Assembly (NCBI GenBank): GCA_025062155.1
Contig: JANXAM010000016.1
Coordinates: 1 to 39,345, forward strand
DNA from: Gloeomargarita sp. SKYB120
GTDB lineage: Bacteria > Cyanobacteriota > Cyanobacteriia > Gloeomargaritales > Gloeomargaritaceae
Direction of reading: 5' to 3'
DNA: 39,345 nucleotides
A model generated the notes under the pieces. That model saw nothing but the letters and a program-made list of their open reading frames with translations, had not been told where the DNA came from and searched no databases. Of this stretch, positions 1-39,345 are shown in pieces (within the stretch, counting starts at the first letter, position 1; each line of letters opens with the position of its first letter). A program made the position numbers and the translations under genes.

Positions 1-542
<542 letters not shown>

Positions 543-567
543 CCCACCCATTTGCGGAGGTTTGACC

Positions 568-3500
568 ATGAACCAACCTGCACCCCGTCCCCTTTTCCGA
601 AACAAGGTTATCGGCAAGAACCAGTTGAAGGAACTCATCGGCTGGGCCTACAGTCGCTACGGCACCGCTCGCACAGCCATTATGGCCGACGCCATCAAAG
701 AGATGGGGTTCCGCTACGCCACCCAAGCAGGCGTGTCCATCAGCATTGACGACCTGCGGGTGCCCCCGACCAAACAGGCGCTCCTGCAACAGGCGGAAGA
801 AACCATCCAACAGACCAAGGAACGCTACGACCGGGGTGAAATTACCAAGGTGGAGCAATTCCAAAAGGTGATTGACACCTGGAACGCCACCACCGAGACC
901 CTGAAAGACGACATGATGCGCCATTTTGAGGAAACCGACCCCCTGAACTCCGTGTATATGATGGCGACGTCGGGGGCGCGGGGGAACGTCTCACAGGTCC
1001 GCCAGTTGGTGGGGATGCGCGGGCTAATGGCCGACCCCAACGGGGAAATCATCGAGCAGCCCATCAAGGCTAATTTCCGCGAGGGGCTGACCGTCACGGA
1101 CTACATCATCTCGTCCTACGGCGCCCGCAAGGGGTTGGTGGATACAGCCCTGCGCACAGCCGACTCCGGTTACCTGACGCGGCGCTTGGTGGATGTGGCC
1201 CAGGACTTGATCATTCGAGAAGTGGACTGCGGCACAGAGCGGGGCATCTGGCTGCGGACGCTCGAAGCGGGCGAAAAGCAAATCCCCCTGCAAGAACGGT
1301 TGCTAGGACGGGTGGCGGCGCGGGATGTTGTCCATCCCCAAACCGGGGAAGTGCTGGTGGCCCGCAACCAGGACATCAATGCGGAACTGGCGGAAACAAT
1401 TGTCAAGGCGGGGATTACCGAAGTGATGGTGCGCTCTCCCTTGACCTGCGAGGCCAGCCATTCCATCTGCCAGAAATGCTACGGTTGGAGCCTGGCCCAC
1501 GGGCGCATGGTGGACCTCGGGGAAGCCATCGGCATTATTGCTGCCCAATCCATCGGCGAGCCGGGGACGCAATTGACCATGCGCACCTTCCACACCGGTG
1601 GGGTGTTTACGGGGGATGTGGCCGAAGTGGTGAAAGCGCCGGTGGCTGGGCGAGTGGAGTTGCCCCCGGATATCCCTGCGCGTCCCTACCGCACCCGCCA
1701 CGGGGATGACGCCCTGCTACTAGAAGGGGATGTGACGGTGAAGGTGGTGGGCGACACCGAAACCCGCGAAATGTCCCTAGCCAAGGGCACCATTTTGCTG
1801 GCGTCGCCGGGAACCACAGTAAAAGCGGGGCAAGCCCTAGCGGAAAAACCCACCACCAGCCGGACGCGCCGCACCACGGAAAAGGCAACCAAGGACGTGT
1901 CCGCCGACATTCCCGGCGAAATCTACTGCGCAGACCTGCAAACGGAAGACAAGCAGGACCGGCAAGGCGGTGACGGGGCCACCATCCGCATGGTGCAACG
2001 CTCGGGTTTGATCTGGGTATTGGCGGGAGAGGTCTATAACTTGCCGCCCGGCGCGCAACCGGCAGTCCAATCGGGCCAAGCCGTCGAGGCCGAAACCGTG
2101 TTGTCCCAGATGGACCTCGTGAGTGAGCACGGCGGGCTGGTGCGATTGAATCCAGGGGAAAACCACCGGGGCAGTCGCGAAATCAAAATTATTACGGCAT
2201 CAGTGTTGCTCGACCAGGCCAAGGTGGTCAAGGAGACCAAGCAGGGCAGTGAACACTATGTCTTGGAAACCCGCACCGGTCAGCGGTTTGCCTTGAAGGT
2301 CAGCCCAGGGAGCAAGGTGGCCAATGCGGCGGTGGTGGCGGAGCTAGAGGACAACCGCTATCGCACCCAGACTGGCGGGTTGGTCCGTTACAGCGCGGGT
2401 CTGGAAACCGTGCGGCGTGGGCGGGCCAAGCAGGGCTATGAAGTCGTCCGCGGCGGCACGCTCCTGTGGATTCCTGAGGAGACCCACGAGGTCAACAAAG
2501 ATAGTTCCCTATTGATGGTGCAGCCTGGCGAGTATGTGGAAGGGGGCACCGAAGTAGTCAAGGACATTTTCTGCCACAACGCCGGTGTGGTGGAAGTCGT
2601 GGAGAAAAACGACATCCTGCGGGAAGTGATCATCAAACCAGGGCAAGTGTTTTTGGTGGACGACCCCAACCTAGCGGTCCAGCGGGACAAGACCTTTGCC
2701 TATCCCGGCGAAACCGTGCTGCCCGGCTTGACGGTCAACGAGCTGACTTATCTGGAGTACGTAGAAAATACGCCGCAAGGACCGGTATTGCTGTTGCGCC
2801 CGGTGATCGAGTACACCATTCCTGACAAGCCGCCGGTGCCGAGTCAAGAGGCCACCCACGACGCTGGTACGGGGATTCGGCTGCGGGCGGTGCAACGGCT
2901 GAGTTACAAAGACGGGGAGCGGGTCAAGTCCAAAGACGGGGTGGAGCTGTTACGCACCCAGTTGGTGTTGGAAATTGGGGAAAATGCGCCCCAATTAGCC
3001 GCGGATATTGAATTTGTGCCCGACAGCCAGGACCCCTCCATCAACCGGTTGCAGTTGGTCATTTTGGAAACGTTGGTGGTGCGCGCCGATGAGGAGGCCG
3101 ACCAATTGCAAGGCCGCATGTACACCCAAATCCTGGTGCAGGATGGGCAAATGATCCAGCCAGGGACAGCGGTGGCCCGGACCGTCATGCTGAGCCGCAC
3201 CGCCGGGTATGTGGGACGCATCGTTCAGGAAAGCGGTTCCACCCGCAAGCTGGTGGTGGTGACGGCGGACGATCAGTTCCACGTGCCCCTGAACGGTCAG
3301 GCACCGACGGTGCAGGTTGGTCAGATGGTGCGAGCGGGCGATGAGCTAGCGCCGGGGGTAACCACGCCGGAATCGGGGCAGGTGTTGAGTATCGAAAAAG
3401 ACCAGGTGAAGTTGCGGTTGGCGCGGCCCTATCTGGTGTCGGCAGGGGCAACCATGCACGTGGGGCATGGCGATTTGGTGCAGCGTAACGAACGCTTGTT

Positions 3501-4398
3501 CACACTGGTGTTTGAGCGGGTCAAAAGCAGCGATATCATCCAGGGGCTGCCGCGGATTGAGGAGTTGCTGGAGGCCCGCAAACCGAAGGACGCCTGTCAC
3601 TTGGCGCGGCGTCCAGGGGTGGTGTCCGTCACCCGCAACGAGGACGAAACCTTCACCTTGAAGTTAACGGCCCAGGACGGCGGCATCACGGAAATTCGCA
3701 CAGAGCCTGGGCAAAACCTGCTGGTCAGCGACGGGGAAGCAGTCGAAGCTGGACAGCCCTTGACCGATGGGCCAGTGGACCCCCACGACCTGCTGGAGTT
3801 GTTCTACGAACTTTATCGGGAGACGGAATCCCCCTACGAAGCCTGTCGCCGCAGCTTGGAAAAGGTGCAAACCTACCTGGTCAACGAAGTCCAGGGGGTG
3901 TACCGCAACCAGGGGATTGAGATTGCCGACAAGCACATTGAGATCATCGTACGCCAGATGACCTCCAAGGTGGTCATCGAAGATGGCGGCGATACCATGC
4001 GCTTGCCCGGCGAGATGATGACCCTGCGCGAGATCGAAAGCCTGAACAACACTGTTCCTGGCGCGCCGGCCCAATACCGTCCCAAGCTCATGGGCATCAC
4101 CAAGGCGGCCCTGAACACCGACAGCTTCATCTCGGCGGCCAGCTTCCAAGAGACCACCAAAGTCTTGACGGAGGCGGCCATTGAGGGGCGGGTGGACTAC
4201 CTGCGGGGCCTAAAGGAAAACGTGATCATCGGGCGGTTGATCCCTGCTGGGACTGGCTTTTTTGCCGAGACCGCTAGCGCTTACCGTCCCCGTTCCGTGG
4301 AGTTGCCCGATACGGAAGACGAGGCGCGAGTACTCAAGGAGGACATGGTGGACGATTTCACGGACCCCCGCCAGGTGCTGATCGAGGACGACGAGTAG
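568..4398 (+). CDS. rpoC2: RNA polymerase beta-prime C-terminal part (RpoC2)
   Basis: This is the C-terminal half of beta-prime, which forms the jaw, the trigger loop and the large cyanobacterial insertion. The start is taken as ATG 568 because GCGGAGG lies 7 bases upstream; a TTG two codons earlier is too close to it. The protein is about 1276 residues, normal for the family. The zinc site is visible as a Cys near residue 221 and a C-x6-C-x2-C cluster near 294-304. The trigger-loop stretch [20 protein letters not shown] lies near residues 320-340. Between about 350 and 1000 is the long repeat-like SI3 insertion of sandwich-barrel motifs, and conserved polymerase sequence ([17 protein letters not shown]) resumes after it. 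No disruption is seen. The next gene starts 1 base after the stop. Confidence 0.98.
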
Positions 4399-4399
4399 C

Positions 4400-5383
4400 T
4401 TGGCGCAGGTCTTTGTCACCGGAGCGACGGGGTTTATCGGGGCCAATCTGGTACGCCTGCTGCTGGCGCAGGGGCATCGGGTACGGGCGCTGGTGCGGCC
4501 CCAGAGTGCTTTGACCAACCTGGAGGGCTTGCCGGTGGAACTGGTCACTGGGGACTTGTTCAGCCCGGCCTTGCCCGATTATCTCCGGGGGTGTGATGGG
4601 GTATTCCACGTAGCGGCTCACTACTCCCTGTGGCGACGGGATAAAGACCTGCTCTATCGGGTGAATGTGCTGGGCACCCGGAATGTGCTAGCGGCGGCTC
4701 GCCAAGCTCAGGTGCCCCGCGTGGTCTATACCAGTTCGGTGGCGGCCATTGGCGTGGGGAAGCGGGGCCAAGTCGTGGACGAAACGCACCAGAGTCCGGT
4801 CGAACAGTTGGTTGGTCACTACAAAAAGTCCAAGTACTGGGCGGAGCAGGAAGCCAGGCAAGCGGCGGCGCAGGGGCAAGACGTGGTGATTGTGAATCCC
4901 ACGACCCCCATCGGCCCCTGGGACTGCAAACCGACCCCTACGGGCGAGATCATCCTGCGGTTTTTGCGTCGCCAAATGCCTGTTTATGTCAATACCGGCT
5001 TGAACTTTATTCCAGTGCAGGACGTCGCCTGGGGGCATGTGTTGGCCTGGCAAAAAGGGCAAACCGGTCGTCGCTACATCCTAGGGCACACGAATCTTTC
5101 GCTGCGGGCATTTCTCGAGCGACTGGCTCACATAACCGGCCTACCTGCTCCCCGGTGGGCGATCCCAGTGGCCATTCCCCTGGCGGCGGCTTGGGTGGAT
5201 GAAATGGCGCTCAGTCGTTTGGGGAAAACGCCCAGCTTGGCGTTCGATAGCGTGCGCATGGCCCAGCAGACCATGTATTACAACTCGCAGCGAGCGATTC
5301 AGGAATTGGGTTTACCCCAGACGGACTTGGATCAGGCCATCCGGGACGCGGTAGAGTGGTTTCGGCAACACGGAATGGTTTGA
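4400..5383 (+). CDS. hpnA: HpnA-like NAD-dependent sugar epimerase/dehydratase
   Basis: This is an extended short-chain dehydrogenase/reductase of 327 residues. It has the Rossmann GATGFIG motif near residue 8 and a catalytic YxxxK (YKKSK) near residue 142. Segments such as VNPTTPIGPWD, KPTPTGEII and YILGHTNLSL match my memory of the hopanoid-associated epimerase family HpnA. HpnA substrates are not firmly established, and no other hopanoid gene is in view, so the role in hopanoid side-chain modification is inference from family. Translation apparently starts at TTG 4400, one base after the rpoC2 stop, which suggests coupling. murG follows after a single base. Confidence 0.85.
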   Translation: MAQVFVTGATGFIGANLVRLLLAQGHRVRALVRPQSALTNLEGLPVELVTGDLFSPALPDYLRGCDGVFHVAAHYSLWRRDKDLLYRVNVLGTRNVLAAARQAQVPRVVYTSSVAAIGVGKRGQVVDETHQSPVEQLVGHYKKSKYWAEQEARQAAAQGQDVVIVNPTTPIGPWDCKPTPTGEIILRFLRRQMPVYVNTGLNFIPVQDVAWGHVLAWQKGQTGRRYILGHTNLSLRAFLERLAHITGLPAPRWAIPVAIPLAAAWVDEMALSRLGKTPSLAFDSVRMAQQTMYYNSQRAIQELGLPQTDLDQAIRDAVEWFRQHGMV

Positions 5384-5384
5384 C

Positions 5385-6440
5385 ATGCCCAAGTTGCTGA
5401 TTGCCGCCAGCGGTACTGGGGGGCATATTTTTCCCGCCATGGCTGTCGCTCAAGCGCTCCCTAGCGATTGGCGCGTGGAATGGTTGGGAGTGCCGAACCG
5501 CCTGGAAAACGAGCTAGTGCCGGGTCGCTATCCCCTGCATCGCGTGCGGTTGTCGGGTTGGCCCCGTGGGTTCCAGTGGCGCACGGTGCGGGTGCTTGGG
5601 GAGTTGCTCTGGGCTACGTGGCACGTCCGGCGGTTGTTGCAAAGTGGCGGCTTCGACCAGGTGTTTACCACGGGGGGATACATCGCTGCTCCAGCCATTG
5701 TGGCGGCCCGCTCCCTGGGAATTCCGGTGGTGTTGCACGAGTCGAACGCACTGCCGGGCAAAGTCACTCGCTGGCTGGGGCGCTGGTGTGCAGTCGTCGC
5801 TCTAGGGTTTGCGCCGGCGCAAGCCTATCTTCCCCATTGCCGCACGGTAGTGGTGGGCACACCGGCTAGACCGGATTTTGTCACCGCATCGCCTGCTGGA
5901 GTCGCTCCTGTCCCCCCTGATGCGTTGGTGTTGCTAATTACCGGTGGGAGCCAGGGCGCTGTGAGTCTGAACCAGGTGGTGCGGGCCTGTGTACCGGCGT
6001 GGCTGGAACAGGGCTGGTGGGTGGTGCATCAAACCGGTGACCAGGACTCTGACCAGGGCCAGATTCAGCATCCCCACTACATCGAACGGGCGTTTTTCCC
6101 CGATATGGCGGCTTGGATGACGCGTGCGCAGTTGGTTATTGCACGGGCTGGCGCGGGGACGCTCACAGAATTGGCGCTCCTGGGCAAACCGGCGATTTTG
6201 GTTCCTTACCCTTGGGCTGCCGATGACCACCAGCGCCACAACGCCGAGATTTTTGCCCAGCAGGGAGCGGCCATCGTCATCCCACAAGCCAAACTCACGC
6301 CGGCGGTTTTGATGGACACGGTGGCGCAATTGACATCGCAACCGGAGCGCTTGGCGTACATGGCGGCCCAAATGCGGTGTTTAGCTGTGCCGGATAGCGC
6401 CCAGCGCGTGGTGCAAGTACTCCAAGCGTTGCTAGCTTAG
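5385..6440 (+). CDS. murG: MurG, lipid II-forming N-acetylglucosaminyltransferase
   Basis: MurG transfers GlcNAc from UDP-GlcNAc to lipid I on the cytoplasmic face of the membrane, giving lipid II for peptidoglycan. The 351-residue protein has the N-terminal glycine-rich loop SGTGGHIFPA, the second loop TGGYIAAPAI near residue 95, HESNALPGK near 123, the ITGGSQGA loop at the start of the C-terminal domain near 190, and the UDP-GlcNAc-binding stretch ARAGAGTLTELALLGKPAIL near 250. Length is normal. ATG 5385 follows the hpnA stop by one base. The 3' end overlaps the convergent dnaX by 4 bases, the two stops sharing TTAG. Four genes from rpoC1 to murG look like one transcript. Confidence 0.97.
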   Translation: MPKLLIAASGTGGHIFPAMAVAQALPSDWRVEWLGVPNRLENELVPGRYPLHRVRLSGWPRGFQWRTVRVLGELLWATWHVRRLLQSGGFDQVFTTGGYIAAPAIVAARSLGIPVVLHESNALPGKVTRWLGRWCAVVALGFAPAQAYLPHCRTVVVGTPARPDFVTASPAGVAPVPPDALVLLITGGSQGAVSLNQVVRACVPAWLEQGWWVVHQTGDQDSDQGQIQHPHYIERAFFPDMAAWMTRAQLVIARAGAGTLTELALLGKPAILVPYPWAADDHQRHNAEIFAQQGAAIVIPQAKLTPAVLMDTVAQLTSQPERLAYMAAQMRCLAVPDSAQRVVQVLQALLA

Positions 6441-8152
6441 AAATCGTCGTCGGTTTCCGAAGGGGTGGGGTCTATGACTTCCCCGTTGAAAAAGTCCGCT
6501 AACCGCTGGGCGGCCACCCGTACTTGGTCGGTGGGGATGGCCATCGGCGGGCTGGGCTGTGGTGGAGATGCAGGCTCAGCCGCTGGCGGGGGTTGGGATT
6601 CCTTCGCAGGGGTCACGGCTATGGCGGGCGGTTTCGGGGGGGGAGTCACCAATTTCACCGCAACCGGTTTGTGTAACACCCGTTTGAAGGCTGCCTGCAA
6701 GTCCTTGACTTTCCCTTCGGCGATTTTGAGCAAGGGTTCGGGATGAACGGCCACTTGCGCCTGGGTGTCGTTGAGTGCCACTAGCTGCCCGTTTTGTTCA
6801 AACAAGGCCCGCGTTGCTTTGAGACGAATTTCGGCCACCACCTGCGACCACAGGGCGGCGAGATCAACTGTCTCTCCAGAAGCAGGTGGCACTTGCGTCG
6901 GGGGGGGAGTCTCTCTCTCCCTGGCAATGACTGGTTCGGAAGGCGGTTCTTGGGGGGCAGGGGCAACTGGTTCCGGCGCAGAACTCGGTGTCCTATCACC
7001 AGGAGAGGTCGGTCGTGCGACGCGTGGATGCAAGGGAACGACTTTGGGAGACTCTGCCTGGCCTTGAGCTTGCTGCCACCACCCTAGCAGAATGACTTCC
7101 AGCCAGAGATGGGGTTGCGTCGTTTGCCGGAGTTGGGGTTCGCTTTGCCGGAGATACTCTTGCGCCTGTAGGAGTGCGTTCACTCCCACCCGTTGTCCCC
7201 AGTCGCGCAGTGCTTGCCAGGTGTCGGTCATCAGGTTGGTCAACTGGGGTTGCTCCGGTGCGGCGCAGGCAATTAACGCATCCCGCACAAATCCCACTAA
7301 CTGCTGGTACAGGGGCAACGGTTCCCACCCCCTTTCAATCAAGGCCCGTCCCCGTTCCAGCACGGTTACCAGTGATTCCTGATAGACGGCCTGCACCAGG
7401 TCGAACAACTCCCGCTCCGGCACCCGTCCGGCCAACTGCCACACCTGTTCAGGGTGAATTGGCTGCGGCAACAAGCTCAACTGATCCAACAGGCTTTCGG
7501 CGTCCCGCATCCCCCCTTGGGCCAGTTGCGTCACCACCAGCAGCGCTTCAGGCGTAATGTCAATTCCTTCCAGGTGGGCAATCTGCTGCAAATGGGCTTG
7601 CATCACTGCGGGGGGAATCCGCCGGAAATCGAACCGTTGACAGCGGGAAATAATGGTGGCCGGTACGCGCTGAGGGTCGGTTGTGGCCAGGACAAACACC
7701 ACCCGTTCCGGGGGTTCTTCCAGCGTTTTCAACAGGGCATTGAACGCCGCCCCCGACAGCATGTGGCACTCGTCAATGATGAACACCTTGTACCGCGCCT
7801 GAACAGGAGCCAATTGCGCCCGTTCAATCATCTCCCGCACATTGTCCACGCCGGTGTGGCTAGCGGCGTCAATCTCGATGATGTCCAGCGCATTCCCCTG
7901 GCTAATGGCTTGGCACAGGACGCACACGCCACAGGGTTCCGGCGTCGGGACCTCACTGCTGAGGCAATTGAGGGCCTTGGCAAGAATGCGAGCCGATGAC
8001 GTTTTCCCCGTCCCCCGCGGCCCCGTAAACAAATAGGCCGGCGCAATCCGACCCGTGCGAATCGCGTTCGTCAGCGTGGTGCGAATCACATCCTGGCCCA
8101 CCAGTTGCCCAAAGGTCTGGGGGCGATATTTGTGGTGCAGGGGAATATACAC
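6437..8152 (-). CDS. dnaX: DNA polymerase III subunits gamma/tau
   Basis: This is the AAA+ motor subunit of the clamp loader. The 571-residue protein has the cyanobacterial N-terminus LHHKYRPQTF, a Walker A GPRGTGKTS near residue 45, a four-cysteine zinc module (first Cys near 63, then CGVCVLC near 74-80), a Walker B IIDECHML near 125 and the sensor/arginine-finger stretch ISRCQRF near 165. The C-terminal third is proline-rich and then resembles a tau-like domain. The start is GTG 8152; an in-frame TAA lies two codons upstream, so no earlier start exists. No intein interrupts the ATPase domain, although dnaX inteins are common in cyanobacteria. I did not find a convincing A-rich slippery site for making a short gamma form. 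Confidence 0.96.
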   Translation of the reverse strand: MYIPLHHKYRPQTFGQLVGQDVIRTTLTNAIRTGRIAPAYLFTGPRGTGKTSSARILAKALNCLSSEVPTPEPCGVCVLCQAISQGNALDIIEIDAASHTGVDNVREMIERAQLAPVQARYKVFIIDECHMLSGAAFNALLKTLEEPPERVVFVLATTDPQRVPATIISRCQRFDFRRIPPAVMQAHLQQIAHLEGIDITPEALLVVTQLAQGGMRDAESLLDQLSLLPQPIHPEQVWQLAGRVPERELFDLVQAVYQESLVTVLERGRALIERGWEPLPLYQQLVGFVRDALIACAAPEQPQLTNLMTDTWQALRDWGQRVGVNALLQAQEYLRQSEPQLRQTTQPHLWLEVILLGWWQQAQGQAESPKVVPLHPRVARPTSPGDRTPSSAPEPVAPAPQEPPSEPVIARERETPPPTQVPPASGETVDLAALWSQVVAEIRLKATRALFEQNGQLVALNDTQAQVAVHPEPLLKIAEGKVKDLQAAFKRVLHKPVAVKLVTPPPKPPAIAVTPAKESQPPPAAEPASPPQPSPPMAIPTDQVRVAAQRLADFFNGEVIDPTPSETDDDF

Positions 8153-8189
8153 AGCCAGTTAGGAGCCGACCCGTCTTTACTCCAGTATC

Positions 8190-9134
8190 TCAAGGCCGGG
8201 ATTCTACTGACACTGGCACAGGTACCGGTGCAGGTTCCGCTACAGGCGCTGGCTGTGCAGGTTGCAAACGATGCCGCTGGTTAATCACCGTGATACTCAC
8301 CAGGGTCAGCAGCACCCCCGCCCACTGCCAGGCCGTCAGGCTCTCTCCTAGGAACCAGGCGCCAAAGGTCAAGGCAAACACCGGCGTCAAAAACGTCAGC
8401 GCACTCAGGCTCGTGAGGTTTCCTTTGGCCGCCAGATAGAAAAACAACCCATAGGATGCCGCACTGCCCAATACTGTTGTATATGCCAGTCCCAACCAAT
8501 CCCACTGGCTCAAATGCTGCCACACTGGCCCTTCCTGCACCACCGACAGCGCCAGCAGCGGTACGCCCCCTAGCACCATATGCCAACCCGTCGCCACCAA
8601 GGGGTCAGCCCAGCGGCTCAACCAGCGCATCATCACCGTGCCCACCGCCATCGCCAGCGCCGCCAGCAGCATCCACCACTCCCCGTGTCCCCACAGGTTA
8701 AACCCATGCAGCCATTCTTCCGGCGATAGGGCAATCATGCCAATCCCGGTGATCCCCAGCGCCAAGCCGAGCCAGCCCCACAGCCCAATCACTTCCCCAT
8801 ACAACCACCAGGCCAGCAATGCTACCGCCAACGGCTGGGAGTCAATCATCACAGAGCCAAGGCCCGCTTGGGTGCGCGTCAGACCCGTCACCAAAAACCC
8901 TTGAAACAACGTGCCATCCACCAGGGCAAACAGTAAGATGCCCAGCCACGCCCGCCAGGTACGGGGTTGTGGCCGACCCAATGCCAGCGCTGCCGCCAAC
9001 ACCAACAAACCTGCCGGAATCAGCCGAAATGCTCCGACAAACCAGGGTCCCGTCGCCGGCAAGACCGCCTTCATCACGATCATTGCCGTGCCCCAGAAGA
9101 AAAATGGACTAATTAGCCCTAAGAAACGCAGCAT
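8190..9134 (-). CDS. DMT superfamily (EamA) permease
   Basis: This is a 314-residue hydrophobic protein with about ten predicted membrane helices in two five-helix repeats, the usual EamA layout. Typical features include FFFWGTAMIVMKA at the N-terminus, RLIPAGLLVL, and the second-repeat end LTPVFALTFGAWFLGESLT. EamA members export amino acids, nucleosides or other small metabolites, but the substrate cannot be read from sequence. The C-terminal 25 residues are a Pro/Ala/Val-rich tail. The start is ATG 9134, with an AGGAAA-like site about 12 bases upstream. It is divergent from the cobalt-transport operon, sharing a 250-base control region with it, and lies 37 bases upstream of dnaX on the same strand. 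Confidence 0.9.
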   Translation of the reverse strand: MLRFLGLISPFFFWGTAMIVMKAVLPATGPWFVGAFRLIPAGLLVLAAALALGRPQPRTWRAWLGILLFALVDGTLFQGFLVTGLTRTQAGLGSVMIDSQPLAVALLAWWLYGEVIGLWGWLGLALGITGIGMIALSPEEWLHGFNLWGHGEWWMLLAALAMAVGTVMMRWLSRWADPLVATGWHMVLGGVPLLALSVVQEGPVWQHLSQWDWLGLAYTTVLGSAASYGLFFYLAAKGNLTSLSALTFLTPVFALTFGAWFLGESLTAWQWAGVLLTLVSITVINQRHRLQPAQPAPVAEPAPVPVPVSVESRP

Positions 9135-9175
9135 GGCTTTAAGTCTTTTTTCCTATGGTAACGCAATGTGAATTT

Positions 9176-9205
9176 TTGCAAATAGGTTGGGGAGATGCTT
9201 TATAG
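9176..9205 (+). promoter_or_regulatory. Probable sigma70 promoter of the cobalt-transport operon
   Basis: TTGCAA at 9176-9181 is followed, after 17-18 bases, by TTTATA/TTATAG at 9199-9205. This would place the transcript start near 9212, about 23 bases before the first paired base of the riboswitch. The assignment rests on motif and spacing only. Confidence 0.5.
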
Positions 9206-9234
9206 GGGGAATGGCGGTGGTATGGTAGGGGATA

Positions 9235-9354
9235 CGTCGGTTCTGGTGGGGGCCAGCCATCAGACGCAAGGGGGAAAGTGCAGTGTGAATCTGCCGCTGT
9301 CCCGCAACTGTGATGAAGGCGCTACCGCTTTCTCAGTCAGGATGCCCGCCGACG
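9235..9354 (+). promoter_or_regulatory. Cobalamin riboswitch
   Basis: The region carries the conserved parts of the adenosylcobalamin aptamer in order: GGTTCTGGTG near 9239, GGGGGAAAGTGCAG near 9270, the core CCGCTGTCCCGCAACTGTGA near 9293-9312, and the B12 box AGTCAGGATGCCCGCC at 9335-9350. CGTCGG (9235-9240) pairs perfectly with CCGACG (9349-9354) to give closing helix P1. A second hairpin, CCCG (9345-9348) with CGGG (9353-9356), competes with P1 and uses the end of the B12 box, so it could be the ligand-free switch. The cbiM ribosome binding site is about 20 bases further on and no T-run follows, which favours translational over transcriptional control (inference). Confidence 0.93.
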
Positions 9355-9387
9355 GGATGTCACCAACAAGTCTGCGAGGTACGGACG

Positions 9388-10152
9388 ATGTTGCGCCAAT
9401 CAACAGGTTTTCGCTTAGCGCTAGGCGCTGGCCTAGGTTTGAGTCTTGCGCTCACCCACGCGCTACCAGCCCAGGCGATGCACATTGCCGAAGGATTTTT
9501 GCCGCCGGGGTGGGTGGTGTTTTGGTGGGTGGTGTTTTTGCCGTTTTTCCTGTGGGGGTTGCGTTCCTTAGGCCAAGTGACCCAACGCGCGCCCGAGACA
9601 AAATTGCTGCTGGCGTTGGCGGGGGCTTTTACGTTTGTCCTATCGGCCTTGAAAATTCCATCCGTGACCGGGAGCTGCTCGCATCCGACGGGTACGGGGT
9701 TAGGGGCGATGCTGTTTGGCCCTAGCGTCATGACGGTGTTGGGCGGGCTAGTGCTTTTGTTTCAGGCGTTACTCCTAGCGCATGGAGGACTCACCACCTT
9801 GGGCGCTAACGGATTTTCCATGGCGGTTGTAGGGCCGTGGGTGGCCTATGCCGTTTTTCATCTCCTGTGGCGAGTAACCCGACGCCAGGGAATCGCCGTA
9901 TTTGCAGCAGCAGCCTTGGCGGATTTGACGACCTATGTGGTGACGTCGGTGCAGTTGGCTTTGGCCTTCCCAGCGCCGGTGGGGGGATTCGGGGCGGCCT
10001 TTGCCAAATTCGCCACGCTGTTTGCTGTCACCCAAATTCCCCTGGCAATTAGCGAAGGACTCTTGACGGTGCTGGTGTGGAACTGGCTACAAACCTACAG
10101 TCGTACGGAGTTAACGGCATTGAACCTGGTGCGGGAAGGAGCGTCGTCGTGA
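9388..10152 (+). CDS. cbiM: Cobalt ECF transporter substrate-binding protein CbiM
   Basis: This is the membrane component that binds Co2+ in the energy-coupling-factor cobalt transporter. ATG 9388 is chosen because GAGGT lies 7 bases upstream and the riboswitch ends just before. The protein is then 254 residues. It starts with a signal-peptide-like segment ending AQA, directly before MHIAEGFLP, the usual extreme N-terminus of CbiM/NikM. Cleavage there would recreate the Met-His metal site. A second conserved His lies in SCSHPTGTG. About seven membrane helices follow. The riboswitch and the cbiN, cbiQ and cbiO neighbours support cobalt rather than nickel as substrate. The stop overlaps the cbiN start by one base (TGATG). 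Confidence 0.96.
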
Positions 10153-10457
10153 TGGCGAATACACCGAAAAGCGCACCCTGGTGGGGAAATGTGCTGTTGC
10201 TTGGCGGCGTGATTCTGCTGGCGCTGCTCCCGCTGCTAGTTGTCCGCGACGCCGAGTTTGAGGGGGTGGATGCCCAGGCGCCAGAAGTGGTTAAAGAACT
10301 CCAGCCGAATTACGAACCCTGGGTGCAACCGCTATTTGAACCGGCCAGCGGGGAAATCGAATCGCTGTTATTTGCGGTGCAGGCGGGGTTAGGTGCTGGG
10401 GTGATGGGCTACGTGTTGGGGCGCTACCACGGTCGAACCGACCAACGGCGTGAATAG
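10152..10457 (+). CDS. cbiN: Cobalt ECF transporter accessory protein CbiN
   Basis: This is a small two-helix membrane protein of 101 residues that helps CbiM capture cobalt. It has an N-terminal helix near residues 12-32, an outside loop with GVDAQAPEVVKELQPNYEPW, then the highly typical PASGEIESLLFAVQAGLGAG leading into the second helix. ATG 10152 overlaps the cbiM stop, so translation is probably coupled. An in-frame ATG further upstream lies inside cbiM and was rejected. The charged C-terminus follows the second helix directly. cbiQ begins 3 bases after the stop. Confidence 0.95.
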   Translation: MANTPKSAPWWGNVLLLGGVILLALLPLLVVRDAEFEGVDAQAPEVVKELQPNYEPWVQPLFEPASGEIESLLFAVQAGLGAGVMGYVLGRYHGRTDQRRE

Positions 10458-10460
10458 ACC

Positions 10461-11252
10461 GTGCATCACCACCTGGATAGCTATGCCTATCGCAACGGCC
10501 TGCGGTATCTGCCCCCGTCCTACAAGTTAGGGTTTGCCCTGGGGTTGCTGATTCTGGCGCTCATGGCTCAACCGCTGACACAGGCGCTGCTGGCGCTCTG
10601 GCTCAGTCTCTGGACAGTAGGATATGCCCGGATTCCGGCGCGGGTTTATGCAGCTTGGTTAGGGATAATGCTGCTGTTCTGGGCGTTGAGCCTGCCAGCG
10701 CTGGTGATCCAGGTCGTTCCCACGCCGCCCTTGCGACCTGATGTCCTGTGGGGAACGGACGTGTTCGGTAGCTGGCATGTATTCCTAAGCCGCAGGGGGT
10801 TGCACCTGGGATGGACGACGGGGTTACGTTCTCTCGCTTGCAGCAGTTGTCTATTGTTTGTCCTGCTGACAACTCCCTTTGCCGACCTGTTGCGGGTGTT
10901 TCGCCGCTGGCACGTTTCCCCTTTGTTGCTGGACTTGCTACTGCTGATGTACCGCTTGATTTTTCTGCTGCTGGATGAAGCGCTCACCATGCATGTGGCG
11001 CAACGGGCGCGGGGCGGTTATCGCAACTGGCGACGGGGATTGCAGAGTTTGGCGTTACTCACGGGACAACTCTGGCTGCGGACATTGCACCGTTATGAGC
11101 AATTGACGCTGGGGTTAGCTGCGCGGGGCTGGCAAGGCCAATGGCGGGTGGAGCTACCAGCAACCTATCATCTGCCCCGGCGTTACGCCATCGAAGCAGT
11201 AGGGGGCGGGCTAGGGTTACTGGTGCTGGAATGGAGTGTACGGTCATCTTAG
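10461..11252 (+). CDS. cbiQ: Cobalt ECF transporter coupling protein CbiQ
   Basis: This is the transmembrane coupling (T) component, linking the CbiM/CbiN unit to the CbiO ATPases. The 263-residue protein has several membrane helices followed by the amphipathic coupling region, with the two Ala-Arg-Gly signatures of T components visible as QRARGGYRN near residue 182 and LAARGWQG near 222. Those arginines normally dock into grooves of the ATPase dimer. The start is GTG 10461, three bases after cbiN. There is no sign of truncation. Unlike the tight cbiM-cbiN-cbiQ spacing, cbiO lies 138 bases downstream. Confidence 0.94.
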   Translation: MHHHLDSYAYRNGLRYLPPSYKLGFALGLLILALMAQPLTQALLALWLSLWTVGYARIPARVYAAWLGIMLLFWALSLPALVIQVVPTPPLRPDVLWGTDVFGSWHVFLSRRGLHLGWTTGLRSLACSSCLLFVLLTTPFADLLRVFRRWHVSPLLLDLLLLMYRLIFLLLDEALTMHVAQRARGGYRNWRRGLQSLALLTGQLWLRTLHRYEQLTLGLAARGWQGQWRVELPATYHLPRRYAIEAVGGGLGLLVLEWSVRSS

Positions 11253-11255
11253 ACT

Positions 11256-11366
11256 GGAACTGAGTGACCTACTAAAGACGATGAAAGTTTAGACGTGCAG
11301 TGCCCCCTAGCGTTGCTCTATGAAAATGTGGAACTTCCCCCTGAACCAATGCCCTGACCCAGTTCC
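11256..11366 (+). repeat. Inverted-repeat-bounded spacer between cbiQ and cbiO
   Basis: GGAACTGAGT at 11256-11265 is matched by ACCCAGTTCC at 11357-11366, an inverted repeat with 9 of 10 positions paired. The 111-base segment contains no credible gene and all frames are broken by stops. It separates cbiQ from cbiO in an otherwise gap-free operon. It may be a small non-autonomous insertion, or simply a long-range RNA stem; the sequence does not decide. Confidence 0.35.
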
Positions 11367-11390
11367 CTGTTTTGCATGTGAGTTCAACCT

Positions 11391-12212
11391 GTGGGTCTAG
11401 CGTTTCACCGAGTCAGTTACACCTATCCCAGCGCCACCCAACCAGCAGTGGTGGAATTAGACTTGACCATGCCAGCGGGTTACAAAACGGTGATTTTGGG
11501 GCGCAATGGGTGTGGTAAATCGACGGCGTTACTCCTAGCAGCGGGGCTGTATCGGGGGTATCGCGGCGTGATTACCTGGCGCGGGGAACGGTTGCAGCAT
11601 CACTGGCCTTGGCGCCAACGCATCGGGCTTACCTTCCAAGACCCGGAACACCAGTTGGTCGGCGCAACGGTTGCCGAAGATATTGCCTACGGGTTGAGCA
11701 ATCTGTCCCTATCCCGCTCTGAAATTGCCAAACGCTTGTCTCAAATTTTGGCGGATTTTGATTTAGAGGCGCTGGCTGATGTCCCTTTGCATCACCTGAG
11801 CTTGGGGCAAAAACGGCGAGTGGCGCTGGCGGGAGTCATGGCGTTACAGCCGGAGTTGTTGCTGCTGGATGAACCGACGACTTACCTAGACCACGAGCAA
11901 ACTCAAACTCTCCTGCATCTGCTGCACCGGATTCACAGCCAAGGGACAACGGTGGTGATGGCGACCCACGACCTGGATTTGGCCTACGCCTGGGCCGATT
12001 GGGTGGTGTGGCTCGACCAGGGGCGGGTGATAGTTGCTGACTGGGCTGAGCGGGTTTGGATGAATAGCGAATTGCTCGCGCAACTGGGGACACCGACATT
12101 GTGGGCCGCCTGGCACGCGCTACCAACCGCCTGGCGAGATGGGAAGGCAGCACCTAAAACGCTCAGTGCATGGCAGCATTACTGGCAAGAACGGAGCCAG
12201 CAGTTCGGGTAA
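11391..12212 (+). CDS. cbiO: Cobalt ECF transporter ATP-binding protein CbiO
   Basis: This is the ATPase of the cobalt ECF transporter, expected to work as a homodimer because only one ATPase gene is present. Over 273 residues it shows Walker A GRNGCGKST near residue 37, the Q-loop FQDPEHQLVG, the ABC signature LSLGQKRRVALAG near 136, Walker B LLLLDEPTTYLD near 158 and the H-loop ATHDLD near 191. The start is GTG 11391; the ATG upstream at 11376 is followed at once by a stop. No strong ribosome binding site precedes it, so its expression relative to cbiMNQ is uncertain. It converges on the coiled-coil genes with a 9-base gap. Confidence 0.94.
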   Translation: MGLAFHRVSYTYPSATQPAVVELDLTMPAGYKTVILGRNGCGKSTALLLAAGLYRGYRGVITWRGERLQHHWPWRQRIGLTFQDPEHQLVGATVAEDIAYGLSNLSLSRSEIAKRLSQILADFDLEALADVPLHHLSLGQKRRVALAGVMALQPELLLLDEPTTYLDHEQTQTLLHLLHRIHSQGTTVVMATHDLDLAYAWADWVVWLDQGRVIVADWAERVWMNSELLAQLGTPTLWAAWHALPTAWRDGKAAPKTLSAWQHYWQERSQQFG

Positions 12213-12221
12213 CTCCTGAAA

Positions 12222-12455
12222 TCACTCTGTATCCTGCCGGCCATTGGGGTAGTTCCGAGTGAGAATAGCCAGCAATTGACGAATATCGGCGTGGATATTG
12301 CGAGTATCCTGGCGTAGCTCTTCAATGCGGTTCTCCTGGCGCTGGATTACCTGCATCATCAATGCTTGACCTTCCCGTAGCTCCCGAATGGCAGCGGCAT
12401 TTGCTTGTACTTGTTCAGCCAAGCGGTCCAGCATTTCATCCGTCCAACGAGCCAT
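12222..12455 (-). CDS. Small coiled-coil protein, shortest of three tandem paralogues
   Basis: This 77-residue soluble protein is almost entirely predicted coiled coil. It begins MARWTDEMLDRLAEQVQAN, has a single 14-residue unit (VQANAAAIRELREG), then the shared C-terminal block with QALMMQVIQRQENRIEEL and the conserved end LLAILTRNYPNGRQD. There is no signal peptide, cysteine or catalytic motif. A GGAG site lies about 10 bases upstream of ATG 12455. It is the last gene of the triplet, 27 bases after the middle copy. Similar short coiled-coil proteins occur in many copies in cyanobacteria, but I know of no function. Expression with the other two as an operon is likely. Confidence 0.75.
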   Translation of the reverse strand: MARWTDEMLDRLAEQVQANAAAIRELREGQALMMQVIQRQENRIEELRQDTRNIHADIRQLLAILTRNYPNGRQDTE

Positions 12456-12482
12456 AGCTTGTACTCCAAAGGGGGACTTTAT

Positions 12483-12821
12483 TTACTCTACATCCTGCCG
12501 GCCATTGGGGTAGTTTCGAGTGAGAATAGCCAGCAATTGACGAATATCGGCGTGGATATTGCGAGTGTCTTGACGTAACTCTTCAATGCGGTTTTCCTGG
12601 CGCTGGATTACTTGCATCATGAGTGCTTGCGCTTCTCGTAGCTCTTGAACAGATACACGCAACTCTCGAATCGCTTCCGCATTGGCGGCGACTTGGACTT
12701 CCAAACGATGGATGGCTTCCGCGTTCGCTTCGACTTTGGCTTCCAAGCGGTTAATCGCTTCAGTATTCGCTTGCACCTGGTCAGCGAGACGGTCCAACAT
12801 CTCATCAGTCCAACGCGCCAT
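12483..12821 (-). CDS. Small coiled-coil protein, longest of three tandem paralogues
   Basis: At 112 residues, this is the same fold as its neighbours: an identical start (MARWTDEMLDRLADQVQAN) and an almost identical C-terminal block ending NGRQDVE. It differs in length in the middle. It has three consecutive 14-residue units of pattern VxANxEAIxRLExx, plus an extra heptad (VSVQELR) before the shared block. The start is taken as ATG 12821, with a GGAG about 8 bases upstream; a GTG three codons earlier overlaps that site. Function is unknown. The changing number of repeat units between paralogues suggests that coiled-coil length or partner choice is what varies. Confidence 0.75.
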   Translation of the reverse strand: MARWTDEMLDRLADQVQANTEAINRLEAKVEANAEAIHRLEVQVAANAEAIRELRVSVQELREAQALMMQVIQRQENRIEELRQDTRNIHADIRQLLAILTRNYPNGRQDVE

Positions 12822-12848
12822 CGCCTGCACTCCAAAAGGGAACTTTAT

Positions 12849-13166
12849 TTACTCTACATCCTGCCGGCCATTGGGGTAGTTCCGAGTGAGAATAGCCAGC
12901 AATTGACGAATATCGGCGTGGATATTACGGGTGTCTTGACGTAATTCTTCAATGCGATTTTCCTGGCGCTGGATTACCTGCATCATCAATGCTTGAGCTT
13001 CCCGCAGCTCGCGAATGGCTTCCGCATTGGCGGCGACCTGGGCTTCCAAGCGATGGATGGCTTCCGCATTCGCTTCGACTTTAGCTTCCAAGCGGTTGAT
13101 AGCTTCGATATTCGCTTGCACTTGGTCAGCGAGACGGCCTAGCGTTGCATCAGTCCAACGCGCCAT
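12849..13166 (-). CDS. Small coiled-coil protein, first of three tandem paralogues
   Basis: This 105-residue protein is the promoter-proximal copy of the triplet. It has MARWTDATLGRLADQVQAN, three 14-residue units (VQANIEAINRLEAK, VEANAEAIHRLEAQ, VAANAEAIRELREA) and then the shared C-terminal block. ATG 13166 has a good AGGAG site 8 bases upstream. Its upstream sequence differs from the two intergenic spacers downstream, which resemble each other; this fits growth of the cluster by tandem duplication of a gene-plus-spacer unit. No membrane segment or known enzymatic motif is seen. Oligomerisation, perhaps hetero-oligomerisation among the three, is the only role the sequence supports. Confidence 0.75.
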   Translation of the reverse strand: MARWTDATLGRLADQVQANIEAINRLEAKVEANAEAIHRLEAQVAANAEAIRELREAQALMMQVIQRQENRIEELRQDTRNIHADIRQLLAILTRNYPNGRQDVE

Positions 13167-13304
13167 CGCCTGCTCCTAATGAGGGACTAGTCTCAGTTTA
13201 ACTGGCGGCCTTGACCTAATTTGCACCCATCTCGATTTCACGATTAGGATAACCAACAGTGTTGCTGATAGAATCGAGAGTTGTTTCGCCCAGGATGAAC
13301 AGCA

Positions 13305-14024
13305 ATGGGGCATCGGCGGGGGTGGATATGGTTCGGGCTGGGTTTTCTAGTATCAATAGTTATTGTCATTTCGACTGCCTACGCTTGGAACCAGTGGGGC
13401 TTACCAAAACCATCTACGCAACCGTCTGTTATCACCCCTGCGACACCCACACCCATGCCGACACCCGCCAACTCGACAGTCGTGACTAAATACGGTCATT
13501 TCCCCTATGCAGAAATTAGCCGGGACCGCTTGATTGTCGTGGCTAGTTATGGTCGCAAAGAATATCAACGTTACGTCGAAATGGAGCGGGAAGCCGGTCT
13601 AGCGCTCTTTCGGCTGATCAATGCAGCGCGGGATGAAGGTCTGTGGATTATTCCCATCTCCGGGTTTCGTACCGTGGACTACCAAGCGCAACTATTCAAC
13701 CGGCAAGTCCAGAAGCAAGGCTCAGAAGCAGCCGCTGCCCGGATCAGTGCGCCCCCTGGCTATAGCGAACACCACACGGGGTTAGCGATTGACTTGGGCG
13801 ATGGGTTCGCAGCTGGCGAGGGCATACCGGATATTACGGAACGTTTTGGGCAAACCCGCGCCTACCAATGGCTGCAAAAAAACGCGAAAGATTACGGCTT
13901 TGAACTGTCGTTTCCCCCGAATAATCCCCAAGGCGTGATGTACGAACCCTGGCACTGGCGCTACGTGGGTTCAGAATACGCCCGCCAAGTGTTCGCCGCC
14001 GCCCGCCGTGGCCCGGTTGGTTAG
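13305..14024 (+). CDS. VanY-family D-alanyl-D-alanine carboxypeptidase, membrane-anchored
   Basis: This is a zinc peptidase predicted to trim the terminal D-Ala of peptidoglycan stem peptides outside the membrane. Of 239 residues, the first 30 hold one hydrophobic segment (signal anchor), followed by a Pro/Thr-rich linker to about residue 60. The catalytic domain shows ISGFRTVDYQAQLF near 118 and the zinc motif SxHxxGxAxD as SEHHTGLAID near 154-163. The third ligand is the His in EPWHWRYVG near 213. All expected metal ligands are present. The start ATG 13305 has a weak AGGA site. The stop overlaps that of the convergent thioredoxin gene (shared TTAG). Confidence 0.92.
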   Translation: MGHRRGWIWFGLGFLVSIVIVISTAYAWNQWGLPKPSTQPSVITPATPTPMPTPANSTVVTKYGHFPYAEISRDRLIVVASYGRKEYQRYVEMEREAGLALFRLINAARDEGLWIIPISGFRTVDYQAQLFNRQVQKQGSEAAAARISAPPGYSEHHTGLAIDLGDGFAAGEGIPDITERFGQTRAYQWLQKNAKDYGFELSFPPNNPQGVMYEPWHWRYVGSEYARQVFAAARRGPVG

Positions 14025-14374
14025 GTCAAGGGCGTGACGGAGGGAGTCGCCAAAAGCTCCTGGACAGCCAGTTGGAGTTGCTGGTACAGTTGATCCCGGC
14101 TCTGAAAGGTCTCCCAGCGCCGCCAGACTTGGCCGTTTTGGACTAACAGAAGCGTTGGGAGCATCCGCAGCCGGTAGCGGCTGGCCAGTTGCAAACTACT
14201 GTCGGCGTTGATGGCCACGACTCGGAGATGGTCACTATACTGCTTTTGTAGTTGTAGTAGCAGGGGCTCAACCAGGCGACACAACCCGCACCAGGGAGCG
14301 AAAAAGTGCACAATTGTGGGTACGGGCGAGCACAAAACTTCCTGGTCAAAATGCGTTTCTGAAATCCGTTTCAC
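14021..14374 (-). CDS. Thioredoxin-family protein with WCGLC active site
   Basis: This is a 117-residue single thioredoxin domain without a signal peptide, so cytoplasmic. The redox motif is APWCGLC with cysteines at 29 and 32, where the canonical proline is leucine. The cis-proline loop MLPTLLLVQNG lies near residue 72, and the strand VVAINADSS precedes it as expected. The Pro-to-Leu change alters redox potential and partner choice in studied thioredoxins, so this is probably not the main housekeeping one (inference). The start is GTG 14374 with AGGA about 10 bases upstream. It is divergent from acs across 183 bases. Confidence 0.9.
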   Translation of the reverse strand: MKRISETHFDQEVLCSPVPTIVHFFAPWCGLCRLVEPLLLQLQKQYSDHLRVVAINADSSLQLASRYRLRMLPTLLLVQNGQVWRRWETFQSRDQLYQQLQLAVQELLATPSVTPLT

Positions 14375-14557
14375 AGGCGTAATTCCTAAGGGACGTTTAT
14401 TAAACTGCTTTCATCATAACAGGTTGGGGATCACCGTGGTAGGGTCTGGGATCAGCAAAAATGCAAAAATTTCTCAAACTGATTTGGTCAGGCCAAGGAC
14501 GGTAACCACTTGCCCAGTGCGATACCATAATCTCCAGGCGCATTGGGGACAAGGGCA

Positions 14558-16522
14558 ATGACGGAAGCCTTGATTGAATCTGTACTGCATGAACAACGGC
14601 GATTTTTTCCCCCAGAGCCGTTTCGCGCCCGCGCCCGCATCGCGTCGTTGGAACAGTACCAGCAGTTGTGCGACCAGTTTGCCCAAGACCCCCAAGGCTT
14701 TTGGGCTGGCCTGGCGGAGCGGGAATTGCACTGGTTTCGGCGCTGGGAACAGGTTTTGGATTGGCAACCCCCCAAAGCGCGCTGGTTTGTCGGTGGTCAA
14801 ATTAACCTGTCCTACAACTGCCTAGACCGGCACCTGACAACCCCCCGGCGCACCAAACCGGCGATTGTCTGGCAAGGCGAACCCGGAGAGGTGCGGGTCA
14901 TTACGTATGAACAACTGCATCAAGCGGTGTGCCGCTGGGCAAACGCGCTCAAACAGTTGGGCGTGCAACCCGGCGACCGAGTAGGGATTTATATGCCCAT
15001 GATTCCCGAGGCGGCTATGGCGATGCTGGCTTGCACCCGGATTGGGGCGGCCCATACGGTGGTGTTTGGGGGATTTAGCGCCGAAGCGCTCAAGGAACGG
15101 CTGCGGGCGGCCCAGGCGAAGGTGGTGGTTACCGCGGATGGGGGCTGGCGCAAAGGACAAGTCGTGCCGTTGAAACCCCAGGTGGATGCAGCGCTGGCTG
15201 ATGGTCAGGTGCCGTCGGTCGAACGGGTGGTCGTGGTGCGGCGAGCGGGAGATTGCGCCATGGACGCCCAGCGGGATGTGTGGTGGCACGAACTGGAGAC
15301 GCACCTGTCACCGGATTGCCCGGCAGAACCCCAAGACAGTGAGCAGATGCTCTTTATTCTCTACACGTCCGGCACGACGGGCAAACCCAAGGGCATTGTC
15401 CATACCACGGCGGGCTATAACCTGTACACGCACATGACGGCCCAGTGGGTGTTTGACCTGCAAGAGGACGATGTCTATTGGTGCACCGCGGATGTGGGGT
15501 GGATCACAGGACACAGCTATGTGGTCTATGGGCCGCTGTCGAACGGGGCGACGACGGTCATGTACGAGGGCGCTCCCCATGCGGGTAATCCGGGCTGTTT
15601 TTGGGATGTGATCCAGCAGCACCGGGTGACCATTTTTTACACGGCACCCACGGCAATCCGGGCCTTTATCAAGATGGGAGAGGAGCACCCCCGGGCGCGG
15701 GATTTGTCGTCGTTGCGGCTGCTGGGCACGGTGGGAGAACCGATTAACCCGGAAGCCTGGATGTGGTACTACCGGGTGATTGGGGGCGAACGTTGCCCGA
15801 TTGTGGATACCTGGTGGCAAACGGAAACGGGGGGCATTATGATTGCGCCATTGCCAGGAGCGACCCCTACCAAACCGGGTTCTGCAACGCTGCCGTTACC
15901 GGGCGTGCAGGCCCAAGTGGTGGACCGCCAAGGAAATCCAGTGGCCGTGAATCAAGGGGGGTACCTGGTGATTACCCATCCGTGGCCGGGGATGATGCGC
16001 ACGGTCTATCAGGATGAGGAGCGGTTCCGGCGCACGTACTGGGAGCAAATTCCCCCGCGCGATGGCCAGTATTTCTACTTCGCTGGGGATGGAGCGCGCC
16101 GCGATGAGGACGGCTATTTCTGGATCATGGGCCGGGTGGATGATGTGATTAACGTGGCGGGGCATCGCCTGGGGACGATGGAAATCGAATCGGCGCTGGT
16201 TTCCCATCCAGCAGTGGCGGAAGCAGCAGTGGTGGGCCGTCCCGACGAACTCAAGGGGGAAGCGGTGGTGGCGTTTGTAATTCTAGAGAGTCACTACCAG
16301 CCCAGTGATGCGCTGAAACAGGAGTTGCTCGACCACGTGGTGCAGCAAATCGGCGCGATTGCCCGGCCTAGCGACCTGAAATTTACCGACGCCCTGCCCA
16401 AAACCCGCTCCGGGAAGATCATGCGGCGATTGTTGCGGGCCATTGCAGCGGGTCAAGCACCCACGGGCGATATGTCCACCCTGGACGACCGGAACGTGCT
16501 AGAAGCCCTACGCGAGACGTGA
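14558..16522 (+). CDS. acs: Acetyl-coenzyme A synthetase
   Basis: This enzyme makes acetyl-CoA from acetate, CoA and ATP through acetyl-AMP. The ORF opens at TTG 14543, but ATG 14558 fits better: GGGGAC lies about 8 bases upstream and the protein then begins [19 protein letters not shown], giving 654 residues. The adenylate-forming signature [11 protein letters not shown] lies near residue 270, WWQTETGG near 415, and [15 protein letters not shown] near 525. The C-terminal [11 protein letters not shown] near 610 carries the lysine that is acetylated in regulated homologues. The gene appears intact. Its 3' end overlaps the convergent mraY by 15 bases. Confidence 0.96.
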
Positions 16523-17584
16523 ACCGAGCAACCAGCCGCCCCACAGCAGCGCTTCAATCCCCCAAAACAGGGCCACAATCTGCGTTTCCGTCCAGCCGCT
16601 CAGTTCCAGGTGGTGATGATAAGGGGTCATCTTGAACAACCGTTTACCCACCCCATCCGGCCCCTTGGTCGCCTTGAAATACCACACCTGGGCCATCACC
16701 GTCACGGTTTCCCAGACAAATAACAGGCTGAGGACGAGCAATAACCATAGATGCTGGGTCACGATTCCAATGCCGGCCAAGGCGCCCCCCAGCGCTAAAG
16801 AACCCGTATCCCCCATAAACACCCGCGCTGGATGGTGGTTATGCACCAAAAAACCCAAACAAGCCCCTGCTAAAGCGATGGCGAACACACTCACATCGGG
16901 ATGGGTTGTCGCACAGGCCACGCCCAAACCCGTCAAGGCCACGGCACAGGTGCCCGCCGCTAAACCGTCTAAGCCATCGGTTAAATTCACGGCATTGCTC
17001 TGGGCCACTGGCACAAACCCCACCAGTACCCAAAACAACAGCCCTAGGTTTAATGTGAGGTTCCAAGGCAGCGCAATGGTCGTCGGGAGGTTGCCTTGCT
17101 GCCAAAGCCATACCGTAAACCCCACCGCCGCCAGGATTTGGAGCGTTAATTTCAGGCGAGGCGCCAGACCTTGATTGGATTGGGTCAGCAGGATCAAAGC
17201 ATCATCAACCGCGCCAATGCCCCCACAGGCCAACGTCAACAAGAGCACCGCCCAGCCATGCGCCGATAGCGTTTGTCCCTGCCAGGCCAGCATCAGCAGC
17301 GTTACCGCCAGGGCGACCGGTAGAAAAAAAATTCCCCCCATCGTGGGCGTTCCGGCTTTTTTCAGATGGGCCTGGGGACCTTCCCGGCGAATCACCTGCC
17401 CCATCTTCAACCGGCGCAACCAGGGCAACGTCACCATGCCCGCCAGCGCTACTCCCCCCGTCGCCAACCCCAGCGTCAGGCACAACACTGGCGCATTCGG
17501 GGCAACCCAGCTCAGGACGCCCAGCAAACCGGCGGCTAGACCCACCACTAACCAAGCGTCTCGTTTGGCAAGCAACGTCGTCAT
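16508..17584 (-). CDS. mraY: MraY, phospho-N-acetylmuramoyl-pentapeptide transferase
   Basis: This enzyme forms lipid I by moving phospho-MurNAc-pentapeptide to undecaprenyl phosphate in the membrane. The 358-residue protein has about ten membrane helices. Motifs present are GTPTMGG near residue 77, AVDDALILL near 124 (the aspartate pair), [16 protein letters not shown] near 200, [13 protein letters not shown] near 253 and the histidine motif [11 protein letters not shown] near 318. The lysine that often follows DDxxK is replaced here, which may be lineage variation. The start is ATG 17584. With murG, two sequential steps of lipid II synthesis sit in this window 10 kb apart, not in one operon. 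Confidence 0.96.
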
Positions 17585-17629
17585 GGGCCGGCGCCGGCAA
17601 GAGATCCCACTTGCATTTTACCCCGGTGG

Positions 17630-17929
17630 TCAGAACTCTTCTTCTTCTTCGTCCAGCAACTCTTCTTCGAGTTCTTCGTCGTCGAACAGGTCGCCTTCGT
17701 CGCCCGTCAGTTCATCCAATCCTTCCCCATCTTCGTCCAACAAGGAACGGTAATCCGACACGGGGCTGGTATCAATCCGACCGATAGACTCCAACCAGTA
17801 GAGGATGGACGCATTGGCCGGGGTGGGAATCACATCCGCTGGCTGGTCAATGGGAATCTCCCGAAGCGTAGGAATGACCAGCGGCGGTTCATCCAGGGGA
17901 TGCAATGCAGAGGATTCGGGTGTGCTCAT
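17630..17929 (-). CDS. Small acidic protein, DUF3134-like
   Basis: This 99-residue protein has the order LREIPIDQPADVIP, a short central motif SILYWLESIGRI near residue 42, and then a very acidic C-terminus in which roughly the last 35 residues are mostly Asp and Glu, ending EEEEEF. The central WLESxGR segment matches my memory of the cyanobacterial family DUF3134, whose function is unknown. The long acidic tail seems more extreme than usual. There is no signal or membrane segment. It lies 45 bases upstream of mraY on the same strand, and may share its transcript. Confidence 0.7.
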   Translation of the reverse strand: MSTPESSALHPLDEPPLVIPTLREIPIDQPADVIPTPANASILYWLESIGRIDTSPVSDYRSLLDEDGEGLDELTGDEGDLFDDEELEEELLDEEEEEF

Positions 17930-17971
17930 GGACGTTTTGACTGAAAGGGCAATAAATCACAATAGCAAAAT

Positions 17972-18211
17972 TCACTGGCGACTGTGTTCAGGACAGGGAA
18001 GCGGCTGCACCGAACGGTCAAGCCACCCTTGGGCCTGGCGCGTATGATGCAACGCCTGTTCGGGCTGGTCATGGAGGAGATAACTTAACGCCGCCGCCAA
18101 TTGTTCTGCCGCCCGTGCTTTGCGGTTGTTTTTGAGGCGATGCCACTGCTCTGGCGTAATGCGCAACCGGTCGCACAAGGCCTGCACCAACTGCCGCGTT
18201 TCGGCGTCCAT
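17972..18211 (-). CDS. Conserved small cyanobacterial protein (DUF6439-like)
   Basis: The protein is 79 residues from ATG 18211; a TTG start six codons upstream is also possible. It is mostly helical, with LCDRLRITPEQWHRLKNNRK followed by AAEQLAAALSYLLHDQPEQA and ending QGWLDRS. This pattern resembles a small cyanobacterial-only family that I believe is DUF6439; the assignment is from memory. There are no cysteine pairs except one near the C-terminus, no membrane segment and no catalytic motif. It is 42 bases upstream of the acidic protein on the same strand, and divergent from the next gene. Confidence 0.65.
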   Translation of the reverse strand: MDAETRQLVQALCDRLRITPEQWHRLKNNRKARAAEQLAAALSYLLHDQPEQALHHTRQAQGWLDRSVQPLPCPEHSRQ

Positions 18212-18255
18212 GACTGGGGATACAATCAAAACTGGATTTATTGTAGCGCTGGCGT

Positions 18256-18603
18256 TTGACAGTGAATTTATCAGAGTGGGAACAGGCCCTGGCGCAACTG
18301 GAAAACGACCTGGCCGCTCTCAAGGCGCGCTATGCCCAGATTCAACAGGCCCGCAGCACCCAGGCGGAATTGCGTCACCGGCAAGCCCACATCCGAGAAC
18401 ACCTGCGCCGCCAGCACGACCGGGAAGCCCAGGAAGAACTGCAACAGATTCAAAAACAACTGGCGGAATTGGAACTGGTTTTAGAAAGCCAACTCATCAC
18501 GTGGAGCAGCTTCAAGCAACCCTTCTGGCAAGCCGTGCGCTTCGGGGGCCTGGGGATTCTCATCGGCGCCGCCCTGCAACAGTGGTGGTCCAGTGGCCCT
18601 TAA
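18256..18603 (+). CDS. Coiled-coil protein with C-terminal membrane anchor
   Basis: This 115-residue protein has a long charged coiled coil (about residues 5-80, rich in Glu, Gln, Arg and Leu), then SFKQPFWQAVRFGGLGILIG near 85-104, a short hydrophobic segment that probably anchors the C-terminus in a membrane. The FWQAVRFGGLGI motif is familiar from conserved cyanobacterial hypothetical proteins; I know of no function. Translation may start at TTG 18256 or at GTG 18262, neither with a strong ribosome binding site. TTGACA at 18256-18261 would also fit a -35 box, so the start is uncertain. Prx follows 72 bases later. Confidence 0.7.
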   Translation: MTVNLSEWEQALAQLENDLAALKARYAQIQQARSTQAELRHRQAHIREHLRRQHDREAQEELQQIQKQLAELELVLESQLITWSSFKQPFWQAVRFGGLGILIGAALQQWWSSGP

Positions 18604-18675
18604 AAATCCCTTAAACTTGACCGGAAAATGAGACTTTTGCGAGTATGGTAGTAGCAGTGGATTGGGAGGTGTGCC

Positions 18676-19329
18676 ATGACGCAAGCAACCGTCGAATTGA
18701 GACCGATTCCGCGCATTGGGGACCCGGCGCCGGATTTTGAGGTGATGACAACCCACGGGGTGAAGCGATTGTCCGATTACCGGGGGCATTGGGTGGTTTT
18801 GTTCTCGCACCCAGCCGATTTTACGCCGGTGTGTACGACGGAAATGGTGGGCCTGGCCAAGCTCAACGAAGAGTTTGAAAAGCGCAACGCTAAGCTGCTG
18901 GGACTCAGCGTGGACAGCATTCATTCCCACATTGCCTGGTTGGAAAACATCCGCCAGAATTTTGGGATTGAACTGCCCTTCCCCATCATCGCCGACATTG
19001 ATATGAAGGTGTCGAGCCTGTACGGGATGATTCACCCAGGGGCCAGTTCCACAGCTACGGTGCGGGCGGTGTTTTTCATTGACCCGGATGGGATTATCCA
19101 GGCTTTGATTTACTACCCCCTGACCAACGGGCGCAACCTGGACGAACTCCTGCGCTTGCTGGATTCGCTGCAAACCAGCCGGGAGTACAAGGTGGCGACG
19201 CCGGCCAACTGGCACAAGGGCGAACGGGTGATTGAACCGCCCCCGAAGACCGTGGAAGAACTGCACAAGCGGCGGGAAACGCAGTATCCCGAAAAGGTGG
19301 ACTTCTACCTGGTCAAAAAAGACCTGTAG
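18676..19329 (+). CDS. 1-Cys peroxiredoxin (Prx6 type)
   Basis: This is a thiol peroxidase that reduces H2O2 and organic peroxides. The 217-residue protein has the peroxidatic motif HPADFTPVCTTEM with the active Cys at 53, and the long C-terminal domain typical of Prx6 (PANWHKGERVIEPPPKTVEE near 175-195). There is no second resolving Cys in the usual position, so reduction must come from an outside thiol. Length is normal. ATG 18676 has a strong GGGAGG site 7 bases upstream. The gene is 40 bases upstream of hisS and may be read through into it. Confidence 0.95.
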   Translation: MTQATVELRPIPRIGDPAPDFEVMTTHGVKRLSDYRGHWVVLFSHPADFTPVCTTEMVGLAKLNEEFEKRNAKLLGLSVDSIHSHIAWLENIRQNFGIELPFPIIADIDMKVSSLYGMIHPGASSTATVRAVFFIDPDGIIQALIYYPLTNGRNLDELLRLLDSLQTSREYKVATPANWHKGERVIEPPPKTVEELHKRRETQYPEKVDFYLVKKDL

Positions 19330-19369
19330 CCCTGTGCTAAAAAGAGGGGGTTGACGTTTACCAGGGTGC

Positions 19370-20650
19370 ATGGGCGAACCACTCCAGGCCAGCCGGGGCA
19401 CGCGGGATATTTGGGGGGCGGAAATTCTCCTGTGGCAACGGGTGGAGCAGCAGGCGCGCGAGATTTTGGGACGGGCCAACTACCAGGAAATCCGCACCCC
19501 CATTTTTGAGGCCACCGAGCTGTTCAGCCGCGGCATCGGGGAAGGCACTGACATCGTCAGCAAAGAGATGTACACCTTCACCGACCGGAGCAACCGCAGC
19601 TTGACGTTACGACCGGAAGGCACAGCGGGAGTGGTGCGCAGCTTCATCGAACACAAGCGGTTTCAGCAGGGGGTGCAGCGGTGCTGGTATCTCGGCCCGA
19701 TGTTTCGTTATGAACGTCCCCAGGCTGGGCGCTATCGCCAGTTCCACCAGTTGGGGGTGGAGGTATTCGGCAGCGACGACCCGCGCGCGGACGTGGAAGT
19801 GATCGCCCTGGCGCTGGAGCTATTGCAGTCATTGCAAGTGACGGCATTGACCTTGGAATTGAACTCAGTCGGCGACCTAGACGACCGGTGCCGTTACCGC
19901 GCCGCCCTGGTGGACTATCTCACGCCCTACGCCCAGGAACTAGACCCGGATTCCCAGGTGCGGCTGCACAAAAATCCCCTGCGCATTCTCGACAGCAAAG
20001 ACCCGAAAACCCAGGCGATTCTGCAGGACGCGCCCCAGTTGCCGGATTACCTGAGTCCAGCGGCGCAGGCCCATTTTGAGCAGGTGCAGGCAGGGTTAGC
20101 GGCGCTGGGGTTTACCTATGTGCTGAATCCCCGGCTGGTGCGCGGCTTGGATTACTACACCCGGACGGCGTTTGAAATCACCACGACAGCGTTGGGGGCG
20201 CAAGCGGCGGTGGTGGGTGGTGGACGGTACGACGGCCTGGTGGAAACGCTGGGGGGACCGGCGACACCGGCGGTGGGTTGGGCGCTGGGCCTGGAACGAC
20301 TGGTGACCTTGTTGCAAAAACAGGGAGATGCGACGATACCGGGACCAGAGGTTTACGTGGCGGCGTTTGGGGAAGGAACCGCCATCCTGGCGTTGCAGGT
20401 GGCCCAAAAACTCCGGCATTTGGGCTTGCGGGTGGAAATGGATGTGAGTCACAGCCCAGTCGGCAAGCAGCTCAAACGGGCCGATAAGCTGGGGAGTAAA
20501 GCCTGTGTGATCATTGGGGAAACGGAAGCGGCGACCGGGCAAATTCTGGTGAAATGGCTGGCGACCGGCGTGCAGGACGTCGTGGCGTTCCCAGCGGGAT
20601 TTGCCCAGCCCGAGTGGTGGCGAGAAAAGTTGGGGACCGGACCAGCGTGA
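19370..20650 (+). CDS. hisS: Histidyl-tRNA synthetase
   Basis: This is a class II aminoacyl-tRNA synthetase charging tRNA-His in the cytoplasm. Over 426 residues it has the N-terminal RGTRDI stretch, motif 1 around EIRTPIFEATELFSRGIGE, motif 2 GPMFRYERPQAGRYRQFHQL near 105-124, the histidine-specific RGLDYYTRTAFEI near 255 and motif 3 VGWALGLERL near 304. The C-terminal anticodon-binding domain begins near 325. The start is ATG 19370. The stop TGA overlaps the GTG start of the next small gene, indicating translational coupling. Confidence 0.96.
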   Translation: MGEPLQASRGTRDIWGAEILLWQRVEQQAREILGRANYQEIRTPIFEATELFSRGIGEGTDIVSKEMYTFTDRSNRSLTLRPEGTAGVVRSFIEHKRFQQGVQRCWYLGPMFRYERPQAGRYRQFHQLGVEVFGSDDPRADVEVIALALELLQSLQVTALTLELNSVGDLDDRCRYRAALVDYLTPYAQELDPDSQVRLHKNPLRILDSKDPKTQAILQDAPQLPDYLSPAAQAHFEQVQAGLAALGFTYVLNPRLVRGLDYYTRTAFEITTTALGAQAAVVGGGRYDGLVETLGGPATPAVGWALGLERLVTLLQKQGDATIPGPEVYVAAFGEGTAILALQVAQKLRHLGLRVEMDVSHSPVGKQLKRADKLGSKACVIIGETEAATGQILVKWLATGVQDVVAFPAGFAQPEWWREKLGTGPA

Positions 20651-20964
20651 CTGTACCAGCCATTTATCCAGAACTGCATGCCTTCTTAACGGGGATGAAC
20701 CAAAACCCACCCACGCCCTTGAGCACCACGGAAATTGACCGCCTGATCCGCCGCATTCCCCCCACCTTTAGCGAACTGACGCCCACCGCTTGTGCGATTG
20801 CCGTGGAAATCCACAAGCAATTGCATCTGCTCAAAACGGATGTGTTGTTCTGGCAAGCGGCCCGGCAACCGGCGACCCAGACCCAGCGCTATCGCCAAAT
20901 CCAGCAGCGGTTGGGGATTCTCCAGGGTTATGTGGAGCAGTTATTGAGCCTAGGCGATGGCTAA
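20647..20964 (+). CDS. Conserved hypothetical protein between hisS and fmt
   Basis: This 105-residue soluble, mostly helical protein has LHAFLTGMNQNPPTPLSTTE near the start and EIHKQLHLLKTDVLFWQAAR in the middle, ending in RLGILQGYVEQLLSLG. I do not recognise a named family. It has no cysteine pair, membrane helix or catalytic signature. GTG 20647 overlaps the hisS stop by three bases and the end overlaps the fmt start by 8 bases, so three reading frames are chained on one transcript. Longer versions starting inside hisS were rejected as shadow. The coupling suggests expression with the translation genes, but says nothing of function. Confidence 0.75.
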   Translation: MTVPAIYPELHAFLTGMNQNPPTPLSTTEIDRLIRRIPPTFSELTPTACAIAVEIHKQLHLLKTDVLFWQAARQPATQTQRYRQIQQRLGILQGYVEQLLSLGDG

Positions 20965-21976
20965 GCTGCGCGTGGTGTTTTTTGGGACGCCCGATTTTGC
21001 GGTGCCCACCCTGACGGCGTTGCTCCAGGAAGCGGACATTCAGGTGCTGGGCGTGGTCACCCAACCGGACCAACCCCAGGGGCGCGGTCAAAAAGTGCAA
21101 CCATCGCCGGTCAAGCAATTAGCCCAGCAACACCATCTCCCCTGCTGGCAACCGGAGCGATTGCGCCGGGACTTAGAGACCCAAGCCATCCTGCGGGATT
21201 TAAGCGCCGATGCGTTTGTGGTGGTGGCCTACGGGCAAATCCTGCCGCCTGACGTGTTGGCCATGCCGCGCTGGGGGTGCATCAACGGCCATGCGTCCCT
21301 ACTGCCCAAATACCGGGGCGCGGCGCCGATTCAATGGGCCTTGTACCATGGAGAAACCGAAACCGGCGTGACCACGATGCAGATGGATGTGGGGATGGAC
21401 ACCGGCCCGATATTGCTGCAACGAGCAGTGCCGGTTGATCTCTTCACCACCCTACCGGAACTATGGACCCGATTGGCCCAACTGACGGCTGAGTTGCTGG
21501 TGGAAACCCTGCACCGGTTGCCGACGTTGACCCCCCTTTCCCAGGACGATAGCCAAGCCAGCTATGCCCCCCTGTTGCGTCCCGAGCATTACGTTTTGGA
21601 CTGGCGGCGTCCGGCGCTGGCGTTGCACAACCAGGTGCGGGGCTTTTATCCCGAGTGCTTTGGCGTGTTCCGGGGCCAGCGCGTCAAAGTCCTGCAAACG
21701 ATTCCCCTAGCGCCCCCCCTCTTGACGACCGTGTTGGAGCGATTTCCCAACCTAACGCTCCCAGAATTGCCTACCCAGGCCCCGCCGGGAACCGTGGTCG
21801 CGCTGGTCAAAACCTTCGGACCCGTGATCGCCACCGGCGAGGGTCATCTACTGTTGCAGACGGTGCAACCCGCAGGGAAACGGGTGATGGCCGCCAGTGA
21901 TTGGGTCAACGGTCTGCGCTTGGAAATAGGGGAGAAGTGGGCGGTGCTTCCCCCCCTGGACATCCACACCACCTAG
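20957..21976 (+). CDS. fmt: Methionyl-tRNA formyltransferase
   Basis: This enzyme formylates initiator Met-tRNA using 10-formyltetrahydrofolate. The 339-residue protein begins [17 protein letters not shown] and has the substrate-binding [10 protein letters not shown] near residue 38, the catalytic loop [20 protein letters not shown] near 112-131 with the usual Asn and His, and [11 protein letters not shown] near 143 with the catalytic Asp. The C-terminal OB-like domain follows from about 205. ATG 20957 overlaps the previous gene by 8 bases. The stop TAG lies within CTAG, shared with the stop of the convergent petF, giving a 4-base overlap. Confidence 0.96.
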
Positions 21977-22275
21977 TACAGGTTTTCTTCTTGGTGGGTG
22001 AGAATGGTGCAATCACCTGTGGGATAGGCCACGCAGGTCAGCACGTACCCTTGACTGATTTGGTCGTCATCCAGGAAGGATTGGTCGGATTGGTCAGGAG
22101 CGGCCCCTTCCAGCAACTTTCCGGCGCAAGTCGAGCAGGCGCCCGCCCGGCAAGAGTAAGGCAAATCTAACCCAGCTCTTTCCGCCGCATCCAAGATGTA
22201 CTCATCATCAGGGCAGTCAATGGTGGTATCGATCCCCAGATCGGGATTGACCAAACGCACCTTGTACGTCGCCAT
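21973..22275 (-). CDS. petF: Plant-type [2Fe-2S] ferredoxin
   Basis: This is a soluble photosynthetic electron carrier, taking electrons from photosystem I to FNR and other enzymes. The 100-residue protein begins [13 protein letters not shown] and has the cluster motif C-x4-C-x2-C as CRAGACSTC near residues 41-49, with the fourth ligand in YVLTC near 79. The acidic surface and the aromatic C-terminus (EENLY) are typical. Length is as expected for PetF. ATG 22275 is fixed by an AGGAG site 8 bases upstream, although longer frames exist. That site lies in a perfect dyad that can hide it in a hairpin. Confidence 0.96.
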
Positions 22276-22288
22276 AGGAGATTCTCCT
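22276..22288 (-). promoter_or_regulatory. petF ribosome binding site inside a dyad
   Basis: On the minus strand the 13 bases directly before the petF ATG read AGGAGAATCTCCT. AGGAG can pair with CTCCT around an AAT loop, hiding the Shine-Dalgarno sequence. The same dyad could instead be a protein-binding half-site pair. The symmetry is seen in the sequence; the regulatory role is inference. Confidence 0.4.
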
Positions 22289-22596
22289 CTGAATGAATGG
22301 TCGAAGACAGGGGATACACCCCATTCATCACCATAGAACGGATAACGCCACTTGTCCGCACTCAATGGGATTTGTAATCAAACGCGGATTTATCCCTAGG
22401 TTTTCTTATAGGTGGCCTGGGAGTTGGGTTATCAAGGCGACAGGAACCCCATGCATCGTCATGTCATCTACAATGCTGAGCATCCGTTGGGTCGCAGGGC
22501 ACAGTAAGGGGCTTAGCCTGATTCGCACATCGTCGTTGAGCAATAAGGGGTGCGGTCACGCTGGCTACAATGGCAATCACAGGTGGACAAACGCCC
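22289..22596 (+). other. Divergent intergenic region between petF and the FHA penicillin-binding protein
   Basis: These 308 bases must hold the petF promoter (minus) and the PBP promoter (plus), but I found no convincing -35/-10 pair for either. TACAAT at 22566-22571 could be a -10 box for a start at ATG 22597. No gene or tRNA is seen. GGGTCGCAGGGCA at about 22491-22503 recurs, inverted, in the small repeat element at 28572-28643. Confidence 0.5.
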
Positions 22597-24786
22597 ATGA
22601 CCACGCCTTCGCGCTTCGGGTTTAGCCAGATTCTCCAGACGTTTTATGCTGGTCAAGCGGTGGTGAAACCCGGCGCCCGCGTCCCCAAGTTATTGATTTA
22701 CTACCCCGATACGCCGGAGCCGGAGGTCATTCCCCTAGTGGCGGACCAGTATTTTTTGGGGCGCAGCCGGCGCAATTGCGATATTCCCGTGCGGTCGGAG
22801 TTGGTGAGCCAGGTGCATGCCCTACTGCAACGGCAGGGACGCCGCTACGTTTGGGTGGACCAAAAATCCACCAATGGCACCTACTACCGGCGGCGGCCAA
22901 TTCAGCAACACGTTTTGCGTCATGGCGACCGTTTGACCCTAGGGCCGCCCGAACTGGCGGAAGTGGTGCGCGTCGTGTACGATGACCCACCCCCCTGGTA
23001 CGTGCGCACGGTGCGTTACGGGTTGGGGGGACTGGGGTTGGGCGTGGCGGCGCTGACGACCTGGGTGGCAATCGAGTGGCAAAAGGTTGACGTCACGCCG
23101 TTGCCCAGTGGCGCCCAGGGGCCGCTGGTGATTGTCGCACGCGATGGCAAAACTCCATTGACATCGCCCTGGAACCAAGACCACCGGGAACTTCCCCAGC
23201 TTGAAGATTTTTCGCCCTACCTGCCCAAGGCGGTGATTGCGTCGGAAGACAGCCGGTTCTACTGGCACCCCGGCGTGGACCCAATTGGCATCCTGCGGGC
23301 GATGGTGGTGAATCTCACCAGCGGGGAGGTGCGAGAAGGCGGCAGCACGATTACCCAGCAGGTGGCGCGCAGCCTGTTCCGGGAATACGTGGGCACGGAA
23401 GACTCCGTCGGGCGCAAGTTGCGGGAGATGGTGGTGGCTTTGAAGCTGGAAGCGCACTATGACAAAAAAACCATCCTGACGGTGTATTTGAATAAGGTGT
23501 ATCTGGGGGTGGCGGGGTATGGGTTTGAAGACGCGGCGCGGTTCTATTTCGACAAGTCAGCGCGGGACTTGACCCTAGCGGAAGCAGCGACCCTGGTGGG
23601 GATGTTGCCGGCCCCCAACCGGTTTAACCCGGTCAAGGACTACGATACTGCTTTGGCGTTGCGCAACCGGGTGATTGACCGGATGGAAGCCCAAGGGATG
23701 ATTACGGCGATGGAGGCCAAACGCGCCCGCCGCTCTCGCATCGAAATCAGTCCCAAGGCCAGGGCGAACCTGCAAAGTTCGTTGGCTCCCTACTTCTACG
23801 ACACGGTGATGGCCGAACTGCAACAACTGCTAGGGCAACGGCTGGCGCAGGAGGGCAATTTCATCGTGGATACGACGCTGGATGTGTCGCTGCAAAAGCG
23901 GGCGCAACAACACCTGGCACGGTTTGTCGCCAACTACGGGTCGCGCTATGGCTTTGACCAGGGGGCGCTGGTGACCATGGATGCGCAAACGGGCGGGATT
24001 TTAGCCCTGGTGGGGGGCCGAGATTACCGGCAAAGTCAGTACAATCGCGTGACACAGGCCCAGCGGCAACCCGGTTCCGTGTTTAAGGTGTTTGTCTACG
24101 GCGCGGCGCTGGAGCAGGGGATTTCACCAGCAACGGTGCTGGACTGTGCGCCGCTGGTGTGGCAAGGGGTGGCCTTTGCCGGGTGCCGTTCCGGGAGTAC
24201 GCCGTTGGATTTGACCCAAGGGTTGGCCTGGTCAGAAAACGTGATCGCGCTGCGCTTGGCGCAACAGGTGGGATTGCCGGCGGTGGTGGCCTGGGCGCGG
24301 AAATTGGGGATTACGTCGCCCTTGAACCCAGTGCCAGGGCTGGTACTAGGTCAGAGCGAAGTGACGCCCCTGGAGTTAACCGCTGCGTTTGCTGTCTTAG
24401 CCAACCAGGGCGTTAGAACAGTTCCCCATACCATTTACCGCATCCGCGACAGCAGCGATTGTACCGACCGCAGCCGCCCGGAGACCTGTCGGGAGATCTA
24501 CCGTGCGCCGGGGGGTCAACCGGTGATAGCGCCGGAAGTCGCCATGACCCTAACCCACATGTTGCAAGCCGTGGTGACCCAAGGAACGGGTCGGGCTGCG
24601 TTTTTAGGACGGGGCGAAGCAGGCAAAACGGGTACCACCAACGACGCGCGGGATATGTGGTTTGTGGGCTACATCCCGGGGGGCTTGGTGACGGGCATAT
24701 GGCTGGGCAATGACCAGAACCAGCCCACGCGGGGAAGCAGTGGTTTGGCGGCCCAACTCTGGGGGGAGTACATGGGCGGGTTATGA
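22597..24786 (+). CDS. FHA-domain class A penicillin-binding protein (transglycosylase/transpeptidase)
   Basis: This is a bifunctional peptidoglycan synthase with a cytoplasmic phosphothreonine-reading FHA domain in front. From ATG 22597 (AGGTGG 11 bases upstream; ATG 22570 has no such site) it is 729 residues. The FHA domain spans about 38-110 with FLGRSRRNCDI, SQVHA and STNGT. A membrane helix follows near 140-163. The GT51 domain has the catalytic Glu217 in SEDSRFYWHPG and GGSTITQQ near 247. The transpeptidase has SVFK (Ser494, Lys497), SEN (546-548) and KTGT (677-680). All catalytic motifs are intact. FHA-PBP fusions are known in cyanobacteria. Its stop overlaps the ATG of a histidine kinase (ATGA). 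Confidence 0.93.
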   Translation: MTTPSRFGFSQILQTFYAGQAVVKPGARVPKLLIYYPDTPEPEVIPLVADQYFLGRSRRNCDIPVRSELVSQVHALLQRQGRRYVWVDQKSTNGTYYRRRPIQQHVLRHGDRLTLGPPELAEVVRVVYDDPPPWYVRTVRYGLGGLGLGVAALTTWVAIEWQKVDVTPLPSGAQGPLVIVARDGKTPLTSPWNQDHRELPQLEDFSPYLPKAVIASEDSRFYWHPGVDPIGILRAMVVNLTSGEVREGGSTITQQVARSLFREYVGTEDSVGRKLREMVVALKLEAHYDKKTILTVYLNKVYLGVAGYGFEDAARFYFDKSARDLTLAEAATLVGMLPAPNRFNPVKDYDTALALRNRVIDRMEAQGMITAMEAKRARRSRIEISPKARANLQSSLAPYFYDTVMAELQQLLGQRLAQEGNFIVDTTLDVSLQKRAQQHLARFVANYGSRYGFDQGALVTMDAQTGGILALVGGRDYRQSQYNRVTQAQRQPGSVFKVFVYGAALEQGISPATVLDCAPLVWQGVAFAGCRSGSTPLDLTQGLAWSENVIALRLAQQVGLPAVVAWARKLGITSPLNPVPGLVLGQSEVTPLELTAAFAVLANQGVRTVPHTIYRIRDSSDCTDRSRPETCREIYRAPGGQPVIAPEVAMTLTHMLQAVVTQGTGRAAFLGRGEAGKTGTTNDARDMWFVGYIPGGLVTGIWLGNDQNQPTRGSSGLAAQLWGEYMGGL

Positions 24787-26066
24787 CGGCACCCGTGTTT
24801 GGCCAGATGCGGCGGCGCTTGGCGCTGTGGTACACGGGGGTAACGGCGGTGCTAGTGGTGCTGTTTGCCGTGGCTGGCTATGGCTATGTGCAGGCGACCT
24901 TGAGCGAGCGCATTGACGACACGTTAGACCACGTGGTGGAGGTGGTGCGGGCCACATTACCAGCAACCCCACCGGTATGGCCCACGGATGTGGATGAAGA
25001 CCAGGTGGCGCTGGAATGGTTTGCCCCAACGGGTGAGCGACTGTGGAGCACGCTGGATATGACGGTGGTGCCGCCGCTGCATCCCGGGCCCTGGCGAGAA
25101 ACGGTGAGCATTGGGGGTGGGGAAGCGCTGCGCCAGGTCACGCAACCCATCTACCGGGACGGCGAGTTGTTGGGCTATGTGCGAGTCAGTCATCCCTGGT
25201 TTGAAGTCACCAAACCCATCCGCCAGTTGGTGCGGGATTTAACGGTGGGCGGGATAGTGGCCCTGGCGCTGGTGGGCATCGCGGGCTGGTTCCTAGCGGG
25301 ATTGGCGCTTGCGCCGGTGCGACAGTCGTACCAGCAGTTGGAGCAGTTCACCGCTGATGCGTCCCACGAGCTGCGCAGTCCCCTGGCGAGCTTGCAGATG
25401 AACTGGGAGTTGCTCCACAGCCAGTACGGCGACCAGCCCCAAATCCGCGCGATGGGCCATCTCATTCAACGCTTGGGACGCTTGGTGGACGATTTGTTGT
25501 TCCTGGCGCGACAGGACACCCAGGGCATGGGCGCGGGCGAACCCTGCGTTGTGAATGAGGTGGTCAAGGACGTGCTCGCCGAACAAGGGGCGCTGGCTGC
25601 AGCTAAAGGGGTGCACATCCAGGTGGAACCGGCTCCAGAAACCTTGCTGGTCTGGGGCAATCGCCAGCAGTTGCTACGCTTGTTGACCAATGTGGTACGC
25701 AATGCCTGGCAATACACGCCGCCGGGGGGCCAGGTCACGGTGCGCAGTCGCAGTGAAGGGCAGGACGTGGTGATAGAAATTCAAGATACGGGCATCGGCA
25801 TTCCCCCCCAGGAGTTGCCGCGGGTGTTTGACCGGTTTTACCGGGTAGACCGGGCGCGGGAATGGGGAGGTGGCACCGGCTTGGGGTTGGCCATTGCCCG
25901 CAGTATTGTCCAGGCGCACCGGGGCACCATTCACCTGCACAGCCAACCGGGACAGGGGACGCTGGTGACGATCACGCTTCCCCGCTTCAAAGGGGCAACT
26001 CATCGGGAGCCGGCAACCCAGCGGTCACACCCAAATTCAACAACGCCGCCCAACTATCGTCTCTGA
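24783..26066 (+). CDS. Sensor histidine kinase coupled to the penicillin-binding protein gene
   Basis: This is a membrane sensor kinase of 427 residues. It has one helix near 13-33, an extracytoplasmic region to about 150, a second helix near 155-177, and only a short linker instead of a full HAMP domain before the H-box ASHELRSPLASLQ near 194. The N-box LLTNVVRNAW, G1 DTGIGIPPQELPRVFDRFYR and G2 GGGTGLGLAIA are complete. The architecture recalls RppB-type cyanobacterial kinases. No response regulator lies nearby, so it is an orphan. ATG 24783 overlaps the PBP stop, indicating translational coupling and hinting at a cell-wall signal. About 25 residues after the ATPase domain overlap the convergent HEAT gene by 80 bases. 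Confidence 0.92.
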   Translation: MTAPVFGQMRRRLALWYTGVTAVLVVLFAVAGYGYVQATLSERIDDTLDHVVEVVRATLPATPPVWPTDVDEDQVALEWFAPTGERLWSTLDMTVVPPLHPGPWRETVSIGGGEALRQVTQPIYRDGELLGYVRVSHPWFEVTKPIRQLVRDLTVGGIVALALVGIAGWFLAGLALAPVRQSYQQLEQFTADASHELRSPLASLQMNWELLHSQYGDQPQIRAMGHLIQRLGRLVDDLLFLARQDTQGMGAGEPCVVNEVVKDVLAEQGALAAAKGVHIQVEPAPETLLVWGNRQQLLRLLTNVVRNAWQYTPPGGQVTVRSRSEGQDVVIEIQDTGIGIPPQELPRVFDRFYRVDRAREWGGGTGLGLAIARSIVQAHRGTIHLHSQPGQGTLVTITLPRFKGATHREPATQRSHPNSTTPPNYRL

Positions 26067-26691
26067 CGCCAGCATCCCCATCCTGCAAACCAGCACGCAG
26101 GGCTTCCACCACCTGTAAATAGAGCGCTTCCGGCAATTGCTCGACCGGCAACTGTCCCAACGCCCACGTGCAATTGCTCCGCACCGCCGCCACCGGGTCC
26201 TGTTGCAACGTGTGACAGAGCACCGGTACCACCTGGGGGATGAGCGCCGGATGGGCTTGCAACAGGGGAACCAGCGCACTGGCCGCCCACAGCCGCACCG
26301 CCGGAATATCGCCTTGCAGCGCTTGGAGCACGGTCGTCACCGCTTGCGCATCCCGGCTGTACCCCAGCGCCCAGATGATCCCTTTGCGCACATAGCCATT
26401 GGCTTCTTGGCGCCACTGCTGAATCAGTGGTTGCACTGCGGCAGGGGTGGGATTGCGGCCCAGGGCATAGGCCGCGCTCAACCGCACCAGGGGACAGGCA
26501 TCCTGTAGCAAGGGAATCAACCGTTCACCCGCCCGCTCATCCTGGAGTTCACAAAACGCCCGCGCTGCCTGCATCCGTTGCCAGGGGTCGGCAGCCGTCA
26601 ATTGCGCCAGCATGGCCTCCGGGTCGGGTTGCGGCGTTTCTGGCCAATCATCCAGGGGACTGGCCCAGTCGGGGGCGTCGTCGCTGAACAT
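25987..26691 (-). CDS. HEAT-repeat protein
   Basis: This 234-residue soluble alpha-solenoid has about five HEAT-like repeats between residues 35 and 215, recognisable as paired helices with AARAFCEL, VRLSAAYALGR, VRKGIIWALGYS, VRLWAASAL, VRSNCTWALGQL and VRDDSWAALLNLG. An acidic Trp/Pro-rich N-terminal stretch precedes them. In cyanobacteria such proteins include phycobilin lyases (CpcE/CpcF types) and NblB, but this one has no clear diagnostic motif and only protein binding can be claimed. The start is taken as ATG 26691; a GTG three codons earlier is possible. Its last 80 bases lie antisense to the end of the kinase gene. Confidence 0.82.
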   Translation of the reverse strand: MFSDDAPDWASPLDDWPETPQPDPEAMLAQLTAADPWQRMQAARAFCELQDERAGERLIPLLQDACPLVRLSAAYALGRNPTPAAVQPLIQQWRQEANGYVRKGIIWALGYSRDAQAVTTVLQALQGDIPAVRLWAASALVPLLQAHPALIPQVVPVLCHTLQQDPVAAVRSNCTWALGQLPVEQLPEALYLQVVEALRAGLQDGDAGVRDDSWAALLNLGVTAGLPAPDELPL

Positions 26692-26733
26692 CGCCTGCAC
26701 AGTTGAGCGCCTGAGGTGAACCCATTATAGAAT

Positions 26734-27855
26734 CTAACCCTGGCGTATCCCCCGGTACTGCATCTGCCGGCGCAGGGCAAACTTGCGGGTGAGATGGGGA
26801 ATATCGCCCCGGTGCCCGACCACAATAAGCGTATCCCCCGCCTGGATAACCGTGTGCCGGTCAGGATCTTTGATCAACGTGCCATCAGCTCGGCGCAGCG
26901 CCACCACAATAAACGCCCGGTCCCCCCGCACTTCCACATCGGCAACGGTTTGATTCACCAGCGCGCAGTTTTCCGGCACCAGCAGTTCATCCATGCGCAG
27001 GTGAATTTCCCCCAAGACTTCGTTAATCGTGCTCCGACCATCATTGCGGTCGAAAAAATCCAGCGTGGCCGGGTGGGTAATCAAATAGGCCAAGCGCAAC
27101 GCCCCGATGGTGGCCGGCAACACTACATGGTCTGCCCCTGCTAGACGGAGCTTGCGTTCGGTGGCTGGAAATTCCCCCCGCGCCAGGATGGTCAACTTCG
27201 GGTTTAATCCCCGCGCCGTCAGCGTCACAAACACATTCAGCGCGTCATCCGGCAAGACGGTAGCCAACGCCCGCGCCCGCTGCACCCCCACCCAAATCAA
27301 CGTTTCTTCATCTTCAGCATTACCCAAATGCGCCAGATAGCCGTGTTCTGTGGCTTCACGGATCCGTTCTTCGTTGTAATCCACGATGATTAGGGGCAAA
27401 CCTGACCCGCGCACCCGTTGCGCCAGAATCTGTCCCATGCGCCCGTAGCCACAGATGATCACGTGGTCCGTGAGTTCCATAATTTTCTGGTTCATACGTT
27501 GCGACTCCAAGACTTGCTGAATTTCGCCTTCGGTGACAAATTGCACCAGGGCGCCGATCATCCCCACCACCGTCACGCTGCCCAGGATAATCATCAGCAT
27601 AGTAAAAAGCCGTAATGTTGGTGTATTGATAGGCCGCACTTCCCCGTACCCAATCCCAAAAATGGTAATCACCACCATGTACAGGGCATCCAGCAGGGGC
27701 CAGCCTGCGAGCAGCCAGTAGCCCAGCACCCCTACCACCAGCAATCCCACAAACGCCAGCACAAAAAATATCAGGTTGCGTAACCCTGGCGACACCCACC
27801 AGTGTTCCCGCACGAAACGGGGGTTCATGAGCGTGGTCAGGGAGCGACGTGGCAT
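26734..27855 (-). CDS. Two-helix K+ channel with RCK (TrkA-N/TrkA-C) domains
   Basis: The 373-residue protein has two membrane helices near 28-50 and 82-105 flanking a pore loop with ITIFGIGYGEVRP near 63-75. The filter core GYG is kept, but the canonical TVGYGD is here extended and ends in Glu. The Rossmann domain begins VIICGYGRMGQILAQRV near 132, with the nucleotide-binding GxGxxG, and a TrkA-C-like domain follows from about 285 to the end. Such channels are tetrameric and gated by ligand binding to the RCK ring; ion choice is inferred from family. ATG 27855 has GGGGGA 7 bases upstream. Confidence 0.92.
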   Translation of the reverse strand: MPRRSLTTLMNPRFVREHWWVSPGLRNLIFFVLAFVGLLVVGVLGYWLLAGWPLLDALYMVVITIFGIGYGEVRPINTPTLRLFTMLMIILGSVTVVGMIGALVQFVTEGEIQQVLESQRMNQKIMELTDHVIICGYGRMGQILAQRVRGSGLPLIIVDYNEERIREATEHGYLAHLGNAEDEETLIWVGVQRARALATVLPDDALNVFVTLTARGLNPKLTILARGEFPATERKLRLAGADHVVLPATIGALRLAYLITHPATLDFFDRNDGRSTINEVLGEIHLRMDELLVPENCALVNQTVADVEVRGDRAFIVVALRRADGTLIKDPDRHTVIQAGDTLIVVGHRGDIPHLTRKFALRRQMQYRGIRQG

Positions 27856-28014
27856 GAGCGTTCCCCCAAAGGCCTTTGCCTACGATGCTAACGACAAATT
27901 CCCTAGTGTTGACGGTTAGTTATCGCAGGTGTACCATTCACTAGTCGCTGGACAAAACTATTTAACTGATCAGGGTTAGTAACCACTGCTAAAACCGGTG
28001 GTCTAAAACACCCT

Positions 28015-28227
28015 TTAATCAAGGGGCGGCACCCATTCAAACAGTAAGCAACGGCTTTGCATATGGGGTGACCGTTGTTTCAGATAGAGTAACTCAATAC
28101 CCACGACATAGCCCTTCTCATCATAGTCCAGGATTCAGCCTGGTGCGACCTCTTCAGATGAATAGGCCGGTGTCTCATTTAGGTTGAGATAGAGCGCATT
28201 CGCTTGTTCATCAACTTTTAACTTCAT
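28015..28227 (-). pseudogene. DUF2283-type antitoxin-like gene with internal stop
   Basis: From ATG 28227 the frame reads MKLKVDEQANALYLNLNETP and continues with SSEEVAPG, a TGA at 28135-28137, then ILDYDEKGYVVGIELLYLKQ, ending at TAA 28015-28017. The two halves join in one frame and together make a 70-codon protein of the DUF2283 pattern (LxxDxDxxGxVVGIEL). One in-frame stop therefore breaks an otherwise whole gene. A strong AGGAGG lies 8 bases before the ATG. DUF2283 genes commonly follow DUF4258 genes, and here the two would have overlapped as TGATG. It is probably inactive unless the stop is read through. Confidence 0.75.
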
Positions 28228-28571
28228 CAGAGCTTCCTCCTACGATCAAAAAAGCAGTGACGACATGGGGTGGCTGCTTCCGCCTATTAACAATGACCCG
28301 TAAAGTGCGATTACCAAACTCTGGAATAGGTGCTATAGCAAAAAACATTTGAGCTGGCGTGTTTGAGCAGCGGGCAAGGCAAAAGCGTCAAGGCCTCTAG
28401 TTGTAGCTCATGCCAAACATTGTGTGCTTAGCTATAGGCGGTGTTCAAGGTCTGCACAACAGCATCATCCTCTACTTGTTCAGGATAAAACAAAACCCGT
28501 TCTAGCCACTCTAGAGCAATTTGCCGCTTAACCAGAACGTCACGCGCGGGTCGAGTGAGAACGTAGTTCAT
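28227..28571 (-). pseudogene. DUF4258-type toxin-like gene, split by a small inserted element and frameshifts
   Basis: The 5' part from ATG 28571 encodes MNYVLTRPARDVLVKRQIAL and EWLERVLFYPEQVEDD, then about QTLN, before running into an inserted element and a stop. The 3' part resumes after the element at about 28333 with APIPEFGNRTLRVIVNRRKQ and HVVTAF. Adding one T to the six-T run at 28245-28250 restores FFDRRRKL and a TGA overlapping the DUF2283 ATG. The join at the element also needs one more C to give LNHRLAPIPEF, the usual family order. The lesions are thus an insertion and two single-base losses. DUF4258 proteins are RelE-like or toxin-like by prediction. Confidence 0.75.
28336..28434 (-). 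mobile_element. MITE-like element inserted in the DUF4258 gene
   Basis: This 99-base segment has ends that read TAGC...GCTA and is flanked on both sides by TA (28334-28335 and 28435-28436), so each border reads TATAGC or its complement. It interrupts the DUF4258 frame exactly between LN(H)R and APIPEF. It encodes no protein. The ends share further weak inverted similarity (CATTTGAGCT versus the complement of AGCTCATGCCAAACATTG). A TA duplication would fit mobilisation by an IS630/Tc1-mariner-type transposase, which is inference. Confidence 0.55.
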
Positions 28572-28643
28572 TACAGCTAAGCCACTTCCAGCGGTGGGAC
28601 TTTGCCCTGCGACCCTAAGAACTGACAACTGTACTCAGCTATA
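28572..28643 (-). mobile_element. Second small inverted-repeat element, next to the DUF4258 start
   Basis: The + strand begins TACAGCTAAGCCAC and the complement of the other end begins TATAGCTGAGTACAG, an imperfect terminal inverted repeat related to the end TATAGCTAAGCACAC of the neighbouring element. The 72-base unit is non-coding and contains a short internal hairpin (CCACTTCCAGCGGTGG). It abuts the ATG at 28571, so it replaces or displaces the native ribosome binding site. It continues into TATAGCAATAGC, which may be the end of another copy. Confidence 0.4.
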
Positions 28644-28652
28644 GCAATAGCT

Positions 28653-29702
28653 TTATCGCACGCTCCGGCGGTCATAAATTTTCCACGTATCTTCCACGCG
28701 CCGCAGGTCAAACCGGTACGTGTCACGGTCAATTTTGCGCTGGCGTAAACGGCCCCGGCGATACATGCTCAATTCCTCTTGAACCGCGACATCTAGGATC
28801 ATCCGGTCGGGCGTAGAACTGAGCACGCGCAGCAGGCGGATTTGTTTATCGCCATAGCGATAATACACCTGGTTTTTGCGCAGCCAATCCACCGAGCCGT
28901 TGGGTTTGGAGACATCATGCCAGGCCGGTCCTGTGAGAAAATTTGCCGCCAAATCCAGGTCGTAAGGGGGTGCAAAAATGGTCTTTTTCGCTTCCAACCA
29001 GGCCTCAATTAGCGCTAGAGCTTCCTGCTCCGTCAATACGGATGGGGGACTGGGCGCTACAGCAACCTTACTCCCACCACCACCGCTGGCTGGCGTTGGG
29101 GTTGCTACTGGCTGCGTCCCTTGGTCTGACGGCGCTGAACTGGGTCGTGACAGCACAAACAGAATGGCTCCTCCACCGACAATGACCCCTAAACTCAAGC
29201 CCAAGATGAGCAAGAGCACCCCCTGGGAAGGACGGGCATCCGGTTGGGGGCGAGTTGCCAAAACTGGCATCACTTCTGTTGGCGCCAAGGCTGCTGGAGC
29301 CAAGACCGCTAGCACTTGTCCTGCATGAAGAAACTCCCCAGCCAGCATCCGCTGCAGCGTTTGTTTGAGTAAGGGCGTCACACCCGCCGGACACAGGTCT
29401 TGCCAGGACGCATCCACTTTGGTTGGGGGATAACCCGTCAACAAGGTGATTGCCGCCCGCGCCAGGGCCACCACATCCTGTTGGGGTGTAGCTGTCGGGG
29501 AAATACGGGTTGGCGGCGCTAGGAAACACCCCTGGCTGGTTTGGTGAATGGTGGATAAATTCACGTTTCCATGGGCCTGCTGGCGGTCATGATAGGACTG
29601 GAGTTGCGCGAGAACTTGCTGCAACAGCGTCGTAACCTGGGATTCGCTCAAGGGTTGCCCGTCCCGCTCCAAGAGAATTTGCCGGTAGGAAATGGCCGCC
29701 AC
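28653..29702 (-). CDS. Membrane protein with degenerate kinase-like N-terminus and C-terminal IMS (DUF4101) domain
   Basis: This is a protein of about 349 residues if started at GTG 29702; the open frame reaches back to 29780 inside mtnP. Residues about 1-135 resemble the C-lobe of a bacterial Ser/Thr kinase: LLQQVLAQLQSYHDRQQAHG, with the HRD position reading HGN, then DVVALARAAITLLTGYPP and LLKQTLQRMLA. There is no ATP-binding lobe, so no kinase activity is expected. A membrane helix lies near 160-183, then a Ser/Gly/Pro linker. From about 225 comes a domain with ALIEAWLEAKKTIFAPPYDL, WLRKNQVYYRYGDKQI and VEDTWKIYDRRS, typical of the IMS/DUF4101 domain of ARC6/Ftn2-like division proteins. 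Function is unknown. Confidence 0.75.
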   Translation of the reverse strand: MAAISYRQILLERDGQPLSESQVTTLLQQVLAQLQSYHDRQQAHGNVNLSTIHQTSQGCFLAPPTRISPTATPQQDVVALARAAITLLTGYPPTKVDASWQDLCPAGVTPLLKQTLQRMLAGEFLHAGQVLAVLAPAALAPTEVMPVLATRPQPDARPSQGVLLLILGLSLGVIVGGGAILFVLSRPSSAPSDQGTQPVATPTPASGGGGSKVAVAPSPPSVLTEQEALALIEAWLEAKKTIFAPPYDLDLAANFLTGPAWHDVSKPNGSVDWLRKNQVYYRYGDKQIRLLRVLSSTPDRMILDVAVQEELSMYRRGRLRQRKIDRDTYRFDLRRVEDTWKIYDRRSVR

Positions 29703-29736
29703 CGCCCGACGTACCCGTGACTCCCCTTCTCCCAGT

Positions 29737-30621
29737 TTAACCGGGCAAATAGCGGGCCAATAAAGGACGCAATTTCTCAATCGTCGCCGCCGGCACCTTA
29801 TCCAGGGGGGTCAAAATCGCGTTTTTCAACGCCCGGTGCGCTTTGGATGCGGGGGGCGATTGGGCAATGCGCCGCACTGCTTCCCGAATTACCGCCTGGG
29901 CATTGGTCACATTTTGCTGCAGGTTGGCAATGACCATCTCCACGGACACGCTGGCGTGCTCCGGATGCCAACAGTCGTAATCAGTAGCCAGCGCCAACGT
30001 TGCATAGGCAATCTCTGCTTCGCGGGCGAGCTTGGCTTCCGGCAAGTTGGTCATGCCGATGACGGTGGCCCCCCACTGGCGATAGAGTTCCGATTCGGCG
30101 CGGGTGGAAAAGGCCGGCCCTTCAATGCACACATACGTCCCGCGCGGATGCACCGTCACCCCTGGCAGGTTCAACGCTTGGATAGCGTCCACCAGGACTT
30201 GGGCCAGCGCCGGGCACACGGGCTGTTCAAAGGTGATATGGGCGACAATCCCCTCGCCAAAAAACGTGGAAATCCGGTTGCGCGTGCGGTCAATGAACTG
30301 ATCCACCACCACCAAATCCAGGGGTTTGACTGATTCCTGTAACGACCCCACTGCCGACACCGAAATGATGTATTCCACCCCCAGTAATTTCATGGCGTAG
30401 ATATTGGCGCGGGCAGGCAATTCCGTCGGCAACAGATGGTGATGACGGCCATGACGCGCCAGAAAGGCCACCGGTGTCCCGTCCAACTTCCCAATCAAAA
30501 ACGCATCCGATGGGTCGCCAAACGGGGTCGGGATGTGATGTTCCTCCACATCGGTGAGGGCTTCCATCTGGTACAACCCGCTACCGCCGATGATGCCAAT
30601 CTTGACCTGGGGAAGCGCCAT
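29737..30621 (-). CDS. mtnP: S-methyl-5'-thioadenosine phosphorylase
   Basis: This enzyme cleaves methylthioadenosine with phosphate, giving adenine and methylthioribose-1-phosphate for methionine salvage. From ATG 30621 it is 294 residues; a TTG six codons upstream is less likely. It has [11 protein letters not shown] at the start, the phosphate/substrate motif [20 protein letters not shown] near 55-74, [13 protein letters not shown] near 170 and [20 protein letters not shown] near 192 with DYDCW after. The Asp/Cys pattern and length favour MTAP over purine nucleoside phosphorylase. No other salvage-pathway gene is in view. The IMS-domain gene follows closely on the same strand. Confidence 0.94.
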
Positions 30622-30728
30622 AGGTTTTGCCTGGGACAATTTGGTTGTACTGTAGCACGGCTTGGGGAACTCTGAACGGCTCCGCCCGTCTCAGTAGCCA
30701 GTATTGCGCTCAAGGTTTCACAACCGTG

Positions 30729-31076
30729 ATGGATATATTTTTGTTGCCAGTCCTGCTAGGGCTGGTGGTGGTCATTCCTGTCGTGCGTCCAATGGCGGTG
30801 CCCCAGTCGCTCATGTCGGCAGAACTCAACCTGACACCGACCCAGCAACAGCGGCTTCAGGAAATTCACACCCGCGCCCAGGATAACGCTTTAGCCCTGC
30901 TCACGCCCGACCAGCAAGCCCAGTGGACGCCCGACAGCCTCTGGCAGAACACCTCGCATCTCGACTTGACCCCGGAACAGCGCCGACAACTAGCGGCTTT
31001 ACGCCTGCGCACCCTGAGTCAGATGTACCAGGTGCTTACTCCCGCCCAGCGGCAACAGTGGCAGGCGCAGCGTTAG
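30729..31076 (+). CDS. Small exported LTxxQ (Spy/CpxP-like) protein
   Basis: This 115-residue protein has an N-terminal hydrophobic segment (DIFLLPVLLGLVVVIPVV), likely a signal peptide or anchor. The mature part is helical and carries repeated motifs LNLTPTQQQRLQEI, LDLTPEQRRQLAAL and VLTPAQRQQWQ. These LTPxQ repeats resemble the Spy/CpxP family of periplasmic chaperones and envelope-stress sensors, though this protein is short. The start at ATG 30729 is chosen from the signal segment; no strong ribosome binding site is seen. Its last 41 bases overlap the convergent membrane-protein gene. Confidence 0.7.
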   Translation: MDIFLLPVLLGLVVVIPVVRPMAVPQSLMSAELNLTPTQQQRLQEIHTRAQDNALALLTPDQQAQWTPDSLWQNTSHLDLTPEQRRQLAALRLRTLSQMYQVLTPAQRQQWQAQR

Positions 31077-31704
31077 GCAACCCCGGTCGCAACGTTAGAT
31101 ACAAGGCGGCACCCACCGCAGGTAGTAGCATCAGCGCTAACCACCCTCGGTGCGTAAGACCCCGGCGTTGTAGGTCATCCCAGGCCGCCACTGGAAACAA
31201 CAGCCACAGCAGGGTGAAATCCAAACTCATTACGTGGATAAACCGGTTGGTTTGAAACGCATCCCACCAGTCCGCCCAGCTCCCCTGTGCCAGACCATAC
31301 AGCAGCAAGCCCAGCGACAATAGCAACCACACCCCGCCCACGATACGGCTGTTCCAAACGCGCAACAGGAGCGATTCCGACCCTTGCCAGCGGGGAAACG
31401 GGCGGCGCAACGCCAAGTAGGGCAATAGGGCAAACGCGCCCACCGCAAACGACAGCGTGACAAACGGCCAGGCCGGAATTTTTTGCCCACGTCCATCCGT
31501 GAGCAACACACTGGCGTACATGCCCGGCCACACCCCCATGAGATTGAACAGGGCCACCACCAGGGGATTCACGCCTTCCACCTGAAACTGAATCAAACGC
31601 TGGATGAATTCCCACGTATCGGGTTGCGGCGGCGGCGCTCCCAGAAATGCATAGCTCACAAACCCCAGCCACAACAGCCCTAATCCCAGTTGTTGCCAGC
31701 GCAT
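31036..31704 (-). CDS. Conserved polytopic membrane protein of unknown function
   Basis: This is a 222-residue protein with about six predicted membrane helices. Conserved-looking segments are FNLMGVWPGMYASVLLTDGR near 53-72, KIPAWPFVTLSFAVGAFALL near 75-94 and VMSLDFTLLWLLFPVAAWDD near 156-175. I recall similar proteins in cyanobacteria and plastid-bearing eukaryotes, but no function. ATG 31704 has AAGGGG 9 bases upstream; the longer frame to 31788 was not used. The gene is divergent from the DUF4855-like gene and converges with the LTxxQ gene, overlapping by 41 bases. Confidence 0.8.
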   Translation of the reverse strand: MRWQQLGLGLLWLGFVSYAFLGAPPPQPDTWEFIQRLIQFQVEGVNPLVVALFNLMGVWPGMYASVLLTDGRGQKIPAWPFVTLSFAVGAFALLPYLALRRPFPRWQGSESLLLRVWNSRIVGGVWLLLSLGLLLYGLAQGSWADWWDAFQTNRFIHVMSLDFTLLWLLFPVAAWDDLQRRGLTHRGWLALMLLPAVGAALYLTLRPGLPNAAPATVAAGRE

Positions 31705-31786
31705 CGCGGTATCCCCTTGACCGTCTCTAACGTAGCACAAGGATTTCCAGTAACATAAAGAACCTACAGCGCTTGCGAGTGACCCC

Positions 31787-32872
31787 ATGCCCTACTTCCC
31801 CCCGCGCCAGACCACGTACAACTATTTGCAGCATCTTGTCTTGATGTACGGTCATGCCAGTCAACCCTGGACCATAGCCGATTTACAGTTTTATGTCGCC
31901 CATCAATCCCCTAGCGGCGTCTGGCACGATTGGTTGTTTGATTCCTTTTTGTTCTTGAATATCACCAGCCGCAATGGCCGGGATTATCGCGCCGATATTA
32001 ATGTGGGTACGACCATGAGTGGGGAAGGGGATTTTTTTGCCGTGTGTTCCCCCCAACCCGCCGGCGTCCAAGAGTGGGAAGAACTCCTGGATTTTTACGC
32101 CGCTACCTTGCGCACCCTAGACCAAACCATTGCCGAATTGCTCCCCCATATCCCCACCCCTTTACCCCACAAGCGCAATGCCGTTTTGATGATTCCCTAT
32201 CCCCACATTACCCAGACTGATTTTGGCTACCAGGGCTGGAATTTTTCCACCCAAGGGCAGAATCTCGACCGTGCCACCCGTCAGCGTCTAGCGGCTTGCC
32301 AATGGTTTATCAGTGAACTCCAAAAACGCTTGCCCCGTCTCAATTACGTCCATATTTTGGGGATGTATTGGATGTTTGAAACCGTGTTTCGTTGCTGGGA
32401 TGTGGACGACCACTGGTTGCTCAAAGAACTACGCCGGTTTATTCATCAGATGGGGTGGGCCTTTTTCTGGATTCCCTTCTACAGCACCTACAACATTCAC
32501 CTGCTGGATGATTACCAAAACTATTACTTTGACGTGGCCTTTTTGCAACCCAATTACATGTTTTATCAACGGGGGGTGAATCTGGCCCAAGCCGCCCAAG
32601 CTGCCCAGCAACGGGGAGCCGGTATTGAAATGGAATACTACCTGGAACTGGATGAACCCATTGCCGTGCAGGGCGAACGCCAGCGGCGCTTTCGGGAATA
32701 TCTCAACGGGGGCGTTCTCTACGGCTACATGACCGAATCGGCCTGCGCGTACTTTCTCGGGCAACGGTCACTAGAGCGCATGGCGGTGCATGACGACCCC
32801 CAAGAGCGGGAATTTTACCAAGATATTTATGATTTTTTACGGGGCACCTACACGCCGAAACCGCTACCTTAA
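31787..32872 (+). CDS. DUF4855-like protein, possible glycoside-hydrolase-type barrel
   Basis: This 361-residue protein lacks a signal peptide. It has WLFDSFLFLNITSRNGRDY near 49-67, MIPYPHITQTDFG near 136, LNYVHILGMYWMFET near 187, FFWIPFYSTYNIHLLDDYQN near 227-246 and FDVAFLQPNYMFYQRGVN near 249. IEMEYYLELDEP follows near 281. The spacing of WIPxY, FDxxFLQPNY and a late GIEME matches my memory of DUF4855, a family thought to adopt a TIM-barrel fold like glycoside hydrolases; no activity is established. Candidate acid residues are the Glu in EMEYY and the Asp in FDVAF. ATG 31787 is preceded by GCGAG. The DUF6464-like gene follows at 25 bases. Confidence 0.7.
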   Translation: MPYFPPRQTTYNYLQHLVLMYGHASQPWTIADLQFYVAHQSPSGVWHDWLFDSFLFLNITSRNGRDYRADINVGTTMSGEGDFFAVCSPQPAGVQEWEELLDFYAATLRTLDQTIAELLPHIPTPLPHKRNAVLMIPYPHITQTDFGYQGWNFSTQGQNLDRATRQRLAACQWFISELQKRLPRLNYVHILGMYWMFETVFRCWDVDDHWLLKELRRFIHQMGWAFFWIPFYSTYNIHLLDDYQNYYFDVAFLQPNYMFYQRGVNLAQAAQAAQQRGAGIEMEYYLELDEPIAVQGERQRRFREYLNGGVLYGYMTESACAYFLGQRSLERMAVHDDPQEREFYQDIYDFLRGTYTPKPLP

Positions 32873-32897
32873 ATGTGAGGGGATTGACCGATGCACC

Positions 32898-33278
32898 ATG
32901 CCGCCCGAAACCGTACCCACCGAAATCCTGCTCAACCCTTCCACGGAACCCCTGGGGGAGTTTCTGTTGCCCAACCAACCCCAACCGGGTCACGCGGTGG
33001 AAGTCAACGGCCAGCTCTATACGGTTTTGGAACGCCGCCATCGCTACCAATACCGGGGAGGACGCTACCAACTCCACAAAATGGCTCTGCTGGTGCAAAT
33101 CGCGCATCCCGACCGCAACCGCTGGCGGGGCAAATGGATCATTGGCGATGGACGCTGTAAATACAATGCCCTATCAGAATTGATACGCTGTGCTGTAAAT
33201 CCCTTGGGGCCATGCCAAGGCTGTGCGAGTTTTGAGCCGGCTTCCGGTACAATCGCAGATGGCGCGTCGGGCAAATAA
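32898..33278 (+). CDS. Conserved cyanobacterial protein (DUF6464-like)
   Basis: This is a 126-residue protein from ATG 32898. Motifs are LGEFLLPNQPQPGHAVEVNG, the strongly basic YTVLERRHRYQYRGGRYQLH near 37-56, and a C-terminal cysteine group RCAVNPLGPCQGCASFEP near 97-114, with a further Cys in GDGRCKYNALSE. The cysteines could bind a metal. I believe this is the cyanobacterial family DUF6464, unknown function; the name is from memory. serS starts 6 bases after the stop without its own clear ribosome binding site, so the two may be translationally linked. Confidence 0.7.
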   Translation: MPPETVPTEILLNPSTEPLGEFLLPNQPQPGHAVEVNGQLYTVLERRHRYQYRGGRYQLHKMALLVQIAHPDRNRWRGKWIIGDGRCKYNALSELIRCAVNPLGPCQGCASFEPASGTIADGASGK

Positions 33279-33284
33279 ATTGCG

Positions 33285-34556
33285 GTGTTAGATATTAGAT
33301 TGATTCGGGAGCAGCCGGAACAGGTGGCGGCGCGGTTGGCGACCCGTCAGGTAGATATTGATTTGCAACCCATCCTAGCGTTGGACGCCCAGGTGCGCCA
33401 GCGGGAAAAGCAGCGGTCCCAGCTCCAGGCCGAAAGCAATGAGATTGGCAAGCAGGTGGGGCAACTGATGCGCCAGGGGGCTGACCCAGAAACGGTGGCG
33501 AAACTGCGGGAGCGGGGGCAAGAAATTAAACATATCCTGGCAACGCTAGAGCAAGAAGAACGGGAACTGCGACACCAACTGCAGGAATGGCTTTTGCAAT
33601 TGCCGAATTTACCTGCGCCAGATGTGCCCGTCGGGAGTGATGAAACGGCGAATGTGGAATGTTATCGCTGGGGGGATGAATACAAACCAAAAACCGACGT
33701 GTTGCCCCACTGGGAAATTGCGGAGAAATTGGGGATTTTGGAGACGGAACGAGCCACTAAAATTGCCCAGAGCCGGTTTGTGACCCTGTGGGGGGCGGGA
33801 GCGGAACTGGAGCGGGCCTTGATTCAATGGATGCTGGCGCAACATATCGCGCGGGGCTATGTGGAAGTTTTGCCGCCTTTTTTGGTCAACAGTCAAGCAC
33901 TCACTGGCACGGGTCAATTGCCCAAATTTGCCCAGGAAAGTTTTGCTTGTCGGGATGACGATTTGTGGCTGATTCCTACGGCGGAAGTCCCTGTCACTAA
34001 TCTCTACCGGGATGAAATTTTAAGCGCTGAACAATTGCCGATTTATCACTGTTCCTGGACGCCTTGTTTTCGCCGGGAAGCCGGAAGTTATGGCCGGGAT
34101 ACGCGGGGACTCATTCGCCTGCACCAGTTCAATAAGGTAGAGCTGGTCAAAATTGTGCGTCCCGAAACATCTCCCCAGGAACATGAGCAATTGGTGCGGG
34201 ATGCGGCGGTGTTATTGGAAGCGCTGAAATTGCCTTACCGGGTGGTGGAATTGTGTACGGGAGATTTGGGGTTTGGGGCGCAAAAGTGCTTTGATTTGGA
34301 GGTGTGGTTGCCGTCGCAGAACATGTACCGGGAAATTTCCAGTTGCTCCAACTTTGGCGATTTCCAGGCGCGGCGGGCAAGCATTCGCTACCGCGAACCA
34401 GGAAAAAAGGGAACGGAATTTGTGCATACGCTCAACGGTTCGGCGCTGGCGGTGGGACGGACCATGGCGGCGATTCTGGAACACTATCAACGTCCGGACG
34501 GTCGCATTCAAGTCCCAGAAGTGTTGCAACCGTTCTTGGGGCGAGACGTGCTATGA
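33285..34556 (+). CDS. serS: Seryl-tRNA synthetase
   Basis: This is a class II synthetase charging tRNA-Ser (and tRNA-Sec where present). The 423-residue protein opens with [20 protein letters not shown], then the long antiparallel coiled-coil arm to about residue 105 that grips the tRNA long variable arm. Motif 2 is [20 protein letters not shown] near 265-284, followed by [20 protein letters not shown] near 345-364. Motif 3 is [17 protein letters not shown] near 383. The start GTG 33285 lacks a good Shine-Dalgarno site. The stop overlaps the ATG of the following permease (ATGA), indicating coupling. Confidence 0.96.
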
Positions 34557-35584
34557 AGTTGGGGGATTGGTTTGGCTTAATCGTTATACTGATCGCCCTG
34601 TATATCCTGTGGGAAATCCGGTTTTTGTTGCTATTGGTTTTTGCGGCGGTGGTGCTGGCGGTTGCCTTGGATGGCGCGGTGAATTTTCTGCGGCGGTGGA
34701 AAATTTCCCAGGGGGTAGCCATTGCCATTACGATGCTGACGTTGTTGGGCTTAATTACCACTTTAATTAGCCTGCTGGTGCCCCCCTTCAGTAAAGAGTT
34801 TGAAGAGTTGGTCAAGCTGTTGCCCAAGGGGTTTCAAGCTCTAGCCCGCTGGTCAGAAGATTTACAAATGCGGCTGTTTGGTGAAGAGATACTGGACATC
34901 GCGGCCAATGGAGATTTCTTGCGCCAATTGCAGGCGTTATTGCGTCCGGTTTTGGGGCAATGGGTCAATTTCTTTTTTGATACGATTGGCGGGGCTTTAT
35001 CTGTCATTTTAATCCTGGTGCTAGCCGTGATGTTTCTTGCTGATCCAGGCACCTATCGCCGGGGATTTATTCGGCTTTTCCCATCCTTTTATCGCAACCG
35101 GGTGGATACCATCTTGCGGCGCTGTGAAGTGAGTTTGCGGTCCTGGATGGTGGGGGCGCTCACCGCCATGTCGGTGGTGGGAATTTTGAGTTTTACTGGC
35201 CTGTCCATCTTGCGGGTTCGCCTAGCCTTTGCCCATGCCTTGATTGCCGGTTTGTTTAATTTGATTCCCAACATTGGCCCGACGGTGAGTTTGATTCCCC
35301 CGACGGTGGTAGCCGCCTTAGATGCACCCTGGAAAGCTATTGCAGTGGTGATTTTGTATTTTCTGATCCAGCAAACGGATGCTTACTTGGTCACGCCCTA
35401 TGTGATGTCCCAGCAGTTAGCATTGCCCCCCGCTTTAACGCTGATAGCTCAGATTTTTTTCACGACGTTTTTGGGGTTGCCGGGGTTGATTCTGGCGCTG
35501 CCCTTGCTGGTGGTGTGCCGGGTCTGGATTGAAGAAGCTTTGATTAAGGACGTGCTGGACCCGTGGCAACAGCGCCGGTGTTAG
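34553..35584 (+). CDS. AI-2E family membrane permease
   Basis: This is a 343-residue membrane protein of the PF01594 family, with about seven or eight helices. N-terminal helices near 8-55 are followed by a large soluble loop (about 85-150), and the C-terminal half carries the typical [20 protein letters not shown], then [20 protein letters not shown] and [15 protein letters not shown]. Family members have been linked to AI-2 export, Na+/H+ exchange and other roles, so substrate is unknown. ATG 34553 overlaps the serS stop. The last 41 bases overlap the convergent amidase gene. Confidence 0.9.
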
Positions 35585-37262
35585 CCCGCAGCCAGGTTTC
35601 GATGCCCTGGGCCAGGGTTTGCGCCAGTTGCCGTTGCGCCTGGGGATTCACGATCCATTCAAACTCCTGGGGGTGAATCATAAAGCCCAGTTCCAACAAG
35701 ACGGCGGGGCAAATCGTAGGACGGGTCAGGGCGAGATTTCCCCAGAAAACCCCGTAGCTGGGACGCCGGGCGTGCTGGGTCAGGTAGTTGTGCAAAAAAA
35801 TGGCCATGTCTTGACTCTGGGGGTGATACCAAAACGCGCCGATGCCCTGGGTAGCCCAGACGTCGCCCGCATCCGGTAGGGCATTGTAGTGCAGGCTGAG
35901 GGCCAGATGGGGTTGCAGCTCCTGGATCATTCGCACCCGTTCGGCCAAAGGGACGTCTATATCCTGAGTGCGGGTGAGAAGGACATCGGCTCCCCGTCGT
36001 CGCAACTGCTCCGCCAGTAGCAGGGCGATTTGCAAGTTCACCTGCTTTTCGGGGGTGCCATCTGGCCCCAAGGCTCCCAGATCGTCCGGCCCCCCGTGCC
36101 CAGGGTCAAGCAGGATGCGAATGCCCTGAAGCGAATGGGCGGCCAAACGGGGCGGATGCCGGATGCTGAGGATCAACACACTGTCCTGGTAGCGAACGCG
36201 ATAGCCCCAGGCTTGGGGTGTGGGCAAATAAAAGCTGTAGCGGATGTGGGTGGGCGCTGCCTGTTGCCAGGTAAAGGAACGCACGGCGGGGCTGGGGTCC
36301 AAGCGAATGAAATCCGTCTGGGCAGTGGCGTGCCACAGGGTGAGGTGCAACGCACCGGGTTCCTGGTGAATTTCGATGGGGATGGGCGTCGCCAGGGGAA
36401 AATAGATGTCCGTCCAGTCGGGTTGGATAACCGTGCGCACGCCCCGGATGGGGGTCTGGGGTAAGTTAGTGCTCGGTTGAATGCTCACTTGGCGGCGCTG
36501 GACCCAGCCCCCGTAGCGCAGGCGTAACCAATCCCCTTCCCAACCTGTGATTTGGTCTTGCGTGCCGGCGGGCAAGGGCGTCAAGCGGGAGTGGTCGGTG
36601 CTCGGGCCGGTGCGGGCAATCCCTTCGGTTTGGAGTATGGCAATGTCTAGGCGATTGGGGTCGAGAATGGTCACAGTACCAGGACTGCGCCAGGTTTGCG
36701 TTCCCCAGACCAGTTCCGGTTGTCCCCACGTGCCTGGCTGGTCAATTCGTAAACAACCGCGGTAAAGAGCTGGCGCAACACCTGGGGGTTGACCATCAAG
36801 CAAAACGGCGGCGTTATCCCAGGGTTGCGAACTGGGCACTGGCGACAATTCCACCTGCCACGCACCCAACCGCACCTGCAGCGGCGCAACTGGCGGCGAA
36901 ACCACGGCCTGAAAACACAGGGGTTCACCGGGCAAACGGGCGACATCCACTGCCGGCGCTAAGGGAGTCGTCTGCACCACCGGAGCGACCCGCTGGACGG
37001 TCAACGCTAGGGTCTGGGAACCCGCCTGCACCGTGATCCGGTTATCCCCCAGCGCCAGGGGAACCGAAGGCGCAAAGTGACCGGCTGTTGAGCGTTTGAC
37101 CGGTTCCCCATTGACCCAGACTGGTTCGCGGGGGTCGTGGGTGCCAATCACAAAAATGCGGGGCGCTGTCGTCTGATGACCAGGGGGTGGGTACACCACA
37201 CGCAGGGCCTGCACCGGTTGCGCGACCAATAGGACAAGGCCCCCTAGCCACCCACGTCCCAC
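35544..37262 (-). CDS. amiC: N-acetylmuramoyl-L-alanine amidase (Amidase_3, AmiC type)
   Basis: This is an exported zinc amidase that cuts the MurNAc-L-Ala bond, generally for daughter-cell separation. From GTG 37262 it is 572 residues, beginning GRGWLGGLVLLVAQPVQA, a signal peptide. A large beta-rich region of about 360 residues follows, with SH3-like and AMIN-like segments (DWLRLRYGGWVQ, RIDQPGTWG). The catalytic domain from about 390 has LLDPGHGG (His), PEKQVNLQIA (Glu), LALSLHYNA (His) and the catalytic Glu in VLLELGFMIHP. All zinc ligands are present. The start GTG shares one base with the cpcG stop (TAGTG), so it depends on cpcG translation. The 3' end overlaps the permease gene by 41 bases. 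Confidence 0.92.
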   Translation of the reverse strand: MGRGWLGGLVLLVAQPVQALRVVYPPPGHQTTAPRIFVIGTHDPREPVWVNGEPVKRSTAGHFAPSVPLALGDNRITVQAGSQTLALTVQRVAPVVQTTPLAPAVDVARLPGEPLCFQAVVSPPVAPLQVRLGAWQVELSPVPSSQPWDNAAVLLDGQPPGVAPALYRGCLRIDQPGTWGQPELVWGTQTWRSPGTVTILDPNRLDIAILQTEGIARTGPSTDHSRLTPLPAGTQDQITGWEGDWLRLRYGGWVQRRQVSIQPSTNLPQTPIRGVRTVIQPDWTDIYFPLATPIPIEIHQEPGALHLTLWHATAQTDFIRLDPSPAVRSFTWQQAAPTHIRYSFYLPTPQAWGYRVRYQDSVLILSIRHPPRLAAHSLQGIRILLDPGHGGPDDLGALGPDGTPEKQVNLQIALLLAEQLRRRGADVLLTRTQDIDVPLAERVRMIQELQPHLALSLHYNALPDAGDVWATQGIGAFWYHPQSQDMAIFLHNYLTQHARRPSYGVFWGNLALTRPTICPAVLLELGFMIHPQEFEWIVNPQAQRQLAQTLAQGIETWLRANTGAVATGPARP

Positions 37263-38026
37263 TACCGGCGCCGGGGCACTTTCGCCAGGAAGTCCAACTC
37301 CTGCACGCGCACAGTTGTAGTGGGTTGAGGTCTGGTATCTAATTGCTTTGCCAAGGAACGGTAAAGTGCTGGGTCGCCCGCTTTGGGGAACACTTGCCGG
37401 CGCGTTTGGGATTGCTGCTGGTAGAAACGAATCAGCACATAATTCCAATCAATAAAGCCAATGCCTTCCTTCGCGCGATAATTGCCGTCGTAACGGGGCG
37501 TGACCAGGTTAAACGGACGGCCTTGCATCCGGCGGCGCTGGTAGGGCACCACGTTATCGCCAAAGTTTTCCGTGTATTCGTCGCTATCTACCAGTTCATT
37601 TACAAAACCGCGAAACCCCTGGGTGGCAATACGAATCGACCAGGCAATCGTTTCTTCTTTGTTGTAGGCGGCTCGTCCCAGAATCCGCCGCAAGCAAATG
37701 TCCACCAACCGGTAATTATTATTGGGTTCCACCACCAGCCGGTAGAACGGGTCCGACTGCGCCAAACCCCGAATGAAATCCCGCACGGTAATAGCTCGGT
37801 TTTTCAACTGGGACTCTAAGGTCACTTGGCGACAGGCTTGTAAAATCACATGCTCGCTAAAAATTTGCCGGTAAGCCGCCCAAATCAGGGCATCCATTTC
37901 ATCTGGTGTACTGACATCTTCCAGACGGTAAATGCGCGGGCTGTCTTCGTTCATCTCGGCACGGCCAAAGTCCCGCACCCGATGGTTTTGCGTCGTCGGT
38001 CGGTAGGCAAGCAACGGTAACGTCAT
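37262..38026 (-). CDS. cpcG: Phycobilisome rod-core linker polypeptide CpcG
   Basis: This linker attaches phycocyanin rods to the allophycocyanin core of the phycobilisome. The 254-residue protein starts [20 protein letters not shown], the classic CpcG N-terminus, and has the linker domain (PF00427) to about residue 190 with [38 protein letters not shown] and [20 protein letters not shown]. The C-terminus is basic and hydrophilic, ending KVPRRR, without the hydrophobic helix of the CpcL/CpcG2 form, so this is the core-attached CpcG1 type. ATG 38026 has GGAG 9 bases upstream. The stop overlaps the amiC start by one base. Confidence 0.96.
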
Positions 38027-38107
38027 GGACACCAACTCCAGTCAGGGACTTCCTTCAGCGTAGGTCAAGGGGTTCCCCACCGTCCCCAAAAGTAACACAA
38101 TGTTAAG

Positions 38108-38626
38108 TTAGTCCGAGGGGGAGCGGCGGCGTAAAAACTGGCCGAGCTGCACCGCCTGGGCCATCCCCTGTAACAGCAACAGCCCAAAGCCAATCAAGGG
38201 CAAAGTTTTCACCCAGTAGCGCGGGAGGCCGCCAGGGTCAGGGGATTGTTCACCCATTTGCCAGGAGGCCATGACAGGAGGAACCGTCACCCAAAGCAGC
38301 AGGGCGGCAAAGGGCAACAGAAACAGGAGCGTTCCCCACAGGTCGATCCAGGCGCGGCGGCGTTCTGACCAGCGGTTGTACAGCACATCGACCCGCACAT
38401 GGCCGTTGTGATGGAGAGTGTAGGCAGCCCCCAGCAGGAAAATCGCGCTGAATAAGTACCACTGCAATTCCAAAAAAGCGTTGGAGCTGAGATTGCGGCC
38501 AACGGCCCGGCCCACGTAGCGACCGACCACATTCCAGGCTCCCACCAGCACCAGCAGGGGAACCAAGGCCATGGCGACTTGACCGGCCCGCTGACTTAAA
38601 CGGTTAATCCACAACACCCAGCGCAT
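38108..38626 (-). CDS. TRAP transporter small membrane subunit (DctQ type)
   Basis: This 172-residue protein has four predicted helices: near 15-35, 55-75, 93-113 and 140-162. It has the family pattern NVVGRYVGRAVGR and FLELQWYLFSAIFLLGAAYT, followed by GHVRVDVLYNRWSERRRAWI. DctQ works with a large permease DctM and a periplasmic solute-binding protein to import organic acids or similar solutes with Na+. Neither partner is in the window: upstream is tRNA-Gln and downstream cpcG. The partners may be elsewhere, as is common in cyanobacteria. ATG 38626 is used. cpcG follows after 81 bases on the same strand. Confidence 0.88.
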   Translation of the reverse strand: MRWVLWINRLSQRAGQVAMALVPLLVLVGAWNVVGRYVGRAVGRNLSSNAFLELQWYLFSAIFLLGAAYTLHHNGHVRVDVLYNRWSERRRAWIDLWGTLLFLLPFAALLLWVTVPPVMASWQMGEQSPDPGGLPRYWVKTLPLIGFGLLLLQGMAQAVQLGQFLRRRSPSD

Positions 38627-38690
38627 GTCCCCAGCATAGCCTGTTGCCAGGTGTGATTCAAGATTGTTAATATAACTAATGCGTCAACGA

Positions 38691-38762
38691 TGGGGTGTCG
38701 CCAAGTGGTAAGGCAGCTGGTTTTGGTCCAGCCATTCCGAGGTTCGAATCCTTGCACCCCAG
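38691..38762 (+). tRNA. trnQ: tRNA-Gln (anticodon UUG)
   Basis: This is a 72-base cloverleaf. The acceptor stem TGGGGTG pairs fully with CACCCCA, with discriminator G at 38762. The D arm contains GCCAAGTGGTAAGGC. The anticodon stem GCTGG/CCAGC encloses the loop TTTTGGT with anticodon TTG. The T arm has GGTTCGAATCC. The U1-A72 pair is characteristic of tRNA-Gln. The 3' CCA is not encoded. TATAAC at 38671-38676 could be the -10 box. A HAD hydrolase gene begins 17 bases downstream. Confidence 0.97.
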
Positions 38763-38779
38763 TTCTTCTCCGGCTTTAG

Positions 38780-39345
38780 ATGAGCGCCCGTCCAGTCCTG
38801 GCCCTGGATTTTGACGGGGTTTTGTGCAACGGCTTAAACGAATACTTCACCGTCAGCGCGGCGGTCTATCGCCAGTTGTGCCCAGAAGTCGGCTGCACGG
38901 GCCGTCTAGAGTCGTTTCGGGAAGCGTTTTACCAATTGCGACCGGTGGTGACCCATGGCTGGGAAATGCCGTTGCTGTTGCATGGGTTGGTGATGGGTGC
39001 AGACCCGCAAACCCTAGCGAGTGATTGGCCCCAGGTGCAACAACAGCTACTGGCGGAAACGGGGTGGTCGCCCCAGGAACTCGGCCAAGCGGTGGATAGC
39101 ACGCGCGATGCCTGGATTGCCCAGGATGAAAAGGGGTGGTTGGCCTTGCACACGTTTTATCCTGGCGTGGTGGCCCAGGTGCAGCGGTGGCTCACGCAAG
39201 CCCCATTCCAGCCCGTGATTGTGACGACCAAGCAGGAGCGATTTGTGCAGGCGCTGTGGCAAGGTGTGGGAGTGACTTGGCCGGCGGAATGGCTCTACGG
39301 AAAAACCCAGGGAGAACCCAAGACGACTACACTGCAACGGTTGCA
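38780..39345 (+). CDS. HAD-superfamily hydrolase, 5' part
   Basis: The frame is open from ATG 38780 to the window end, giving the first 188 residues. It begins SARPVLALDFDGVLCNGLNE; DFDGV is HAD motif I, with the nucleophile and acid/base aspartates. A helical cap region follows, with LRPVVTHGWEMPLLL and WSPQELGQAVDSTRD. Motif II is the Thr in PVIVTTKQERF near residue 152. The sequence up to GKTQGEPKTTTLQRL is consistent with the approach to motif III, which lies outside. It is probably a small-molecule phosphatase; the substrate is unknown. It starts 17 bases after tRNA-Gln, so may be read from the same promoter. Confidence 0.88.
   Translation, partial: MSARPVLALDFDGVLCNGLNEYFTVSAAVYRQLCPEVGCTGRLESFREAFYQLRPVVTHGWEMPLLLHGLVMGADPQTLASDWPQVQQQLLAETGWSPQELGQAVDSTRDAWIAQDEKGWLALHTFYPGVVAQVQRWLTQAPFQPVIVTTKQERFVQALWQGVGVTWPAEWLYGKTQGEPKTTTLQRL

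Follow-up and report, generated by a model that had tools for sequence, protein, structure and literature searches.

The window analysed here is a 39,345-nucleotide stretch of Gloeomargarita sp. SKYB120 (contig JANXAM010000016.1), and three tandem ORFs were confirmed in it at 12222-13166. All three are intact and lie on the minus strand, transcribed in the order C, B, A. Gene C (13166-12849, 105 aa) encodes a head, three 14-residue units and a C-block; gene B (12821-12483, 112 aa counted from the start set at MARW) encodes the head, three units, an extra heptad and the C-block; gene A (12455-12222, 77 aa) encodes the head, a single unit and the C-block. Close homologues and dN/dS (0.07-0.12 for C versus B and A) support the three ORFs as genes, and the unit counts of the initial annotation, 1 in A, 3 plus one heptad in B and 3 in C, agree with the sequence. 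The C-B and B-A spacers (12822-12848 and 12456-12482, minus strand, 27 nt each) carry GGAG at 12830-12833 and 12464-12467, and a GGAG-type ribosome-binding site stands ahead of each of the three start codons. Promoter and terminator scans of the array found none; A, B and C are probably co-transcribed. The array is flanked by a cbiO-type ABC gene (ECF Co/Ni transporter), which ends at 12212, and by a VanY-type carboxypeptidase gene, which starts near 13305.

The heads (residues 1-19, all recognised by the head profile A3) map to 13110-13166 in C (MARWTDATLGRLADQVQAN), 12765-12821 in B (MARWTDEMLDRLADQVQAN) and 12399-12455 in A, all on the minus strand. They had been described as the same 19 residues, and they are similar without being identical, since the sequence of C differs from that of B and A has E14. 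The stalks of C and B (residues 16-57 in both, 12996-13121 and 12651-12776, minus strand) consist of three 14-residue (42-bp) units with TRF-detected 42-bp periods, showing V/I at a and N/L at d in C and corresponding a/d layers in B. By unit count and register comparison, the stalk of A (residues 16-29, 12369-12410, minus strand) is the one unit VQANAAAIRELREG. ANxxAI unit starts fall at residue 18 in A and at residues 18, 32 and 46 in B and C. The extra heptad of B (residues 58-64, 12630-12650, minus strand) was delimited in alignment A1 as VQELREA, and could be read as VSVQELR, depending on the cut point. The C-blocks, conserved in the same alignment and almost identical among A, B and C, occupy 12849-13007 in C (LREAQALMM...LTRNYPNGRQDVE), 12483-12641 in B and 12222-12380 in A (minus strand); the C-block of C overlaps the last four residues of its final unit. 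Repeated DNA of 263 nt (87% identical) and 191 nt (85% identical) extends across the spacers, which lie within repeat D1, so gene and spacer were duplicated together, as had been proposed.

The proposed coiled coils were borne out by the a/d hydrophobicity, which was exceeded by 0/5000 shuffles for C, 0/5000 for B and 2/5000 for A. The core heptad register is continuous (a = L V I V I V I Q I I T I L; d = L N L N L N L M Q L I L), and an AlphaFold monomer prediction, made from an alignment of the window proteins with two from a named relative, gave one helix over residues 2-96 at a mean pLDDT of 93.5, followed by a loose tail. Unbroken heptads with Asn at d and a branched residue at a, the sequence criterion for trimers, were found. 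Asn triads at d, often holding chloride, recur in trimeric coiled coils (PMC12933892). Judged from these layers, parallel trimers with Asn buried at every second d position are the most likely assembly; a dimer or tetramer is less likely, though the pairing of I at a and L at d would fit a dimer as well. The strict VxxNTxx motif is not present, because Ala follows Asn more often than Thr (48 versus 28).

No Pfam or NCBIfam family scored above its cut-off for the window proteins. DUF16 (PF01519) gave 25.6 and 21.7 bits for two of them, with none listed for the third (gathering cut-off 40 bits), and ZapB (PF06005) gave at most 25.3 bits (gathering cut-off 31.5 bits). The nearest precedent for variation in heptad number is nevertheless the Mycoplasma pneumoniae DUF16/RepMP1 group, multi-copy coiled-coil paralogues whose lengths shift by 7 or 14 residues as their repeats recombine (PMC3472980). 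That group belongs to another lineage and no RepMP1 core was seen in the window proteins, so the likeness is probably convergent. Trimeric autotransporter adhesins such as SadA share the branched residue at a, the Asn at d and the regular spacing of layers, and there is a weak PDB match to the adhesin fragment 2wpr (E 0.7); the window proteins, however, have no signal peptide, adhesin head domain or membrane anchor, are far smaller, and usually have Ala after Asn. Other PDB matches were generic coiled coils that did not cover the head tryptophan, and homology from that source was rejected. Phage origin was rejected as well, since viral contigs and plasmids yielded no relative and PHROGs nothing for the window proteins; the PADLOC hits, on long ATPases and similar proteins, reflected generic coiled-coil similarity, and Rfam gave no match, so that a defence system and an RNA element were dropped.

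The head motif xRWTDExLDxLA (MARWTDExLDRLA in the window) is not confined to Gloeomargarita. Searched with the 39-position head profile, a sample of 388 cyanobacterial genomes from 160 genera gave matches (E 0.01 or better) in 125 genomes and 62 genera, though the weakest of these matches may be chance; the profile recovers all three window genes. A 24-residue head HMM trained on Gloeomargarita only (first background match at E 0.036) retrieves from other genera soluble coiled-coil proteins as well as proteins with a tail anchor, the latter including three members of NF053525, the ssr2422 thylakoid membrane protein family (E 8e-10 to 4e-8). NF053525 proteins share with the window proteins an N-terminal head (MTQRWTDEMLDKLA versus MARWTDEMLDRLA) followed by a coiled coil, but end in a transmembrane helix that the window proteins lack: the maximal 19-residue hydropathy is 0.23-0.46 in the window proteins versus about 2.05 in ssr2422-type proteins. 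The three tail-anchored proteins named above pass the NF053525 cut-off, whereas the best window protein reaches 12.1 bits (E 0.2), below the curated 38 bits; some NF053525 members are without the head. In Gloeomargarita, ssr2422-type tail-anchored coiled-coil proteins (L165, L176, L166) reach up to 12 matches per genome, and some of their stalks have repeated heptads, with a 14-residue difference between orthologues of sister species (G001 versus G003).

Also close to the window proteins are the uncharacterised cyanobacterial coiled-coil proteins with the RWTDExLD head, which are soluble, often tandem and vary in length by steps of 7, and differ in stalk and C-block sequences. Other genera, too, have tandem pairs whose lengths differ by whole heptads, such as the 85- and 155-aa proteins of one genome. 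The neighbours of head-protein loci vary in other genera, and no curated family was found for these proteins.

The host is placed in Gloeomargarita by close relatives from named Gloeomargarita genomes and from five of six other congeneric genomes. In six of the seven species close homologues occur as arrays; G002, the seventh, has only a decayed relic between VanY and hpsA, recognised by its SRNYPKSRQD tail. A second set in the own genome lies where contig C34 ends and where C32 begins. Arrays stand directly upstream of hpsA, on the same strand, in G000, G001, G003, G004 and G006, and upstream of lgt in G001, G003, G004 and G005; no coiled-coil array was found upstream of hpsA in G005 or upstream of lgt in G000, G002 and G006. 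A distant member adjoins a pilin gene in G004. In the same genome a third subfamily (L154:4694-7453) comprises five tandem head proteins (MAVNRWNDEMLDQLA...) of 73, 87, 101 and 123 aa, one of them partly masked. AnmK neighbours were seen at four sampled loci. DUF29 was dropped as a recurring neighbour, given its seven copies in the own genome and the large distances.

Comparison with the sister genome G006 showed split matches to two contigs (REARRANGEMENT): window positions 6471-12383 match C182 (98.4%) and 13055-18205 match C44 (97.1%), placing a rearrangement breakpoint in 12383-13055, within the array. Relative to G006, two coiled-coil arrays of the window genome have swapped flanks (window 12383-13055 with L053 and L054). 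In G006, and likewise in G002 through the relic, the VanY side runs into hpsA, so the window gene order looks derived; the orientations are consistent with an inversion between two inverted arrays. An assembly chimera was judged unlikely, with exact repeats common to the assembled arrays of at most 35 bp, although several contigs end inside such genes, so that longer unassembled repeats exist and an assembly error is not impossible. Beside the C34 array (L056:10300-11357) lie dispersed repeats of about 100-400 bp that resemble small mobile elements; G000 and G006 contain many copies of them, and some copies are 100% identical. An IS4-family transposase gene (L046:4081-5061) lies just upstream of the subfamily-2 triplet in G003, and a related gene lies near the G001 triplet.

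Length changes in heptad-preserving steps, as the initial annotation had described, were seen in every intact relative. Counted from the head Trp to PNG, the spacing equals 3 mod 7 in 19 of 19 intact subfamily-1 proteins (values 66-234) and 0 mod 7 in eight proteins of subfamily 2. Copies tend to group by genome and array, with some nodes weakly supported. Close relatives differ by the gain or loss of 42- or 84-bp units and of whole genes, and sister species differ in length at both main loci (119/133 versus 245 residues; 112/119 versus 98/98/105); the 245-aa member of G003 contains 168-bp higher-order repeats that are 98% alike. The register is kept while length changes quickly. The single apparent exception is a 4-residue non-heptad deletion in the stop-bearing C34 copy. 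Selection for register is suggested by these sequences and is unproven as such, because the repeat unit equals two heptads and the DNA mechanism alone preserves register.

We consider it somewhat better than an even chance that the array encodes three paralogous rod proteins, probably cytoplasmic, that are self-associating soluble stalks made by unequal crossing-over. Each rod comprises the short head, a coiled-coil stalk in which the number of 14-residue double heptads varies, and the constant C-block with a loose LTRNYPNG tail. The chains would associate with themselves in register, presumably as trimers; unequal crossing-over or slippage between repeats would generate the length variants, and selection would retain the head, the C-block and the heptad register while tolerating a range of lengths. 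Such stalks would join a head-bound partner to a C-block-bound partner, possibly at the cell envelope, a site considered because other arrays adjoin hpsA, lgt and a pilin gene.

A nearly neutral gene family, in which arrays persist and spread by repeat recombination with little function, is the strongest of the rivals, though we give it perhaps one chance in five. Decaying copies in sister genomes had been named in advance as an outcome against the initial reading, and this outcome is seen in part: apart from the G002 relic there are a frameshifted first copy in G006, fragments in G005 and, in the own genome, the stop-bearing copy on C34. Such frequent pseudogenes and relics, the exchange of flanks between arrays and the hpsA and lgt loci without arrays would all suit near-neutrality. 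The window copies, however, are intact and constrained. Over the head plus C-block (68 codons), dN/dS among A, B and C is 0.06-0.12 at dS 0.43-0.70, and it is 0.02-0.12 in most other within-clade comparisons and up to 0.22 between deeper ones, which marks strong purifying selection on both parts. Such values at this divergence (dS 0.4-0.7), together with relatives that persist in 62 of the 160 genera, speak against little function. Copies tend to group by genome and array, with some nodes weakly supported.

Mixed bundles, in which A, B and C would act as hetero-oligomerising adaptors through the common C-block, appear unlikely. The near-identity of the C-blocks and the adjacency of the probably co-transcribed genes would allow them, but aligning unequal chains at their heads puts the C-blocks 7-35 residues out of register, so homo-oligomers are the simpler guess.

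We regard as equally doubtful that the proteins are accessories of HpsA or of a type IV pilin-like surface apparatus, a proposal that draws on the same-strand arrays directly upstream of hpsA in five genomes, the relic in the same place in G002 and the distant member beside the pilin gene. A single ancestral placement could account for these positions, the window array is not near hpsA, neighbours in other genera are varied, and the sister genus G007 has hpsA without the close family. Between the array or relic and hpsA, six Gloeomargarita genomes also have a CRP-like palindrome (GGTGATTCCTATCACA or close; L055:1238, L053:6365, L041:6614, L045:5164, L047:6819 and L073:7761), suggesting cAMP-receptor-type control of hpsA, and because this conserved upstream site stands between array and hpsA, hpsA may be separately transcribed. 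A functional role in surface structures is no more than a lead drawn from neighbourhood.

A broader and more speculative idea, which we hold to be a little less probable still, is an unnamed cyanobacterial stalk-protein kit combining one head motif with a soluble cap or a membrane anchor, in which arrays would make heptad-step lengths and so provide graded homotrimeric spacers at membranes, the hps/pilin machinery being among the partners. The initially proposed molecular ruler, in which each chain length would be functional and fix the distance between two partners, fits three lengths side by side with the register kept, yet is disfavoured and the least probable of these readings, since a register that is kept with a length that is not speaks against a fixed ruler: beyond the sister-species differences, orthologous G000 and G006 copies from nearly identical genomes (region 99.5% identical), with identical head and C-block and equal unit order, differ by a single 84-bp (28-residue) indel (147 versus 175 residues).

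Taken together, the array represents a genuine family of coiled-coil stalk proteins that is under constraint, has evolved through repeats and changes length by heptad steps, as DUF16/RepMP1 does. The head motif is the mark of a widespread group of cyanobacterial proteins that lacks its own curated family, and it connects the soluble rods with tail-anchored proteins of the thylakoid. The arrays offer a natural experiment in changing coiled-coil length with the register retained, and they appear to serve as rearrangement sites in the Gloeomargarita lineage, the cyanobacterial lineage closest to plastids.
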